The position numbers and the translations under genes were made by a program. A DNA stretch of 64,000 nt from Alphaproteobacteria bacterium MedPE-SWcel (GTDB taxonomy: Bacteria; Pseudomonadota; Alphaproteobacteria; Rhodobacterales; Rhodobacteraceae): positions 1 to 64,000 of the forward strand of contig MPDC01000003.1 of assembly GCA_001874255.1 (NCBI GenBank), read 5' to 3'. Shown in pieces: positions 1-64,000 of the stretch; position 1 is the stretch's first letter, and every line of letters begins with the position of its first letter. Under the pieces are notes generated by a model. The model was not told the origin of the DNA. It did not search any database and was given only the letters and a program-made list of their open reading frames with translations.

Positions 1-313
1 CCTGCGCAAAATATGCTGACGCCTTGCGCAGGATCTCATTTGCCTGGCGCAGCTCCCGGTTTTCACGTTCCAGCGCCTTGATCCGGTCGCGTTCCTCGGT
101 CGTGACGCCGTCGCGCATGCCGCTGTCTTTCTCGGCCTGCTTGACCCATCCGCTCAAGGTCTGGGGAATACAGCCGATCTTGGGTGCAATGGCCGCGATC
201 GCGCCCGCCTGCGTTTCGTATGAGCCCTGATGCTCGAACACCATCCGGACCGCACGCGCGCGGACCTCAGGTGAGTAGCGATTTGCCATTTTGCTTTTTG
301 TCATAACCATCAT
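1..313 (-). CDS. IS3-family transposase OrfA (partial, runs off window)
   Basis: OrfA is the DNA-binding subunit of IS3-family transposases. It is normally made alone or fused to the OrfB integrase by a -1 frameshift. Reading from the ATG at 313 (further ATGs at 310 and 304), the protein contains [16 protein letters not shown], a helix-turn-helix ending in [10 protein letters not shown], and the start of the leucine-zipper-like helix [18 protein letters not shown]. These are the hallmark OrfA segments in their usual order. About 104 residues are visible and nothing is broken in that part. The frameshift site and orfB would lie left of position 1. Family assignment is firm; the subgroup is not determined. 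Confidence 0.85.
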
Positions 314-356
314 CCTTACTTAAGTTGATGGTCTCCGACAGACCCGGGGCGATTCA
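1..356 (-). mobile_element. IS3-family insertion sequence, left-edge fragment with terminal inverted repeat
   Basis: This is the end of an IS3-type element that continues beyond position 1. The outer end reads TGAATCGCC inward from 356, and the presumed terminal inverted repeat spans about 326-356. It is followed inward by the orfA start. Only one end is visible, so the target duplication and the group within IS3 cannot be determined. Confidence 0.8.
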
Positions 357-862
357 GCCGGTACATACATATGGGCTCACTGCCGACATTGACGGCAAAA
401 GCCGCGTTTGACAGCTTGAATGTCAGGTTCCGGGAAGTCGATGCGCGATTTGTGCATGTGCAGCAACAACAACCAACCTCGCTTCGCACCTGTCACTTTG
501 GGCTGACAACGGCCATCAGGTATGTAAATCTGACGGCGGTGTTGCTGTAACCCTGCTGCCGCACTGCCGCAAAGCAGCTCTGATGTAGGTTCCTCGGATG
601 CCGCGCGCGACTTTTGGGTGACGCGGAACGTTGCCTGGCGTCGGAGAAGCGCTCAAGCGGGAAATCGCGGGGTTGGTCTTGGTGGATCGTTTGTTGCTAT
701 GGGTATTTGGGCATCGGGCTTGCCTCAGATCCGGTCTGATAGACCGGATGAAGGAGCCCTGTCAGGCCGAGCGCAGGGCGCGATTTTGCGGCATATGGCG
801 GATACGCGGAGCATTTTTGCGGCGTGATCAACTCTTGCCTCGTTGATAGCAGGATCAATGCA
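357..862. other. Non-coding stretch between two mobile-element remnants
   Basis: I see no convincing gene here. The two short overlapping plus-strand frames at 618-846 have no recognisable domain, no clear ribosome binding site and poor codon character. The part from about 630 to 862 lies directly beyond the stop of the IS91 fragment, so it may be terminal non-coding DNA of that element. No inverted repeat or origin motif could be identified with confidence. Confidence 0.4.
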
Positions 863-1590
863 TCATGATGGGTTCGCAGGTGACATCGCCTGCGGTTGAG
901 GGGGGTGTTGGCATGTCTGGCGCGCGCTTCGTGCCGCGGCCCTTTTTGGTTCTGGCGGTGCTCTGGGGTGCTGCGCTGGTGCGATTGTCTCGACGATGAT
1001 CAACTGTCCGCCGCAACATGGGCAAGGCAGTGCCAGGACACGGACAGGCTCATCGCAATTGCCTTGGCTGCCGTCATCATCGCGTCTCTGGTCTGGTGTT
1101 TTGACGCCGATCAGTTGCCTAATCCTGGCGATATTGGCTGCGCGGTTGCCGTTTCCGAAGAAGCCATAGTGGCGGATGCGGTGCAGGCCTCTGGGGAGCG
1201 CGTGGATCAAAAAGCGGCGGATGACCTCTGGCGTTGTCAGCGTCATGGTCGTTTGGCGGCCCGCGCCTTTGAGACGGTAATCTTTGACGCGGAAGGTGAT
1301 GCGATGGAAACGGTCGGGGAGAACATGCATCAGGAAGCGGCGGATGAACTCGTGTGTTGGTAGTCGCATCACCTTCATGCGGTCACCGCATTTGATCCTG
1401 TAATCCTTCCATTTGAATGCCACGGTGCCCGCATCGGCAAGACGGTGGTTCGTGATGGCGACACGGTGGGTGTAGCGGCTGAGGTAGGCCAGTACGGCTT
1501 CAGGTCCGCCGAAGGGTGGTTTAGAGTAAACGACCCAGTCGGTTTTGCGGAATGGAGCGAGCCATTCGGTGAAGGCGCTGGTGTCAGCAG
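863..1590 (-). pseudogene. IS91-family transposase, C-terminal fragment with an internal duplication
   Basis: IS91 enzymes are HUH-type rolling-circle transposases with two catalytic tyrosines. The reading frame entered near 1590 gives TDWVVYSKPPFGGPEAVL and then YLSRYTHRVAI, which holds the Y-x3-Y tyrosine pair. It continues with a WKDYR...EFIRRFLMHVLPDRFHRI block and ends with a CPCCGG zinc-ribbon-like tail. The whole N-terminal half with the HUH motif is missing. The block from WKDYR to FHRI is followed at once by a second, diverged copy (VKDYRLKG...EVIRRFLIHALPRGLHRI), so the fragment is a chimera of two related transposases or an unequal-crossover product. The upstream edge is joined out of frame to a recombinase fragment. 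Confidence 0.8.
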
Positions 1591-2193
1591 ACGAAAAATC
1601 TCTTCATAGCGGACATAACCGTTTGGAAAGCGCCCCGCAAAGGCGGGCTCAGATTCCAGATATTGCTTGATCTCGCTTTGTGATGAGAAGCGACCGGAGG
1701 CAAACCCTTCAAGCGCTTGTGCTATGATGGAGGCGAGAGGTTCATCACGTACCAGCAGCTTGCCGTGACCCGGAACAGTGTCATAGCGAAAGCCGGGAGG
1801 TGCCATAAAGCACCAATATCCGTTTAGCGTTCTGGCGCGCATCCTGTTGGTGGTCTGTTCGCGGTTTTTCTGGCGCTGGTGCTGTGAAACGGAGGCAAGG
1901 AGGTTTTCAATGAGGATCGAGTCCATGTCCTCGCCAAAGGTGATGGACGGGCTCTCAATCTTGCCGCCAATATCTTTGAGCGTGCGGCGCAACGTCCAGT
2001 GACCTTCAATGTCGCGGGCAAAGCGGCTGATATCATCAATAATGACAATGCTGCCGTCCTCAGCCTGCGCTTTGATAAAAGCTATCAGCTTATTGAATGC
2101 GGGCCGACCCGTCAGTTCGCCGGAAACGCCTTTTTCATGGAAAGAGCGAATGACTTCATAGCCTTTGCGTTCCGCATAGGCGCGTCGCGCCAT
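1578..2193 (-). pseudogene. Large serine recombinase fragment (resolvase plus recombinase domain, both ends lost)
   Basis: Serine recombinases cut and rejoin DNA through a serine near the N-terminus. The surviving segment starts at YAERKGYEVIRSFHEKGVSG, keeps the DDISRFARDIEGHWTL region of the resolvase fold, and continues into the recombinase domain with an ANREQ-like KNREQTTNRM and PPGFRYD. The catalytic serine (normally in a YxRVS segment about 50 residues earlier) is absent because the frame begins inside an IS5 fragment. At the other end, EEIFRLL runs out of frame into IS91 sequence near 1580-1590. The protein can therefore neither cut nor recognise DNA normally. It is probably the relic of a phage or integrative-element integrase. 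Confidence 0.8.
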
Positions 2194-2330
2194 CGTAAGC
2201 CGTTGCGATTGATGAAGATAATCCCACTCAACACACGCCGGTCATCGACGCGAGGTTTGCCGTGTGACTTGGGAAAGAAGGGCTCAAGACGCGCCATCCG
2301 GGCGTCGGTCAGCCAAAACAGATCAGACAT
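2190..2330 (-). pseudogene. IS5-family transposase, N-terminal fragment
   Basis: From the ATG at 2330 (an upstream GTG at 2336 is also in frame) the sequence reads MSDLFWLTDARMARLEPFF, then KPRVDDRRVLSGIIF and NRNGLRWRDAP. This is the typical start of IS5-family transposases of the two-frame DDE type. After about 46 residues it is cut and fused to the serine-recombinase fragment. The DDE catalytic region is absent. The sequence between 2331 and the kdgK stop at 2386 probably contains the element's outer end, but I could not fix the terminal repeat. Confidence 0.75.
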
Positions 2331-2385
2331 GTTCACCGCTCGTTCTTAGGACCGTGAATCATGCCGCGCCAAGGAAATCAATGGG

Positions 2386-3276
2386 TCATGACACTAGCGC
2401 TCCGCGGGACTGGACGACCTGGGCAGCAAGTCCGGCGCCTGATTGGACGGCCTCGGCGACAGACGAGCCATTGAACCAACAGGCGAGAAAGCCCGCGTTG
2501 AAGGAATCACCGGCAGCGGTGGTGTCGACCACATCTGAGACGGTCACCGGATCATGCAGGCTCACGTTGCCATCCTGCCATGCAAGAATTTGACCCGCGC
2601 CGTTCTTGACGATGATCAACGCCGATCCCTGGCTGGCGTATCGGTTTGCGGTCGCCGCCGGAGCCGCATCGCCAAACCAGCTGGCCTCATCCTCGTGCGA
2701 TGGCAAGACCACGTCGCTGACGCTGGCGGCCTCCGTGACGACCCGCCGCATCGTATCCTCGTCTTCCCAGAGTTTGGGGCGCAAATTCGGATCCAAAACG
2801 ACCTGTCCGCCCGCCGCCTTGAATTCGCCGAGCGACCTCAGAAGTGTGGCGCGATCGGGGGCTGGCAGGATCGCGAGGGTGATGCCGGACAAATACGCCA
2901 CATCCGCCTGTGTCAGAGCTGACATCAGGGCGCGCGCGTCGCGGGCCAGACTGCGCGCGGCACTTTGACCACGCCAGTAGCTGAAGCTGCGTTCGCCGTC
3001 CTGAAGCTGGATCGTGTAGAGGCCGACCGACAAATCGCGGCGCCGCTGGATGTGGTCGGTGCCAAGCCCTGCGTCCTGCAGGAAGGTCACCATCCGGTCG
3101 GACAGATCATCCGTCCCCACAGCAGTGAAATAGTCAACCTGGTCTGCCTCGCCGAGCAGTCGGCGCAGATACCACGCAGTGTTCATGGTGTCGCCTGCGA
3201 ACCCCATGCGGTAGATGTCCGCCCCTGCAGACGCCATTTCGACCATGCATTCGCCAATCGCAACAATCCGAGTCAT
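2386..3276 (-). CDS. kdgK: 2-keto-3-deoxygluconate kinase, PfkB family
   Basis: It phosphorylates 2-keto-3-deoxy-D-gluconate with ATP to KDPG, the entry to the lower Entner-Doudoroff route, in the cytoplasm. The 296-residue protein has the PfkB architecture: an N-terminal sugar-binding start (IGECMVEM, FAGDTMNTA), DPNLRPKLW at about 162-170, and the C-terminal signature DTTAAGDSFNAGF at 251-263 with catalytic Asp257. The first residue of the usual GAGD anion hole is Ala here (AAGD), which still fits the family. The start codon overlaps the stop of the GntR regulator gene (ATGA), so the two are co-transcribed. Specificity for KDG is inferred from the surrounding uxa, uxu and kdu genes. The IS scar begins about 50 bases after the stop. 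Confidence 0.9.
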   Translation of the reverse strand: MTRIVAIGECMVEMASAGADIYRMGFAGDTMNTAWYLRRLLGEADQVDYFTAVGTDDLSDRMVTFLQDAGLGTDHIQRRRDLSVGLYTIQLQDGERSFSYWRGQSAARSLARDARALMSALTQADVAYLSGITLAILPAPDRATLLRSLGEFKAAGGQVVLDPNLRPKLWEDEDTMRRVVTEAASVSDVVLPSHEDEASWFGDAAPAATANRYASQGSALIIVKNGAGQILAWQDGNVSLHDPVTVSDVVDTTAAGDSFNAGFLACWFNGSSVAEAVQSGAGLAAQVVQSRGALVS

Positions 3277-3998
3277 GCTGAAGCATCCGTAAAAAACGTG
3301 TGATTTTGTTCTTTGAGCTCATCAATCAGCTGCAGAATGCGCGACAGATGGTTCGATATGACCTCTTCCGCGAGGTCGGGCTGGTTGCTGCAAATGGCGT
3401 CGAACAGCTGAACGTGCTCTTTCAGGGCCAGCTTCTGCGAGGTGGAGTCGAGCGACAGCATGCGGATGCGGTCCATGTGGGTTTTGGTTTCGGTCAGGAG
3501 GTCCCAGACGTATTCGACGCCCGCAAGGACGCAGATTTCACGGTGAAATGCATCATCTGCGGCATGAAACCGGCTTCTGTCATCGACTTTGACGGCGTCG
3601 CGTTGCTGCTCGATCAGGTCGGCGAGCGCTGCCTGCCCTGCCGGTGTGATCATGGTGCACAGGGTGCGGCAGGTCTTGACTTCGAGTGCTGTCCTCACGA
3701 AGCGGGCGCGTAATACGGCTTCGCCCGAAATCAGGCTGACCGTTGTGCCGCTTTGCGGTCGGATCACCAGAAAGCCGATCTTGGCCAGGCGCTTGAAGGC
3801 CTCGCGAACCGGTTGTCGAGACACTCCCATCGTTTTTGCGACTTCCGCCTCTGAGATCTTTGTCCGGGGCGGTAAATCCAGATTCAGGATGCGCTGTCTC
3901 AGCTCTTCGAAAACCCGGTCCGCGACTGTGGGCTGGTTGAGCTGCGTAATCAGCGGCAGAGGTAAAGCATCATGCGGTTGCTTCAATGTTCCTCCCAT
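3273..3998 (-). CDS. GntR-family (FadR/FCD) transcriptional regulator of uronate catabolism
   Basis: A DNA-binding repressor or activator of the UxuR/ExuR kind. The N-terminal winged helix contains TVADRVFEELRQRIL, the helix-turn-helix SEAEVAKTMGVSRQPVREAF and the wing LVIRPQSGTTVS. The remaining ~150 residues form an FCD effector domain with the usual metal-site histidine pattern (FHREI, NHLSRIL). It is divergent to uxaC and shares the 4005-4160 intergenic region, and it overlaps kdgK by 4 bases. The likely effector is a uronate or KDG intermediate; this is inference. The start is uncertain: ATG at 3998 has no good ribosome binding site, TTG at 4004 is upstream, and TTG at 3986 follows a GGGAGGA. 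Confidence 0.85.
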   Translation of the reverse strand: MGGTLKQPHDALPLPLITQLNQPTVADRVFEELRQRILNLDLPPRTKISEAEVAKTMGVSRQPVREAFKRLAKIGFLVIRPQSGTTVSLISGEAVLRARFVRTALEVKTCRTLCTMITPAGQAALADLIEQQRDAVKVDDRSRFHAADDAFHREICVLAGVEYVWDLLTETKTHMDRIRMLSLDSTSQKLALKEHVQLFDAICSNQPDLAEEVISNHLSRILQLIDELKEQNHTFFTDASA

Positions 3999-4067
3999 TT
4001 TCAAGTCCCACTCTCATTCAGTCTTCGCCTCGGCTTGTATCGCACTTTCCATTCCTGAGCGCAACTG

Positions 4068-4112
4068 GGTTACTAGTTGACATGTGGCAGTTTGGAAAAT
4101 TAGGTTATTAGT
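4068..4112 (+). promoter_or_regulatory. Candidate promoter and repeated operator for uxaC and the divergent regulator
   Basis: TTGACA at 4077-4082 is followed, after 18 bases, by TAGGTT at 4101-4106, a weak -10. Two near-identical decamers, GGTTACTAGT (4068-4077) and GGTTATTAGT (4103-4112), flank and overlap these elements 35 bases apart. Such spacing suits a GntR regulator controlling both directions. No binding data are available. Confidence 0.45.
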
Positions 4113-4160
4113 ATGGCAGAATCGTGAGCACACGACAAAAGCCGCATCTGGGAGGGTGAT

Positions 4161-5567
4161 ATGGCAGTCTTGGACGAAGATCGGCTCTTTCCGGTTGACC
4201 CGAAAGTGCGGGCACTGGCGCGCGATCTTTATGATGGGGTCAAGGGGCTGCCCCTCATCAGCCCGCATGGCCATACAGATCCCAGATGGTTTGCCGAGAA
4301 CGAGAATTTCCCGAATCCGACCGATTTGTTTGTCACCCCCGATCACTATGTTTTTCGCATGCTTCATTCGCAGGGCATCCCGCTGGAGGCGCTGGGGGTG
4401 CCCCGGATCGACGGGGGCGACACAGAGCAGGACAAACGGAAGATCTGGCGGCTCTTTGCGCGCAATTTTCACCTGTTTCGGGGGACCCCGTCGCGCCTTT
4501 GGATCACCCATGCTTTTCAGGAGGTGTTTGGCATCACGCGACGCCTGTCCGAAGAGACGGCCGACGACATCTATGATCAGATCGCAGAGTGTTTGGCACA
4601 GGATGCCTATCGACCGCGGGACTTGTTCGACCGGTTCAATATCGAAGTGATTTCAACGACAGAAAGCCCCCTCGACGATCTGCGCTGGCACCAGATGATC
4701 GACAGCAGCGGGTGGCAGGGGAGGGTGGTGACGGCCTATCGACCGGATGCGGTCGTCGATCCGGATTTCGAAGGGTTTGCCCGCAACATCGCCAGATTTG
4801 GGGATCTGACCGGCGAGGATGCGACGACATGGGGGGGCTATCTGGCCGCCCATCGGAAACGCCGTGCGGACTTCAAGACCTATGGCGCCACGTCCAGTGA
4901 CCATGGCCACCCGACGGCGCGCACCGAGGATCTGCCCCAGTCCGAAGCGGCAGCGCTTTTTGACAAGGCGTTGAACGGCCAATGCTCGGCGGAGGAGGCA
5001 GACAGGTTTCGCGGTCATATGCTGACTGAGATGGCGCGGATGAGCCTCGATGACGGCCTGGTTCTGCAAATTCATCCCGGCGCCCTGCGCAACCATTCCA
5101 ACGACATCTTTGCACGGTTCGGCCGCGACAAAGGCTATGATATCCCGATGCGGACCGATTATGTCAGCAATCTGCGCCCCTTGCTGAATGCAGTCGGCGC
5201 GGCACCGGGCCTGTCGGTGATCGTCTTCACATTGGATGAGAGCAGCTATGCCCGCGAACTGGCGCCATTGGCGGGGGTGTATCCGGCGCTCAAGCTGGGG
5301 CCGGCCTGGTGGTTCCACGACAGCTATGAGGGCATGACGCGGTTCCGCGAAATGACGACGGAGACGGCAGGTTTCTACAATACCGTCGGTTTCAACGACG
5401 ACACCCGCGCCTTTTGTTCAATTCCCGCCCGCCATGATGTGGCGCGGCGCGTGGACTGCTCGTTCATTGCCAAACTGGTCGAGACAGGCCGGTTGGACAG
5501 GGACGAAGCAAACGAGGTCGCACATGACCTCGCATACCGGCTTGCAAAACAAGCCTACCGGCTCTGA
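4161..5567 (+). CDS. uxaC: Uronate isomerase (glucuronate/galacturonate isomerase)
   Basis: Interconverts D-glucuronate with D-fructuronate and D-galacturonate with D-tagaturonate, the first cytoplasmic step of hexuronate breakdown. At 468 residues it has the usual family length. The amidohydrolase-like barrel starts with [11 protein letters not shown], where His36 and His38 are metal ligands. Family blocks follow: [39 protein letters not shown], and the C-terminal [20 protein letters not shown]. It is preceded by GGGAGGGTGAT, a good ribosome binding site. It opens the plus-strand operon ending with uxuA at 12904. Because uxuB and uxuA follow and no tagaturonate reductase is present, the glucuronate branch is the one supported here. 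Confidence 0.95.
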
Positions 5568-5593
5568 TCGGGCCATTTTCTGGGAGGAAAACA

Positions 5594-6574
5594 ATGACAT
5601 ATATGAAAACTCTGGGGGCGGCCCTGCTGGCGTCCGTGGCGATGGGAACAGCGGTATCCGCCTGCGAAGTAACGCTGCGCTCCTCTGACACGCATCCCGA
5701 CGGATACCCGACGGTCGCGGCCGTCAATGCGATGGGCGACATGCTGAAAGAGCGCTCCGGCGACCGGCTGTGCATCGAAGTGTTCCACTCTGCACAGCTG
5801 GGCGAGGAAAAAGACAGTATTGAGCAGACGCAGTTTGGCGTGATTGATCTGAACCGTGTCTCGCTTGGCCCCTTCAACAATATCATCGAAGAAACCCAAA
5901 TCCCCTCGCTGCCCTATATCTTCCGGTCGGTTGAACATATGCACAAGGTCATGGATGGCCCCGTTGGCGAGCAGATCCTTGATGCGTTTGCGGATCACGA
6001 TCTGGTCGGGCTGGCCTTTTATGACAGCGGCTCGCGCAGCTTCTACAACTCGGAAAAGCCGATCAATTCCATGGCTGATCTGGCCGGCATGAAATTCCGG
6101 GTGATGCAGTCCGACATGTTCGTCGATATGGTCTCCGCCCTCGGGGCCAATGCAACTCCCATGCCATATGGCGAGGTCTATTCCTCCATCCAGACCGGCG
6201 TGATCGACGGGGCCGAGAACAACTGGCCATCATATGACAGCTCCGGTCACTTCGAAGTGGCAAAATTCTACACTCTGGATCAGCATCTGATCGTGCCAGA
6301 GGTGCTGGTGATGTCCAAGACCTCCTATGACAAACTGAGCGCCGAGGATCAGGCGCTGGTGCGTCAGGCGGCAAAGGATTCCGTGCCGATCATGCGGGAA
6401 CTCTGGGCCGCGCGGGAACTGGAATCCGAGACCCGCGTGCGCGACGCCGGGGTCGAGATCGTGACCGATATCGACAAGACGCCCTTCATCGAAGCGATGA
6501 CTCCCGTCTATGAGAAATATGTGACCTCACCTGTTCTGAAGCAGCTCGTCGCAGATATTCAAGCAACGGAGTAA
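5594..6574 (+). CDS. TRAP transporter substrate-binding protein (DctP family), uronate-type
   Basis: Periplasmic receptor that delivers substrate to the DctQM membrane pair at 6636-8440. The 326-residue protein begins with a signal peptide (cleavage expected after VSA, residue 23). It contains [22 protein letters not shown] and [16 protein letters not shown], in which the Arg is the family's carboxylate-binding residue. FSIQ-like [18 protein letters not shown] follows. The ligand is probably a hexuronate or an unsaturated uronate, inferred from its place between uxaC and kdgF. A strong hairpin lies between its stop and dctQ, consistent with the binding protein being made in excess. Confidence 0.92.
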
Positions 6575-6583
6575 GCCATTCTC

Positions 6584-6614
6584 AGGCCCGCTGACCTTGG
6601 TCGGCGGGCCTTTT
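6584..6614 (+). terminator. Hairpin after the first TRAP binding-protein gene
   Basis: AGGCCCGC pairs with GCGGGCCT across a short loop (GACC and GGTC near the loop can extend the stem imperfectly), and TTTT follows. It lies between the binding-protein stop and the dctQ start. It probably acts as a partial terminator or 3' stabiliser rather than a full stop, because dctQ has no clear promoter of its own. Confidence 0.6.
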
Positions 6615-6635
6615 CGTGGCCATTGGGAATTTGAC

Positions 6636-7157
6636 ATGGAAGAGACGATGAAGTCGGTAGCGCGGGCCACATCACGCATCGCGCATATCGCATTGTGGGC
6701 GGCGGCCTGCGGATTAATTCTGATGACGGCGCTGATCGCGGCTCAGGTCTTTTGGCGCTATGTCCTGAATGACAGCATCGTCTGGACGGAACCTGCCTCG
6801 GTGATGATCATGGGCTGGTTCATCTTTCTGGGCGCCGCGGTGGGCATCCGCGAAGGCTATCACCTGTCCTTTGATGTGGTGCTCTACATGAGCCCGCTGC
6901 GGCTCAAGCGGGTTCTGCACTCGGTCTCTGATCTTGCGGTGGCGGCATTTGGCGGCGGCATGATCTTTTTCGGCTGGCAGCTCGCCGAGAAAACGTCTGG
7001 AAACATACTGCCGAGCCTTGGACTCTCCGGAGCGTTTGATTTCGTCCCATTGATCATTGGCGGTATTCTGATCGTGCTCTTCTCCATCGAGCGGGTCGCG
7101 CGCCGGGCCGCGGGTCTTGCGACCGCGCGCTTTGGCGAAGATGCGACAGGGGACTGA
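6636..7157 (+). CDS. TRAP transporter small permease (DctQ family)
   Basis: Four-helix small membrane subunit that joins the large permease to form the TRAP channel. The protein has 173 residues from the ATG at 6636 (the frame is open further upstream, but the extension runs through the hairpin). Membrane segments are LWAAACGLILMTALIAAQVFW, SVMIMGWFIFLGAAVGI, a third around VAAFGGGMIFFGW, and FVPLIIGGILIVLF. The family landmark FWRYVLNDSIVWTEPAS sits after helix 1. It is two bases from dctM and in the same transcript. Sequence alone does not show substrate choice, which resides in the binding protein. Confidence 0.88.
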   Translation: MEETMKSVARATSRIAHIALWAAACGLILMTALIAAQVFWRYVLNDSIVWTEPASVMIMGWFIFLGAAVGIREGYHLSFDVVLYMSPLRLKRVLHSVSDLAVAAFGGGMIFFGWQLAEKTSGNILPSLGLSGAFDFVPLIIGGILIVLFSIERVARRAAGLATARFGEDATGD

Positions 7158-7159
7158 AC

Positions 7160-8440
7160 ATGGAGCTGTACGTTCTCTTTGGCACCTTTGTCGTTCTGCT
7201 CCTGATCGGCACCCCGGTTGCATTTTGCCTCGGTGTGTCGAGCTTTGCGACCATTGCCTATCTGGGGCTGCCGCCGGTTGTCGTCTTTCAACGGCTCAAT
7301 TCCGGCGTCTCGGTCTTTGCTCTGATGGCAATTCCCTTTTTCATATTTGCCGGCGATCTGATGGTCCGGGGTGACATCGCGCGCCGATTGGTGGCTCTGG
7401 CCGGTGCTTTTGTCGGGCATTTGCGCGGCGGATTAGGGCAGGTCAACGTTCTGTCCTCGGTGATGTTCGGCGGCGTGTCAGGGTCGGCCGCCGCGGATGC
7501 CTCTGCGGTGGGCGGGCTGATGGTGCCGCAGATGAAAGAACGCGGTTATGACGTGGACTATGCCGTCAACATCACGGTCGTCAGTTCCATCATCGCCCTT
7601 CTGCTGCCGCCCTCCCACAATATGATCATCTATTCGATCGCGGCAGGCGGCAGGATCTCGATCGCGGATCTCTTTACCGCTGGTATCCTGCCCGGTTTCC
7701 TGCTGGCTCTGGCGCTGATGATCGTGTCGTGGTGGGTGGCCAAGCGCAAAGGCTACCCGGTGCAGCCCTTTCAGGGGGGCCGGATGATCGGAGTGCTGTT
7801 TGTCGCAGCCGCACCGGGTCTTGTTCTGGTGGCAATCATTTTCGGCGGCGTCAGATCGGGTGTCTTCACCGCCTCTGAATCCTCCAATATCGCGGTGGTC
7901 TATGCGCTGTTGGTGACGTTTTTCGTCTACCGCACCCTCAGCTGGCACGACTTTGTCCAGGCGACCTTTGCCGCGGTTCGCACCACCGCAATGGTGCTGA
8001 TGGTGATCGGGTGTGCGGCGTCCTTTGGCTGGCTGCTGGCCTACACCAAGGTCCCGGCGTCGATGGTCGCGTTGCTGCAGGGGGTATCGGACAATCCGAT
8101 CATTATTCTGCTGCTGATGAACGTGGTCCTGCTGGTCCTGGGCACCTTCATGGATATGTCGCCGCTGATCGTGATCACGACCCCGATCTTCCTTCCAGTG
8201 GCGGTCGCCTTTGGGATCGACCCGGTTCACTTCGGGGTCATCCTGATCCTGAACCTCGGCATCGGTCTGTGCACGCCGCCGGTGGGGGCGGTTCTGTTTG
8301 TCGGCTGCGCTGTGGGGCGCATTCCCATCGGCACAGCAGTCCGGTCGATCTGGCCATTCTACGGCGCGGCCTTCGCGGTGCTGCTGCTTGTCACCTACAT
8401 TCCCGGGCTGTCCCTGTGGCTGCCGTCCCTTTTCAGATGA
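7160..8440 (+). CDS. TRAP transporter large permease (DctM family)
   Basis: The ion-coupled, multi-helix transport subunit of the uronate-type TRAP system. The 426-residue sequence has the DctM pattern: an N-terminal helix (LYVLFGTFVVLLLIGTPVAF), AIPFFIFAGDLMVRGDIARR, the discontinuous-helix region FGGVSGSAAADASAVGGLM, LPPSHNMIIYSIA, and near the C-terminus FMDMSPLIVITTPIF and GIGLCTPPVGAVLFVGCAVG. About a dozen hydrophobic segments are visible. Two bases separate it from dctQ. Seven bases after its stop comes kdgF, so transport and the first intracellular steps are co-transcribed. Confidence 0.92.
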   Translation: MELYVLFGTFVVLLLIGTPVAFCLGVSSFATIAYLGLPPVVVFQRLNSGVSVFALMAIPFFIFAGDLMVRGDIARRLVALAGAFVGHLRGGLGQVNVLSSVMFGGVSGSAAADASAVGGLMVPQMKERGYDVDYAVNITVVSSIIALLLPPSHNMIIYSIAAGGRISIADLFTAGILPGFLLALALMIVSWWVAKRKGYPVQPFQGGRMIGVLFVAAAPGLVLVAIIFGGVRSGVFTASESSNIAVVYALLVTFFVYRTLSWHDFVQATFAAVRTTAMVLMVIGCAASFGWLLAYTKVPASMVALLQGVSDNPIIILLLMNVVLLVLGTFMDMSPLIVITTPIFLPVAVAFGIDPVHFGVILILNLGIGLCTPPVGAVLFVGCAVGRIPIGTAVRSIWPFYGAAFAVLLLVTYIPGLSLWLPSLFR

Positions 8441-8447
8441 GGCCAAT

Positions 8448-8753
8448 ATGAGCTTTCCCGTTGTTGATGCCGACCCCGGAGTGACCCGTCAGGTGCTTGC
8501 AGAGGCCCCTGAGCTGATGGTTGTTGCCTTCCGCTTTGACACCGGGGGCGAGGGCAAACTGCACCAGCATCCCCACGTCCAGTCCACATTTGTGCAAAGC
8601 GGGCGGTTCCTTTTTCACGTGGACGGGACCAGCCACCACCTGGCGGCCGGCGACAGTCTCGTGATCCCCGGCAATACGCAACACGGATGTACCTGCATCG
8701 CGGCAGGCACCCTGATCGACACATTCGCGCCCCGCCGTGATGATTTTTTATGA
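8448..8753 (+). CDS. kdgF: KdgF-like cupin, unsaturated-uronate ring-opening enzyme
   Basis: KdgF enzymes speed conversion of 4,5-unsaturated uronate monomers (from pectin, alginate or similar polymers) to linear keto sugars. The 101-residue protein is a single small cupin. It has GKLHQHPHVQSTFVQSGRF with the HxH metal pair, GDSLVIPGNTQHGC with the third histidine, and an intervening beta-rich GTSHHLAAGD. Length and motif order match KdgF closely. It lies directly before kduI and kduD, the next steps for 5-keto-4-deoxyuronate. The start at 8448 follows AGGCC weakly. A generic small cupin is the alternative, but the context favours KdgF. Confidence 0.8.
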   Translation: MSFPVVDADPGVTRQVLAEAPELMVVAFRFDTGGEGKLHQHPHVQSTFVQSGRFLFHVDGTSHHLAAGDSLVIPGNTQHGCTCIAAGTLIDTFAPRRDDFL

Positions 8754-8771
8754 ACAGAAAGCGATGATACC

Positions 8772-9596
8772 ATGCTGAAATCCGAAACGCGCTACGCGAT
8801 CGATCCGGCGACGGCCAAGACACTCGACACCGAGCAACTGCGCGATCATTTCCACGTCGGTGGCCTGTTCGCCGACGGCGAGATCAATCTGGTCTACAGC
8901 CACTACGACCGGCTCATTCTTGGCGCCGCTGTCCCTGCCGGTGGCGTGCTGACGCTGGACCATCTGGAGGCCACCGGGACGGCGAGCTTTCTGGAACGCC
9001 GCGAAATGGGGGTGCTCAACATTGGCGAGGCCGGCACGATCGCAGTGGGCGGCCAGACCTTCGAGGTGAACACCGGCGAGGTGCTGTATATCGGCATGGG
9101 CGCTGGCTCTGTCGAATTCGCAGGCGCGGGGCGGTTCTATATCCTGTCGGCGCCCGCGCATCAGACCTATCCCACGACCCTGATCAAGGTCGCGGACGCC
9201 CGTCGTGTCGAAATGGGGTCGAAAGAGACCGCGAACGAGCGGGTGATCATCCAGTTCCTGCATCCCGAGGTCTGCAAGAGTTGTCAGTTGCTGATGGGCT
9301 ACACCCAATTCGCCGAAGGATCGGTGTGGAACACGATGCCTGCGCACACCCATGACCGCCGCATGGAAGCGTATCTGTATTTCAGCATGCCCAAGGACGC
9401 CCGGGTCTTTCACATGATGGGAGAGCCGAGCCAGACCCGGCACATTGTCATGGCCAACGAAGAGGCGGTGATCTCGCCGCCCTGGTCGATCCATGCCGGT
9501 GCGGGCACGTCCTCCTACACGTTCTGCTGGGCGATGGCGGGCGACAACGTTGATTTCACGGATATGGATATGATCGCGATGGAGGATTTGCGGTGA
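8772..9596 (+). CDS. kduI: 5-dehydro-4-deoxy-D-glucuronate isomerase
   Basis: Converts 5-keto-4-deoxyuronate (DKI) to 2,5-diketo-3-deoxygluconate (DKII). The 274-residue bicupin has the family zinc site in PAHTHDRRMEAYLYF and PPWSIHAG: His192, His194, Glu199 and His241, equivalent to the four ligands known in the E. coli enzyme. The N-terminal blocks RDHFHVGGLF, LTLDHLEATGTASFLERRE and GTFEVN-like segments also fit. Its stop codon overlaps the GTG start of kduD (GTGA), giving translational coupling of two consecutive pathway steps. Confidence 0.95.
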   Translation: MLKSETRYAIDPATAKTLDTEQLRDHFHVGGLFADGEINLVYSHYDRLILGAAVPAGGVLTLDHLEATGTASFLERREMGVLNIGEAGTIAVGGQTFEVNTGEVLYIGMGAGSVEFAGAGRFYILSAPAHQTYPTTLIKVADARRVEMGSKETANERVIIQFLHPEVCKSCQLLMGYTQFAEGSVWNTMPAHTHDRRMEAYLYFSMPKDARVFHMMGEPSQTRHIVMANEEAVISPPWSIHAGAGTSSYTFCWAMAGDNVDFTDMDMIAMEDLR

Positions 9597-10336
9597 GCAC
9601 AGCCTTTTCTCTCGAGGGGCGCCGGGCGCTGGTGACAGGGGCCAACACGGGCATCGGCCAGGCGATCGCGCTGGGTCTTGCCGCCGCCGGCGCCGAGGTC
9701 ATCTGCGTCGGGCGCCGGCCGTGTGACGAGACGGTCGCGAATATCCGGGCCTCCGGCGGGGCGGCGACCTCCGTCCTCGCGGATTTCAGCGATCCGATGG
9801 CAGGGGCCGAGCTCTTTGGCGGCGCGCCTGTCGATATTCTGGTCAACAACGCCGGTCTCATCCGCCGCAACGATGCGCTCGACTTTACCGAAGCCGACTG
9901 GGATTGCGTGATGGACGTGAACCTCAAGTCGCTGTTCTTCACCACGCAGGCGTTCGGCAAGGCAGTTCTTGCCCGCAAAGGGCGTGGCGCCGTGGTCAAT
10001 ATTGCATCTCTGCTGTCCTTTCAGGGCGGGATCCGCGTGCCATCCTACACGGCGTCGAAACACGGGGTGAGCGGGTTGACCAAACTCCTGGCAAACGAAT
10101 GGGCTGCCAGGGGGATCAACGTCAATGCGGTGGCGCCCGGCTACATTGAAACCAACAACACCCAGGCGCTCCGCGATGACCCTGACCGCAATGCAGCCAT
10201 TCTGGAGCGCATTCCCGCAGGCCGCTGGGGCGCTCCTGAAGATATCGCCGGGGCGGCCGTCTTCCTGTGTACGCCTGCCGCCCAATATGTGCATGGCGCC
10301 ATCCTGAATGTCGATGGGGGCTGGCTTGCCCGTTGA
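9593..10336 (+). CDS. kduD: 2-deoxy-D-gluconate 3-dehydrogenase / DKII reductase, SDR family
   Basis: Reduces 2,5-diketo-3-deoxygluconate to 2-keto-3-deoxygluconate with NAD(P)H. The 247-residue short-chain dehydrogenase has the cofactor motif TGANTGIG (15-22), NNAG (85-88), Ser139 or Ser142, and the YxxxK pair Tyr152 and Lys156 in SYTASKHGVSGL. PGYIETNNTQALR and the C-terminal LNVDGGW are typical of KduD. The start is a GTG overlapping the kduI stop. Its last 29 bases overlap the longest reading frame of uxuB. Product KDG feeds kdgK on the opposite strand. Confidence 0.93.
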   Translation: MSTAFSLEGRRALVTGANTGIGQAIALGLAAAGAEVICVGRRPCDETVANIRASGGAATSVLADFSDPMAGAELFGGAPVDILVNNAGLIRRNDALDFTEADWDCVMDVNLKSLFFTTQAFGKAVLARKGRGAVVNIASLLSFQGGIRVPSYTASKHGVSGLTKLLANEWAARGINVNAVAPGYIETNNTQALRDDPDRNAAILERIPAGRWGAPEDIAGAAVFLCTPAAQYVHGAILNVDGGWLAR

Positions 10337-11735
10337 CCCGAACTCTCCCGCGCCGGGCATCGTGCACCTGGGACTGGGCGCTTTCTTTCGGGCCTTTGGC
10401 TGTGTCTATGTGGCCGATGCGATGGCGGCATCCGGTGGCGACTGGGGCGTCATCGGGGTCTCCCTGCGCAGCCCCGCAACGCGGGATGCTTTGCGCCCGC
10501 GCAACTGGGCCTATACCTCTGTCACGCTGGCGCCCGGACAAGAGAGCTTTCGCGATATCACCGTATTGAACTCTGTGCTGGTGGCGCCGGAAGACCCGCA
10601 ACGGGTGCTCGATGCGATGGCCGACCCCGCGACACGGATCGTGTCTCTGACGGTGACGGAAAAAGGCTATTGCCACGATCCGGCCAGCGGGCTTCTGAAC
10701 ATGGCGCATCCCGACATCCTGCACGATCTGAGCCATGTGGTACCGACCTCGGCTCTGGGGTATCTGCTGCGGGGGTTGCAGATGCGCCGGGCTGCCGGAC
10801 GGCCGCCCTTTACCGTGCTGACCTGCGATAACCTGCCGGAAAACGGCAAGCTGCTGCGCCGTCTGGTGCTGCAACTTGCGGCAGAGATCGACCCGGAGCT
10901 GGAGCGCTGGATTGCCGCGGAAGGGCGGTTCCCGTCCACCATGGTCGATCGCATCACCCCGGCCACGACAGCAGCAGACATAACACGCATCAGCGAGAAA
11001 CTGGGCTACCCTGAGGCGGCGCCGGTCTTGCACGAACCGTTTTCCCAATGGGCCATCGAGGATGACTTTGTCGGCGGCCTGCGCCCGGATTTTGCGGCGG
11101 CCGGCGCCGAGATGGTGGCGGATGTCACCGCCCATGAACATATGAAGCTGCGGATGCTCAACGGCGTCCATTCGGCGCTGGCCTACACCGGCTATCTGGC
11201 GGGGCATGAGACCATTGCCGCAACGGTGGCCGACCCGGTTTTCGCGGCCTATGCGAAACGGCTGTGGGCGGACATCACGCCGGCCGTCGCGGCCCCCGAG
11301 GGCGTCAGCCTTGCCCAATATGCGGATGCCTTGTTCGCGCGATTTGCCAATCCTGCCATTCACCACAGGACCTGGCAGATCGCGATGGATGGCAGCCAGA
11401 AACTGCCGCAACGCCTGCTTGGGACGTTGCGCGACACGCTCGACAACGGCCGCGATGTCCGCGCGCTCAGCCTCGCTGTCGCCGCCTGGATGCGATACGC
11501 GGGCGGGATGGACGAGGCAGGCCAGCCGATTGATGTGCGCGATCCCCTGGCCGACAAGCTGCGTGACCTGTCCCGGCGCGCGACGTCGCCCGCAGAAACC
11601 GTGTCGGCCTTTCTGTCCGTGAACGAGGTCTTTCCAGAGGATCTGGCAGAGCGGTTGCACGCGCCGTTGACGACAGCAATGTCCCGCCTGTCTGCCTTGG
11701 GGACCCGAGGTGCCGTGAAAGAGGCCACGTCATGA
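10308..11735 (+). CDS. uxuB: D-fructuronate (mannonate) oxidoreductase, mannitol dehydrogenase family
   Basis: Reduces D-fructuronate to D-mannonate with NADH. The ~475-residue protein has the long-chain mannitol dehydrogenase layout. A Rossmann start (GIVHLGLGAFFRAFGCVY) is followed by LTVTEKGYCHD, CDNLPENGKLLRRLV, and then STMVDRITPATT. The C-terminal helical domain opens with MKLRMLNGVHSALAYTGYLAG, which carries the family's catalytic Lys and Asn. The start is unsettled: ATG at 10308 or 10314 overlaps kduD, and a TTG at 10326 lies closer to the kduD stop. The stop overlaps the uxuA start (ATGA). Fructuronate rather than tagaturonate specificity is inferred from uxuA. Confidence 0.92.
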   Translation: MSMGAGLPVDPNSPAPGIVHLGLGAFFRAFGCVYVADAMAASGGDWGVIGVSLRSPATRDALRPRNWAYTSVTLAPGQESFRDITVLNSVLVAPEDPQRVLDAMADPATRIVSLTVTEKGYCHDPASGLLNMAHPDILHDLSHVVPTSALGYLLRGLQMRRAAGRPPFTVLTCDNLPENGKLLRRLVLQLAAEIDPELERWIAAEGRFPSTMVDRITPATTAADITRISEKLGYPEAAPVLHEPFSQWAIEDDFVGGLRPDFAAAGAEMVADVTAHEHMKLRMLNGVHSALAYTGYLAGHETIAATVADPVFAAYAKRLWADITPAVAAPEGVSLAQYADALFARFANPAIHHRTWQIAMDGSQKLPQRLLGTLRDTLDNGRDVRALSLAVAAWMRYAGGMDEAGQPIDVRDPLADKLRDLSRRATSPAETVSAFLSVNEVFPEDLAERLHAPLTTAMSRLSALGTRGAVKEATS

Positions 11736-12904
11736 TCGAGAGCTGGCGCTGGTATGGGGATCTCGACAATATTTCCCTGTCGGAAATTTCCCAAACGGGT
11801 GCGCGCGCCATTGTGACCGCGCTCCATGAAATTCCCTATGGCGAAGTCTGGCCCGCACAGGCAATCGCCGCGCGCAAGGCCCGGATCAAAGCTGCGGGCT
11901 TTGACTGGACCGTTGTAGAGAGCCTGCCGGTTCATGAAGCCATCAAACGCGGCGAGGGCGATCTGTCCCGGCTTTTTGCCAACTATCGCCAGTCGATGGC
12001 GAATTTGGCGGCGCAGGGCGTGGATACGATCTGCTACAACTTCATGCCGCTTCTGGACTGGACAAGAACCGATCTTGCCGCGCCGGTCGCTGGCGGAGCC
12101 ACCTGTCTGCGGTTTGATGCCGTCCGAATGTGCGCATTCGAACTCCACATGCTGGGGCGACAGGATGCGGCGAATGACTACGCGCAGGACGTAGTGGTCA
12201 AGGCCGACGCGTGGTATCAGGCCTCCTCCGAGGAGGATCGTTCCGCACTATTGGCCGCGATCATGGCGGGCATCCCCGGTGCGTTCGATCGATATGACAT
12301 TGCGGGGCTGCGCCAAGAACTTCTTGCATACCAAGGTATTGGCCGGGACGAAATCCGGACCAATTTCAAACGGTTTCTCGACGAGGTGGGCCCGACTGCA
12401 GAAGAGCTCGGTCTGCGCCTTGCAGTTCATCCCGATGATCCCCCGCGCAATATCCTCGGCTTGCCGCGTATCGTTTCGGGGGGCGGGGATCTGGCTTGGC
12501 TGTTCAGTGCCTATGACAGTGTCGCAAACGGTCTGACCCTGTGTTCCGGCTCTCTCGGGGCCAGCGCAAAGAATGATGTCCCTGAAATTGCAGCGAAATT
12601 CGCCGATCGCATCCATTTTGCCCATTTGCGGAACGTGGCGAAGGAACCCGATGGTTCTTTTGAAGAAGCAGCACATCTGGACGGCGACACCGATATGGTG
12701 GCCCTGATCCGGGTCCTGCTGGCCGAGCAGGAGCGCCGCAAACGCGCCGGTCGTGAGGACCACCTGATCCCCTTCCGGCCGGACCATGGGCATGTCCTGC
12801 TCAGTGATCACTGCCGCGAGCTTGTTGCGGGATATCCGCTGATCGGGCGGTTGCGCGGTTTGGCGGAACTGCGCGGCGTGATCCGGGGCGTCACAGGCGC
12901 CTGA
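11732..12904 (+). CDS. uxuA: D-mannonate dehydratase
   Basis: Dehydrates D-mannonate to 2-keto-3-deoxygluconate, closing the glucuronate branch. The 390-residue protein has the UxuA TIM-barrel landmarks WRWYGDLDNISLSEISQTG, TVVESLPVHEAIKRGEG, TICYNFMPLLDWTRTDL, AVHPDDPPRNILGLPRIVS, CSGSLGASAKNDVPEI and FRPDHGHVLLSD, with the metal-binding Cys and His residues in place. The ATG overlaps the uxuB stop. It is the last gene of the uronate operon; a weak CCCGGC/GCCGGG hairpin without a T-tract follows at 12905-12936. No KDPG aldolase gene is in the window, so the final cleavage is encoded elsewhere. Confidence 0.95.
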   Translation: MIESWRWYGDLDNISLSEISQTGARAIVTALHEIPYGEVWPAQAIAARKARIKAAGFDWTVVESLPVHEAIKRGEGDLSRLFANYRQSMANLAAQGVDTICYNFMPLLDWTRTDLAAPVAGGATCLRFDAVRMCAFELHMLGRQDAANDYAQDVVVKADAWYQASSEEDRSALLAAIMAGIPGAFDRYDIAGLRQELLAYQGIGRDEIRTNFKRFLDEVGPTAEELGLRLAVHPDDPPRNILGLPRIVSGGGDLAWLFSAYDSVANGLTLCSGSLGASAKNDVPEIAAKFADRIHFAHLRNVAKEPDGSFEEAAHLDGDTDMVALIRVLLAEQERRKRAGREDHLIPFRPDHGHVLLSDHCRELVAGYPLIGRLRGLAELRGVIRGVTGA

Positions 12905-13091
12905 CCCGGCACCGAAAAACGCGCATTTGCGCCGGGCGGGTGGCGTCCCATGCTGTCCCGGACAAACGGCCGGTCCCCCCTCTTTGCCTTCTTCGCCCGC
13001 GAGCGCCTGATGCATCGCCTGTTTTCTGAGCACCTGTCGCGATTGCCATAGAGGTGCAGCCCGAGATCGCCCGCGCCGACGATGCGCCCGG

Positions 13092-13127
13092 TTGACAGTA
13101 CAGCCGTTGAACCAATAGGTAATTGGT
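13092..13127 (+). promoter_or_regulatory. Candidate promoter with a perfect palindrome upstream of the peptide ABC operon
   Basis: TTGACA (13092-13097) and TAGGTA (13116-13121) are 18 bases apart. ACCAAT and ATTGGT form a perfect 6-base inverted repeat with a 5-base spacer (13111-13127) that covers the -10. The arrangement suits repression by a GntR-type dimer; the regulator at 21480 is the nearest candidate. The rest of 12905-13091 shows no gene. Confidence 0.5.
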
Positions 13128-13167
13128 GCAATTCGTTCAGGCCCGTCAGCTGCCAGAGGAGACCCGG

Positions 13168-14199
13168 ATGTCGTCCGATCATTGTCCGCCGAGTGAAAGA
13201 CCGGCCGGAACTGCCCCGGCAGATATCTTGCGCCTGACCGATTTCAAGCTGCGGTTTCGCGGGCAATCTGTGGCCACCGTCAATGGGGTCAGCCTGACGG
13301 TTTCGGCAGGTGAGATCCTTTGCATCGTCGGGGAATCCGGATGTGGCAAGAGCGTAACGGCCATGTCGGTCATGGGGCTTTTGCCGAAAGGGACCTCTGA
13401 TGTGCTGTCTGGCGATCTTTCTTTTATGGGGAAAACCTATGATCTGCGGCGTCAAAATCTACCGCCGCATTTGCGTGGCAATCAAATCGCAATGATCTTC
13501 CAGGAGCCGATGACGTCGCTCAACCCGGCCTTCTCGGTGGGGGACCAGATCGCGGAATCTGTGTTGCAACATCAAGGTGGCACCCGCGCTGAGGCGATGC
13601 AGCGGGCGCGTGACCTGTTGGTCAAAGTGGGGATCTCGGCGCCCGACCAACGCCTGAAAGAATATCCGTACCAATTGTCCGGTGGTATGCGTCAGCGGGT
13701 CATGATTGCCATCGCCTTGGCCAATGACCCGAAGCTGTTGATCGCGGACGAGCCGACAACGGCGCTGGACGTGACCATTCAGGCGCAGATCCTGGACCTG
13801 ATCGACGAGTTGCGCCGCGACACGGGTATGGGCACCATGATGATCACCCATGATCTGGGTGTGGTGGCCGAGATTGCCGATAATGTTGCGGTGATGTACG
13901 GGGGCGAAATCGTCGAATACGGCCCCGTGCGCGAGATTTTCGCCAACCCGCAGCATCCCTATACCATTGGTCTCATGAGCGCGATGCCACGGCTGGACCG
14001 TCCGGGCGGGCGTCTTGCCATCGTCCCGGGCTCTGTTCCGGCGATTGAAAACATGCCCTCCGGCTGCCGTTTTCGCACCCGCTGTGCCTTTGCCAACGAA
14101 CGCTGCACCGAGCGCCCCCTGCCGAAGGCGGCCGGATCAGGCCACCACGCCACCTGCCATTTCGCGCCGTTGGAAGATCACATTCGGGTGCAGGCATGA
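13168..14199 (+). CDS. Peptide-type ABC transporter ATP-binding protein (DppD/OppD)
   Basis: One of two ATPases powering the importer encoded at 15374-18829. From the ATG at 13168, which follows AGAGGAGA, the protein has 343 residues. It has Walker A GESGCGKS (55-62), Q-loop [11 protein letters not shown], signature LSGGMRQRV, Walker [13 protein letters not shown] and the H-loop [16 protein letters not shown]. The C-terminal oligopeptide-transporter extension contains the cysteine-bearing [14 protein letters not shown], which in some homologues binds an iron-sulfur cluster. The ATP-binding genes come first in this operon, followed by the binding protein and permeases. The stop overlaps the next ATPase gene (ATGA). 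Confidence 0.9.
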
Positions 14200-15317
14200 G
14201 CGGCGATGTGATCCTGCGGGCGACGGGCGTGACGAAGCGCTTTGGCGGCGATGGTTTCCTGACCAGATCGCCTGTGGTGCAGGCCGTGGACGATGTCTCG
14301 CTCGAGGTGCGCCGGGGGGAAACCTTTGCCATCGTCGGTGAGTCGGGATGTGGCAAATCCACGCTGGCGCGGCTCTTGATGCGGCTGCTGGAGCCGACCG
14401 CCGGTCAGGTGATTTTCGACGGCGAGGACATCAGTCATGCCGCCGGCCCGGAGCTGACCCGGTTGCGTCGTGATATGCAGTTCATATTTCAGGACCCGTT
14501 TTCATCGCTCAACCCCCGGATGACCGTGGGCAAGCTGATCGGGGAGCCGCTGGAAGTCCACCGACCCGAGCTGTCGACCGGCGAGCGGCGCGCCAAAGTC
14601 GGTGATCTGTTGCGGACAGTAGGTCTCAGCGACGAGCACGCAAACCGCTATCCGCACGAGTTCTCCGGCGGTCAGCGCCAGCGGATCGGCATCGCCCGCG
14701 CCCTGGCATCGGGACCCAAATTGGTGATCGGGGACGAGCCTGTTTCGGCTCTGGATGTGTCGATACAGGCGCAGGTTATCAACTTGTTGGGCGATCTCAG
14801 CCGCGATCTGGGGCTGACGCTGGTGATCATTGCGCATGATCTTGGGGTTATCCGGCACATGAGCGACCGGGTTGCGGTCATGTATCTGGGGCGCATTGTC
14901 GAAACGGGCACTGCAGCCGAGGTTTTTGACCGGCCTCGTCACCCCTATACGCAGGCGCTTCTGGCCTCCATTCCGGCACCGCGCCCCGAGGGCGAAGAAC
15001 GCGCGGCACACCTATTGGGCGAAATGCCGAGCCCCACCGCGCCGCCGCCGGGCTGTCGGTTTCACACCCGCTGCCCCTTTGCCCGGCCAGAGTGCAGGAC
15101 CGCCATACCGGAGCTGGCATCCGCCGACCCGGGAGAGGATCACCGGGTGGCCTGTTACTATTGGCGCGACATTGCATCGCCTGACGGTGCGGCCCGCGCC
15201 GTGCCTCGGTCAGAACCGGCAGAGGCCCGGTTTGCGTTGTACCGCGCCGCGATCGAGGGAGGCCAGGTCGTGCACAAACCCGCCGGGTCCGCCCCGGCCG
15301 CCCCGCCTGCGACCTGA
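14196..15317 (+). CDS. Peptide-type ABC transporter ATP-binding protein (DppF/OppF)
   Basis: Second ATPase of the peptide importer. The 373-residue protein carries Walker [23 protein letters not shown], signature [15 protein letters not shown], Walker [16 protein letters not shown] and [16 protein letters not shown]. The oligopeptide C-terminal motif [14 protein letters not shown] is intact. After it comes a ~55-residue proline- and alanine-rich tail (through [12 protein letters not shown]) longer than usual for DppF and of no known role. It overlaps the preceding ATPase gene by 4 bases and is 56 bases before the binding-protein gene. Confidence 0.9.
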
Positions 15318-15373
15318 TCCGAACGAAAACAAAAAAGACCGACAGACCAAAACCAACAGAGAGGAAGACATCG

Positions 15374-16900
15374 ATGAAACACCTGAAACCAACGCTGATG
15401 GCGGCGCTGCTGGGCGCGACGGCTCTGGGCCTTGCGGCCAATGGTGCCGTTGCCAAGGATCTGCGCATCGGCCTGCAATCGGATGCGGATGTACTGGATC
15501 CGGATCAGTCTCGCACCTTCGTCGGGCGCATTGTCTATGCATCCCTCTGTGACAAGCTGGTCGATATTACACCGGATCTGGAGATCATCCCGCAGCTCGC
15601 CACCGCATGGCAGGTATCGGAGGACGGCAAGACCGTGACACTGCAGTTGCGCGAAGGGGTGGTGTTCCACGATGGCACGCCCTTCAACGCCGAAGCTGTG
15701 GCCGCAAACATAGAGCGGTCCAAGACCATGGACGAATCCCGGCGCAAGTCAGAACTGGCGTCGATCACCTCGACCGAAGTCACCGGTGAGTATGAGATCA
15801 AGCTGCTGCTGGCCGGCCCGGACGCGACGCTGATGGCGCAATTGGCAGATCGCGCAGGGATGATGATTTCCCCGACTGCCGCCGCCGCTACCGGGGTCGA
15901 TTTTGGCCTGAACCCGGTCTGTTCCGGTGCCTTCACCTTTGCCGAGCGCGTCGCGCAGGACAAGATCGTCCTGAACCGCTTTGCGGACTACTGGAATGCA
16001 GAGGCGATCACCTTTGACAGCGTGACCTTCCTGCCGATCCCCGACACCACCGTGCGTCTGGCAAACCTGCAATCCGGTGACATCGACATGCTGGAACGGC
16101 TGGCCGCAACGGATCTGAGCCAGGCGCGGGCCGATGCAAACGTCGAAGTCGCGGATGCGGTCTCGCTGGGCTATCAGGGCATCACCTTCAATCTGGCCAA
16201 TGGTGCCAAGGGGGATAACCCGTGGGGCAATGACAAGCGCCTGCGCCAGGCCTTCAGCTATGCCATTGATCGCGAGGCGCTGAACCAGGTGGTCTTTGAG
16301 GGCGCCTTTGCGGCCGGAAACCAGCCGTTCCCGCCAACCTCGCCCTGGTATGATGCCGGCTATCCGGTGCCTGCACGTGATGTGGCCAAAGCCAAGGCGC
16401 TCCTGGCCGAGGCTGGCTACCCGGATGGGCTGGAGCTGGAGGTTCAGGTCCCCAATACCACCGTCCCGCTGCAGCTGATGCAAGTGGTTCAGGCGATGGT
16501 CGCCGAGGCCGGGATCGAGTTGAAAATCGTGTCCAAGGAATTCGCGACCCTGCTCGCGGATCAATCGGCGGGCGACTATACCGCCAGTCAGATCGGCTGG
16601 TCCGGGCGTGTCGATCCGGACGGCAATATCCATCAATTCGTCACCACCGGAGCAGGTCTCAACGACAGCCATTTCTCCAATCCGGTCGTGGATGAGGCAT
16701 TGAACGGCGCCCGTGTGGCCGCCAGTATCGCCGAGCGCAAGGCGTCCTATGACACCGCCCGTGATGTGCTGGCCGAGGAATCGCCCTTGGTCTACCTCTA
16801 TCACCAGACCTGGATCTGGGCGCACAACAGCAAGCTCGAAGGCTTCACCGCCTATCCGGACGGCATGATCCGCCTCGAAGGTGTCACCTGGGCTGATTGA
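15374..16900 (+). CDS. ABC transporter substrate-binding protein, family 5 (DppA/OppA-like)
   Basis: Periplasmic receptor for peptides or peptide-like ligands. The 508-residue protein begins with a signal peptide (MKHLKPTLMAALLGATALGL, cleavage near ANGAVA-KD). The family-5 signature is GIT-like in form: WQVSEDGKTVTLQLREGVVFHDGTPFNAEAV, split here across 77-107. Later blocks include RLRQAFSYAIDREALNQVVFEGAF and ASQIGWSGRVDPDGNIHQF. A ribosome binding site (AGAGAGGAAG) precedes the ATG. Ligand unknown; the adjacent gamma-glutamyltransferase-family gene suggests gamma-glutamyl compounds or glutathione-like molecules, an inference only. Confidence 0.88.
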   Translation: MKHLKPTLMAALLGATALGLAANGAVAKDLRIGLQSDADVLDPDQSRTFVGRIVYASLCDKLVDITPDLEIIPQLATAWQVSEDGKTVTLQLREGVVFHDGTPFNAEAVAANIERSKTMDESRRKSELASITSTEVTGEYEIKLLLAGPDATLMAQLADRAGMMISPTAAAATGVDFGLNPVCSGAFTFAERVAQDKIVLNRFADYWNAEAITFDSVTFLPIPDTTVRLANLQSGDIDMLERLAATDLSQARADANVEVADAVSLGYQGITFNLANGAKGDNPWGNDKRLRQAFSYAIDREALNQVVFEGAFAAGNQPFPPTSPWYDAGYPVPARDVAKAKALLAEAGYPDGLELEVQVPNTTVPLQLMQVVQAMVAEAGIELKIVSKEFATLLADQSAGDYTASQIGWSGRVDPDGNIHQFVTTGAGLNDSHFSNPVVDEALNGARVAASIAERKASYDTARDVLAEESPLVYLYHQTWIWAHNSKLEGFTAYPDGMIRLEGVTWAD

Positions 16901-16912
16901 CGGTCCCTGGGC

Positions 16913-16941
16913 GTGCCGCCGGTTTTCCGAACCGGCGGCAC
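16913..16941 (+). terminator. Perfect 12-base-pair hairpin between the binding-protein and permease genes
   Basis: GTGCCGCCGGTT (16913-16924) pairs perfectly with AACCGGCGGCAC (16930-16941) around a 5-base loop; ATACTTTTC follows. It likely lets most transcripts end or stabilises the upstream message, so the periplasmic receptor outnumbers the permeases. Confidence 0.65.
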
Positions 16942-16998
16942 ATACTTTTCGCGCTCGGGGGTGATCCCCCACAACCCCCAGACCTTCTAGGCCTTGCC

Positions 16999-17943
16999 AT
17001 GTTCCTGTTTTTGACACGCCGCCTTCTGATTGCCGTGCCGACGATCCTGCTGATCTCGATCTTTGTCTTCGCCCTGCAAAAGCTGTTGCCGGGCGATCCT
17101 CTGCTGGTTCTGGCCGGCGAAGAGCGGGATCCGCAGGTTCTGGAACTGCTGCGTGAGAAATACCGCCTCAATGATCCGCTGGCGGTGCAATATTTCACCT
17201 GGGTCACCAATGCTCTACAGGGCGATCTGGGAATTTCGCTGCGGACCAATCAGCCGGTGAGCGAGCTGATCTTGCAAAAACTGCCGGTGACGCTGCAACT
17301 CGCGGCCATGTCGATGGTTTTTGCGCTCACCATTGGCGTGCCGGCCGGCATTCTGTCTGCCTACAAAAAGGGCTCGCTCACGGATTATATCGCCAATGTG
17401 GTCGCGCTGTCTGGTCTCTCCATTCCGAATTTCTGGCTGGGTATCATGCTGATTTTGCTGGTTTCGGTGAAATGGCAGCTCTTGCCGGCCTCCGGCTATG
17501 TCCCCTTGAGCGAGGATTTCGGTCAATCGCTCCGCACGATGCTGATGCCGTCATTCGTGTTGGGAACCGCATTGGCGGCCACCATGATGCGACATACCCG
17601 CTCGGCGATGCTGAGCGTGCTCAGCGCCGATTATGTGCGCACCGCGCGGGCCAAAGGGCTGCGGGAACGGCGCGTGGTGCTGAAACATGCGTTTCGCAAT
17701 GCGCTGACCCCGATCGTGACGCTGACCGCCCTGTTGTTCGGAGAACTGGTGGCCGGCGCGGTGCTGACCGAACAGATCTTCACCATTCCCGGCTTTGGCA
17801 AGCTGGTGGTCGACGCGGTGTTCAACCGGGATTACGCGGTCGTGCAGGGTATCGTTCTGGTCACGGCGGTGGGCTTCATCTTCATGAACCTCTTGGCTGA
17901 CGCGATGTACTACATCCTGAACCCCCGCCTGAGAGGGCAATGA
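16999..17943 (+). CDS. ABC transporter permease (DppB/OppB)
   Basis: First inner-membrane channel subunit of the peptide importer. From the ATG at 16999 it has 314 residues; earlier in-frame starts would read through the hairpin. It opens with MFLFLTRRLLIAVPTILLIS and LPGDPLLVLAGEE, typical of DppB. The middle contains several membrane segments. The ATPase-coupling EAA loop reads ADYVRTARAKGLRERRVV near the C-terminus, and GELVAGAVLTEQIFTIPGFG follows. One base separates its stop from the start of dppC. Confidence 0.92.
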   Translation: MFLFLTRRLLIAVPTILLISIFVFALQKLLPGDPLLVLAGEERDPQVLELLREKYRLNDPLAVQYFTWVTNALQGDLGISLRTNQPVSELILQKLPVTLQLAAMSMVFALTIGVPAGILSAYKKGSLTDYIANVVALSGLSIPNFWLGIMLILLVSVKWQLLPASGYVPLSEDFGQSLRTMLMPSFVLGTALAATMMRHTRSAMLSVLSADYVRTARAKGLRERRVVLKHAFRNALTPIVTLTALLFGELVAGAVLTEQIFTIPGFGKLVVDAVFNRDYAVVQGIVLVTAVGFIFMNLLADAMYYILNPRLRGQ

Positions 17944-17944
17944 C

Positions 17945-18829
17945 ATGACGGATGCCTCCCCCACTCCCGTTGCGGCGGTCAAGGACCGGCTTGGCAGGGC
18001 CGAGAACCGCGTCTGGAAGAAATTCAGAACCCACCGAAGCGCCCTGTTTGGCGGGGTCCTGGTCAGCTTTTTCGTGCTGATCGCCCTGCTCGCGCCGGTT
18101 TTGCCGATCCCGGACCCGGCGGCCACCGACTGGGGCGCGGTGCGCAAGGCGCCGTCGGCGGCGCATTGGATGGGCACCGATGAAATCGGCCGCGATGTCA
18201 TGACGCGGCTGATCTGGGGCGCGCAGGCCTCGTTGCTGGCAGGCGTTGTCTCGGTCGGCATCGCCTTGTGCATGGGCGTGCCGCTGGGCATTCTCGCGGG
18301 CTATTTCGGGGGCTGGACCGATGCCATCATCTCGCGCTGCACCGAGGCGTTGCTGGCGGCCCCGTTCCTCATTCTCGCGATTGCGCTGGCTGCGTTTCTC
18401 GGGCCATCGCTGACCAATGCGATGATTGCAATCGGGATCTCGGCAACGCCGATCTTTATTCGCCTGACCCGCGGACAAGTCCTGAACGTTCGATCCGAGG
18501 ATTACGTCGACAGCGCCCGCGCGATCGGATTGCCCACCGCCAGGATCCTGCGCCGCTACATCCTGCCCAACGTGCTGCCGCCGATCCTTGTGCAGGCGAC
18601 GCTGACAATCGCGACGGCGATCATCGCCGAAGCCTCGCTTTCGTTCCTCGGCCTCGGCCAGCAGGCGCCCGAGCCCAGTTGGGGATCGATGCTGAACACG
18701 GCGAAGAACTTTCTCAATCAGGCGCCCTGGATGGCGTTGTGGCCGGGCATCTCGATCTTTCTCGTGGTGCTGGGGTTCAATCTTCTTGGCGATGGTCTGC
18801 GCGATGCGCTGGACCCGCGCGAACATTAA
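17945..18829 (+). CDS. ABC transporter permease (DppC/OppC)
   Basis: Second channel subunit of the importer. The 294-residue protein has the DppC N-terminal cytoplasmic stretch, a first membrane segment LFGGVLVSFFVLIALLAPVLP, and the characteristic HWMGTDEIGRDVMTRLIWGAQASL. The EAA loop is SEDYVDSARAIGLPTARILRRY and the end is FNLLGDGLRDALDPRE, exactly as in the family. It is tightly packed between dppB and the gamma-glutamyltransferase gene 16 bases downstream. Confidence 0.93.
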   Translation: MTDASPTPVAAVKDRLGRAENRVWKKFRTHRSALFGGVLVSFFVLIALLAPVLPIPDPAATDWGAVRKAPSAAHWMGTDEIGRDVMTRLIWGAQASLLAGVVSVGIALCMGVPLGILAGYFGGWTDAIISRCTEALLAAPFLILAIALAAFLGPSLTNAMIAIGISATPIFIRLTRGQVLNVRSEDYVDSARAIGLPTARILRRYILPNVLPPILVQATLTIATAIIAEASLSFLGLGQQAPEPSWGSMLNTAKNFLNQAPWMALWPGISIFLVVLGFNLLGDGLRDALDPREH

Positions 18830-18845
18830 AATAACGGAGAACACC

Positions 18846-20636
18846 ATGTCCGATTTCACCACACGGCCCGAGATCCGTGGCACGTTCGGGGTGGCGACCT
18901 CGACCCATTGGATTGCCTCGGCCGTCGGCATGAGCATTCTGGAAAAAGGTGGCAATGCCTTTGATGCGTCGGTTGCCACAGCCCTTGTGTTGCAGGTGGT
19001 CGAGCCGCATCTGAACGGGCCCGCAGGCGATATGCCGGCGATTTTTCACAAGGCTGACACGGGTGAAACCAAGGTGCTCTGCGCTCAGGGTGTCGCCCCG
19101 GCGGCAGCCACGATCGAGGCGTATCAGGCGCAGGGCCTGACCCTCATTCCCGGATCCGGCCTGTTGGCGACGGTGGTGCCGGGGGCATTTGATGGCTGGA
19201 TGCTGATGCTTCGCGACCATGGCAGCATGACCCTGCGCGAGGTGATGGCGCCGGCAATCGGTTACGCCCGCGACGGTCACCCGATGCTGCCACGGGTGGC
19301 CAATACCATCGCAGGCCTCGCGGAGTTCTTTGCCGAGGAATGGCCGACGTCGGCCGCTGTCTGGACCCCCGACGGCAAGGCGCCAGAGGCCCATGCTCTG
19401 TTCCGCAATCCTGATCTGGCGCGGACCTACGAACGGCTGGTCGAGGCCGGAGAGGCCGCAGGCGGGGACCGCCTCGCGCAGATCGACGCGGCTCGCCTCG
19501 AATGGCGCCAGGGGTTTGTCGCAGAGGCAATCTTCACCTACCTGGAAGACGCCCATGTGATGGATGTCTCTGACGAGAAACACAGCGCCGTGCTGGCCCC
19601 CGACGACCTGCGGGACTGGCGCGCCACCTATGAGGACACGCTGTCCTACGACTACGAGGGATGGACGATCCACAAGACCCATGCCTGGAGCCAGGGACCC
19701 GTGCTGCTGCAGGCTCTTGCGATCCTCAAGGGCTTTGATCTGGGGGCGATGGACCCTCTGGGGGCCGAGTTCATCCATGTTGTCACCGAGGCGATGAAGC
19801 TCGCCTATGCCGACCGCGAGGCCTATTATGGCGACCCGGCCCATACCGATATTCCGATGGCATACCTGCTGAGCGAGGACTACAACGCGCAGCGGCGCAG
19901 CCTGATCACGGAAACGGCCTCGACCGAACAGCGGCCAGGTCGGGTGCCGGGGTTCGAACATCTGGCGGAGGCCTATATTGAGCGGGCAGCACGCGACTAC
20001 GATGTGGGGCCGGTTGCGGCGCAGGAACCGACCATGTCGCATCTCACCGAGAAACGCGGCGATACCGTTCATCTCGATGTGATAGACCGCTGGGGCAATA
20101 TGGTGGCGGCGACGCCCTCCGGCGGCTGGCTGCAAAGCTCTCCGGTCATTCCGGGGCTCGGCTTTCCGTTGAATTCACGCGCGCAGATGTTCTGGCTGGA
20201 GGAGGGCCTGCCGACCTCGCTGGCGCCGGGGCGCCGCCCGCGCACCACGCTGACGCCGAGCCTTGCGGAAAAGGACGGCGTCCAGATGGTCTTTGGGACG
20301 CCGGGAGGCGATCAGCAGGATCAATGGCAGCTGATCTGGTTCCTGCGCTTCGTCCATTTTGGCATGGAACTGCAGCAATGCATGGATGCGCCCTTGTTCC
20401 ACTCCATGCATTTCCAGGGATCCTTCTTCCCGCGTGAGGTGCGCAGTGCGGAAATGATGGTGGAGCCCGCCTTTGGTGAGACGGTGATCTCTGACCTTCG
20501 GGCCAGGGGGCACAAGGTGATTGTGGCCGACCCCTGGACCGTCGGGCGTCTCACGGCGGCGCTGCGCGAGCCGGACGGGCTGTTGCGGGCGGCGGCGACG
20601 CCGCGCCTGATGCAGGCCTATGCGGTGGGCCGATGA
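18846..20636 (+). CDS. Gamma-glutamyltransferase-family Ntn hydrolase, cytoplasmic type
   Basis: Members of this family hydrolyse or transfer gamma-glutamyl groups or act on related amides, after self-cleavage that exposes an N-terminal threonine. From the ATG at 18846 the protein has 596 residues. GGNAFDASVATALVL and VEPHLNGPAGDM match the large-subunit start. The predicted cleavage is before Thr407 in RGDTVHLDVIDRWGNMVA, and PSGGWL plus the TPGGDQQDQWQ region follow in the small subunit. There is no signal peptide, unlike periplasmic GGT, so it should act on imported substrate. It overlaps the DUF1028 gene (ATGA). Precise substrate unknown; amidohydrolases of the HpxW type belong to the same family. 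Confidence 0.85.
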   Translation: MSDFTTRPEIRGTFGVATSTHWIASAVGMSILEKGGNAFDASVATALVLQVVEPHLNGPAGDMPAIFHKADTGETKVLCAQGVAPAAATIEAYQAQGLTLIPGSGLLATVVPGAFDGWMLMLRDHGSMTLREVMAPAIGYARDGHPMLPRVANTIAGLAEFFAEEWPTSAAVWTPDGKAPEAHALFRNPDLARTYERLVEAGEAAGGDRLAQIDAARLEWRQGFVAEAIFTYLEDAHVMDVSDEKHSAVLAPDDLRDWRATYEDTLSYDYEGWTIHKTHAWSQGPVLLQALAILKGFDLGAMDPLGAEFIHVVTEAMKLAYADREAYYGDPAHTDIPMAYLLSEDYNAQRRSLITETASTEQRPGRVPGFEHLAEAYIERAARDYDVGPVAAQEPTMSHLTEKRGDTVHLDVIDRWGNMVAATPSGGWLQSSPVIPGLGFPLNSRAQMFWLEEGLPTSLAPGRRPRTTLTPSLAEKDGVQMVFGTPGGDQQDQWQLIWFLRFVHFGMELQQCMDAPLFHSMHFQGSFFPREVRSAEMMVEPAFGETVISDLRARGHKVIVADPWTVGRLTAALREPDGLLRAAATPRLMQAYAVGR

Positions 20637-21397
20637 CCTGGTCGTTGATCGCACGCTGTCCGCAGGAGGGAGCGATCGGCGTGATCGTGGCCTCGCGGTT
20701 CTTTGCCTGCGGGGCGGCGGTGCCCTATGTCGGAGCACGGGTGGCCGTCGCCTCCCAGGCCTTTTGCAATCCGGTCTGGGGTACCGAAGGCAGGGCCCGC
20801 ATGGCCGCCGGAGAGGCGGCGCGGGACGTTCTCGCCGATCTGTCCGGGCGGGATCGGGGACAGGCCATTCGCCAGGCTCACATGATGGACGCCGCGGGCC
20901 GGTTCGCGGCCTTCACCGGTGGCGATTGCACGGACTGGGCCGGGCATCTGACCGGCGAAGATCACTCTGTTGCGGGCAATATGCTGACAGGTGCCGAGGT
21001 GATCGAAGCGACCTCCGCCAGCTATCGGCAGGCTGCCGATCTGCCTTTTGCCATGCGGCTGATCCTTGCGATGCAGGCGGGCGAAGCTGCCGGTGGCGAC
21101 AAACGCGGGCGGCAGGCGGCGGGGCTGGTGATCCACCGCGGGGAAGAGCACGCCTGGCTCGATATCCGCGCGGACGATCATGCTGACCCGCTGGCCGAAC
21201 TGGCGCGCCTTTGGGACGTGGCGCAGGAACGCTATGTGCATTTTGCCAAAGGGATGCCCGGCGCCGGAAACTTCTCCGGCGCCCCGACCCGCGAGGGCAT
21301 CGATGCCGATATCGCCCGGGCCGAGGCGCAGCGCAGTGCAGAAGGCCGTCGCAGCCGGTCATTTGCGGTGGACAGGCCGGCTGCCAAAAGCTCCTGA
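20633..21397 (+). CDS. DUF1028 family protein
   Basis: A conserved family of unknown function, with an Ntn-hydrolase-like fold suggested for it. The 254-residue protein opens with MTWSLIARCPQEGAIGVIVASRFFACG, in which the serine in the SRFFACG region and the early beta strands are typical. AVASQAFCNPVWGTEGRARM and GNMLTGAEVIEATSASY follow. The C-terminal ~50 residues are charged and poorly conserved. Translational coupling to the gamma-glutamyltransferase-family gene, and the peptide importer upstream, suggest a second step on the same imported amide or peptide. No activity can be named from the sequence. Confidence 0.85.
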   Translation: MTWSLIARCPQEGAIGVIVASRFFACGAAVPYVGARVAVASQAFCNPVWGTEGRARMAAGEAARDVLADLSGRDRGQAIRQAHMMDAAGRFAAFTGGDCTDWAGHLTGEDHSVAGNMLTGAEVIEATSASYRQAADLPFAMRLILAMQAGEAAGGDKRGRQAAGLVIHRGEEHAWLDIRADDHADPLAELARLWDVAQERYVHFAKGMPGAGNFSGAPTREGIDADIARAEAQRSAEGRRSRSFAVDRPAAKSS

Positions 21398-21479
21398 CCT
21401 GTGGTGACACATATGTTTTTTTGATCCCCGATGGGAAAGCGGGCTTTTCTTCGGCGGCCATTTCGGGGAATTTGCTGAC

Positions 21480-22220
21480 ATGACATCATCAACACGCATA
21501 CCGTCGGTCGAGCCGATCAAGCAAAAAGTCCTGTCCCTCATTCGATCCGGCGAGCTCACCGCCGATGGCAAATTGCCGACAGAACGGGTTCTGGCCGGGC
21601 AATTCGACGTCAGCCGCCGCGCGGTGCGTCTGGCGCTGGACAGTCTGGAGGAAGAGGGACTGGTCTGGCGCAGGCAGGGAAAGGGCACCTTTGCCGGCCA
21701 GCCGGCAGATCCCACTGCCGAATTGGCGGCCAAGATTGCCGGTGAAACCAACGCTTTGCAGGTGATGGAGGCGCGTTTGTGCATCGAGCCGGAGCTGGCC
21801 GCTCTCTGTGCCAAGCGGATGCAACCCGACGAATTGGCGCGCTTGCGTCGCCTGGCCCAGCGTCAGTTCGAATCCAACGGATCCGAAGCAATCGAACTTT
21901 GGGATGGGGCGTTTCACCGGTTGATCGCGCAATGTGCGCGCAATCGTCCCTTGCTCACCTCCTTTGCCTTGCTGGATAAAATCCGTTCCAACCGGGAGTG
22001 GATCCGCATCCGGGCACGGGCACGCAGCGGGCCGTCGCTGGAAGTCTCGCATTGCGAACATATTACGATCATCGAGGCCATCGAAACCGGCGATCCGGAT
22101 GTGGCACGCACGGCGATGCGCGATCACCTCACCACGCGGTTTGACGCCTTGCGGATGGAGATGGACCCGGCGGATGACAGTTGGGATACCGAGCTGTTCG
22201 ACATTGACGTGGGCAGCTGA
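21480..22220 (+). CDS. GntR-family (FadR/FCD) transcriptional regulator
   Basis: Probable local regulator of the peptide-ABC, GGT and DUF1028 operon. The winged helix reads IKQKVLSLIRSGELTADGKLPTERVLAGQFDVSRRAVRLALDSLEEEGLVWRRQGKGTF when assembled across residues 12-70. The FCD domain follows with ARLCIEPELAALCAKR, WDGAFHRLIAQCARN and a histidine at SHCEHITIIEAI, consistent with the metal-site pattern. It stands 82 bases after the DUF1028 stop. That gap holds ACATATGT and a run of seven T, so it may have its own promoter. Confidence 0.85.
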   Translation: MTSSTRIPSVEPIKQKVLSLIRSGELTADGKLPTERVLAGQFDVSRRAVRLALDSLEEEGLVWRRQGKGTFAGQPADPTAELAAKIAGETNALQVMEARLCIEPELAALCAKRMQPDELARLRRLAQRQFESNGSEAIELWDGAFHRLIAQCARNRPLLTSFALLDKIRSNREWIRIRARARSGPSLEVSHCEHITIIEAIETGDPDVARTAMRDHLTTRFDALRMEMDPADDSWDTELFDIDVGS

Positions 22221-22749
22221 TCAGGCGGGTCACAGGCGCCGTGTCTTGCACCAATGCTGTCAGCGCCGACAGAGATAATCTGTCGTTATCTGCGGGCAAT
22301 GCCTTCCCCGTCGCCCCGTAGTACTTCTGCCGCATGACCCTGTGTTGCATGACCCTGTGTTGCAGGGGCGGGGTGTTGCAGAGGTTCGGTGTTCAAGGGG
22401 GCGGGATGCTACCGGCAGCGGCGAGCCCATGAGTTATCGGCCCGGCCGCGTGCCGTTGCCCGGCCAGGGGCCGTCGCGGGATACTGCGGGCGTCACAAGG
22501 CTTCGGCAGATCTCTTTCAAAGCAACGGAGCGGATATCACATCCGCAATCCACATCGCCCGATAGAACCGCGTCTCAGCCCTCGAAACAGCCGAGATCGC
22601 AGGCGAGGGAGAATGCCGGTGGAGCACGGGCGCGGCCCCTCCTCGGGCCGGGTTATGCAACAGCGCAACGCATAATGTTCAGTTAACGGAACGAGAAGAC
22701 TTCCTTGCCATAAAGCTCCAATACGAGTTTGAGAGGGTCTCCCCATGAG
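22221..22749. other. Intergenic region before the hybrid kinase
   Basis: No supported gene. It contains an inverted repeat CGACAGA/TCTGTCG with a 5-base spacer (22267-22285), a 15-base tandem duplication (22332-22364) and a GGCCC/GGGCC hairpin near 22636. A reading frame at 22342-22686 has no recognisable feature and looks accidental. GAGAGGG at 22731-22737 may serve as the ribosome binding site for the kinase. Confidence 0.5.
22332..22364. repeat. Perfect 15-base tandem duplication
   Basis: GCATGACCCTGTGTT occurs twice in a row (22332-22346 and 22347-22361), followed by GCA, the start of a third unit. It is non-coding. A replication-slippage product is the simplest reading. Confidence 0.9.
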
Positions 22750-25245
22750 ATGGAGGCGGTCATAGTACCTAAGTTGGTTCGGGCATATGAATATGTCATG
22801 GGCAATCGCACGTATCTGCCTGCGTGGATTGCCGTCCTTGTCGTGTCTGTTGCTGTGTATTTTGCGGAATCGCAAAACAGGATCATTCATGACCAGAGCA
22901 TCCGGGCGGATGTCTACCACGAGGCAGGTTTGATCCAGTCTCGGCTCGAAGGCTATCTGAATGCGGATATTCAGCTGGTCAAAGGTTTGGTTGCGGTGCT
23001 CGCGTCCCGGCCGGATATGACGCAGGAGGAATTTAGCGAAATTGCCGCCCATGCCATTGGCGACAAGCCGGAAATTCTGAATATTGCGGTGGCGCCGGAA
23101 CTGGTCGTGCGTCTTGTGCATCCCTTCGAGGCAAACAAGGCCGTTCTCGGGCTGGATTACAACACGATCGAAAGTCAGCGGGACGCTGCGCTTCGGGTGC
23201 GGGACAGTGGGGAAATGGTGCTAGCCGGCCCGGTGCAGCTTATCCAGGGCGGGACCGGGTTCATTGGCCGGTTCCCGATTTATGTTGGCACAGGCCCTTC
23301 CCGGCGGTTCTGGGGCATCGTCTCGGCGGTGATCGATGCACAGGCTCTTTACGAAGAGGCGGGCGTGACCGGCCCGAACATGTCTTTGGAGCTTGCGTTG
23401 ACGGGTCGCGATGGCACCGGGCCTCAGGGGGAGCTGTTCTTTGGGGATCCGGACATCGCAGATCAGAATCCGGTTCTGATGGACATCGTTCTGCCGACCG
23501 GCAGCTGGCAACTGGCCGCGATCCCGCGTGGGGGCTGGCCTGACCATCCGGGCAACCTCTGGGCCTTGCGGCTGTTCCTCGGAGCGGTGGCGATATTGCA
23601 GCTCGTGCCGACCTTTCTCGCCTGCCGGCTGTCAGCCACAAGGCGGGGGGCGATCGAAATCCTACGCAAGCGGGAACAGGAGCTGGAGCGCAAACAGGTC
23701 GAACTGGAACAGCTGTCTGCGGTGGCTCAGAATGCCTCCGACAGTATCGTCTTGACGGACCGGAAGGCACAGATCATCTGGGCAAATGATGCGTTTTCCA
23801 GCATGACCGGCTATGCGCTGGCGGAGGCATTGGGCAAAACCCCCGGTGAATTGCTGAACGGTGCGGAAACCAACCCCGATACAGTCCGTGAAATTGCCGA
23901 ACATCTGCAACAGGGCAAACGCTACCGAACCGAGATCATGAACTACACCAAATCAGGCGAGATCATCTGGGTGGATACCCATCTCGTACCGGTTCACGAC
24001 GACGCGGGTGATGTACGAATGGTTATCGGCATCGAGCGGGATGTCACGCAGGCGAAACGTCACGCGGTCGAGTTGGCAGAGGCCAAACGGGACGCGGAAC
24101 TCGCTGATCGGGCAAAGTCGGAATTCCTAGCCAATATGAGCCACGAGATCCGTACGCCGATGAATGGCATCATTGGCATGGCCGATTTGCTTGCCGACAT
24201 GATTTTGCCAGACGAAGAACAGCAATATGTTGAAAACATTCGAACATCTTCCAAAGCTTTGCTGAAGATCATCAACGACATTCTAGATTTGTCGCGGCTG
24301 GAGTCGGGCAAGCTGTCCTTGTCGGAAGTGGATTTCAATCTTGAGGCCTGCATCGCGAGCGCAGTGGACGTGCTGCGGCCTGTCGCGCAGGACAAGGGGG
24401 TGGCGCTGAACATCAGCTACGCCCCGAACCTGCCGCAGGATGTGCGGGCGGACGACGGGCGATTGCGACAAGTCTTGGTGAACCTGATCGGCAATGCGGT
24501 GAAATTCACATCCGAAGGCCGGGTGGACGTCCGCGTGGCGAGCGCGGCTGACGACCCTTTTAACATTGTGATTGATGTGGAGGACACCGGCATCGGCCTG
24601 TCGGAGCGTCAACGCAAAAGCATTTTTGAACGGTTCGAACAGGCCGATGCGGCGACCACCCGATCCTTTGGCGGAACCGGTCTGGGTCTGACAATCTCGC
24701 GACATCTTGCCGAACAGATGGGAGGGGGGATCAAGGTGCATTCCCAACTCGGCAAGGGCAGCTGCTTTTCTTTGAACGTGCAATGTTCTGCTCCGCTCGG
24801 CACAGAGGAGACGCCGGAAACGGAACAAAGCGTGGATTTGGAACGGCTGCGCGGCTGCAGGGTGCTGTTGGCGGAGGACAATCGCACCAACCGTCTGCTG
24901 ATCCGCAAATACCTCGCGGGGCTGTCTATCGATCTGATCGAGGCCGACAATGGCTTGCTGGCGGTGGAACTCTGCGCGGCGCGGGCGCCGGATGTCGTCC
25001 TGATGGATATGGCGATGCCGGAAATGGACGGCATCGCAGCGACGCGGGCAATCAGGTCACTGGCCATTCGCCAGCCGCCGATCCTGGCCTTGACCGCGAA
25101 TGCATTTGAAAGCGATCGCGACGCCTGTCTGGCCGCCGGGATGAACGGCTTCTTGTCCAAACCCGTCAACAAATCACAGCTCTTGAACTACATGGCGTCG
25201 ATGGTGAATGAAGGCGGAGACATCTACAGCGCCGCATCAGCTTGA
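22750..25245 (+). CDS. Hybrid sensor histidine kinase (CHASE-PAS-HisKA-HATPase-REC)
   Basis: Membrane sensor that autophosphorylates and passes phosphate to its own receiver. From the ATG at 22750 it has 831 residues; a TTG at 22729 is an alternative. Order of parts: a membrane helix (LPAWIAVLVVSVAVYFA), a periplasmic CHASE domain of ~220 residues, a second membrane helix (LWALRLFLGAVAILQLV), a coiled-coil linker, PAS (SAVAQNASDSIVLTDRKAQI onward), HisKA with MSHEIRTPMNGIIGM (His465), HATPase with DTGIGL and FGGTGLGL, and a C-terminal receiver with VLMDMAMPEMDG (Asp753) and LSKPVNK. No partner regulator or phosphotransfer protein is next to it, so output is unknown. The CHASE domain suggests a small extracellular ligand. 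Confidence 0.9.
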   Translation: MEAVIVPKLVRAYEYVMGNRTYLPAWIAVLVVSVAVYFAESQNRIIHDQSIRADVYHEAGLIQSRLEGYLNADIQLVKGLVAVLASRPDMTQEEFSEIAAHAIGDKPEILNIAVAPELVVRLVHPFEANKAVLGLDYNTIESQRDAALRVRDSGEMVLAGPVQLIQGGTGFIGRFPIYVGTGPSRRFWGIVSAVIDAQALYEEAGVTGPNMSLELALTGRDGTGPQGELFFGDPDIADQNPVLMDIVLPTGSWQLAAIPRGGWPDHPGNLWALRLFLGAVAILQLVPTFLACRLSATRRGAIEILRKREQELERKQVELEQLSAVAQNASDSIVLTDRKAQIIWANDAFSSMTGYALAEALGKTPGELLNGAETNPDTVREIAEHLQQGKRYRTEIMNYTKSGEIIWVDTHLVPVHDDAGDVRMVIGIERDVTQAKRHAVELAEAKRDAELADRAKSEFLANMSHEIRTPMNGIIGMADLLADMILPDEEQQYVENIRTSSKALLKIINDILDLSRLESGKLSLSEVDFNLEACIASAVDVLRPVAQDKGVALNISYAPNLPQDVRADDGRLRQVLVNLIGNAVKFTSEGRVDVRVASAADDPFNIVIDVEDTGIGLSERQRKSIFERFEQADAATTRSFGGTGLGLTISRHLAEQMGGGIKVHSQLGKGSCFSLNVQCSAPLGTEETPETEQSVDLERLRGCRVLLAEDNRTNRLLIRKYLAGLSIDLIEADNGLLAVELCAARAPDVVLMDMAMPEMDGIAATRAIRSLAIRQPPILALTANAFESDRDACLAAGMNGFLSKPVNKSQLLNYMASMVNEGGDIYSAASA

Positions 25246-25266
25246 GCAAGACCAGAGCAGGAAAAT

Positions 25267-25306
25267 CCCCCTCCCTTTCAATGCCCCGCATTCAGGGGGG
25301 AGGGGG
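25267..25306. terminator. Bidirectional terminator between the kinase and hmuV
   Basis: CCCCCTCCC (25267-25275) pairs with GGGAGGGGG (25298-25306). The hairpin lies between the convergent stops at 25245 and 25314, with T-rich sequence (GTCTTGTTATT) after it on the plus strand and AAAA on the other side, so it can serve both directions. Confidence 0.7.
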
Positions 25307-25313
25307 CGTCTTG

Positions 25314-26168
25314 TTATTCCCCCGGCACCGTCATTGCCGGGGCCATTCCCGCCGTTTTTCCCGCCGTCATTCCCGCCGTTGTTCCCGCTGTCCGTGCCGT
25401 TTGTGGCAGCACGAAAATACCCGCGTCTGGCGGGACAACCCCGGTCCGCAAGGGGCAGCCGTAGACCTGCATCAGGCGTGCGTCAGTCATCACCTCGGCC
25501 ACGGTACCGGCGCCCGCCGATCGCCCCGCTGCCATGACGTGGATATGATCGGCATACATCGCTGTGAGATTGAGGTCATGCATAACGGCAACCACGCCGC
25601 CGCCCTCTGCAGCAAAACGCTGCGCCAGATCCATCACGGTGAGCTGATGCGCAATATCCAGGCTCGAGACCGGCTCGTCGAGAAACAGCCAACAGGGTTT
25701 CCCGTTGCGCTTTGGTTGCCAGACCTGCGCCAGAACGCGCGCGAGCTGCACCCGTTGCTGCTCGCCCCCCGACAGTTCCTGATAAAACCGGCCCGCGTAG
25801 CCGTCCAGACCCACCCGCGACAAGGCCTCGAAGGGCAGCTCCGCGCTGTTGGCGTCCGGCCCGGCAGCAAGTCCGAGGCGCACCACCTCCAGCACCGTGA
25901 AGGGAAAGGCCAGCACGGTCGCCTGTGGCAGAACCCCGCGCAGGGTTGCGAGCTCCCAAGGCGCATAATCTGCCAGTTGGCGGGAATTGAGCAGGATCTG
26001 CCCCTTGCAGGGCAGCTCTCCCACCAGGGCCTTCAGCAGGGTGGATTTGCCGGACCCATTGGGTCCGACGATGGCGGAGATTTCGCCGGCGCGGGCGCGA
26101 AAGCTGACATCTTGCAGTATCGTCTTGCGCCCGATGGTCAGGTCGATGTTCTCTGCACGCAAGCTCAT
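25314..26168 (-). CDS. hmuV: Hemin ABC transporter ATP-binding protein
   Basis: ATPase that powers heme import with HmuU and HmuT. The 284-residue protein starts at the ATG at 26168, which overlaps the hmuU stop. It has Walker A GPNGSGKST, the Q-loop LPQATVLAFPFTVLEVV typical of heme and siderophore ATPases, signature LSGGEQQRVQLARVL, and LFLDEPVSSLDIAHQL, with AVMHDLNLTAMYADH downstream. The last ~30 residues are unusual: a repetitive TAGTTAGMTAGKTAGM tail encoded by a 12-base tandem repeat. It is the final gene of hmuSTUV and ends at a bidirectional terminator. Confidence 0.93.
   Translation of the reverse strand: MSLRAENIDLTIGRKTILQDVSFRARAGEISAIVGPNGSGKSTLLKALVGELPCKGQILLNSRQLADYAPWELATLRGVLPQATVLAFPFTVLEVVRLGLAAGPDANSAELPFEALSRVGLDGYAGRFYQELSGGEQQRVQLARVLAQVWQPKRNGKPCWLFLDEPVSSLDIAHQLTVMDLAQRFAAEGGGVVAVMHDLNLTAMYADHIHVMAAGRSAGAGTVAEVMTDARLMQVYGCPLRTGVVPPDAGIFVLPQTARTAGTTAGMTAGKTAGMAPAMTVPGE
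25343..25390. repeat. Degenerate 12-base tandem repeat in the 3' end of hmuV
   Basis: Four consecutive copies of NNTTCCCGCCGT (the last with CTGT) on the plus strand encode Thr-Ala-Gly-x repeats on the minus strand. Copy number probably varies between strains. The repeat lies after the conserved ATPase core, so length changes should be tolerated. Confidence 0.85.
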
Positions 26169-27253
26169 TGGTCTACCAACCCCCGGCGTTTCAGCAGGAT
26201 CCACAAGAACACCGGCGCTCCGAGGACGGCGGTGACAATGCCGATCGGCAGTTCTGCGGGTGCAATGATCGTACGGCTGATCAGATCTGCGCAAAGCAGG
26301 AGTGACGCGCCCAGCAGCGCGGCGTTCGGCAGCAACGTACTGTGGTCCGGGCCCGAGGCCAGCCGCAGGACATGCGGGACCACGATGCCGACGAAGCCGA
26401 TGCCTCCGGTCGCAGCAACCGCGACACCGGTTCCGGCCGCGACGGAGAAGACCGCGGCGTTCTTCATCCGCTGGACCGGAATGCCCATATGGGCCGCCGC
26501 CGCTTCTCCGAGGGCCAGGCAATTCAGGCCATGCGCCAGCCAGATTGCTCCGGCGGCCGCCAGCACGATCACAGGGCCCGCAATGAGGGATTTTTCCCAT
26601 GTGGCCCCGGCCAGAGACCCCATTTGCCAGAATGTGAGGTCCCGCAGCTGCTGATCATCGGCCATGTAAATCATGATCCCTGACAGGGCGGTCGCGAGCG
26701 TGCCGAGCGCGATCCCCGCCAGCAACATTGTTGCAACAGAGGTACGTCCGCCGCGTGTGGACACCCGGTACAGGATCAGGGTGGCGCCCCAACCGCCGGC
26801 AAAGGCCGCCAAAGGGGTCAGGTAGGTGCCGAGGGCCGCTTGCAGCCCCACCGGCAACAGGCCGCCCAGGACGATGGATGAAATTGCGCCGAAGCTGGCA
26901 CCGGCGCTGACGCCGACCAGGTTCGGATCAGCCAGCGGATTCCGGAACAGGCCCTGCATCACCGCACCGGACACCGCAAGCGCTGCGCCGACAAGAGCGC
27001 ATAGAACCACGCGGGGCAGGCGGATATCCCAGAGCACAACCCGTTCCATGGTGCTGAGGGGGGCGCCGGACACGAGCTTTGCGAGTGCGCCCCAGAGGGA
27101 CGTTCCAGAGGCCCCCAAGGCAAGATTGACGATTGCCGACAGGACAAGCAGGCACAGCAGGAAAACGCTCAGTTTGCGGGCCAGTATCCGCCGGTCGAGC
27201 GCCCCTGTGGGGGGCGTCAACAGGCTGGTTTGCGTCGTGTTGAGGGCCACCAT
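26165..27253 (-). CDS. hmuU: Hemin ABC transporter permease (FecCD family)
   Basis: Ten-helix inner-membrane channel for heme. The 362-residue protein has the FecCD pattern: DIRLPRVVLCALVGAALAVSGAVMQGLFRNPLADPNLVGVS (residues ~80-120, shown here only as the family block), ASFGAISSIV, LILYRVST, ALGEAAAAHMG before the coupling helix, and GGIGFVGIVVPHVLRLASG near the C-terminus. The N-terminus has an extra ~25 polar residues before the first helix. Its gene ends inside the hmuV start (ATGA) and begins 3 bases after the hmuT stop, so all are translated together. Confidence 0.93.
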   Translation of the reverse strand: MVALNTTQTSLLTPPTGALDRRILARKLSVFLLCLLVLSAIVNLALGASGTSLWGALAKLVSGAPLSTMERVVLWDIRLPRVVLCALVGAALAVSGAVMQGLFRNPLADPNLVGVSAGASFGAISSIVLGGLLPVGLQAALGTYLTPLAAFAGGWGATLILYRVSTRGGRTSVATMLLAGIALGTLATALSGIMIYMADDQQLRDLTFWQMGSLAGATWEKSLIAGPVIVLAAAGAIWLAHGLNCLALGEAAAAHMGIPVQRMKNAAVFSVAAGTGVAVAATGGIGFVGIVVPHVLRLASGPDHSTLLPNAALLGASLLLCADLISRTIIAPAELPIGIVTAVLGAPVFLWILLKRRGLVDQ

Positions 27254-27256
27254 ATA

Positions 27257-28111
27257 TCACAGTGCCCCGTAGAGGGCCTGCGCGAGCTCCAGCGCGGCCC
27301 CGGCTGTACGCGGGCCAAAGCCCAGCAGGTACAACCCGTTCATGCGCACCACAGACCCGGTTTCGGCGGCCGGGGTGGTGACCAGGGCGGGCATGGCCAG
27401 AAGATCGACCGTCGGGGCGCCGTGGTCGCCGCCGCGGTCCATCATCAAGATCACGTCCGGCGCGGCGTTGGAGACCGCCTCATCCGTCACCAGCTTGTAG
27501 CCTTCAAACTCGGACAGGGCGTTGATGCCGCCGGCCATGGAAATGATCCCCGCAGCGGCGGTTCCGGTGCCCGAAGCCATGATACGCCCGCCCTGGGTGG
27601 ACAGAATGAACATGACGCGCTTGCGCTCGGCCTCGTCTATGGTTGCGACCTTGTCTGCAACCTCGTCCAGACCCGACCTCACGGTCTCAACCAGCGCCGC
27701 AGCCTCTGCGGCCCGGTCAACCGCCTGGCCGACAGTCGTGATTTTATCGAGGATGCCTGCGCCGGTATAGGCGTCCGACACCTCGACAAAAGGGATATCC
27801 GCGGTCTTGAGGACCTCGAGCGTTTCCAAAGGGCCGGCGCCGGCCTCGGAAATGATCAGGTCCGGGTTCACCGACAGGACACCTTCGGGCGCAAGCGCGC
27901 GCATATAGCCCACTTCGGGCAGTTTCAGGGCCGCATCCGGGTAGATGGACGTGCGGTCGCGGGCAATCAGCCGGTCTTCGGCCCCGAGCGCATAGATGAT
28001 TTCAGTGACCGAACCGCCAATCGACAGGATGCGGTCGCCGGCCCTGGCTGGCAGCGATGTACTCAGGGCCGTGGCCAGCGCGACGAGGGTCAGAAATGCC
28101 GGGCGCATCAT
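27257..28111 (-). CDS. hmuT: Periplasmic hemin-binding protein
   Basis: Carries heme from the outer-membrane receptor to HmuUV. The 284-residue protein from the ATG at 28111 has a signal peptide (MMRPAFLTLVALATALSTSL, cleavage near ARA). The family motif IARDRTSIYPDAALKLPEVGY places the heme-ligating tyrosine at Tyr57, and RALAPEGVLSVNPDLIISEAGAGP follows. The single long helix linking two lobes is consistent with the predicted DEVADKVATIDEAERKRV segment. Its start overlaps the hmuS stop. Confidence 0.93.
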   Translation of the reverse strand: MMRPAFLTLVALATALSTSLPARAGDRILSIGGSVTEIIYALGAEDRLIARDRTSIYPDAALKLPEVGYMRALAPEGVLSVNPDLIISEAGAGPLETLEVLKTADIPFVEVSDAYTGAGILDKITTVGQAVDRAAEAAALVETVRSGLDEVADKVATIDEAERKRVMFILSTQGGRIMASGTGTAAAGIISMAGGINALSEFEGYKLVTDEAVSNAAPDVILMMDRGGDHGAPTVDLLAMPALVTTPAAETGSVVRMNGLYLLGFGPRTAGAALELAQALYGAL

Positions 28112-29163
28112 GCATTCTCCTCTTCGTGGGCGCGCGGCAACTCGGCCACAACGGCCTCCCATGCCGGGCGACTGTCGAGCCTTTCGGTCCGGCGGCCAAA
28201 GATCTGCAGGATGATGCTGCCGTCCGCATCGAAGGCTTCGACCGAGACCGCGTCGCCGCGCTGGGTCGGTTTTGTCACCGCGTAGACCTCGGTGATGTGA
28301 TCCAGCCGCAGATGCAGGTTGAACCGCGGGTCCATCACGTTTTGCCATGGCCCCATGGCCTGCAGCCGCTCGATAGGCCCGCCGTGGATCTGAATGCAGC
28401 CCTTGTTGCCGACAAACACCATGATTTCGGTGCCAGTGCCCGCCACAGCCTGCAACGCGCTGTCGACAGCAGAGGGTTCAAGCCGGTTGACGAAGGGCGC
28501 GCCGACGTGGCGATAGGCCCCCAGCCTGTTCATCCGGAGCTTGGAAGTCAGCCGCATGAATTGATGCGTGTCGGTCATCTTTGCCCATTCGCTGCGCAGG
28601 ATGTCCATTTTTTCAAGATTGACCTTGGGGGCTTCGGGTGCCTTGCGAGGCTCCACATCCAGCCGATCAGAGGTCTCGCCCGTGGCCAGCACGGCCACCA
28701 CATCCTCCCAGACATCATGAGCCGAGGTGTCCCGCAGGTGTATTTTATGCACCGCGTCCCCGGCCGCATCGAACACCTGAATGGAGCGTTTCGGCCCTGC
28801 GTCGGTTTCGGTTTCCACCGCAAATGCGCTGACCCAGTAGGACGGGAACATGCGCAGATCGATTTCCGGCTGAAGGATCATCGACGCATGGGGGCCGCTC
28901 TTGAAATTGCCGTAGGTCCCGACGCGTTCATGCACGCAAGAGGCATTCCGGGTGAGGGCCATGACCTCGCCGAGACGTTCGATCTGGGGCATCAGCGCAT
29001 CCGGGTGGGCGGCAATCCGGGTCACTCCCTGGCCGGTATATGCTGCGACCAGTTGGGCCTCGGCTATGTCGTGGCTGTCGCAAAAATCGCGGGCGCGCAA
29101 AGTGTCTTTTGCTGCACGCAGCGCACGGATTTCTTCCGGGGAAGTCAGTATGTCCTGGGCCAT
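28108..29163 (-). CDS. hmuS: Hemin-degrading / heme-trafficking factor
   Basis: Cytoplasmic heme-binding protein that hands on or breaks down heme after import. From the ATG at 29163 it has 351 residues and two repeated halves, as in PhuS/HmuS. Family blocks are MALTRNASCVHERVG, YGNFKSGPHASMI and, in the second half, MTDTHQFMRL with the probable heme ligand His200, then NRLGAYRHVGAPFVNRL. The frame stays open to 29253, but the extra N-terminus lacks a ribosome binding site and is not family-like. First gene of the minus-strand hmuSTUV operon, divergent from hmuR. Confidence 0.92.
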   Translation of the reverse strand: MAQDILTSPEEIRALRAAKDTLRARDFCDSHDIAEAQLVAAYTGQGVTRIAAHPDALMPQIERLGEVMALTRNASCVHERVGTYGNFKSGPHASMILQPEIDLRMFPSYWVSAFAVETETDAGPKRSIQVFDAAGDAVHKIHLRDTSAHDVWEDVVAVLATGETSDRLDVEPRKAPEAPKVNLEKMDILRSEWAKMTDTHQFMRLTSKLRMNRLGAYRHVGAPFVNRLEPSAVDSALQAVAGTGTEIMVFVGNKGCIQIHGGPIERLQAMGPWQNVMDPRFNLHLRLDHITEVYAVTKPTQRGDAVSVEAFDADGSIILQIFGRRTERLDSRPAWEAVVAELPRAHEEENA

Positions 29164-29267
29164 CGGGGTCCTCGATATTTGGGTTGAGACTCTTGCTGGC
29201 TTGCGACCCGTCGTCAGGGCAGGGCAGGCTGACGCCCGGTGATGGTGGCCCATCAGAATGCCGGGAT

Positions 29268-29301
29268 ATTTCTTGACAGAATTAATAAATTAAATTAGGC
29301 G
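29268..29301. promoter_or_regulatory. Candidate iron-responsive operator and hmuR promoter
   Basis: A near-palindrome ATTTCTTGACAGAATT (29268-29283) contains a TTGACA -35. It runs into a 20-base AT-only stretch with the inverted repeat TTAAT-AA-ATTAA, then TAGGCG as a poor -10. The site lies between the divergent hmuS and hmuR genes, where an iron regulator (Irr, RirA or IscR type) would be expected. Which regulator binds is unknown. Confidence 0.45.
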
Positions 29302-29418
29302 CCGCAAGAGAGAACACCCGATTGCCACAAACTTATCGGGATCATATCAAAGCCAGATACCAAGCCAGCCCCGAGGCGAGCATGCGGTACCAGCCTGCAT
29401 CGAACCATTGGGGACGAC

Positions 29419-31413
29419 ATGAAAATCAAGACAATGCACCGGGCACTTTTGTGCTCTGTATCTGGTTTGGCTCTGGCCATGACCGCAAACACAAGTGCCG
29501 CGCAGGATGTGGTCGACAGCGACGGGTTCCTCGGTTTCCTGGTGCTGGGCAACAACAAGCGGGACGTGCAGACAGACACGGCCACGCCGGAAACCGTGAT
29601 CAACGCCGAAGAAATTCAGGACCGTCAGGCGGGCAGCGTTGCCGAACTCATCGATTCCGTTCCGGGCGTGACCTTGGTGAATTCCGGCACGCCAACCGGG
29701 GCCGGCATCAACATCCGCGGCTATGGTGCGGATGGCACATATGGGTCCAACCAGAAAGTGCAGATCCAGCTCGATGGCGCCTCCATGGGGTCCGAGGAAC
29801 TCTACCGGATCGGCACCCAGCTCTATACCGACCCGGCGCTGTTCCGCGAGGTCTCGGTCATCCGGGGCACCGTGGGCTCCTATGAATATGGCTCCGGCAT
29901 CATTGGCGGTGTGGTCAATCTGGAAACCATTGATGCCGCCGATCTGACCGATGGCGAGATTGGCCTGTCCGGCCGACAAACCTTTGAACATTACGGCAAC
30001 GGAAACACCCGGGTGTCGTCGACGATCCTTGGCTGGCAGCCCACGGAACAGCTGGAGTTCCTGCTGAACTACACCTACCGCGAGCAGGACAACTACAAGG
30101 ACGGGGACGGCAACGAAATCGACAACACTGGCTATGAACTGCCGTCCTATCTGGTCAAAGGCAAATACAGCTTCGGCGAAGCCTCTGATCAGTCGCTGAC
30201 CTTTTCCTATGCGCACACGACCTCGGAAGAGAATGACGTGCCATATGATGCCTTCGGTCTGTCTTTGTTCTTTGGCAATGTGGACCGCTATATCGAAACC
30301 ACGACCAGCAGCCTGCAATATGCCTATAGTCCACTCGGCAATGACCTGATCGACCTGACGGCGACGCTGTCCTATGCGGATCAATACATCGAACAGGACG
30401 AGGTCGGCAACACCGGCTCGGCGCTGTTGAACGCCGACCACCGCTACGAGACCACCAAGCTGACCGTGAAGAACACCTCGGTGTTTCAGGCCTTCGGGTT
30501 GGGTCATACCCTGCGGGCCGGTGTCGAGATCCTCGACAAGGAACGCCTCGATGCGTCTTCGGCGCCGGGCGGGACCGACAAACGCTTCGCTTTGTTCGCC
30601 ATCGACGAGATCGACTTTGGCAACGGGCTGACGCTGACACCGGCCATGCGCTATGAAACGCAGGATCTGGAATCGAGTTCGGACGGCACATATGTGACCG
30701 CTGGCGAGAGCTTCAGCAACAGCGAGCTGATGGGCGGGATTTCCGCGCGCTATGCCTTTGACAGCGGTTTCGCGGTATTCGGCTCCGTCGCCTATACCGC
30801 CGGTCTGCCGATCCTCGACGATTTCGACTATGCGACCTACGCGACCTACATGACCCAAAGCGAAAAGGCCGTGACCTATGAGCTGGGCGCATCCTATGAC
30901 AAGGTCGGCCTTTGGGGCGATGATGATCAGCTGAAGGCGAAGGTGAACTACTGGACGACCCGTCTTTGGGATTACACGTCCGCGACCAACTACCAGACTG
31001 TTGACAAGGTCGAGACGGAAGGGTTGGAAATCGAGGCCTCCTATAGCCATGGCTCCGGCGCCTATGTGGACATGAACGCCAATATGTCGAGCGGGGAATG
31101 GTCCTATGTGGACGGTTCGGTGGCGGATTATACCCGTATGCCTGCCAACAGCATGGGCCTGACCGTCGGCAAGAAGTTCAACGACACTCTCGATCTCTCG
31201 TGGGAAGCGGTCCTGACCAAGGACATCGGGACCACGGCCGGATATGCGGTGCACAACGTCCGCGCCACCTACGCCATCGAGACCGGGTTCCTGAAGGAGG
31301 CCGAAGTGCGCCTGGGCATCGAGAACCTGTTTGACACGCAGTACACCCCGCATCTGGCCACCCGCGCCGCCGCCGGCCGCAATATCAAGCTGTCGCTTGC
31401 AGCCGCGTTCTGA
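29419..31413 (+). CDS. hmuR: TonB-dependent heme/hemoglobin outer-membrane receptor
   Basis: Outer-membrane barrel that takes up heme using energy from TonB-ExbBD. The 664-residue protein has a signal peptide (MKIKTMHRALLCSVSGLALAM, cleavage near TSAAQ). A hydrophobic TonB-box-like GFLGFLVLG lies near residues 36-44. The plug domain holds INIRGYGADGTYGSN and VSVIRGTVGSYEYGSGIIGGVV. Beta-strand repeats follow and the C-terminus ends in Phe (LSLAAAF), as required for barrel assembly. FRAP/NPNL-type heme motifs are not obvious, so heme specificity rests on the divergent hmuSTUV genes. Confidence 0.9.
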   Translation: MKIKTMHRALLCSVSGLALAMTANTSAAQDVVDSDGFLGFLVLGNNKRDVQTDTATPETVINAEEIQDRQAGSVAELIDSVPGVTLVNSGTPTGAGINIRGYGADGTYGSNQKVQIQLDGASMGSEELYRIGTQLYTDPALFREVSVIRGTVGSYEYGSGIIGGVVNLETIDAADLTDGEIGLSGRQTFEHYGNGNTRVSSTILGWQPTEQLEFLLNYTYREQDNYKDGDGNEIDNTGYELPSYLVKGKYSFGEASDQSLTFSYAHTTSEENDVPYDAFGLSLFFGNVDRYIETTTSSLQYAYSPLGNDLIDLTATLSYADQYIEQDEVGNTGSALLNADHRYETTKLTVKNTSVFQAFGLGHTLRAGVEILDKERLDASSAPGGTDKRFALFAIDEIDFGNGLTLTPAMRYETQDLESSSDGTYVTAGESFSNSELMGGISARYAFDSGFAVFGSVAYTAGLPILDDFDYATYATYMTQSEKAVTYELGASYDKVGLWGDDDQLKAKVNYWTTRLWDYTSATNYQTVDKVETEGLEIEASYSHGSGAYVDMNANMSSGEWSYVDGSVADYTRMPANSMGLTVGKKFNDTLDLSWEAVLTKDIGTTAGYAVHNVRATYAIETGFLKEAEVRLGIENLFDTQYTPHLATRAAAGRNIKLSLAAAF

Positions 31414-31428
31414 TCCGAGGGCTCACCA

Positions 31429-31878
31429 ATGAAAAAACTTAGCCAGGTTCAAATACTCGCTGGTGCCGCTCTTGTCCTTTCCTCCCTCGGGGGGACAGCG
31501 GTGGCACAGGCAGGAGACACCCCGCCACAGTCGGGCGTTCAGATCGAACTCAATGCGCTTGCGGATCAGGGCGGCGCCTGTCGCCTGTCTTTCCTCGCGC
31601 AGAACGCCCGGAACACAAACATCGAGGAGGCGGTCTATGAGACCGTCCTCTTCGATCAAACAGGAGGCGTGATGATGCTCACGCTGTTCGATTTTCGCGA
31701 CCTGCCCGCGGCCCGCCCGAGGGTCCGGCAGTTTGACCTGCCGGGGATTGCCTGCGCCGATGTGGGCCGGGTGCTGATCAACGGGGCCAGCCGCTGCAAG
31801 AGCGGCGGCGGCGACAGTCTGATATGCGAAGAGGGGCTTGTCCTCAGTAGCCGGACCGACGTGGAGCTGCTGGGATGA
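31429..31878 (+). CDS. Secreted conserved hypothetical protein in the heme/TonB operon
   Basis: I do not recognise a named family. The 149-residue product has a clear signal peptide (MKKLSQVQILAGAALVLSSL, cleavage near AVAQA) and a mature part of ~120 residues. That part contains four cysteines (GACRLSF, IACADV, SRCKSG, LICEEG), which could form two disulfides in the periplasm. The predicted structure is mostly beta. It sits 15 bases after hmuR and its stop overlaps the exbB start, so it is translationally coupled to the energy-transducing genes. A periplasmic accessory of the TonB complex or of heme transfer is a reasonable guess, nothing more. Confidence 0.7.
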   Translation: MKKLSQVQILAGAALVLSSLGGTAVAQAGDTPPQSGVQIELNALADQGGACRLSFLAQNARNTNIEEAVYETVLFDQTGGVMMLTLFDFRDLPAARPRVRQFDLPGIACADVGRVLINGASRCKSGGGDSLICEEGLVLSSRTDVELLG

Positions 31879-32555
31879 GCACCATGACCGAGATCTGGAC
31901 GGGCGTGCTGGCTTCGATTGCCGAAATCGTCGCCGTGGGTGGCCCGGTTGTCGTGTTGCTGATGGTGCTGTCGGTGGTGAGTTTTGCCACGGTTCTCTAT
32001 AAAATCTGGCAGTTTCGCCGGGCAGGCGTCGGTCGCCACCGTCGGGTCAAACTGGCACTGCAGGCCTTCGAGCGCGGGGACGAGGCCGCCGCAACCGCGA
32101 CCCTGTCCGCCTCGCGCAGCTATCTTGCACAGGTCGTTCAACGGGCGATCAGGGGCGGCGACACTGCGGGCGGGACGGCCTGTTCCGATCGCTGCGACGC
32201 CGAGGCCGAAGCACTGTTTCTGCGCCTCGAAACGGGTCTGGGCTTTCTCGACATGGTGGCGCAGCTGGCACCGCTCATCGGGCTGTTCGGCACTGTTTTG
32301 GGCATGATCGAAGCCTTTCAGGGACTTCAGGCGGCCGGTACGTCGGTGGACCCGACAGCTCTCGCCGGAGGCATTTGGGTCGCGCTGTTGACCACCGCTG
32401 CGGGCCTCGCGGTGGCAATGCCGGTCGCCGCCGTTCATGGCTGGCTGGCGGGCGCGGTCGAACGGGACCGTGTTTTCGCCAATTGCGCGCTGCGACAGGC
32501 GTTCGCGCCGGATCAGATCGCTGACACCCATGCGGCGCCGCGCGAGGTGGCCTGA
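31875..32555 (+). CDS. exbB: ExbB-like proton channel subunit (MotA/TolQ/ExbB)
   Basis: Forms the pentameric proton channel that energises TonB. The 226-residue protein has three membrane helices (IVAVGGPVVVLLMVLSVVSFATVL; LDMVAQLAPLIGLFGTVLGMIEAF; GGIWVALLTTAAGLAVAMPVAAV, each within the family pattern). The characteristic APLIGLFGTVLGMI and WVALLTTAAGLAVAMP stretches line the channel. It overlaps the upstream secreted-protein gene by 4 bases and shares a base with the following exbD. Confidence 0.9.
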   Translation: MSTMTEIWTGVLASIAEIVAVGGPVVVLLMVLSVVSFATVLYKIWQFRRAGVGRHRRVKLALQAFERGDEAAATATLSASRSYLAQVVQRAIRGGDTAGGTACSDRCDAEAEALFLRLETGLGFLDMVAQLAPLIGLFGTVLGMIEAFQGLQAAGTSVDPTALAGGIWVALLTTAAGLAVAMPVAAVHGWLAGAVERDRVFANCALRQAFAPDQIADTHAAPREVA

Positions 32556-32947
32556 TGGCCTTGCGGGTGGCAAGGCGCAGCGCCCGGCGCTTGTCGATGA
32601 CCTCGCTGATCGATGTGATATTTCTTCTGTTGCTGTTTTTCATGCTCTCGTCGACCTTTTCGCGCTACGGCGCGATCGACCTGATGGCGGCAGAGGCCGG
32701 GCAAGGCGTTGCGGCCGACAGCCGTCCGCTGTTCCTGAAGCTCGACACCGACCAGCTTTCGGTGAATGGCGAGGCGGTGGCCGTGGCGGATCTGGCCGCG
32801 ACGCTACAGGCCTTGTCGGGCGATGATGCATCAAAAGAGCTGCAGGTGCTGCTGAGCCTGACGCCCGGGGTCACATCGCAGCGTCTGGTGGATGTGCTGG
32901 CAATTCTGAACCGGCACCCTGCGCTGACCGTCACGGTATTGGGCTAG
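32555..32947 (+). CDS. exbD: ExbD-like TonB energy-transduction protein, first copy
   Basis: Single-pass partner of ExbB that carries the protonatable aspartate. The 130-residue protein has RRLSMTSLIDVIFLLLLFFM, in which the Asp at position 21-22 of the helix start is the conserved proton carrier. The periplasmic domain follows (PLFLKLDTDQLSVNGE, LLSLTPGVTSQRLVDVL). It starts within the exbB stop codon. A second exbD follows 4 bases later, so the complex may contain ExbD heterodimers. Confidence 0.88.
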   Translation: MALRVARRSARRLSMTSLIDVIFLLLLFFMLSSTFSRYGAIDLMAAEAGQGVAADSRPLFLKLDTDQLSVNGEAVAVADLAATLQALSGDDASKELQVLLSLTPGVTSQRLVDVLAILNRHPALTVTVLG

Positions 32948-32951
32948 ACAC

Positions 32952-33347
32952 ATGCTGTCCCGTCGCCGCACAGAAAAACGCCACCGCGAGCCCACGATTG
33001 CCCTGATCAACGTGGTCTTTCTGATGTTGATCTTCTTCATGGTGGCCGGATCGCTCGCACCCTCGATGGATCCGGCCGTGCGTCTTGTCGAGGCCTCCGA
33101 TCTGGAGGCCAGCCCGCCCCCCGACGCCTTGGTCATCCGGGCCGACGGTACGCTCAGCTTTCGCGGGGCTGAGCTGACGTCGGCGCAGGCCTATGTGCGG
33201 ATCGTCCGCGAGGAAGACGCCGATTTCGCCGCCCGTCTGGTGCCGGACCGGGATCTGCCCGCCGTGCAGCTCGTCGCAGTGGCGAAAGAGCTGCGCGCGC
33301 TGGGTGCTGCGCGGATCACGTTGTTATCAGAACGGAATTTGCCATGA
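32952..33347 (+). CDS. ExbD-like TonB energy-transduction protein, second copy
   Basis: A 131-residue paralogue of the preceding ExbD with the membrane helix EPTIALINVVFLMLIFFMVAG. At the position where the first copy has the proton-carrying Asp (SLIDVIF), this one has Asn (ALINVVF). That should remove proton binding while keeping the fold. The periplasmic part (LVEASDLEASPPPDALVIRA, LPAVQLVAVAKELRALG) is ExbD-like. It overlaps tonB by 4 bases. The Asp-to-Asn change suggests a structural partner of the first ExbD rather than a redundant copy. Confidence 0.85.
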   Translation: MLSRRRTEKRHREPTIALINVVFLMLIFFMVAGSLAPSMDPAVRLVEASDLEASPPPDALVIRADGTLSFRGAELTSAQAYVRIVREEDADFAARLVPDRDLPAVQLVAVAKELRALGAARITLLSERNLP

Positions 33348-34444
33348 TCCCGCGCTCGCCCGTGATCGGAGCCCTGTCCCTGCTGCTGGCACTGGCGGCG
33401 CATGGGGCGATGCTGGTGGACACGAACATCAACCGGGTCGAGATCGAAGGCGGCAGCAATGTCGCTCCGGCGGCATTGGGCAGCAGTTTCGCCGATCTGG
33501 TACAGGGGACCGAGACCCCGGTCGAGGCCGAGGTCACCTCCGAGGTGCAGCCCGACACGACGCCCGTTCCCCCTGTGGACGAGATCCCCGTCACCCAAAG
33601 CGCGGATGTCGCGGCAGCACAGAGACCGTCCCCCCCGACGGAAACGCAGGCTGCGGTGGCCACCGAAAGGCCTGTCGCCGTGGCCGCGACATCCGCGTCA
33701 GGCGCGGTGCCGCCGGTGGCGATGGCCCCAGTGACCGAGGCGGCTGTCCTGCCTGTTGCAGTCGCGCCGAATGTCCCGGTTGCGGTCACGCCGAAAGTTC
33801 AGGTACCAGCCGCCCAGACCCCGGTGGCCCAGACCCCGGTGGCGCCGTCAGATCCGGCACCGGTGGCAGCGGCCACGCCCGTCCCCGATCCCCTCGATAT
33901 GTCGCCGCCAGACGAAGTCGCCCCGGTTCAGGAGCCGTCCGAGCTCGCACCTGAAACCAGCCTGCGCCCGGCGCCGCGTCCGACGCCCGAGAAGACGCCT
34001 GTGAAGACACCCGAGAATCCGCCAGAGAAAGTGGTCAAGCCGCGCAAACCGGCCGAGAAACCGGTGGCACCGCGCGGCAACAGCACGGTTTCAGCCAGCG
34101 CCGGAACGGAAACGGGTGCGCAGGATCAGACCGCCGCGCAGGTGGCCAGTCAGCAGCCCGGCAAATCCACAGGGGCCGGAAATGCGGCGGCCTCCAATTA
34201 CCAGGGCAAGGTGGTGCGGCAGATCCACCGATTGAGAAAGCCGAATATCTCGGCAAAGGGCACCGCCTTTGTCGCCTTCACCATCGGACCCGGTGGTGCG
34301 CTGGCCTCCGTCAGCCTCGCGCGCAGTTCCGGCTCGGCAGAGCTGGATCGTCTGGCGGTGCAGCAGATCCGGAAGGCTGCGCCCTTTCCGCCGCCCCCCG
34401 CCGGTGCCCGGCGCCAGTTCACGATAGGCATCAAGGGACGCTGA
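33344..34444 (+). CDS. tonB: TonB energy transducer
   Basis: Spans the periplasm and transmits ExbBD energy to the outer-membrane receptor. The 366-residue protein has an N-terminal membrane anchor (SPVIGALSLLLALAAHGAML). A very long Pro/Ala/Val-rich spacer (~residues 60-250) contains runs such as TPVAQTPVAPSDPAPVAAA and KTPVKTPENPPEK. The C-terminal TonB domain runs from YQGKVVRQIHRLRKP through GTAFVAFTIGPGGAL to AAPFPPPPAG. The canonical SxHLS anchor motif is reduced to AAHGAM. Last gene of the heme-uptake operon. Confidence 0.9.
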   Translation: MIPRSPVIGALSLLLALAAHGAMLVDTNINRVEIEGGSNVAPAALGSSFADLVQGTETPVEAEVTSEVQPDTTPVPPVDEIPVTQSADVAAAQRPSPPTETQAAVATERPVAVAATSASGAVPPVAMAPVTEAAVLPVAVAPNVPVAVTPKVQVPAAQTPVAQTPVAPSDPAPVAAATPVPDPLDMSPPDEVAPVQEPSELAPETSLRPAPRPTPEKTPVKTPENPPEKVVKPRKPAEKPVAPRGNSTVSASAGTETGAQDQTAAQVASQQPGKSTGAGNAAASNYQGKVVRQIHRLRKPNISAKGTAFVAFTIGPGGALASVSLARSSGSAELDRLAVQQIRKAAPFPPPPAGARRQFTIGIKGR

Positions 34445-34684
34445 CGGGGCCTCTGCCACGGCGGCGCGATCTGTTCAGGGGCAAAGCGTCGCGGCCTCAA
34501 ACCGGCCTGTACCGAGGTGGAAACGCTCTGTGGGGCAGAGATCTGCAGCCGCGTCAGCCTGCGCGCGCAAATCGGGCTTCGGGTGCCGGGCATCATGCAA
34601 ACGGAGGCGCGGCGCTATAAAATCTATTTGAAATGACACCCCATTGTCGACAGTCTGGCGGATAACACTGGACAGGGAATTCAC

Positions 34685-35932
34685 ATGTCATCTCAGCATA
34701 TTGTTGTCGTCGGGGCCGGTATCGTCGGCGCCGCCAGCGCCATCTGGCTGCGGCGCGCCGGCATGGAGGTGACGCTTGTCGACAAGGGAGCACCGGGCAG
34801 GGGCGCGTCCTATGGCAATGCCTGCATTCTGGCCCGTTGCGCGATGGTGCCCGTAACCACCCCAGGGCTCGTTGCGAAGGGGCCGAAATACCTGCTCGAC
34901 CCGGATTTTCCCTTGTTCATGCGCTGGTCATATCTGCCCCGGTTGCTGCCCTGGCTGACCCGGTATTTGACACATGCCAACGACACGGAGACCCGGCGCA
35001 TCGCCAAGGGGGTGGCGGCAATCGTCGGTGACAGTGTCGAACAGCACAAAGCCCTGACCGAGGGCATGCCGGCGGCAAAGTGGATCCGGGACAGCGACTA
35101 TAACTTTGTCTACCGCGATCGCGCCGCCTTTGACGCCGATTCCTATACATGGGACCTGCGCCGCGAGGCCGGGTTCGTGCCCGAGATCATCGAGGGCCCC
35201 GCGGTTCAGGAACACGAGCCGATCCTGTCAAAGGAAATGGGTCTGCTGGCGGTCAACAAGGATCACGGCTATATCCTGAACCCGGGCGAATATGTCGCCG
35301 ACCTCGTGGCGCAGCTGCAGGCCATGGGCGGCCGCTTCATCCAGGCCGAGGTAAAGGACTTTGATCTCCTCGGCGGGCAGATCCATGCTGTCGATACGGA
35401 TCAGGGACGCATCGCATGTGACAAGGCGGTGCTGTCTGCCGGGGTCTGGTCCGGGGCGCTGATGAAGAAGTTGGGCCTGGCTGTGCCATTGGAGGCGGAG
35501 CGCGGCTATCACATCGTCTTCCGGAACCCGAGCCAGCTTCCCAAGAGCCCGATGATGCTGAGCGAAGGCAAATTCGTTGCGACCCCGATGGACCAGGGAT
35601 TGCGCTGCGCGGGCATCGTTGAATTCGGCGGCCTCACCGAGGAGAAGTCGCCGAAACCGCTGGAGTTCCTGCGCCGCACCGTTGCCCGGACCTTTCCGAC
35701 GCTCAGCTCCTCGTCGCAGGAGGAATGGCTGGGCTTCCGGCCCGCGCCAACCGACAGTCTGCCGCTGATTGGTGAACTGCGCGGCAGTGGTGTCTACACC
35801 GCCTTTGGGCATCACCACATAGGCTTGACAGGCGGCCCCAAGACAGGCCGACTGGTGGCCGACATGATCGCGGGCGTCTGGCCGAATGCCGATGTCAGCG
35901 CCTATGATCCAATGCGTTTTGCGAAGTCATAA
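34685..35932 (+). CDS. FAD-dependent D-amino acid dehydrogenase-like oxidoreductase (DadA/DAO family)
   Basis: Probably oxidises a D-amino acid or an N-substituted amino acid at its alpha carbon, passing electrons to the respiratory chain. The 415-residue protein begins with the FAD dinucleotide fold VVVGAGIVGAASAIWLRRAG (residues ~6-25). The family block KGAPGRGASYGNACIL follows, then the C-terminal GFRPAPTDSLPLIGEL and FGHHHIGLTGGPKTGRLVADMI. No signal peptide. The TRAP transporter 36 bases downstream probably imports its substrate. Hydroxyproline-type and glycine-betaine-type substrates are alternatives to D-amino acids. Confidence 0.85.
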   Translation: MSSQHIVVVGAGIVGAASAIWLRRAGMEVTLVDKGAPGRGASYGNACILARCAMVPVTTPGLVAKGPKYLLDPDFPLFMRWSYLPRLLPWLTRYLTHANDTETRRIAKGVAAIVGDSVEQHKALTEGMPAAKWIRDSDYNFVYRDRAAFDADSYTWDLRREAGFVPEIIEGPAVQEHEPILSKEMGLLAVNKDHGYILNPGEYVADLVAQLQAMGGRFIQAEVKDFDLLGGQIHAVDTDQGRIACDKAVLSAGVWSGALMKKLGLAVPLEAERGYHIVFRNPSQLPKSPMMLSEGKFVATPMDQGLRCAGIVEFGGLTEEKSPKPLEFLRRTVARTFPTLSSSSQEEWLGFRPAPTDSLPLIGELRGSGVYTAFGHHHIGLTGGPKTGRLVADMIAGVWPNADVSAYDPMRFAKS

Positions 35933-35968
35933 AAACAAAAGCGATAATACCAACACGGGAGATAGACT

Positions 35969-36961
35969 ATGACCCTGATGACCCTGAAAGCCACGGCAAA
36001 GGCCTCTGTCGCGGCGGCCGCACTCGCGTTTGCTGCGGGCAGCGCGCAAGCTGAACAATGGGACATGCCCATGGCCTATGCGGCCTCGAACTTCCACACC
36101 GAGATGGGCGTGGTCTTCGCCGGGAAGGTGCGCGACTATACCGATGGCGCGCTCGAGATCACCGTGCATCCCGGTGGATCCCTGTTCAAAGGCGGTGAAA
36201 TCAAGCGTGCGATCCAGACCGGTCAGGCCCCGATCGGCGAGCGTTTCATGTCCGCTCACGCCAATGAAGTGCCACTGCTGGGCTGGGACAACCTGCCGTT
36301 TCTGGCGACCTCCTATGCTGACAATGCCAAGCTCTGGAGCGTCGCCCGGGACAAGGTGAATGCGCAGCTCGCGGAGCAGAACCTGGTGACCCTCTATACC
36401 TGTCCCTGGCCGGGGCAGGGGTTCTACTTCAACAAGGATGTCAGCTCCTCGGAGGATACCCAAGGGGTCAAGTTCCGCTCCTACAACACCGCCACGGCCA
36501 CCTTCGCCGAACAGCTCGGCATGATCCCGGTCCAGGTCGAGGCGGCCGAGCTGTCGCAGGCATTGGCGACCGGAGTGGCCGAGGCCTTCATCTCCTCCGG
36601 CTCGACAGGCTATGACCGCAAGGTCTGGGAGCACCTGAGCCACTACTACAAGGTCAACGCATGGTTGCCACGCAACTATGTGATGGTGAACAAACAGGTC
36701 TGGGACGGTCTGGATGCCTCCCTGCGGGCCTCTGTGCAGAAGGCGGCCGACGAGACCGGAGCCGCCTGCGCGGCAAAATCCGAAGAGCTGGCGAACTGGT
36801 ACTTCGAACAACTAGAAGCCAATGGCATGACCGTGGTCGACGCAAGTCCCGAGTTCCTTGCCGAATTGCAGAACATCGGCGGCAAGATGACCGAGGATTG
36901 GCTGGCGGCGGCTGGCGATGACGGTCAGGCGATCCTCGACGCCTTTGAACAGGCCAAGTGA
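35969..36961 (+). CDS. TRAP transporter substrate-binding protein (DctP family)
   Basis: Periplasmic receptor of the TRAP system coupled to the DadA-like oxidoreductase. The 330-residue protein has a signal peptide (MTLMTLKATAKASVAAAALA, cleavage near AQA-EQ). The binding-site region reads QGVKFRSYNTATATFAEQLG, with the family Arg, followed by ELSQALATGVAEAFISSGSTG. Ligand is not evident; an amino-acid-like carboxylate fits the neighbouring enzyme. A GC-rich hairpin follows the gene. Confidence 0.9.
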   Translation: MTLMTLKATAKASVAAAALAFAAGSAQAEQWDMPMAYAASNFHTEMGVVFAGKVRDYTDGALEITVHPGGSLFKGGEIKRAIQTGQAPIGERFMSAHANEVPLLGWDNLPFLATSYADNAKLWSVARDKVNAQLAEQNLVTLYTCPWPGQGFYFNKDVSSSEDTQGVKFRSYNTATATFAEQLGMIPVQVEAAELSQALATGVAEAFISSGSTGYDRKVWEHLSHYYKVNAWLPRNYVMVNKQVWDGLDASLRASVQKAADETGAACAAKSEELANWYFEQLEANGMTVVDASPEFLAELQNIGGKMTEDWLAAAGDDGQAILDAFEQAK

Positions 36962-36994
36962 TCCCGCGCGCCGGAGCTGTGCCCGTCCCTGTGA

Positions 36995-37021
36995 CCCCCG
37001 TGCCCTCCATGGGGCCGGGGG
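36995..37021 (+). terminator. Hairpin after the second TRAP binding-protein gene
   Basis: CCCCCG (36995-37000) pairs with CGGGGG (37016-37021), with an inner CCC/GGG pairing across TCCAT. No T-tract follows directly. It occupies the same relative place as the hairpins at 6584, 16913 and 51930. Confidence 0.5.
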
Positions 37022-37080
37022 AGGGGGCAGCTCACAGCTTCGCGCGCCTTTGATCAGAGATCTGAACTGAAGGACACGAT

Positions 37081-37794
37081 ATGCGTGATTGGCAACCTGT
37101 TCTGGGCTTGCCCCTCTGGGTCTGGCTGTTCGTCTTGCCCGCGGCTCTGATGCTGCTCTGCTACCTGCGTCCGCAGGTGATGCGGCGGGTGTTGCAGCCG
37201 GTCTGGGGCGTTCTGGACCGGCTCTACAATGGTGCCGGCGTGGTTGCCGCCTGTTTCATGGTCACCATTTTGCTGCTGATCATGGGGCAGATGGGCGCGC
37301 GCTGGGCGTCGCTGACCTTTCCCGGCTCCACGGAATACGCAGGCTATGCCATGGCGGCGACGTCCTTCTTTGCGCTGGCCTATACATTGACCCACGGCGG
37401 CCACATTAGGGTGTCAATTTTCCTCAACCTCGGTGGCCGCCATCACTATTGGCTGGATGTGACCGCGATGCTGGTTTCGGCAGTCATTGCGACGTATTTC
37501 GCCCGCTATGCGATCAAGACCAATATCCTGTCCGAGCTGCTGAATGACCGCACGCAGGGGCAGGACTTCGTGCCCGAAGCCCTGCTGACGGCGGTCTCCA
37601 TGTTCGGGACCTGGCCCTGGCACTGGAAAGAGCTCTGGGCCACCAGCGGTTCGGGTTGGGTCTATACGCCCGTCTGGCTGCCGCAATTGCCGATGTCGAT
37701 CGGCACCGTCCTGCTGGCCATTGCGCTTTGGGATTATCTGTCGCGCATGCTGATCACCGGAGCACCGCAGATCAGGGGCGAGGTTCTCGAATGA
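37081..37794 (+). CDS. TRAP transporter small permease (DctQ family), extended form
   Basis: Small membrane subunit of the DadA-linked TRAP system. At 237 residues it is longer than the usual ~170. An additional N-terminal helix (LPLWVWLFVLPAALMLLCYL) precedes the normal four-helix core (AGVVAACFMVTILLLIMGQM; AMAATSFFALAYTLTHGGHI; VTAMLVSAVIATYFARYA; SIGTVLLAIALWDYLSRM). The stretch DRTQGQDFVPEALLTAVSMF lies in the long loop before the last helix. The start at 37081 follows GAAGGAC. Its stop overlaps dctM (ATGA). Confidence 0.83.
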   Translation: MRDWQPVLGLPLWVWLFVLPAALMLLCYLRPQVMRRVLQPVWGVLDRLYNGAGVVAACFMVTILLLIMGQMGARWASLTFPGSTEYAGYAMAATSFFALAYTLTHGGHIRVSIFLNLGGRHHYWLDVTAMLVSAVIATYFARYAIKTNILSELLNDRTQGQDFVPEALLTAVSMFGTWPWHWKELWATSGSGWVYTPVWLPQLPMSIGTVLLAIALWDYLSRMLITGAPQIRGEVLE

Positions 37795-39095
37795 TTGAAA
37801 TCTACACCACGGTCATCTTTCTCTTTGTCCTGTTTGCGCTGCTTGGCGGATCCGTCTGGATCGGTCTCGCGCTGATGGGCGTGGCATGGGTCGGAATGGA
37901 GCTGTTCACCGTCCGCCCGGCAGGTGACGCGATGATCACCACCATCTGGACAGGGGCCTCCAGCTGGACGCTGACGGCGTTGCCGCTGTTCATCTGGATG
38001 GGCGAAATCCTCTATCGAACCCGATTATCCGAAGACATGTTCCGGGGCCTCGCACCCTGGATGCGGTTTCTGCCGGGCGGGCTTTTGCACACGAATATCG
38101 CCGGATGCACGATCTTCGCGGCGGTCTCGGGCTCCTCGGCGGCAACTTTGAACATGGTTGGCAAAATGTCGATCCCCGAGCTGCGGGCGAGGGGCTACCC
38201 TGAGTATATGATTATCGGAACCCTTGCCGGGGCTGCGACGCTCGGCCTGATGATCCCGCCCTCGCTGACGCTGATCGTGTACGGGGTGACCATCAACGAA
38301 AGCATAACCAAGCTCTTCATGGCCGGCGTCTTTCCCGGCCTGGTGCTGGCGGGTCTGTTCATGCTCTATATCATGGCCTGGCATTTCTTTGGCACCGGCG
38401 CTCGCCCGGAGGAAGAACCCAGGCTGAGTTTCCGCGACATGATCGCAGAGAGCCGTTTTCTGCTGCCGATTTTCGGTCTTGTCTTTGTGGTGATCGGGTC
38501 GATGTACATGGGGTTCGCGACCGCGACCGAGGCGGCCGCCGTCGGGGTACTGGGCGCGCTGGGGCTGTCCTTGATGCAGGGGAGCCTCGGCTGGACCACC
38601 TTTGTCGACAGCCTGATGGGGGCGACGCGGACCTCGGCAATGATTGCCTTCATCCTGATGGGGGCGGCGTTTCTATCGCTGTCCATGGGCTTTACCGGTC
38701 TGCCGCGGGCGCTGGCGGGGGCGATCGACAGTTTCAACCTCTCACCGATAGCATTGATTGCAGTTTTGACTTTGTTTTATCTGATTCTCGGAATGTTCAT
38801 GGATGGTTTGTCCTCGGTGGTTCTGACGATGGCGATCGTAGAGCCGATGATCCGGCAGGCCGGGATTGACGTGATCTGGTTCGGAATCTTTCTCGTGGTC
38901 GTGATCGAGACGGCGCAGGTGACACCGCCGATCGGGTTCAACCTCTTTGTGCTTCAGGGCATGACGCGCCACGAGATCTCATACATTGCCAAGACCGCTA
39001 TTCCTATGGTGGGCCTGATGCTGCTGATGGTGGGGATCCTGATCGTCTGGCCGGAACTCGCGACCTGGCTGCCGGACAACATTCGCCGACAATAA
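37791..39095 (+). CDS. TRAP transporter large permease (DctM family)
   Basis: Transport subunit paired with the extended DctQ. From the ATG at 37791 it has 434 residues. Characteristic parts are LTALPLFIWMGEILYRTRLSEDM, CTIFAAVSGSSAATLNMVG, LMIPPSLTLIVYGVT, ATEAAAVGVLGALGL, and GMFMDGLSSVVLTMAIVEP, with VIETAQVTPPIGFNLFVLQGM near the end. About twelve membrane segments are apparent. It ends the DadA-TRAP operon; no strong terminator hairpin with a T-tract is evident after it. Confidence 0.92.
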   Translation: MIEIYTTVIFLFVLFALLGGSVWIGLALMGVAWVGMELFTVRPAGDAMITTIWTGASSWTLTALPLFIWMGEILYRTRLSEDMFRGLAPWMRFLPGGLLHTNIAGCTIFAAVSGSSAATLNMVGKMSIPELRARGYPEYMIIGTLAGAATLGLMIPPSLTLIVYGVTINESITKLFMAGVFPGLVLAGLFMLYIMAWHFFGTGARPEEEPRLSFRDMIAESRFLLPIFGLVFVVIGSMYMGFATATEAAAVGVLGALGLSLMQGSLGWTTFVDSLMGATRTSAMIAFILMGAAFLSLSMGFTGLPRALAGAIDSFNLSPIALIAVLTLFYLILGMFMDGLSSVVLTMAIVEPMIRQAGIDVIWFGIFLVVVIETAQVTPPIGFNLFVLQGMTRHEISYIAKTAIPMVGLMLLMVGILIVWPELATWLPDNIRRQ

Positions 39096-39536
39096 AGACC
39101 GCCTTCCGCGGCTGTTGCGCAGCACTCCGGTTCAGGCCCGATGCCTTTGGCCCTCCCTGATCAATGGATCATGGGATCACTCGAATTTGAATAAAACAAT
39201 AGTCAATAAGTGCTCTCAGAATTGGGCGCGCAGCCTCTCTCCGGCTGCGAATCCGCCGAAATACCGGGGCGGGGCACAAGGCGTTTCACTGAATATTAAG
39301 CGACAGCGCCCCAAGGTGGTCCCAAATTGAACCAGGAGACGTCTTTTGACCTTCGAATTTTGTCGGGTAGATCCAGTGCGCCGCCAGCCACGGCCAGCTT
39401 TTCATGGTCGCACCTGTCCTGATCAAAGTGGTCAGATGAGGCGCGCATTCAGTTCCGAACTCCCGATCCCCCCTTCACATGACTGCGCGATGCACTCCTC
39501 GCCCCTCGTGGTCTCCCTACCTACGCACAGGGTGAA
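39096..39536. other. Intergenic region upstream of the chemoreceptor
   Basis: No supported gene. An AT-rich segment at about 39180-39215 could hold a promoter for the chemoreceptor. CGCAGCC and GGCTGCG form a perfect 7-base hairpin with a 7-base loop (39229-39249), a possible terminator or regulatory structure. Short frames at 39115-39330 and 39346-39540 have no recognisable content. Confidence 0.45.
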
Positions 39537-42326
39537 ATGATGTCCGATACCGTTGAAACAAAAACCCCCCCTCGCCGTCGCCGTGGCATCTTTCGCAGTA
39601 TCCGAGCGAAGATGGTGCTTATTCTGTTGATCATGGCCGGGTCGGTTGGCGTGTTTGGCTATGTGATGAACAGTGTCCTTGTGGGCATCGAGAAGAACAT
39701 GGCGGTGCTCACCGAGGCGCGATTGCCGGCGCTGACGATCGCCGGCGACATCACCGAGACGGCCGGACACACGAAGGACAACATGATTTCGCTGATGGTG
39801 TCGACAAAGGTTGCCGACATTGATGCAGCCAAGGGCGAGATGGCAGAGACCATTGCCAAGCTCGATACGCAGATTGCGGGTCTGGGCGATGATGTGCGTG
39901 CCGATTTCGAAGCCAAAGCGAAGGCCGCAGCAACCGCGTTGGATATCCTTGCCGAAGCGCGTCGGACGGTTCTGGAAAGCGACCATCGGATCGAGGAACG
40001 GGTGGGTGAGCTGCATGACATCAGTGGCGAACTGCGCGATATCATGTCGGAGTTGTCCCAGACCGCCTCGGTCGAGCTGAACAAGGGCGCGGTGACCACC
40101 TACAACGCAATCGACTCGTCGCTCAAGAACCTTGTTGAGATCGACTTCCAGTTGCTGCAGCTTCTCTTGGAGGCACGGGCAGAGCTGAACCTCCTCGCGG
40201 GGACTGCGGTCGCGTTCGGGGGGACCAAGGACAAGGAAACCCTGGCACGCTTGACCGAGCTGGCCGAAAGCTCGGACACGAGGCTGCTTGAGATTGCCGA
40301 CGAACTGAAGGAACGGGCCCCGGACATCATCGACGTGCAGGTCCTGCATACCGCGTCCTTCACATTGCAGTCCGTCATCGCGCAAAGCCTCTTTCCGTCT
40401 GAAACCCTGCGCCGTGCTGCCATGACGGCCCGGGCCGATACCGACGCGATCTTGGCCGCGGCAGTCACGACCCGTGTGGTCGCACTGGAAGAGGCCGCAA
40501 AGAAAGCCAGCAGCGAAAATGGTGAAGCGCTGCGCCAATTGATGTCAAATCAGGTTGGCTTCCTGAACACACTGATGGAAATCAGCACTTGGGTCAGCAG
40601 CTTCCAGGTCGCGGCGCTCGATGTGTTGACGGCCGGGGATGAAGCCGCGGTCAAGAATGCGGCCTTCGACATGGAGGGCGCGAGCATGAACCTGTCCTTC
40701 TATGAGGATTTCGGGGATGCCCGTGTTGGAGAGCTGTTGACAAAACTCACGGCTCTCAATGATCCGGATCAGGGTCTGGCGGCGCAGAAGATCGTGGCGC
40801 TGAATGCGCAGATGGCCGCAGATGAAGCGACACATGCGACTGAAGCTGCCGTGGTCCAGATTGCCTCGGAAACCGGCGCACTTGCAGCCACCACCCGAGA
40901 CGCGATCGCGACCATGGCGCGTGATATCTCGGAAGAGGTCCTGGCTGCCGAAATGAACATGTACGGAGCGCTTGTTCTGGCCGCCGTTGTGTTCATGATG
41001 GCCTTCCTTTCGATCCAGATGATGATGCTGCGTCCCTTGAACCGGATCAGCGCCAGCACGGAAAGGCTTGCGGACGGGGATCGAAGCCCGATCACCGGGT
41101 TCGAACGGGCCAGTACCGAAATTTTCGGCATCGCAAGGTCGCTGTCGATCTTCCGCGATGGGATCGTCGAAAAGGAAGAGATGGAGCGTTTGGCAGAAGA
41201 AGAACGCAACCAACGTATGGCGGCGCAGGATACTGCAGTTGCAGCGCTTGGCGCCGGTTTGTCGCGCCTGTCAGACGGGGACCTGACTGCCCGTATCGAA
41301 GAGGCGCTTGCCGAGGGCTACGAGCAGCTTCGGGCAGATTTCAACCGTACATTGGACACGCTCAACGACACGGTGGGCAAGGTGGTTGACTCGTCCAGCT
41401 CGATCCGCAGCGGGGCCTCTGAAATCAGTCAGGCCACGCAGGATCTGTCGCATCGTACCGAGAGCCAGGCCGCCACTCTGGAAGAAACCGCAGCCGCGCT
41501 TGATCAAATGACGGCCAGCGTCAAGTCAGCCGCGGAGGGTGCACGTGATGTGGAGCGGACCACCAACGAAGCGCGCAGCGAGGCCGAGGCCAGCGGCGAG
41601 ATCGTTCAGAACGCCGTGTCAGCCATGACGGAAATTGAGCAAAGCTCCAGCAAGATTTCCCAGATCATCAGCGTGATTGACGACATCGCCTTCCAGACCA
41701 ATCTCCTCGCCCTCAACGCGGGCGTCGAGGCGGCGCGTGCAGGGGAAGCGGGGCGCGGTTTCGCTGTCGTCGCATCCGAAGTGCGTGGCCTTGCGCAACG
41801 GTCGTCGGACGCCGCGCATGAGATCAAGACCTTGATCGGCGACAGTTCCAAACAAGTGGAACGTGGCGTGGACCTGGTCGGAAAAGCGGGCGAAGCTTTG
41901 CAATCCATTTTGCAGCGCGTCGGCCAGATCTCGGAGTTGATTTCCAATATTGCGACCGGATCTCAGGAACAATCGACCGGCCTGTATGAGATCAACACCG
42001 GTATGAGCCAGCTTGATCAAGTCACACAGCAGAATGCTGCCATGGTCGAGGAAGCAACTGCGGCTGGGCAACTGCTGAACTCGGATGCGCAGAATCTGGG
42101 TGAACTGGTTGCGCGCTTCCAGACCGCCAAATCCAGTGGTGCACGGGTCGCGAACGTTTCGGAGCCTGCGGAACCGGCCCCTGCTCCGACCAGCTGGGGC
42201 GAGGATGAAAATGTCGACTGGGACGTCGATTCGGCTGTTCCGGTCGAGGCGGTTGCCTCTGCCCCTGAAACGGACTGGTCAGATTTCAACTGGGACGAAG
42301 ACGAGCAGGCCACAGGGACGTCCTGA
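39537..42326 (+). CDS. Methyl-accepting chemotaxis protein with a large helical sensor domain
   Basis: Transmembrane receptor that feeds CheA/CheW. The 929-residue protein has a cytoplasmic RRRRG start, a first helix ([19 protein letters not shown]), an unusually large ~430-residue all-helical sensor region, and a second helix ([19 protein letters not shown], about residue 475). A HAMP and a second HAMP-like segment ([15 protein letters not shown]) follow. The signalling hairpin tip reads [20 protein letters not shown] then [19 protein letters not shown]. The C-terminus ends in an acidic, tryptophan-containing tail ([18 protein letters not shown]), not a canonical NWETF methylation pentapeptide. 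Either of two adjacent ATGs (39537, 39540) could be used. Ligand unknown. Confidence 0.92.
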
Positions 42327-42360
42327 CGCCAAGGCACCAAATCAGAAGACAGTTTTGGGT

Positions 42361-42392
42361 ACCCCCGGTGGTCTGATGACCTTGCCGGGGGT
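42361..42392 (+). terminator. Terminator hairpin after the chemoreceptor
   Basis: ACCCCCGG (42361-42368) pairs perfectly with CCGGGGGT (42385-42392) across a 16-base loop; GCTGTCGTTCT follows. It separates the chemoreceptor from the beta-oxidation operon. Confidence 0.65.
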
Positions 42393-42537
42393 GCTGTCGT
42401 TCTGCGCAATGCTGCGGAGGGATAGACCCTGGTCAATTCCGCAATGAGAGATTAAATTCTACATATTGAAATTATTGGCGCTCCGCCGTAGGAATATATC
42501 AGAATCAATGCCACGCTGTGGAAAGAGGAGCCGCCCC

Positions 42538-44718
42538 GTGTCAGATGTCGTGCCGAACGCCGAGCCGAACGCCGAGCCGAACCCAGAGCCGAACCCAGAG
42601 CCGAACCCCGTATCCACGGAGATCCTCGATGGCATTGCGCTTGTTGCAATCGCCAATCCGCCGGTCAACGCATTGAGCCACGCCGTGCGGGCGGGAATTG
42701 ACGCGGCCTTCGCAGATATTGACAGCGACGACAGCATTCGCGCCGTGGTGATTTATGGCTGCGACCGGACGTTCATCGCCGGAGCTGACATCCGCGAATT
42801 CGGAAAACCGCCGCAAGCTCCCGTGTTGCCGGATGTGATCAACCGGATTGAAGCCTGCGAGAAACCCGTCGTCGCGGCCCTGCATGGCACCGCGCTGGGG
42901 GGCGGGCTCGAGGTGGCGATGGGCGCGCATTATCGCATCGCCCTGCCAACGGCCCGTTTTGGATTGCCCGAGGTGACTTTGGGTATCTTGCCCGGGGCCG
43001 GCGGCACACAGCGCTTGCCGAGATTGACAGGCGTCGGCGTGGCTCTCGATCTGATCACGTCCGGCCGTCAAGTCGATGCGGAGGAGGGGCTGCGGATTGG
43101 TCTCATCGATCGTATCGCGTCGCAAGCGGGCCCTGATGACACCGCAGATCTCGGCGCCGCCGCGCGCGCAGCCGGTCTGGCCTTCGCGCGCGAGTTGATC
43201 GACACCAAGGCGGCCGTGCGCCGCACCCGCGATATTGCGCCGGCCGACGTGGCATCTGATGTTTTTGCCGAGTATCGGGCAAAGATGGCCAGGAAATCGC
43301 GCGGCCAGCTTGCGCCGCAGAACTGTATCAGCGCCGTCGAGGGCGCCGTCAATCTGCCGTTTGCCGAAGGGCTGGCCAATGAACGCATCCTGTTTCAGGA
43401 GCTCATGAACAGCGACCAGCGCGCTGCTCTGATCCATGCATTCTTTGCCGAACGCCAAGTGGCCAAAGTCCCGGAAATCAAAGCCGCATCCGCGCGCGCT
43501 CTGACCCGCATAGGAGTCATCGGCGGCGGCACCATGGGGGCGGGGATCGCGGTGTCGGCGCTCCTGTCGGGTTTGGATGTGACCTTGATCGAGCGCGATG
43601 CCGAGGCGGTGTCGCGTGCCGAGGCAAGCGTCGCGGGCATCTTGCAGGGATCGGTCAAGCGCGGAAAGTTGAGCCAGGACAGATATGAGGCCATCCTGTC
43701 CGGTGCATTCCGCGCCAGCAGCGACTACGCCGCCCTGTCAGATGCGGACATTGTGATCGAAGCCGTGTTCGAGAGCATGGATGTCAAGAAGGACGTGTTC
43801 ACCCGGCTTGATGCGATCTGCAAACCCGGCGCGGTGCTGGCGACCAATACGTCATACCTCGATGTCAACCAGATCGCGGCAATGACCTCGCGGCCCGAGG
43901 ATGTGATCGGACTGCACTTTTTCTCGCCCGCGCATGTGATGCGGTTGCTGGAAGTGGTGGTCGCCGACAAGACCACAGCAGAGGTGACGGCAACCGGCTT
44001 TGCGCTGGCCAAGCGGTTGAAAAAGATCGCCGTTCGCGCCGGTGTCTGTGACGGGTTCATCGGCAACCGTATCCTCAGCCACTACCGCAAGGCTGTGGAT
44101 GGCGCGGTGCTGGCCGGGGCCAGCCCATTCGCCGTGGATCGCGCCTTGGTCGATTTTGGCCTGGCGATGGGCCCCTTTGCCGTCAGCGATCTGGCGGGCC
44201 TCGATATCGGCTGGGCCACGCGCAAACGGCTGGCGCCGACGCGGGACCCGCGCGAAACCTACGCAAAATTTGCCGACCGTCTGTGCGAGGCGGGCCACTT
44301 TGGCCGCAAAACCGGCACCGGTTTCTATATCCATGACGCGGAGGGCCCACGGCCGAATGAAGAGGTCCTGGATCACGTGGCCCGTGACCGCATCGAAAAG
44401 GGCATTTCCCCACGCGAGATTTCCGATCAGGAGATCGTCGACCGATACATGGCGGCCATGGTGAACGAAGCCGCCCGCGTGGTGGAAGAGGGCATTGCCC
44501 TGCGGCCGCTTGATGTGGATGTGACGCTTTTGAACGGCTACGGGTATCCACGCTGGCGCGGTGGCCCGATGCACTATGCCGATACCGTCGGGCTGGCCAG
44601 AATTCTCGCCGATATTGAGCGCTTTGCCAGCGAGGATGCTTTCCTCTGGCAGCCCGCGCCGCTTCTCAAACGTCTGGTTGCCGAGGGCAAAACCTTTGCC
44701 GACCTGAACGCTGCCTGA
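42538..44718 (+). CDS. Bifunctional enoyl-CoA hydratase / 3-hydroxyacyl-CoA dehydrogenase (FadB/FadJ/PimF type)
   Basis: Hydrates an enoyl-CoA and oxidises the resulting 3-hydroxyacyl-CoA with NAD. The GTG at 42538, eight bases after GAAAGAGGAG, gives 726 residues; the frame is open from 42466. The hydratase domain (about 25-215) keeps both glutamates, in GGGLEVAMGAHYR and LPEVTLGILPGAGGTQRLP, and the oxyanion-hole FIAGADIREF. The dehydrogenase has IGVIGGGTMGAGIAVSA, the catalytic His in GLHFFSPAHVMRLLEVV, and a C-terminal domain ending in the NGYGYPRWRGGPM region. A PNAE/PNPE repeat lies before the hydratase. It leads an operon with thiolase, acyl-CoA dehydrogenases, hydratase and ligase, as PimF does in the pim operon. 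Confidence 0.9.
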   Translation: MSDVVPNAEPNAEPNPEPNPEPNPVSTEILDGIALVAIANPPVNALSHAVRAGIDAAFADIDSDDSIRAVVIYGCDRTFIAGADIREFGKPPQAPVLPDVINRIEACEKPVVAALHGTALGGGLEVAMGAHYRIALPTARFGLPEVTLGILPGAGGTQRLPRLTGVGVALDLITSGRQVDAEEGLRIGLIDRIASQAGPDDTADLGAAARAAGLAFARELIDTKAAVRRTRDIAPADVASDVFAEYRAKMARKSRGQLAPQNCISAVEGAVNLPFAEGLANERILFQELMNSDQRAALIHAFFAERQVAKVPEIKAASARALTRIGVIGGGTMGAGIAVSALLSGLDVTLIERDAEAVSRAEASVAGILQGSVKRGKLSQDRYEAILSGAFRASSDYAALSDADIVIEAVFESMDVKKDVFTRLDAICKPGAVLATNTSYLDVNQIAAMTSRPEDVIGLHFFSPAHVMRLLEVVVADKTTAEVTATGFALAKRLKKIAVRAGVCDGFIGNRILSHYRKAVDGAVLAGASPFAVDRALVDFGLAMGPFAVSDLAGLDIGWATRKRLAPTRDPRETYAKFADRLCEAGHFGRKTGTGFYIHDAEGPRPNEEVLDHVARDRIEKGISPREISDQEIVDRYMAAMVNEAARVVEEGIALRPLDVDVTLLNGYGYPRWRGGPMHYADTVGLARILADIERFASEDAFLWQPAPLLKRLVAEGKTFADLNAA
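42553..42609 (+). repeat. 12-base tandem repeat at the 5' end of the FadB-like gene
   Basis: Two copies of CCGAACGCCGAG are followed by two of CCGAACCCAGAG and a partial fifth unit. They encode PNAE-PNAE-PNPE-PNPE-PNP immediately before the enoyl-CoA hydratase domain. The in-frame unit length means that slippage would change linker length without breaking the gene. Confidence 0.9.
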
Positions 44719-44739
44719 TCGTACCGAAGGATCTCTGAT

Positions 44740-45918
44740 ATGAAACAAGCCGTTATTGTCTCTACCGCCCGCACCGGGCTTGCGAAATCCTATCGCGGGG
44801 CGTTCAACGATACCCATGGCGCGCATATGGCCGGTCATGCGATCCAGCATGCGGTGACGCGGTCGGGCATCGACCCGGCCATGATCGAAGACGCCTTTCT
44901 CGGCTGCGGCTACCCCGAAGGCTGGACCGGTGGCAATATTGCGCGGCAGGCCGTGGTCCGCGCCGGTTTGCCGGTCACCGTGGCGGCGGCAACGGTGAAC
45001 CGCTTCTGTTCGTCCGGTCTTCAGGCCGTGGCCATGGCGTCCCATGCGATCACGCAGGAAGGGGCCACTGCCGCGATCGCGGGCGGAGTGGAGAGCATCA
45101 GCCAGATGCCGCCCTCGCGTCCGTCACAGCGCCGCGATGCATGGGTCGAGGCCCATAAACCGGCCGTCTACATGACCATGATCGAGACCGCTGATATCGT
45201 CGCCCAACGCTATGGCATCAGCCGCGAGGCGCAGGACCAGCTGTCCTATGAAAGCCAGATGCGCACGGCAGCGGCGCAGGCCGCAGGCGTTTTCGCGGAT
45301 GAGATCGTCCCTACCACGGTGACGCAGAAGATCATCGACAGGGAGACCAAAGAGGTCTCGTTCAAGGAGGTGACCTTCTCCATGGACGATTGCAATCGTC
45401 CGGCCACCACTCTCGAGGGGCTCGCCGGTCTGAAGCCCGTGAGGGGCGAGGGGCAATTCGTCACCGCCGGCAATGCGTCGCAATTGTCGGATGGGGCGGC
45501 CGCATTGGTCGTGGTGGAGGCGGATCTGGCGGCAAAGCAAGGACTGGAGCCGCTGGGCGCGCTCAAGGGCTTTGTCACGGCGGGCTGTGAGCCGGACGAA
45601 ATGGGGATCGGTCCGGTGTTCGCCGTGCCGCGCCTGCTGGAACGTCACGGGCTGAAGGTGTCCGACATTGACCTGTGGGAATTGAACGAGGCCTTCGCGT
45701 CGCAGGCGCTCTATTGTCGCGACCGTTTGGACATCGACCCGGCGATCTGCAACGTCAACGGCGGTTCGATCTCCATCGGCCACCCCTTTGGCATGACCGG
45801 CGCCCGCATGACCGGGCATCTGCTGCTGGAAGGCAAGCGGCGCGGCGCCAAACTGGGCGTTGTCACAATGTGCATCGGTGGTGGTCAGGGCGCGGCCGGC
45901 CTGTTTGAAATTTTCTGA
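44740..45918 (+). CDS. Acetyl-CoA C-acyltransferase (thiolase, FadA/PimB type)
   Basis: Cleaves 3-ketoacyl-CoA with CoA to acetyl-CoA and a shortened acyl-CoA. The 392-residue protein has the acyl-binding Cys90 in [24 protein letters not shown], His348 in [16 protein letters not shown] and the base Cys378 in [13 protein letters not shown], a complete catalytic set. [22 protein letters not shown] at the start is typical of degradative thiolases. It is 21 bases after the FadB-like gene, with which it would form the terminal beta-oxidation steps. Confidence 0.93.
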
Positions 45919-45930
45919 GCGGAGGCGACC

Positions 45931-47127
45931 ATGGATCTGAGCTACACCCCTGCCCAGCAGGCCTTTCGCACCGAGGTGCGCGATTTTCTCGCAACCTCCC
46001 TGCCCAAACGGCTGAGCGACAAGGTGCGCCTTGGCAAGCGCTTGAGCAAAGCCGAGATGGAGGAATGGCACGCTCTTCTGAACGGCCGCGGCTGGCTGGC
46101 GCCGAATTGGCCGGCTGCCTACGGCGGGGCGGAATGGGATGCGGTGCAGCGCCAGATCTTCGAAGAAGAAGCCTGCCTTGCTCATGCGCCGCGGGCGGTG
46201 CCCTTTGGCCTGACGATGCTGGCGCCGGTGCTGCTGGCCTTTGGCTCCGAGGCGCAGAAACAGCACTATCTGCCGCGCATTCTGAACGGCGAGGATTGGT
46301 GGTGTCAGGGCTATTCCGAACCGGGGGCGGGCTCCGATCTGGCCAGCGTCAAGACCCGCGCCCTGCGCGACGGCGACCACTATGTCGTGAACGGGCAAAA
46401 GACCTGGACCACCTTGGGACAGCACGCCAACTGGATCTTTTGTCTGGTCCGCACGGATACCGATTGCAAACCGCAGGCGGGGATTTCCTTTCTTCTGATC
46501 GACATGGCCTCACCCGGGGTGAAAGTGCGCCCGATCACCCTGATCGACGGCGAAGCCGAGGTGAACGAGGTGTTTTTCGATGACGTGCGCGTGCCGGTGG
46601 AAAATCTGGTCGGCGAAGAGAACAAGGGCTGGACCTATGCCAAATACCTGCTGACCCATGAGCGGACCAATATTGCCGGTGTCGGGTTTTCCAATGCGGC
46701 GCTTGCCACGCTGAAGCAGGTGGCCGCTGCAACCCAGTCCGGCGGGCGCTCCCTGGCCGAGAACCCGCATTTCGCGGCGCGTATGGCGCAGGTGGAAATC
46801 GACCTGATGGCCATGAGAACCACCAACCTGCGGGTGGTCTCGGCGGCGGCGCGCGGGCAGGCACCGGGGGCTGAAAGCTCGATGCTCAAGGTCAAGGGCA
46901 CACAGATCCGCCAGGAGCTGACCTCCCTGTTGCGGCGGGCGACCGGCCCCGATGCCTTGCCGTTCCTGCCGGAGTACCTCGACGGCGGGGACAATCAGAT
47001 CACCGATCTTCCCGATCACGCGCCCGCAACGGCGCCGACCTATTTCAACATGCGCAAACTGTCGATCTTTGGCGGCTCGAACGAGATCCAGCGCGGGATC
47101 ATCACCAAGGCTATTCTGGAACTCTGA
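45931..47127 (+). CDS. Acyl-CoA dehydrogenase, large subunit (PimC type)
   Basis: FAD enzyme that introduces the alpha-beta double bond. The 398-residue protein has the family order: WLAPNWPAAYGGAEWD, QGYSEPGAGSDLASVKTRA, QKTWTTLGQHANWIF, YLLTHERTNIAGVGFSNAAL, and RKLSIFGGSNEIQRGIITKAIL. The last motif has Gly where many acyl-CoA dehydrogenases have the catalytic Glu (YEGTNEIQ), as in PimC-like subunits that act with a partner. The next gene encodes a second, diverged acyl-CoA dehydrogenase, so a heteromeric enzyme is likely. Expected substrates are dicarboxyl- or cyclic acyl-CoAs. Confidence 0.9.
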   Translation: MDLSYTPAQQAFRTEVRDFLATSLPKRLSDKVRLGKRLSKAEMEEWHALLNGRGWLAPNWPAAYGGAEWDAVQRQIFEEEACLAHAPRAVPFGLTMLAPVLLAFGSEAQKQHYLPRILNGEDWWCQGYSEPGAGSDLASVKTRALRDGDHYVVNGQKTWTTLGQHANWIFCLVRTDTDCKPQAGISFLLIDMASPGVKVRPITLIDGEAEVNEVFFDDVRVPVENLVGEENKGWTYAKYLLTHERTNIAGVGFSNAALATLKQVAAATQSGGRSLAENPHFAARMAQVEIDLMAMRTTNLRVVSAAARGQAPGAESSMLKVKGTQIRQELTSLLRRATGPDALPFLPEYLDGGDNQITDLPDHAPATAPTYFNMRKLSIFGGSNEIQRGIITKAILEL

Positions 47128-47140
47128 GGGGCATATTGCG

Positions 47141-48280
47141 ATGGATTTCACACTGACCGAAGACCGCGCGATGCTGCAGGATATGCTGCGCCGCTTTCTG
47201 AGCGAAAACTACGACCACGAAACGCGCCGCGCTCTGCTGGCCCGCGCGGAGCCCTTTGACCGGGCCATCTGGGGCCAGCTGGCCGAGCTGGGCATTCTCG
47301 GCGCTCTTTTCACCGAGGCGCAGGGCGGCTTTGCCGGTGCGGGGTTCGACATCGCGCTGGTGTTCGAAGAACTGGGCCGGGCCGGCGTGATCGAGCCGCT
47401 GCTGTCCTCGGCGGTTCTGGGCGGGGGGCTGCTGGCGCTGCTGGGCAATGACAGCCAGCAGGCCATGGTCGAAGAGGTCATCACCGGCGCGGCCCTGCTT
47501 GCGTTTGCCCATACGGAACCGGGGGCCCGCTACGATCTCTCGGCGGTCGGCGTCACCGCCAAGGACGCCAAGGCAGAGATCGTATTGAACGGCACCAAGA
47601 CCCATGTCCTGGGCGGGGCGGAGGCGCAGAGATTGGTCGTCTCTGCGCGCGAGACCGGCACCCGCCATGACCCGGCGGGGATCTCGCTTTTCCTTGTGCC
47701 CGCCGACGCTCCGGGCGTCACGGTGGCGCAGCATGTGACCATCGACGGCTTCTCCGCCGCGACCGTCACCCTGACCGATGTCGTGCTGCCCGCCTCCGCA
47801 CGGCTCGGCGCGGCGGGGGCGGCCTTTGACGCCATCGAAACCGTCACTGCCCGCGCCACGCTGGCGGTCTCTGCCGAGGCGCTGGGCGCGATGGAAAGCG
47901 CCAAGGCGATGACGATCTCCTACCTGAAGGAACGTCAGCAATTTGGCCGGCCGATCGGGAAATTCCAGGCCCTGCAGCACCGGATGGCGGATGTGCTGAC
48001 CGAGGTGGAGCAGGCGCGCTCTGCGGTGGTGAACCTCGCCGGTCATCTCGAGGCCCCCCGCGCAGTGCGCGAGCGCAACGTCAGCGCCACGAAGAACCTG
48101 ATCGGCCGGGTCGGTGCGCTGGTCGCCGAAGAAGCGGTGCAGCTGCACGGGGGCATCGGCATGACGGATGAATACGCGCTGTCGCATTTCGTGCGCAGGA
48201 TCGTGATGATCGACCACATGTTCGGCGATGTCGATCACCATCTGGAGCGGTTCATCCAACTCGGTCAGGAGGCGGCCTGA
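47141..48280 (+). CDS. Acyl-CoA dehydrogenase, small subunit (PimD type)
   Basis: Presumed partner of the upstream acyl-CoA dehydrogenase. The 379-residue protein starts MDFTLTEDRAMLQDMLRRFL and has LGRAGVIEPLLSSAVLGGGLL. A degenerate FAD-binding middle (AHTEPGARYDLSAVG, LNGTKTHVLGGAEAQRLVVSA) lacks the usual YTEPxxGSD glycine-serine. SYLKERQQFGRPIGKFQALQ is intact, and the end is LHGGIGMTDEYALSHFVRRIVMI. The C-terminal NEIQR segment is absent, as in PimD-like subunits. It lies 13 bases downstream of the large subunit. Confidence 0.9.
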   Translation: MDFTLTEDRAMLQDMLRRFLSENYDHETRRALLARAEPFDRAIWGQLAELGILGALFTEAQGGFAGAGFDIALVFEELGRAGVIEPLLSSAVLGGGLLALLGNDSQQAMVEEVITGAALLAFAHTEPGARYDLSAVGVTAKDAKAEIVLNGTKTHVLGGAEAQRLVVSARETGTRHDPAGISLFLVPADAPGVTVAQHVTIDGFSAATVTLTDVVLPASARLGAAGAAFDAIETVTARATLAVSAEALGAMESAKAMTISYLKERQQFGRPIGKFQALQHRMADVLTEVEQARSAVVNLAGHLEAPRAVRERNVSATKNLIGRVGALVAEEAVQLHGGIGMTDEYALSHFVRRIVMIDHMFGDVDHHLERFIQLGQEAA

Positions 48281-48281
48281 G

Positions 48282-49064
48282 GTGGGGGAGCTCTTTCGCA
48301 GGGAACATCGGGGGGACTATGTCATTCTCTGGAATTGCAATGGCGCGCGTCGCAATGCGCTCAGCCCGGACTACTATGCCGGGGTCATTGCGGGGCTGCA
48401 GGCCGCCGCCGAGGATCCCTCGACCGCTGCGGTCATTCTCGCCGGCGAAGGCGATTTCTTCTGCGCCGGAGGCGACCTGACGCTGCTGCAGGCGCGGCGC
48501 GAGATGTCACTGGAGGAGCGCAAGGCCAATATCGAAAAGCTCCACGATGTCATCCGGGCCATTCGCGGCTGCCCCAAACCGGTGATCGCCGCCGTCGAAG
48601 GCGGTGCGGCGGGGGCCGGGCTGTCGATTTCCATGGCCTGCGATCTGATTGTCGCGGGGAGCAGCGCGACATTCACACTCGCCTATGTCAAGGCGGGGCT
48701 GGTGCCGGATGGCGGCGCCACATGGGCGCTGTCGCGGGTGTTGCCGCGGGCAACCCTGGCAAAAATGGCGATGCTGGGCCGCCCGATCAGTGCCGAACGG
48801 CTCTCGGCTCTGGGGCTCGTCAGCGAGCTGGTTGCCGATGGGACGGCGCTCCATGCGGCGGCCACGCTGGCCGGGGATATCGCCTGTGGCCCGCAACAGG
48901 CCATCGCGAGCATCAAACAATTGCTGACCACCGCAGAGGTCAGCCTGTCTCTGGAGGATCAGCTGGCGCGCGAACGCGACGCCATGGCCGCGGCACTGGG
49001 GGGCGAGGAAGCCCGCATCGGTATCACGGCCTTCCTGAACAAGACCCAACCGGCGTTCCGGTAA
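48282..49064 (+). CDS. Enoyl-CoA hydratase/isomerase family protein
   Basis: Crotonase-fold protein that would hydrate or isomerise an enoyl-CoA. The GTG at 48282, preceded by AGGAGG at 48268-48273, gives 260 residues. LAGEGDFFCAGGDLTLLQARRE forms the first oxyanion-hole segment and AVEGGAAGAGLSISMACDLIVA the second. AYVKAGLVPDGGATWAL has Asp where hydratases carry the second catalytic Glu and Val where the first is common, so it may be an isomerase or a specialised hydratase rather than a standard crotonase. It lies directly after the acyl-CoA dehydrogenase pair. Confidence 0.85.
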   Translation: MGELFRREHRGDYVILWNCNGARRNALSPDYYAGVIAGLQAAAEDPSTAAVILAGEGDFFCAGGDLTLLQARREMSLEERKANIEKLHDVIRAIRGCPKPVIAAVEGGAAGAGLSISMACDLIVAGSSATFTLAYVKAGLVPDGGATWALSRVLPRATLAKMAMLGRPISAERLSALGLVSELVADGTALHAAATLAGDIACGPQQAIASIKQLLTTAEVSLSLEDQLARERDAMAAALGGEEARIGITAFLNKTQPAFR

Positions 49065-49133
49065 ACGCGGCACTGGCGCGGGGCAATGCTGCGCGCCGCG
49101 CAAACATATGAATGGCCTCAGGGAGGGGGAGCT

Positions 49134-50657
49134 ATGACCGAGATCGTCACCGACAGAGTGCACGACCTGCTGGACCGGGCCGCAAGGGATCGCGGTGACG
49201 CGGTCGCACTGGTTGATTTCTCCAGCCGTCACATGAGCTGGCCCGAGCTTGCCACCGCCAGTCTCGAAGCCGCCGCCGCCTTGACGGAGGCGGGGGTGAA
49301 GGGCGGCGATCGCGTGGTTCTTGTGTTCGAGAACTGCGCCTCGGTGCCGGCCTTCTTCTTTGCGTGTAGCCGGCTGAATGCAGCGGCTGTGGTGGTGAAC
49401 GCACGGGTGTCAGAGGCGGAGCTGACGCGGATCGTCACCCATAGCGATCCCTCGGCCTTGGTGTTCTCCACCGATGTGTCTGACGCGGCCCGGGCGCATG
49501 CCGACAGGCTGGCGGCACAGACGGTCGAGGGCGGCTTCGGCACCGTCGCGATCCTGTCGCGGCACGGGGCCACGCCGGACGCGGTCCACAGCGCGGCAGA
49601 GGAGCAGGTCGCCCTGATGCTCTATACCTCCGGCACCACCGGCGCGCCAAAAGCTGCCATGCTGACCCACCGCAACCTGGTTGCCGCCTCGCAGGCCACG
49701 GCCGATGTCAGGGGGATCGGGGCAGAGGACGTCTGCTTCCTCGCCCTGCCTCTGTCCCATGTCTTTGGTCTTGTCACCCTGCTTGCGGTGACGCGGACAC
49801 AGGGCAGAATGCGGCTCGAGGCCCGGTTTCAGGCCGAGCGGCTGTATGAGGCGTTGCAGCAGGACGTGACCTTCCTGCCCGCAGTGCCCCAGATGCACGC
49901 GCATTTGTTCCACTACATGCGCGAAAACGGCAAGCCGCAGTATTCTCGCGGCCTGTTGCGCACCGTGTCCTCCGGCGGGGCGCCGCTGGATCCGGCCTGG
50001 AAACGCGAGGCAGAGGCGTTTTACGGGCTGGCGCTGCAGAACGGCTATGGTCTGACCGAGGCCGCGGCAGGGGTCTGTGCCACGCAAAACGACATAGGCG
50101 ATCCGGATATCTCTGTGGGCAGCCCGATGGGACATTGCATCTTGCGCCTTGATATGGCGGCCACCGGCGCGAACCCCGAAGAGCAGATCGGAGAGATCCT
50201 TGTCGCCGGACCGCAGGTGATGAAAGGCTATTTCCGCGATCCGGAACAGACCGCACGGGCCTTCACCGAGGATGGGTTTTTCCGCACCGGCGACCTTGGC
50301 CGCTATGACGATCTGGGCAAGCTGCACATCGTGGGCCGCTCCAAAGAGCTGATCATCCGCTCCGGCTTCAACGTCTACCCCGTCGAAATCGAGGCAACGC
50401 TCACGGACCATCCCGAGGTGATCGTCGCCGGTGTCATCGGCCGCGCGGTGGCGGGCAACGAAGAGGTGCTGGCCTTCGTCAAGGTCGGCGCCGGAAGCCG
50501 CGTGACAGAGACCGAACTGAAGGCTTTCGCGGCTGAACGTCTGGCCCCGTACAAGCGCCCGTCGCGGATCATTCTGGCCGAGGATCTGCCCGCTGCCCCG
50601 ACCGGCAAGATCCTGAAGGCAAAATTGATCGACACCTTTGCCGATCAACTGGACTGA
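49134..50657 (+). CDS. Acyl-CoA ligase (AMP-binding family)
   Basis: Activates a carboxylic acid with ATP and CoA to its acyl-CoA, the entry reaction of the operon. From the ATG at 49134, after GGGAGGGGGA, the protein has 507 residues. It has the P-loop YTSGTTGAPKAAMLTHRNLV, the adenine motif NGYGLTEAAAGV, FFRTGDLGRYDDLGKLHIVGR, the hinge KELIIRSGFNVYPVEIEA and the catalytic lysine in PTGKILKAKL. All are intact. The absence of a long hydrophobic gate region and the TRAP transporter downstream point to a short, soluble acid such as a dicarboxylate or a ring carboxylate. Confidence 0.9.
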   Translation: MTEIVTDRVHDLLDRAARDRGDAVALVDFSSRHMSWPELATASLEAAAALTEAGVKGGDRVVLVFENCASVPAFFFACSRLNAAAVVVNARVSEAELTRIVTHSDPSALVFSTDVSDAARAHADRLAAQTVEGGFGTVAILSRHGATPDAVHSAAEEQVALMLYTSGTTGAPKAAMLTHRNLVAASQATADVRGIGAEDVCFLALPLSHVFGLVTLLAVTRTQGRMRLEARFQAERLYEALQQDVTFLPAVPQMHAHLFHYMRENGKPQYSRGLLRTVSSGGAPLDPAWKREAEAFYGLALQNGYGLTEAAAGVCATQNDIGDPDISVGSPMGHCILRLDMAATGANPEEQIGEILVAGPQVMKGYFRDPEQTARAFTEDGFFRTGDLGRYDDLGKLHIVGRSKELIIRSGFNVYPVEIEATLTDHPEVIVAGVIGRAVAGNEEVLAFVKVGAGSRVTETELKAFAAERLAPYKRPSRIILAEDLPAAPTGKILKAKLIDTFADQLD

Positions 50658-50737
50658 GCGCCGGAACGGATCCGGGAGGGAGGTGGCAAGATTTTGATAA
50701 TGAATGAAAAATATAAAAGAGGCAGCCATTCATCATG

Positions 50738-50805
50738 CTGGGATGTTCCCAGACCCGAGGCGAAGAAATGAACGATAGACTTTTGAATAGCAGAACTGAA
50801 TTCTG
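50738..50805 (+). promoter_or_regulatory. Two palindromes upstream of the third TRAP operon
   Basis: CTGGGA-TGT-TCCCAG (50738-50752) is a perfect 6-base inverted repeat. CAGAA-CTGAA-TTCTG (50791-50805) is a perfect 5-base inverted repeat that overlaps a TTGAAT-N17-AACTAT promoter-like pair. The AT-rich stretch at 50691-50720 is unlike the surrounding GC-rich coding DNA. These are candidate operators for the IclR-family regulator encoded downstream. Confidence 0.45.
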
Positions 50806-50850
50806 AACTATGGAACGGAGGAGAACCCAATGACTGGAGGAGGCATTCGG

Positions 50851-51912
50851 ATGAACACACTCAAGACCTTTGTGGCCGCAGCGGCCCTGAGCCTTGGATC
50901 GGGGGCCATGGCGGTCGCTGATACGACGATATTTTACGGCCACGCCGGCCCGCCGCGCGGCACGGTTCCGGCGGCGCTGAACTGGGTGAACGAACGACTG
51001 GCCGACCTGTCGGACGGCGAAATCAAGATGGACATCCAATGGGGCGGCGCCCTGTTCAAGGCGCCCTCGGCGGTGCAGTCCATCGGCGACGGCGTGGCGG
51101 ATGCAGGCTCCATCATCTCGGCCTATTTCCCCAAGGAAATGGCGGCCTATGCGCTATCGGACCTGCCGCTCGGTGGCCCCGATCCCTGGGTCGGCATGCG
51201 GGCCACGGACCGGATGATGCGCCTGCCGGAGATCAAGCAGCATCTGGCCGCACAGAACCTTGTCTATGTCGGCACCTTCACCGCATCGGATGTGAACGTG
51301 GCCTGCAAGGGCAGCGAGATCAATTCCATCGCCGATATCGCGGGCAAGAAAGTGCGCGGGGCAGGGGTCTATGGCAAGGTGTTTGGCGAGCTGGGCGCAA
51401 CCATGGTGAACCTCTCGGTCTACGAGGCCTATCAGGGGCTCGATACCGGGCTGATCGATTGCACGCAGGGCTATTCCTACATCATCCCGGCGCTGAAATG
51501 GCACGAGCAGATCGACAGCTATACCGTCCTCAACTGGGGGCAGATCGGCGGCTACGGGATGTTCTTCAACAAGCAGATCTTTGACAGCTATCCCGAACCC
51601 GTCAAGGCTGCGCTAATCCAGGTGGGCGAAGAGCTTCCGGACAAATTTGCCCAGATCGTGATCGGTGCGAATGAAAAGGCGCTGAACACCCTGCGCGAGG
51701 GCGGCTATGATCGCCCGATCAAGCTGATCGAAGCAGGCGGCCAGGACGCGGATGCCCTGAATGCGGCGGCGCAGCCGTTCATTGCCGAGTGGAAGGAGAC
51801 CGCGCAGGCGGTGGGTCTCGACCCGGAGGCTCTGATGAAAGTCTACGGCGACGCGGTTGTGGAATACACGGCCGAGCTTGAGGCCGAGGGCTATCCCTGG
51901 CTGCGGGACTGA
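50851..51912 (+). CDS. TRAP transporter substrate-binding protein (DctP family)
   Basis: Periplasmic receptor for the acid probably degraded by the upstream beta-oxidation operon. The ATG at 50851 follows CTGGAGGAGG and gives 353 residues with a clean signal peptide (MNTLKTFVAAAALSLGSGAM, cleavage near AVA-D). An in-frame ATG at 50830, also after a ribosome binding site, would add seven residues. ADIAGKKVRGAGVYGKVFGELG carries the family Arg, and EAYQGLDTGLIDCTQGYSY completes the site. The pocket lacks the usual asparagine-rich pattern of C4-dicarboxylate DctP, so chain length or ring size cannot be judged. Confidence 0.88.
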   Translation: MNTLKTFVAAAALSLGSGAMAVADTTIFYGHAGPPRGTVPAALNWVNERLADLSDGEIKMDIQWGGALFKAPSAVQSIGDGVADAGSIISAYFPKEMAAYALSDLPLGGPDPWVGMRATDRMMRLPEIKQHLAAQNLVYVGTFTASDVNVACKGSEINSIADIAGKKVRGAGVYGKVFGELGATMVNLSVYEAYQGLDTGLIDCTQGYSYIIPALKWHEQIDSYTVLNWGQIGGYGMFFNKQIFDSYPEPVKAALIQVGEELPDKFAQIVIGANEKALNTLREGGYDRPIKLIEAGGQDADALNAAAQPFIAEWKETAQAVGLDPEALMKVYGDAVVEYTAELEAEGYPWLRD

Positions 51913-51929
51913 TACGCCTGAAAACGCGC

Positions 51930-51994
51930 CTGCGCCCCCCGTCGATTGCCGGATCACACCCGGCACATCCCAGGATGAAGGCCGGGGGGCGCAG
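51930..51994 (+). terminator. Nested hairpin after the third TRAP binding-protein gene
   Basis: CTGCGCCCCCCG (51930-51941) pairs perfectly with CGGGGGGCGCAG (51983-51994). Inside the 41-base loop a second hairpin forms from TGCCGG (51947-51952) and CCGGCA (51960-51965). It is the most elaborate of the hairpins that follow binding-protein genes in this window. No T-tract follows, so mRNA protection is more likely than termination. Confidence 0.65.
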
Positions 51995-52032
51995 GATTTC
52001 GAAACGCTGCACCAGAGCGAGGAAAGACAGGC

Positions 52033-52530
52033 ATGCTGAACCGGGTAGAACGGATCTTTGTGGATGTGGCGGCCATGGCCATCATCCTGCTGGGGCTTTT
52101 GATCTTTGCCGATGTGGTGGCGCTGAATGTGTTTGCAGCACCGCTGCCTGATACGATCATCATCGTCCGCGAGCTGATGGTCATTGCCATCGTGTTGCCA
52201 TTGGCGGCGGCCACAGTCAGCCGGGCGCATATCGCGGTGGAGTTCGTGACGAATTTCCTGCCGGCCCGGGTGGTCAACTGGTTTGTGGTCTTTGGCAGCC
52301 TGTTCGCCCTGCTCGCGCTCAGTCCGCTGGTCTATGCGGGCACCAAGGATCTGCTGCATCAATGGCATACCGGCAGCGTTTTCTACGGGGACCTCGGCCT
52401 GCCGCAATGGCCGGGGCGGCTTGCCTTTGTGGTCGGGATCGGCCTCACCTGGGTCCGCTTGCTGGTCATGGTGGTCGCGGATGCGGCGACCGCGATACGC
52501 GGGGGCGAGATCACCTTTGGCGGTCATTGA
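52033..52530 (+). CDS. TRAP transporter small permease (DctQ family)
   Basis: Small membrane subunit of the third TRAP system. The 165-residue protein has four helices: AAMAIILLGLLIFADVVAL, IIIVRELMVIAIVLPLAAAT, WFVVFGSLFALLALSPLVYAG and PGRLAFVVGIGLTWVRLLVM. Its last codons run into a degenerate tandem repeat, so the final residues are probably not functional. dctM follows after a 111-base gap, unlike the overlapping dctQM pairs elsewhere in the window. Confidence 0.85.
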   Translation: MLNRVERIFVDVAAMAIILLGLLIFADVVALNVFAAPLPDTIIIVRELMVIAIVLPLAAATVSRAHIAVEFVTNFLPARVVNWFVVFGSLFALLALSPLVYAGTKDLLHQWHTGSVFYGDLGLPQWPGRLAFVVGIGLTWVRLLVMVVADAATAIRGGEITFGGH

Positions 52531-52588
52531 GAAAGGCCATCCGGGAAAAGGCCATCCGGAAAATGGTCATCTGAACGGTCACTGAAAC
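52522..52588 (+). repeat. Degenerate 12-15-base tandem repeat across the dctQ stop
   Basis: About five units of the form GGYCATYYGRRAAA begin inside the end of dctQ (its TGA lies in unit one) and continue into the dctQ-dctM gap. Units two and three are nearly identical. The repeat accounts for the unusual spacing between dctQ and dctM. Confidence 0.75.
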
Positions 52589-52641
52589 GGGCGCAGGCCG
52601 CCTGAACCTACAACACGATACCGACGGACAGGAAAAACAAT

Positions 52642-53982
52642 ATGGATCCGGCAACTATCGGACTGGTGGCCTTTGGCCTCATGCTCATCCTGCTGGCGAT
52701 GCGGGTGCCGATCGCTTTTGCTCTGATGGGGGTCGCCACGCTTGCGGCATTCACGATCTTTGCGTTCCGCACAGGGACCTTCATGCCCGAACGGGCGCTG
52801 CGGGCAACTGCCTCGATCGTGTTCTCGAATTCCTTTGACCTGATCCACAGTTTCGACCTGTCGATGATCCCGCTGTTCGTGGTGCTCGGCAATATCGCCT
52901 ATCGGGCCGGAATCACGACCGCCGTCTACAACTCCGCCCGGGTCTGGCTGCAGCAACTGCGCGGCGGGGTGGCCATGGCCTCGATCGTTGGCTGTGGCGG
53001 GTTTTCGGCCATCACCGGATCGTCGATCGCCTGCGCCTCGACCATGGGGCGGATTTGCACGCCCGAGATGTTGCGGATGGGATATGACAAACGTCTGGCC
53101 ACAGCCAGCGTTGCGGCCGGCGGCACGATGGGCTCCCTGATCCCGCCCAGCGTGCTGTTCATCGTCTATGCGATCTTTACCGAGACATCGGTCTCCAAGC
53201 TGTTTCTCGCCGGGATTTTGCCCGGATTTCTGACGCTTGTCGGCTTTGTCACCGTGGTGGTGATCTGGTCCGCGGTTGACCCCAAGGTGGCGCCCGTGGC
53301 GGCGCAGCGGGCGACGCGGCGCGAACGCCTGCATGCCGCGCTCGAAGCCTGGCCCGCGATCCTCATTTTCCTGATCGTTGTGGTCGGCATCTATGGCGGG
53401 TTCTTCACCGCAACAGCCGCCGCCGCCGTCGCGGTCGTGGTGACCACGGCCATCGGTTTTGCCCAACGCCGCCTGTCCCTGCGCGACATGTGGGAGGCGG
53501 TGCGCGAGACCTGTGTCCAGTCCACCTCCATCTTTATCGTGGCGGCTGCGGCCAAGATTTTCGTCGCGGCCATCGCGCTGACCGGGCTTGCGCCTGCCTT
53601 GGTGCAGACCGTCTCCGAGGCGCAATTGTCCTTCCCGGTCCTGCTGCTGTGCATCTGCGCGGTCTATCTCGCATTGGGCATGTTCCTCGACCCCATCGGG
53701 ATCATGGTGCTGACCCTGCCGCTCGCGGTGCCGATGGTCGAGGCCTATGGCATGAACCTGATCTGGTTCGGCGTCGTGGTGGTCAAGCTGCTGGAGATCG
53801 GGCTGATCACGCCGCCGGTGGGGCTCAATGTCTTTGTGCTGTCCAATGTTGTCGGGCGCGCGGCCCCCATCGGTGCGATTTTCGCCGGCATCTGGCGGTT
53901 CCTCTGCGCCGATGTGATCGTTTTGGGGCTGATACTGGCCTTTCCGGCGATTTCCCTGATCCTGTCGGAGTCCGTGAAGTGA
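52642..53982 (+). CDS. TRAP transporter large permease (DctM family)
   Basis: Transport subunit of the third TRAP system. The 446-residue protein has LVAFGLMLILLAMRVPIAFALMG, SFDLSMIPLFVVLGNIAYRAGI, GCGGFSAITGSSIACASTMG, MGSLIPPSVLFIVYAIF, GFFTATAAAAVAVVVTT, and LGMFLDPIGIMVLTLPLAVP with VKLLEIGLITPPVGLNVFVL near the end. It starts after ACAGGAAAAAC. The IclR regulator gene follows within about 70 bases. Confidence 0.92.
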   Translation: MDPATIGLVAFGLMLILLAMRVPIAFALMGVATLAAFTIFAFRTGTFMPERALRATASIVFSNSFDLIHSFDLSMIPLFVVLGNIAYRAGITTAVYNSARVWLQQLRGGVAMASIVGCGGFSAITGSSIACASTMGRICTPEMLRMGYDKRLATASVAAGGTMGSLIPPSVLFIVYAIFTETSVSKLFLAGILPGFLTLVGFVTVVVIWSAVDPKVAPVAAQRATRRERLHAALEAWPAILIFLIVVVGIYGGFFTATAAAAVAVVVTTAIGFAQRRLSLRDMWEAVRETCVQSTSIFIVAAAAKIFVAAIALTGLAPALVQTVSEAQLSFPVLLLCICAVYLALGMFLDPIGIMVLTLPLAVPMVEAYGMNLIWFGVVVVKLLEIGLITPPVGLNVFVLSNVVGRAAPIGAIFAGIWRFLCADVIVLGLILAFPAISLILSESVK

Positions 53983-54052
53983 AGGTGCTTTTCTTTCCGC
54001 GGGAAACCCCGGTATGATGCCGCCTCCGAATGCAGCAACCGGACGGAAGACA

Positions 54053-54847
54053 ATGCGCGAGCTTGAGCAGGACCGGCGATACGCCAATACCCTTGCCCGT
54101 GGGCTGCGCATCCTGCGGGCCTTTCGCCCCTCCGACAATGGGCTCGGCAATCTCGAGATCTCGCAGCGCACCGGCATTCCACGCTCGACGGTGTCACGGC
54201 TGACCTTCACCCTCTGCGCCTTGGGCTATCTGACCCACGGGCGGCATTTCGACAAATATCGTCTGGGGCCAGCAGCGCTGGCTCTGGGAAATATCGCCTC
54301 GGCGGCCTTTGGGTTTGTCACGGTTGCCTCGCCCCTGATGCAGAAACTGGCCGACGAGGTGGACGCCCTGGTCGGCGTGGCGATCCAGGACGACGGCAAT
54401 ATGCTGATCGTCAAGACCTGGCGCCCGGCGAAATCCCATACGATCTGGCTGGATGTGGGCTATCGGATGCCGGTGCTGACCTCCTCTTCCGGGATCGCCT
54501 ATCTCGGGGCCTTGTCGCGCGAAGAACGGGAACGGCTGGAAACCTTGATGCCCGAAGATGCAGCCGCTGCCTGCGCCGAGGTCTGGTCACGGGAGCGGTC
54601 GCAACTGCGCCGCGACGGCTATGCCTTTGTACAGGGGGAGGCCCGCTATTCCAGATCGATCAACGCGGTGGCAACGCCCTTTCACCCCTCTGAAATCGGC
54701 GAGCCGGTGTCGTTCTTCTGTGGCGCGAATGTCGACGACCTCAGCGACCTGCGGATCCGCGAACAGGTCGGACCCGCCTTGGTGCGGGCGGTCAACAGCC
54801 TCAAGGCGCTGACCGGACAAGCGGTGTCGGCCGTATCCTCGGGCTGA
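54053..54847 (+). CDS. IclR-family transcriptional regulator
   Basis: Probable regulator of the third TRAP operon and possibly the beta-oxidation genes. The 264-residue reading starts at the ATG at 54053; an ATG at 54014 is in frame and would add 13 residues. The N-terminal winged helix contains LARGLRILRAFRPSDNGLGNLEISQRTGIPRSTVSRLTFTL, spread over residues ~12-52, and LTHGRHFDKYRLGP forms the wing. The IclR effector domain follows (VASPLMQKLADEVDALVGVAIQ, VLTSSSGIAYLGALSREE, YSRSINAVATPFHP). The effector is probably the imported acid or its CoA ester. Confidence 0.88.
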   Translation: MRELEQDRRYANTLARGLRILRAFRPSDNGLGNLEISQRTGIPRSTVSRLTFTLCALGYLTHGRHFDKYRLGPAALALGNIASAAFGFVTVASPLMQKLADEVDALVGVAIQDDGNMLIVKTWRPAKSHTIWLDVGYRMPVLTSSSGIAYLGALSREERERLETLMPEDAAAACAEVWSRERSQLRRDGYAFVQGEARYSRSINAVATPFHPSEIGEPVSFFCGANVDDLSDLRIREQVGPALVRAVNSLKALTGQAVSAVSSG

Positions 54848-54925
54848 GCGTCGCAGCTGTCAAATCTCTGACATGAACGGCGGCTACACCCGGTGGGTAC
54901 GCCCATTCGAAGGACACTGACAGCC

Positions 54926-55648
54926 ATGGCCATTTTCCGCCCCGATCCAATGCGATTCCTGACTGGTGCAAGCGCAGACACACCGCGCCCCCGGGCGATC
55001 ACGGATCCGGGACAGGGCGGCAAATTCACTCCTGTCGGAGCGCCGCTGCCCTTTCCCGGCAACACGGTCATCTGTCATATCGACCCGGCCAGTGAGGCCC
55101 ATGCGGCCCTGTGCGACATGCAGGCCGAGATGCGCGCCAGCGATTTTGGCGCGTTGTTCGCCTACCTGCCGCCAGAGAGCCTCCATATGACGGTCTTTCA
55201 AGGCATCTCGCCGGACGAGAAAAACTGGCCGCAGGGCATCGCCCCCGGCGCCTCGCGCGATGAGGTCACGGCGGCGTTTCATGACCGGCTGCGAGGGCAG
55301 GGCCTGCCACAGCGGCACCGGGTTGCGGCACGGGGGCTCTATGCCGGGCATTCGGTGACCCTCGATGGGGCGGATGACACCGATGAAGCCCGCTTGCGGG
55401 CGACGCGCCTGTCCTTGCGGGACTTGACCGGCCTGCGTCATGATCATTTCGACACCTATACGTTCCACAGCACGCTGGGCTATCTGCTGCGCTGGCTGGA
55501 TGCCTCCGAGGCCGCTGACCTGATTGCCTTTTCCGACGAGGTCTTTGCCCGCCACGCCGATCCGCTGTCGCGGATTGACCTCGGCCCGCTGGAGCTGTGC
55601 AATTTTGAGACCATGCATCACTTTGAACCGGTCGCGGTTCTGGCCTGA
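54926..55648 (+). CDS. DUF1868-type 2H phosphoesterase-like protein
   Basis: The 240-residue protein has two HxT motifs in the spacing of 2H phosphoesterases: His87-Met-Thr89 in ESLHMTVFQG and His181-Ser-Thr183 in YTFHSTLGY. These enzymes hydrolyse cyclic or other phosphodiesters in the cytoplasm, but the substrate here is unknown. The ATG at 54926 follows GAAGGAC; a GTG at 54893 is also open. It lies between the IclR regulator and glucokinase on the same strand and could belong to either group. The DUF1868 assignment is from memory of the family pattern and should be treated as likely rather than certain. Confidence 0.7.
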   Translation: MAIFRPDPMRFLTGASADTPRPRAITDPGQGGKFTPVGAPLPFPGNTVICHIDPASEAHAALCDMQAEMRASDFGALFAYLPPESLHMTVFQGISPDEKNWPQGIAPGASRDEVTAAFHDRLRGQGLPQRHRVAARGLYAGHSVTLDGADDTDEARLRATRLSLRDLTGLRHDHFDTYTFHSTLGYLLRWLDASEAADLIAFSDEVFARHADPLSRIDLGPLELCNFETMHHFEPVAVLA

Positions 55649-55862
55649 GCCACAGACGCTGCGGGCGTTGCACAACCGCCCGTGTTTTGCGTTTCGCGGG
55701 CGTGACAGACGCAGGCGACATCAGGATCTGCTGCAAAGCGGGGGCGTTTCGCGCGGGCAGGGCTTGACCTGCGCCGCATGAGCCTGTTTGACCACTGGCA
55801 AATGACAACCTGAGCATCGGGGTCGCGGGACCTTTCGGGTGCGTCGCTCTGGAGGGGCAAAG

Positions 55863-56825
55863 ATGTGGAATCTCATCGCCGATGTGGGCGGGACCAATAT
55901 GCGGCTTGCGGCCGTGAATGCCGAGGGCGAGATCCTTGAGCAGTCGCGCTATGACACCAAGGGCACGCTGAACCTGGAACAGGCCTGCGCCGATTTTGCC
56001 GCCCATCGGGGCAGCGCTCCCGGTCGCGCCGTCATTGCGGCCGCCGGTGTGGTGCGGGGGGGCTCTGTACAGCTGACCAATGCGCATCAGAATTTTTCCG
56101 AACGGGGCATTGCGTCATCGCTGAAGATCGAACGCGCCAAGGTGCTGAATGATTTCGAGGCCGCCGCCTGGTCGCTCGCCTCGGTCGGGCAGGGCGATGT
56201 GACGGTACTGCAGGGGCAGGCGGTGTTTCCCAAGGAGCCCTGTCTGATCATCGGCCCCGGCACCGGGCTGGGCGTCGGGGCGCTGGTCTGGACCAATGGC
56301 GAGCCCTGTGTCGTGCCGGGCGAGGGCGGCCACGTGGCATTGGGACCACGCACGCCGGAAGAAGTCCCGATCTTCGAAGCGCTGCGTGCGGAATGGCCGG
56401 AGGTCGGCATGGGGCCGGGTCTGGTGGTCGAAGCGGAGGCGATCCTGTCCGGCACGGGGCTGCCGGTCTTCTACCGGGCGGTGGCCAAAAGCATGGATCT
56501 GACGGCGCCCCTGACCACGGGCGCGGAGATTTTCGAATCCGCCAAGGCGCGGCTCGACACCGCGGCGGTGCGCAGCGTTGCATTGTTTGCGCAATATCTC
56601 GCCGGAGTCGCGGGTGACCTCGGCCTCGTCTTCGCGGCCAAGGGCGGCGTGTTCGTGACGGGCGGCGTGGCAGCCGCGAACCCCTGGATCTTTGATCAGG
56701 CCTTTGTCGATGCGTTCAATGCGGGGGGGCGCCATACGGCCTGGCGCCGGGAACTGCCGCTGCATCTCTACCACCAGCCGAACTTTGGCCTGATCGGCGC
56801 GCGCAACTATCTGGCCGCGCGCTGA
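55863..56825 (+). CDS. glk: Glucokinase
   Basis: Phosphorylates glucose to glucose 6-phosphate with ATP. The 320-residue protein from the ATG at 55863, after GGAGGGGC, has the phosphate-binding loop IADVGGTNMRLAAVN, the catalytic Asp97 in VLNDFEAAAW, GPGTGLGVGALVW and GEGGHVALGPRTPEEVPIFE. It is a non-ROK glucokinase of the proteobacterial Glk family. It stands beside genes whose predicted end product is free glucose (monooxygenase and aldo/keto reductase at 58883-60927), which would explain its place here. It could equally be a general housekeeping gene. Confidence 0.9.
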   Translation: MWNLIADVGGTNMRLAAVNAEGEILEQSRYDTKGTLNLEQACADFAAHRGSAPGRAVIAAAGVVRGGSVQLTNAHQNFSERGIASSLKIERAKVLNDFEAAAWSLASVGQGDVTVLQGQAVFPKEPCLIIGPGTGLGVGALVWTNGEPCVVPGEGGHVALGPRTPEEVPIFEALRAEWPEVGMGPGLVVEAEAILSGTGLPVFYRAVAKSMDLTAPLTTGAEIFESAKARLDTAAVRSVALFAQYLAGVAGDLGLVFAAKGGVFVTGGVAAANPWIFDQAFVDAFNAGGRHTAWRRELPLHLYHQPNFGLIGARNYLAAR

Positions 56826-56928
56826 CCGGTCCCGCCCCGGTCCATCGTTCACACGTCCAACGCCCAGACGTGCAAATCCGACGAGGCGGCCGTCCCACAG
56901 GGCGGCCGCGCGGGGCCATATGTCGGGG

Positions 56929-58035
56929 CTAGAGCAGCTCGGCGAGGTCCACGGCCCGGTGTTCCGTCATGGATCGCTGCGCGGCCATCCCCATCAGAAC
57001 CGCCATCCTGCCGTCCTCGAGTGAGACCTCGGGCTGCGCGCGCTGGCCCCGGACCATCTCGAGAAACCCCCGGTGCTGGTAGAAAGTGGAGCCATTGTGG
57101 TCTCCGGCCTCCAGCAGCGTCGGGTCGACGGGGATGTCGCGCACCTGCGGCCCCTGCGGCGCGCGCGGGGAGACCACGACCTGCGGCACCGGCGCCGCGC
57201 CCAGATGGGCAGGCCAGAACCGCCCTGGTCCCGGCACATGCGCCTCGATCTTGCCCTTGGGGCCCACCGCCGAAATCTCCTCCTGGTAGCGGGATCCTTC
57301 GGCGAACATGCACAGCTCCAGCATCGCGCGGGCGCCATTGGCGAAATCCACGATCACATAGCCATTGTCAAATATATCCGGCGTCTCGCCTTCGTATGTC
57401 TCGTCCAGATGGTTCACATCCATGCCGCCGGAGGCCAGCACCCGCAGCGGTTCGGATTTCAGCGCCAACCGCATGAGGTCAAAGAAATGGCAGCATTTCT
57501 CGACAAAGGTGCCGCCGGTGAACCGGTTGAACCGGTTCCAGTCCCCGACCTTTTCGAGAAACGGAAAGCGGTGTTCGCGGATGGTGAGCATCCGAATGCC
57601 ACCGGTGGCGGCCTCGGCCTCGGTCAGCAGGGTCGCGACCGGCGGCATGTATCGGTATTCCATCGCCACCCAGACCGGGGCCGGATAGGCGGCGCGAAAG
57701 GCGTCGAGCCTGGCAAGATGCGCCGCATCGGTGAACAGAGGTTTTTCCACCAGCACCGGCAGCGGGCGGGTGGCGGCCAGCGCCTCCAGCTGCTCCACAT
57801 GGCGGAAATTCGGGCTGGCGATGAGAATGCAGTCGAGGTCTTCGACGGCCAACAGCGCCTCGACGCTGTTCACCAATTTCGCTCCGGGGGCAAAGGTCAG
57901 GCTGTCTGCGGCCATTTGGGCGTCCGGTTCAAAGATCGCCGAAACACGGGTCCCCTCAAGCAGCGCGATATTGCGCAGATGTTCCTGCCCCATCATGCCG
58001 CAGCCGATGATGCCGTAGTGGATGATATCTGACAC
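56929..58035 (-). CDS. Gfo/Idh/MocA-family NAD-binding protein, candidate NAD-dependent sulfoquinovosidase
   Basis: The 368-residue protein has a Rossmann start with GIIGCGMMGQEH (GCGMMG at 11-16), the family EKP at 97-99, and the C-terminal domain block REHRFPFLEKVGDWNRFNR. It also has EKCCHFFDLMR with His183 and Asp186. Most relatives are sugar dehydrogenases. The superfamily also contains NAD-dependent glycosidases that work by transient oxidation, including the sulfoquinovosidases classed as GH188. With the monooxygenase, aldo/keto reductase and flavin reductase next door and no GH31 enzyme visible, release of sulfoquinovose from its glycosides is a plausible job. A plain sugar dehydrogenase is the alternative. 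Co-transcribed with the GntR gene 12 bases upstream. Confidence 0.75.
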   Translation of the reverse strand: MSDIIHYGIIGCGMMGQEHLRNIALLEGTRVSAIFEPDAQMAADSLTFAPGAKLVNSVEALLAVEDLDCILIASPNFRHVEQLEALAATRPLPVLVEKPLFTDAAHLARLDAFRAAYPAPVWVAMEYRYMPPVATLLTEAEAATGGIRMLTIREHRFPFLEKVGDWNRFNRFTGGTFVEKCCHFFDLMRLALKSEPLRVLASGGMDVNHLDETYEGETPDIFDNGYVIVDFANGARAMLELCMFAEGSRYQEEISAVGPKGKIEAHVPGPGRFWPAHLGAAPVPQVVVSPRAPQGPQVRDIPVDPTLLEAGDHNGSTFYQHRGFLEMVRGQRAQPEVSLEDGRMAVLMGMAAQRSMTEHRAVDLAELL

Positions 58036-58047
58036 GGGTCTTCTCCC

Positions 58048-58770
58048 TTAAATCAGGCGCTGCACATAAAGCGCCTTGTCTGTGTCGAACCAGGTTCTTG
58101 AAAACTCGACCGGGGCCGGGTCCTGTGCCCAGCTGAGGCGCTCGATAAATCCGGTGAGCGTGCCCGGCGACAGGCCAAAGCCCGGCGGCGCCCAATCGGG
58201 AACGGCCGCGACCGAGACCCGGTCTTCGGCGCGCGCGATGATCAGGCCCAGTTGCAGCTGATAGGTGCGATAGAGCGAATCCGACATCTGCTGGGGTCTG
58301 ATTTCCCCCGCTGCCCCATCAAGCCAGATCTCTTCGACGGCGACGGGCAGGCGGTTCAGATAGCGCAGCCGGCGAATGCGGGTGCCGTGATCGGCCGTGC
58401 CGAAGCGGGGCAGATCCGCCGGTTTTGGCACCACGGCCAGGTCAAGAATATCCGCCGTCGGCAAGCCCCCGCCGGTGGTCAGCTCCAGCCGGAACATGGA
58501 GTAGACGCTCGGCGCAGAATGCTTGGCCCGGATGTAGTTTCCCGACCCCTGCACGCGCTCCAGCATGCCCTTTTTTTCAAGCTCCGACAGGGCCTTGCGC
58601 AGGGTGCGCACGGTGGTTCCGTGGCTCTTTGCCAGCTCCCGCTCAGGGGCCAGCCGCTGTCCGTCCACCAGCCGTCCGGCCGCAATCTCGCGGATCAGGA
58701 ATTCGCTGATCTGCATATAGATCGGCAGCGCCGTCGGGGTGTCGCGATCAAGGTCATGTATCGGGGTCAT
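58048..58770 (-). CDS. GntR-family (HutC/UTRA) transcriptional regulator
   Basis: Probable local repressor of the divergent monooxygenase operon and of its own transcript. The 240-residue reading from the ATG at 58770 has a winged helix (YMQISEFLIREIAAGRLVDGQRLAPERELAKSHGTTVRTLRKALSELEKKG, over residues ~18-68). A UTRA ligand domain follows, ending in GFGLSPGTLTGFIERLSWAQ and EFSRTWFDTDKALYV. UTRA domains often bind sugars or sugar phosphates, which fits a sugar-sulfonate or glucose-derived effector. The frame is open to 58821, but the extra N-terminus is not family-like. Confidence 0.87.
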   Translation of the reverse strand: MTPIHDLDRDTPTALPIYMQISEFLIREIAAGRLVDGQRLAPERELAKSHGTTVRTLRKALSELEKKGMLERVQGSGNYIRAKHSAPSVYSMFRLELTTGGGLPTADILDLAVVPKPADLPRFGTADHGTRIRRLRYLNRLPVAVEEIWLDGAAGEIRPQQMSDSLYRTYQLQLGLIIARAEDRVSVAAVPDWAPPGFGLSPGTLTGFIERLSWAQDPAPVEFSRTWFDTDKALYVQRLI

Positions 58771-58808
58771 GCAAGGGCCGGCTGCGGGAGGGAAGGGAGG
58801 CGAAAATA

Positions 58809-58829
58809 ATTGATGCACCATTGATGTAC
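58809..58829. promoter_or_regulatory. Direct-repeat operator candidate between the GntR and monooxygenase genes
   Basis: ATTGATGCAC (58809-58818) and ATTGATGTAC (58820-58829) are near-identical decamers one base apart, centred between the divergent starts. TTGATG can serve as a -35 for the plus strand. An 11-base periodicity places both copies on one face of the helix, as expected for a dimeric regulator. Confidence 0.5.
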
Positions 58830-58882
58830 TTTAAATCTGCTGCTACGCAAGAGGAAATTCGATCGCTCTGCAGGAGACAGAA

Positions 58883-60037
58883 ATGACCGTAGTCCCCATC
58901 ACCTCTCCGGATCTGGATGCCGCCGAAGTGTCGTGGTTTTCGGCTCTCTGCTCGGACGATTATCAGTTTCTCGGGGTGCCGGACGGGGATCTGCGGTCGT
59001 CCTGGGCGCATTGTTCCGAGATCGTGAAAACCGCCGAAGAGCAGGGGTTCCGCAATATCCTGTGCCCGTCATCCTATCAGGTCGGGCAGGATACCCTGTC
59101 CTTCGTTGCGGGCTGCGCGCCGATCACGTCAAAGATCAACATGCTCGCGGCGGTGCGCTGCGGCGAGATGCAGCCGATCATGCTGGCCCGGACCATTGCG
59201 ACGCTGGATCACATGCTGGAGGGGCGGCTGACGGTCAATATCATCTCCTCGGATTTTCCCGGCGAAACCGCGGCCAGTGACTATCGCTACCAGCGATCGC
59301 GCGAGGTGGTGGAGATCCTCAAACAGGCCTGGACCCGGGATGAGATCACCCACAAGGGCGAGGTCTACAGTTTCGAAGGGCTCACTGCTGATCCGGCCAG
59401 GCCCTATCAGACCGGCGGGCCGCTGCTGTATTTTGGTGGCTACTCGCCCTCGGCGCTGGAACTCTGCGGCGAGCATTGCGATGTCTATCTGATGTGGCCG
59501 GAAAAGATGGCAGAGCTGGAAGGCCGGATGCGGGCCGTGCATGCCGTCGCCGGGACATACAACCGCACCCTGGATTACGGCCTGCGGGTGCATGTCATCG
59601 TCCGCGACACCGAGGCCGAGGCGCGCGAATATGCGCAATATCTGGTCTCCAAACTCGACGATGAACAGGGCAGCACGATCCGGGATCGTGCGCTGGATGC
59701 CAAATCGCTCGGGGTCAGCCACCAGGCCCGGAACCGCGAGATCGCCGATGACGACGGCTTCATCGAACCGAACCTGTGGACCGGAGTGGGGCGGGCGCGG
59801 TCGGGCTGCGGGGCGGCGCTGGTCGGCTCCACCGATCAGGTGCTGAGCAAGCTGGAGGCCTATCAGAAAATGGGCATCCGCGCTTTCATCCTGTCAGGCT
59901 ATCCGCATATTGACGAGGCCCGGCATTTTGGCACCCGCATTTTGCCCAATATGAAAACCTGCTCGCTGCCGGAAGCCTATGGCCGGGTCCCCGCGAGCAC
60001 ACCGCAAACGCCGCTTGGCGTAGGAGTTCGCCGCTAA
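58883..60037 (+). CDS. FMNH2-dependent sulfonate monooxygenase, SmoC/SsuD-like (probable sulfoquinovose monooxygenase)
   Basis: Two-component luciferase-fold enzyme that cleaves a carbon-sulfur bond with O2 and reduced flavin, releasing sulfite. The 384-residue protein keeps the SsuD sulfonate-site pattern: DVYLMWPEKMAE (Trp205), DYGLRVHVIVRDT (Arg235, His237), NLWTGVGRARSGCGAALVGS (Arg304/306) and LSGYPHIDEARHFG (Tyr340). The following genes encode an aldo/keto reductase and a flavin reductase. That set is the sulfo-SMO pathway known in Agrobacterium, in which SmoC turns sulfoquinovose into 6-oxoglucose. A general alkanesulfonate monooxygenase would not need the reductase. Its stop shares a base with the next start (TAATG). 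Confidence 0.82.
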   Translation: MTVVPITSPDLDAAEVSWFSALCSDDYQFLGVPDGDLRSSWAHCSEIVKTAEEQGFRNILCPSSYQVGQDTLSFVAGCAPITSKINMLAAVRCGEMQPIMLARTIATLDHMLEGRLTVNIISSDFPGETAASDYRYQRSREVVEILKQAWTRDEITHKGEVYSFEGLTADPARPYQTGGPLLYFGGYSPSALELCGEHCDVYLMWPEKMAELEGRMRAVHAVAGTYNRTLDYGLRVHVIVRDTEAEAREYAQYLVSKLDDEQGSTIRDRALDAKSLGVSHQARNREIADDDGFIEPNLWTGVGRARSGCGAALVGSTDQVLSKLEAYQKMGIRAFILSGYPHIDEARHFGTRILPNMKTCSLPEAYGRVPASTPQTPLGVGVRR

Positions 60038-60927
60038 TGGACCGTATCAAACTCAACGACGACCTTGATTTTTCCCGCCTGATCTACGGCATGTGGCGGA
60101 TCGGGGATGACAGCGACACCTCGGTCAAACATGTGGAGGCCAAGATCGAAGCCTGCCTTGAACAGGGCATCACCACCTTTGATCAGGCGGATATCTACGG
60201 CGACTACGGCGCAGAGGCGATCCTTGGCGCCGCATTGAAGGCCAGCCCGGCCCTGCGCGACCGGATGGAGATCGTGACCAAATGCGATATCGTGGCGCCG
60301 ATCGGGCGCTATGCGCATAAGCCGGTCAAATATTACGACACCTCGCGGGCCCATATCGAGCACTCGGTCGAGACCTCCCTGCGCGAGATGGCGATCGAAC
60401 AGATCGACCTGCTGCTGATCCACCGCCCGGACCCTTTGATGGATCATCTGGAAACCGGTGCGGCGCTGGATGATCTGGTCCGATCCGGCAAGGTCAAATC
60501 CGTTGGCGTGTCGAATTTCCGCCCCTGGGACTGGGACTTGCTGCAATCGGGGATGACCACGCAACTGGCCACCAACCAGATCGAGCTGTCCCTCTCCGAG
60601 CTGTCGCCCTTCACCAATGGCGACCTGGCATTCCATCAGAAAAAGGGCCAGCCGATCATGGCGTGGTCGCCCCTGGGCGGCGGCAGCCTGATGACGGCCG
60701 ACAGCGATCTGAGCGCGCTGATGGATCAGATCGCGGCGGCACAGGGCGTGGACCGCGCCGCGGTGGCGGTGGCCTTCCTGCTGCGGCACCCGGCGCAGAT
60801 CCTGCCGGTTCTGGGCACCAACACTCTGACGCGGATCTCGGCGATCTCGGATGCGCTGAAGGTCGAGCTGGACCGGGAAACCTGGTTCAGCCTCTATCAG
60901 ACCGCATTGGGTCACGAGGTGCCATGA
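60037..60927 (+). CDS. Aldo/keto reductase, SmoB-like (probable 6-oxoglucose reductase)
   Basis: NADPH-dependent reductase expected to convert 6-oxoglucose, the product of the upstream monooxygenase, to glucose. The 296-residue protein has the full catalytic tetrad: Asp49 and Tyr54 in TTFDQADIYGDYG, Lys82 in IVTKCDIV and His129 in DLLLIHRPDP. SVGVSNFRPWDWDLL, AWSPLGGGSLM and the cofactor segment ILPVLGTNTLTRIS are also present. It belongs to the YdhF-like branch of the AKR family. The start overlaps the monooxygenase stop by one base, strong evidence for a shared pathway. It could have another aldehyde substrate if the upstream enzyme does. Confidence 0.83.
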   Translation: MDRIKLNDDLDFSRLIYGMWRIGDDSDTSVKHVEAKIEACLEQGITTFDQADIYGDYGAEAILGAALKASPALRDRMEIVTKCDIVAPIGRYAHKPVKYYDTSRAHIEHSVETSLREMAIEQIDLLLIHRPDPLMDHLETGAALDDLVRSGKVKSVGVSNFRPWDWDLLQSGMTTQLATNQIELSLSELSPFTNGDLAFHQKKGQPIMAWSPLGGGSLMTADSDLSALMDQIAAAQGVDRAAVAVAFLLRHPAQILPVLGTNTLTRISAISDALKVELDRETWFSLYQTALGHEVP

Positions 60928-60940
60928 CATGGGGCTGCAG

Positions 60941-61450
60941 ATGAGCGACAAGAGCTTTCAGGCCTTCGTTCCGGATGAGAGCAACACCCGGTTGCTGCGC
61001 GACGCCTTTGGCCGCTTTGCCACCGGGATCACCATTGTGACCGCCGCCACAGCCGAGGGCGTCGTGGCCATCACCGCCAGCAGTTTTTCCTCGGTATCGC
61101 TGACGCCGCCGATGGTGCTGTGGTCGCCGGACCGCAATTCCCGGCGGTTTCCGCATTTCGAGCGCGCAGACCACTACGCGATCCATGTTCTGGCGGCGGA
61201 ACAGGACGATCTGTGTTTCCGGGTCGCAAAGGACGCAGGCGGGTTGCGGGGGCTGGATCTGGCTTGCAACGCCGAAGGCGTGCCGGTGCTCGACGGGTGT
61301 CTGGCGCGGTTCGAATGCAGCCGCCGCGCGGTATACGACGGAGGAGACCATGCCATTGTGCTGGGCGTCGTGAACCGGGCCGAAATGCGCGACGGCGGCG
61401 AGGCGCTCACCTTTTTCAAGGGGCAGCTGGGACGAATTTCCGCGCATTGA
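60941..61450 (+). CDS. Flavin reductase, SmoA-like partner of the monooxygenase
   Basis: Supplies reduced FMN to the two-component monooxygenase, using NAD(P)H. The 169-residue protein has the flavin-reductase-like split-barrel fold: RDAFGRFATGITIVTA, GVVAITASSFSSVSLTPPMVLW, HYAIHVLAAEQDDLCFRVAK and GGDHAIVLGVVNRAEM. It resembles HpaC and SmoA. It lies 13 bases after the aldo/keto reductase. A start at 60929 would add four residues; 60941 is preceded by a weak GGGGCTGCAG. It ends the enzyme part of the operon, and the TRAP genes begin 60 bases later. Confidence 0.85.
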   Translation: MSDKSFQAFVPDESNTRLLRDAFGRFATGITIVTAATAEGVVAITASSFSSVSLTPPMVLWSPDRNSRRFPHFERADHYAIHVLAAEQDDLCFRVAKDAGGLRGLDLACNAEGVPVLDGCLARFECSRRAVYDGGDHAIVLGVVNRAEMRDGGEALTFFKGQLGRISAH

Positions 61451-61510
61451 TCCGCGCAGGGTGCAGCGCCCGAGGGACGCCTCGGGATGTCTGCGTGAGG
61501 GAGGACTGAC

Positions 61511-62101
61511 ATGAAGGCTTTGATGGCGGTGGTGACACCGCTGTACTGGATCAACGCGACCCTGCTGCGCCTCGGGCGCTGGCTGGGCTGTGCCGCCGTG
61601 GCTGCCATGGTGGTGGCCATCCTCATTCAGGTGTTCTGTCGCTATGTGTTGAACAACGCGCTGCCCTGGCCCGATGAAGCGGCCCGCTTCTGCATGCTGT
61701 GGATGACGGGGCTGATGGCGCCCACGGCCTTCCGGCAGGGTGGTTTTGTGGCCATTGACACCCTCTCGGCGCTGCTCCCGGCCCGGCTGGGCAGCGCGCT
61801 GTCGCTGCTGCTGCTGTGTCTCAGCCTGCTGGTCCTGATCGTCGCCATTCAGATCGGCTACTCCGAAGTCACCGGCATCGGGGGCCGCTTCACCACCGCC
61901 TCGCTCTATGTTCCGACGTCGCTGGGCTTTGACAGCTGGTATCGTGTGCCACGCAGCTGGATGATGATGTCGCTGCTGGTCGGGATCGCCCTGTTGATCC
62001 TCGTCAATGCAGAGCTGATCCTGCACCGTCTTGTCGCCCTCCTCGGGGGCGGCGACCGGCTGCCGGAAATCCGATACGCCACTGCCGAAGGGGCCGAGTG
62101 A
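61511..62101 (+). CDS. TRAP transporter small permease (DctQ family)
   Basis: Small membrane subunit of the fourth TRAP system. The 196-residue protein has a short cytoplasmic start and four helices: LGCAAVAAMVVAILIQVFCRY, ARFCMLWMTGLMAPTAFRQG, LGSALSLLLLCLSLLVLIVAI and RSWMMMSLLVGIALLILVN. CRYVLNNALPWPDEAARF is the family landmark. It comes first here, with the order Q-M-P rather than the P-Q-M order of the other three TRAP operons. The stop overlaps the dctM start by one base (TGATG). It follows the monooxygenase, reductase and flavin reductase genes directly. Confidence 0.87.
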   Translation: MKALMAVVTPLYWINATLLRLGRWLGCAAVAAMVVAILIQVFCRYVLNNALPWPDEAARFCMLWMTGLMAPTAFRQGGFVAIDTLSALLPARLGSALSLLLLCLSLLVLIVAIQIGYSEVTGIGGRFTTASLYVPTSLGFDSWYRVPRSWMMMSLLVGIALLILVNAELILHRLVALLGGGDRLPEIRYATAEGAE

Positions 62102-63390
62102 TGCTGATCTGGTTTCTGCCACTGTTCCTCGTCTTCCTGATGATCGGCTTGCCGGTCTTCTTCGGCCTGCTGGCCGCGCCCGGTCTGCTGTTGTGGCTGA
62201 ACGGGCAGGAGCGCGACCTGACGCTGCTCTACCGCAACCTCTACAATGGCATGGACAGTTTTCCGCTGATGGCGATCCCCTTCTTCATGCTGGCGGGCGA
62301 GCTGATGAACAAAGGCGGCATCACGCTGCGTCTGGTCGAGTTCAGCCAGGCGCTGATGGGGCATCTGCGGGGCGGTCTGGCGCATGTGAATGTCTTGTCA
62401 TCGATGCTGTTTGCCGGGCTTTCGGGCTCTGCCGTGGCGGATACGTCGGCGCTTGGATCGATGCTGATCCCGGCGATGGAGAAACAAGGCTACACGCGCC
62501 GGTTTGCCGCCGCCATCACCGCCGCCAGTTCGGTGATCGGCCCGATCATCCCTCCGTCGGGCATCATGATCATCTATGCCTATGTCATGGGCGAAAGCGT
62601 CGCGGCCCTGTTTCTGGCGGGGCTGGTGCCCGGTATCCTGGTCGGTGTCGGGCTGATGCTGATGGTCAAGGTGATGGCCGACCGCTACGATTTTCCGGTG
62701 GCGTCGCGTCGCTATACCTGGGGCGAACGGGGCCAGGCCAGTCTCAAGGCCTTCTTTCCGCTGATGACCCCCGTGATCATTCTCGGCGGCATCCTGCTGG
62801 GCGTCTTCACCCCCACCGAGGCGGCGGCCGTGGCCGTGGCCTATGCGTTGATCATCGGCTTCTTCGTTCTGCGTACGCTGACGGTGGCGGAACTGCCCGA
62901 TATCCTGACCCGCGCGGGCATCACCTCTGCAGTGGTGCTGCTGCTGGTCGGGGCGGCGATGTCGTTCAAGACGGTGGTATCGCTCAGCCACGCCCCCGAA
63001 CATCTGGCCGAGTTCATCCTGACGCTGACCGAAAACCCGCTGCTGCTGCTGTTCCTGATCAACCTGCTGTTGTTTGGCGTGGGAATGTTTCTGGACGCGG
63101 GCCCGGCCATCATCATCCTCGGGCCGATCCTGGGGCCGGTGTTCATCGGGCTCGGCGTCGATCCGGTGCATTTCGCCATCATCATGTGCGTGAACCTCAC
63201 GGTTGGCCTGGCGACCCCGCCGATGGGGCTGGTCCTGTTCGTGGCCTCGGCGGTGTCGGGCGAACGCGTCACCACAATCGCCCGTGCGATCCTGCCGTTT
63301 CTCGCGGTGGAGATCCTGGTGATCTTTCTGATCACCTACGTCCCGGCGATTTCCATGACGATCCCGCGTCTGACCGGGTTCGTGAATTGA
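62101..63390 (+). CDS. TRAP transporter large permease (DctM family)
   Basis: Transport subunit of the fourth TRAP system. From the ATG at 62101 it has 429 residues, with a GTG one codon upstream. It contains IWFLPLFLVFLMIGLPVFFGLL, FPLMAIPFFMLAGELMNKGG, FAGLSGSAVADTSALGSML, GPIIPPSGIMIIYAYVMG, TPTEAAAVAVAYALI, GMFLDAGPAIIILGPILGPVF and NLTVGLATPPMGLVLFVASAVSG. All DctM landmarks are present. Its place in a desulfurisation operon suggests uptake of a sulfonated sugar or its glycerol glycoside. If so, this would be an unusual substrate class for a TRAP transporter. Confidence 0.9.
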   Translation: MLIWFLPLFLVFLMIGLPVFFGLLAAPGLLLWLNGQERDLTLLYRNLYNGMDSFPLMAIPFFMLAGELMNKGGITLRLVEFSQALMGHLRGGLAHVNVLSSMLFAGLSGSAVADTSALGSMLIPAMEKQGYTRRFAAAITAASSVIGPIIPPSGIMIIYAYVMGESVAALFLAGLVPGILVGVGLMLMVKVMADRYDFPVASRRYTWGERGQASLKAFFPLMTPVIILGGILLGVFTPTEAAAVAVAYALIIGFFVLRTLTVAELPDILTRAGITSAVVLLLVGAAMSFKTVVSLSHAPEHLAEFILTLTENPLLLLFLINLLLFGVGMFLDAGPAIIILGPILGPVFIGLGVDPVHFAIIMCVNLTVGLATPPMGLVLFVASAVSGERVTTIARAILPFLAVEILVIFLITYVPAISMTIPRLTGFVN

Positions 63391-63426
63391 TTTGACCAAT
63401 ACCAAGAGCACCAGGGAGGAAACCAT

Positions 63427-64000
63427 ATGCTCAAGAACGTCATGAAATCCGTCGCCGTTGCGGCGCTTTTGGCCGGGACCGCGCTCTCGGCATCTGCCGC
63501 CGATTACACCATTCGCGCGACGGCCAACTCCAATGAAAATGACGAGGATTACGACGGCCTCGTGGTCTTCAAGAACTACGTCGAGGCGGCCTCCAACGGG
63601 GCCATCGAGGTGGAGCTGTTCATTGGCACCCAACTGTGCTCGAACGGCGCGGAATGCCTGCAGGGCGTGGCCGATGGCTCGATCGATGTCTATATCTCCA
63701 CGTCGGGCGGTGCCTCCGGGCTGTTCCCTTACGTGCAGGTCCTCGATCTGCCCTATCTGATGGCCGACGACCGGGTCGCGGAACATGTGCTGTCGGGCGA
63801 TTTCACCCGCACCGTCCGCGACATGGCGCTGGAGGATTCCGGCGGCACAATCCGGCTGATGACCATCGGCAACACCGGCGGCTGGCGGAACTTTGCCAAT
63901 ACCAAACGCCGCGTGGCAGAGCCTGCCGATATGGAGGGGCTGAAGATCCGCACCGTGGTCGCAGACCTGCCGCAGGAACTGGTCAAGGCGCTTGGCGCAT
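63427..64000 (+). CDS. TRAP transporter substrate-binding protein (DctP family), cut by the window end
   Basis: Periplasmic receptor for the fourth TRAP system; 191 residues are visible. It follows CAGGGAGGAAACC and starts MLKNVMKSVAVAALLAGTAL, a signal peptide cleaved near ASA-AD. The first lobe contains ANSNENDEDYDGLVVFKNYV and NGAECLQGVADGSIDVYIST, and the substrate region begins at ADMEGLKIRTVVADLPQELV with the family Arg. The two cysteines CSNGAEC could form a small disulfide loop. The second lobe, which completes the pocket, is outside the window, so substrate cannot be read from it. Confidence 0.9.
   Translation, partial: MLKNVMKSVAVAALLAGTALSASAADYTIRATANSNENDEDYDGLVVFKNYVEAASNGAIEVELFIGTQLCSNGAECLQGVADGSIDVYISTSGGASGLFPYVQVLDLPYLMADDRVAEHVLSGDFTRTVRDMALEDSGGTIRLMTIGNTGGWRNFANTKRRVAEPADMEGLKIRTVVADLPQELVKALGA

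Follow-up and report, generated by a model that had tools for sequence, protein, structure and literature searches.

The window very probably carries a Roseobacter-type sulfo-SMO cluster

The window, i.e., the whole stretch of 64,000 nucleotides that was analysed, carries at its end what is, judging from the sequence, very probably a Roseobacter-type sulfo-SMO cluster with all the expected parts. A preliminary description of this DNA had proposed a probable sulfo-SMO locus, and the proposal is borne out by the best matches of SmoC and SmoB, by the placement of SmoC on the SmoC side of a phylogenetic tree, and by a neighbouring GH188 gene. In excerpts of the published work, the pathway is described as C-S bond cleavage to sulfite and 6-dehydroglucose, followed by formation of glucose (PMC12890257, PMC9594981), and the sulfo-SMO pathway, the GH188 enzymes and the occurrence of the two together in Roseobacter bacteria have already been published (PMC10755693, PMC11465081, PMC13372026, PMC12890257, PMC9594981). 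The pathway itself is known; the parts worth testing are the importer variant (TRAP) and the operator. The features of the locus are as follows.

56929-58035, minus strand: sqgA-type GH188 NAD+-dependent sulfoquinovosidase (Gfo/Idh/MocA fold; PDB matches)
58048-58821, minus strand: GntR/UTRA (HutC-type) regulator, named SmoR here (PF00392 and PF07702)
58810-58829, plus strand: predicted SmoR operator TTGATGCACCATTGATGTAC (0 mismatches; tandem half-sites 11 bp apart)
58821-58849, plus strand: predicted smo promoter, by eye (-35 TTGATG at 58821-58826, 17 nt, -10 TACGCA at 58844-58849)
58883-60037, plus strand: smoC, FMNH2-dependent sulfoquinovose monooxygenase (PDB matches, tree, residues)
60037-60927, plus strand: smoB, aldo/keto reductase converting 6-dehydroglucose to glucose (408.8 bits to PDB 7bby)
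60941-61450, plus strand: smoA, flavin reductase (PF01613; second in-frame ATG at 60929)
61511-62101, plus strand: TRAP small permease DctQ (PF04290)
62098-63390, plus strand: TRAP large permease DctM (PF06808, TIGR00786)
63427-64000, onward to contig base C23:64485, plus strand: TRAP solute-binding protein DctP (PF03480)

When the list of open reading frames was re-checked, the positions of SmoC, SmoB and SmoA stood as first given, and so did the view of a near-single translation unit (the smoC stop and the smoB start share one base, TAATG). The presence of a GntR/UTRA regulator beside the smo genes was likewise upheld by its two Pfam domains; by eye, its true start is probably 58770. The dctP gene is complete on the continued contig (L003), with its end beyond the window. 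Further along stand genes for an FCD-type GntR regulator and, 1.2 kb from the end of dctP, for an exporter of the TauE family (PF01925, 167.1 bits). Next come a ROK-type regulator and an ABC set named by eye as sugar-type, and then eda and edd, so that Entner-Doudoroff genes share a contig with the smo cluster. An Rfam scan of 56000-64000 found no family. A second TRAP set, recognised by eye, lies with an IclR-type regulator at 50830-54847 of the window, with genes for a DUF1868 2H-phosphoesterase and for glucokinase downstream; it looks like a separate unit.

SmoC and SmoB group with sulfoquinovose enzymes

In a comparison with characterised proteins, which had been suggested as a check, SmoC and SmoB each scored far higher against their solved counterparts than against other families. 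SmoC scored 692.8 bits against PDB 7olf and 672.9 against 7oh2, versus 183.4 against E. coli SsuD; the two chains are titled methanesulfonate sulfonatase and alkanesulfonate monooxygenase, respectively, and we take both to be SmoC structures. SmoB scored 408.8 bits against 7bby, titled aryl-alcohol dehydrogenase and presumably a SmoB structure, and 206.7 against the next family (7twz, YdhF). The sulfonate-site residues were rightly described as kept: R235, H237, R306, Y340 and H342 of SmoC align to SsuD R226, H228, R297, Y331 and H333. We assume these SsuD residues, together with C54, to be active-site positions; C54 has no kept counterpart in SmoC in the alignment. The full catalytic tetrad ascribed to the reductase was also found (D49, Y54, K82, H129, which we take to be the tetrad positions of aldo/keto reductases). 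For SmoA, the top NCBIfam match was FerA (190.8 bits, below the cut-off of 260), and no chain titled SmoA was among its PDB matches; family and position would fit a putative dedicated flavin reductase of the pathway. An excerpt of PMC13372026 defines sulfo-SMO by SmoB and SmoC inside a 10-ORF window, and here the two genes are adjacent.

The SmoC tree comprised 116 rows, namely the window, the 80 nearest named loci, 31 other loci, plasmid-borne ones included, and four typed PDB chains. It was built by a quick method with SH-aLRT support and no bootstrap, and several long branches were flagged. A branch with 99% SH-aLRT support separates SmoC, together with deeper-branching relatives (L092-L103, L114), from SsuD, MsuD and L104-L112. 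Placement of the monooxygenase within SsuD, named beforehand as the outcome that would speak against sulfo-SMO, is ruled out by this split, as SmoC falls on the SmoC side. The two solved SmoC chains form a near sister group, and the closest row, among the best 80 of 552 relatives and the others, is that of Phaeobacter sp. B1627 (93%). It is thus hardly credible that the locus serves general sulfur scavenging from alkanesulfonates by an SsuD/SsuE-like system: although SmoC and SsuD are both members of one luciferase-like family (33.6% identity over 354 columns) and its top NCBIfam match is the alkanesulfonate monooxygenase model (235.8 bits against a cut-off of 518.2), the bit scores favour the SmoC chains, the 99% branch lies in between, and GH188 and SmoB stand beside SmoC.

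The GH188 sulfoquinovosidase is the strongest supporting gene

The gene that lends the strongest support to a sulfo-SMO cluster had no part in the reasoning of the preliminary description. The protein encoded at 56929-58035 has a Gfo/Idh NAD-binding fold, and its closest kin are solved GH188 enzymes: it scored 553.1 bits against PDB 8zn9 (titled oxidoreductase, putative), 368.9 against 8qc3 and 363.6 against 8qc2, the next match being at 58.8. According to the consulted part of PMC10755693, 8QC2 is FlSqgA and 8QC3 is ArSqgA. Identity to ArSqgA was 50.1% over 357 columns, with K97, Y126, R155, L159, K161, E178, H182 and H312 retained, so that, of the nine active-site residues which the paper lists for ArSqgA, eight are identical here at one offset. 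At that offset, the position listed as Glu163 is occupied by Val in ArSqgA itself and by Arg in the present protein, with Glu one residue later in both; this position counts against the match. The sulfonate contacts listed in the same source (Arg166, Lys172 and the backbone of Leu170; PMC10755693) are all three retained in the alignment. Hence, another sulfosugar, or a sulfoquinovoside of a different kind, is a very improbable substrate in place of sulfoquinovose (SQ). Sequence alone gives no substrate, and a TRAP importer stands where other clusters carry an ABC importer; against this, the three contacts are kept, and SmoC and SmoB are closest to SQ enzymes. The organism's own genome also encodes a GH31 enzyme (G000:C14:12923-13915, L261), which was rejected as the sulfoquinovosidase, scoring 261.9 bits against alpha-glucosidases and 95.3 against the sulfoquinovosidase YihQ.

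The cluster, and in most cases its TRAP transporter, is kept in close relatives

We examined the surroundings of smoC, within 8.5 kb, in the best 80 of 552 confirmed SmoC relatives; since the sample was drawn in this way, the fractions are valid for near kin only, and some flanks are shortened by contig ends. A GntR gene was near SmoC in 80/80 of these loci, and GH188, SmoB and SmoA in 78/80 each, so the core layout of the window is that of nearly all 80 relatives. A YeiH exporter was found in 23 of the best 80 loci, TauE in 4 and glucokinase in 3. The glucokinase (55839-56825) is a neighbour of the cluster, yet lies beyond the stretch 56929-64000 to which the preliminary description applied; it had been counted as evidence for sulfo-SMO, and this argument is weak, because presence near SmoC in 3/80 loci makes it a matter of local synteny. 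We also rejected glucokinase as a member of the system, both for this rarity and because no copy of the operator precedes it even when two mismatches are allowed. Both the glucokinase and the TauE neighbours are lineage-local in this sample. On the annotated megaplasmid of Ruegeria sp. TM1040 the genes stand in the same order, with TRAP and a sulfate-exporter gene.

L047 has smoC next to GntR, together with the operator; smoB, smoA and GH188 all gave no match up to 10 kb away. In L140 (genome G424), an exact operator is followed by smoB and smoA, GH188 and GntR are present, and no smoC match was found in the usual place; perhaps another desulfonating enzyme acts there, or the cluster has decayed.

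The TRAP set is complete, with DctP, DctQ and DctM all recognised. Against 25 orthologues, hand-picked from 57 usable TRAP loci, DctP showed 69-92% identity, with a mean column identity of 84% (26 rows). Its structure model, of moderate confidence (pLDDT 75.6), has the fold of a TRAP binding protein, with 4p47, 4p8b and the isethionate-binding IseP among the top fold matches. IseP (PDB 8t9t), which ranked third, is a TRAP binding protein whose ligand is a sulfonate; DctP is 24% identical to it over the match. Since the nearest folds bind varied ligands (isethionate, sialate and others), the model does not fix the ligand of DctP. Among the best 80 of 552 loci, TRAP DctPQM was near SmoC in 59 and an ABC set in 9; neither importer was seen in 8, one of which (L032) has DctQ alone, and a further 4 were cut by a contig end. 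No locus exceeded both thresholds, L034 having an ABC binding protein with a weak, unrelated TRAP match. When the labels TRAP, ABC, PDB SmoC and SsuD-MsuD were placed on the SmoC tree, 4 changes were needed versus 12.6 in shuffles, so importer type tracks descent with few swaps.

Synteny and conservation together suggest that DctPQM carries SQ or its glyceride. It is unlikely that the TRAP set is a passenger for some other anion while SQ enters by another route. Such a reading would fit the varied ligands of the nearest solved proteins and the 8/80 loci with no TRAP or ABC set in the stretch covered; what speaks against it is that one or the other set is present in 68 of the best 80 of 552 loci, never both above threshold, and that the ABC binding protein of L028 had no match in the organism's own genome, in a search run without a positive control. 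For SQ uptake, PMC12421959 names ABC importers and their binding proteins. In the partly covered literature we found no TRAP importer or operator for sulfo-SMO, and an earlier report is possible.

A near-invariant predicted operator overlaps the predicted smo promoter

The gap between the GntR gene and SmoC holds a predicted operator/promoter element, TTGATNNACNATTGATNNAC, in 80/80 loci (best 80 of 552) at no more than one mismatch. When up to two mismatches are allowed, its copy at 58810-58829, TTGATGCACCATTGATGTAC, is the only one in the window, with 0.10 expected. Less than 200 nt from SmoC, the operator was exact in 58/80 loci and had one mismatch in 20/80 (best 80 of 552); L032 and L033 have exact copies further upstream than that. 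As a control, 400 stretches of 200 nt were drawn at random from these loci; 4 held an exact match, maybe the same sites, and the rest had at least 3 mismatches. The core consists of two ATTGATNNAC half-sites 11 bp apart. By eye, the second half-site overlaps a -35-like TTGATY, with TAYGCA 17 nt later; in this -10 element T is kept in 76/76 and A in 75/76 of the loci that could be stacked (76 of 80). SmoR probably represses transcription by binding over the smo promoter.

At up to one mismatch, the pattern occurs in 57 of 120 family genomes, and a reversed-pattern control in 1 of 120. Those 57 genomes hold 75 sites, of which 6 were left out and 69 have a known context. Behind 46/69 of them stands SmoC (42), SmoB (1), GH188 (1), an ABC binding protein (1) or yeiH (1); the other 23/69 lie elsewhere. 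Four of these 23 are exact: one lies in a divergent SmoA-GntR gap (L160), and three (L127, L143, L144) have no smo gene within the 3 kb examined. Exact matches therefore do arise elsewhere, and these three may reflect chance, another regulator or unknown SQ genes. In genome G494, where the cluster is split, operator copies precede both the detached GH188 and the detached ABC binding protein (L152, L153). The TauE gene past dctP was rejected as an operator target, as no site was found at up to two mismatches (L003).

A weaker copy of the predicted operator precedes a distant yeiH gene

The organism's own genome holds a single other site at up to one mismatch, at C8:25840, 93 nt before a YeiH-family exporter (PF03601, TIGR00698). 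After yeiH come molybdopterin, iron-sulfur and DmsC-type subunits, which we take to be SoeABC. The surrounding region (G000:C8:16000-35900, L151) is a taurine/sulfoacetaldehyde-type locus with a MocR-type regulator, Xsc, a TauE-family gene, AckA, YeiH and the SoeABC-like subunits. This YeiH, at 69% identity or more, is found in 12 of 41 genomes. A site with 1-3 mismatches precedes it in the own genome and in G502, G506, G508, G511, G512 and G516, the latter six being of the same genus; all seven have smoC. In six of the seven, soeA follows yeiH, and in G502 the contig ends there. The site and a ATTGTTTCACCTTG island stand out amid otherwise diverged sequence in these seven genomes.

In the remaining 5/12 (G504, G514, G517, G391, G510) the site is absent. 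G504 and G514 carry smoC as well as yeiH-soeA, and no exporter was seen in the 20 kb around their smoC; they count against a simple rule. In G517 and G391, where the MocR-type regulator, Xsc and YeiH are all kept, smoC has no orthologue, and G510 carries a second YeiH on its smoC contig. Since no soeA was found beside yeiH in G517, G391 and G510, the comparison of site with smoC is confounded.

A weaker operator copy before yeiH hints that one regulator ties sulfite release to disposal, and a role of SmoR at this site is possible. We put forward, tentatively, that SmoR reads SQ and controls both the smo-TRAP operon and the distant yeiH-soeABC operon through one type of operator. There is about an even chance that the site belongs to another regulator, e.g., the MocR-type regulator of that locus, or reflects a lineage effect, with SmoR uninvolved. 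This would suit the weakness of the site (1-3 mismatches), its position in a locus of the xsc/taurine type that encodes a MocR-type regulator of its own, and its absence from G504 and G514; in G517, G391 and G510, the missing site may simply reflect a different locus. On the other side, all seven genomes with the site carry smoC, and G517 and G391, which lack smoC, do not have the site although they keep the MocR-type regulator, Xsc and YeiH.

Proposed pathway and relation to known systems

For the Roseobacter-type sulfo-SMO cluster, we infer the enzymatic steps, the TRAP cargo and the ligand and action of SmoR as follows. DctPQM would import SQ or sulfoquinovosyl glycerol, and GH188 would free SQ from its glycoside by transient NAD+-dependent oxidation at C3. 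With FMNH2 supplied by SmoA, SmoC would use O2 to cut the C-S bond, giving sulfite and 6-dehydroglucose, which SmoB would reduce to glucose; this could then enter the Entner-Doudoroff route encoded farther on in the same contig. SmoR would probably repress at the operator and dissociate on binding SQ or a product. Sulfite may exit through the TauE-family exporter past dctP, and perhaps also through the yeiH-soeABC operon on another contig.

The sulfo-SMO system of Agrobacterium comprises SmoI, SmoEFGH and SmoABC, with a GH31 sulfoquinovosidase and an ABC importer. It shares with the window the association of SmoC, SmoB and a flavin reductase, and differs from it in having GH31 where GH188 stands here and ABC where TRAP stands here. 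SsuDE belongs to the same family of two-component FMNH2 monooxygenases and has active-site residues in common, but forms a separate clade, and SmoB and GH188 are extra here. Roseobacter sulfo-SMO clusters with GH188 were reportedly described by Liu et al. in 2023, and the enzymes of such clusters are no different from those of the window. In the portion covered here, Kaur et al. 2023 report GH188 from nearly all sulfo-SMO clusters of marine Roseobacter bacteria and mention neither TRAP nor an operator (PMC10755693).

Roseobacter bacteria are reported consumers of SQ, a sulfur-containing sugar of plants and algae whose production is put at about 10 billion tons a year in PMC10755693. The cluster, its importer and the near-invariant operator form a searchable signature for SQ use, by which detached genes may be found too. 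Carriage of the sugar by TRAP can now be tested, and so can the way in which cells couple sulfite release to disposal. If SmoR does control both units, sulfite from the sugar would be exported and oxidised as it is released.
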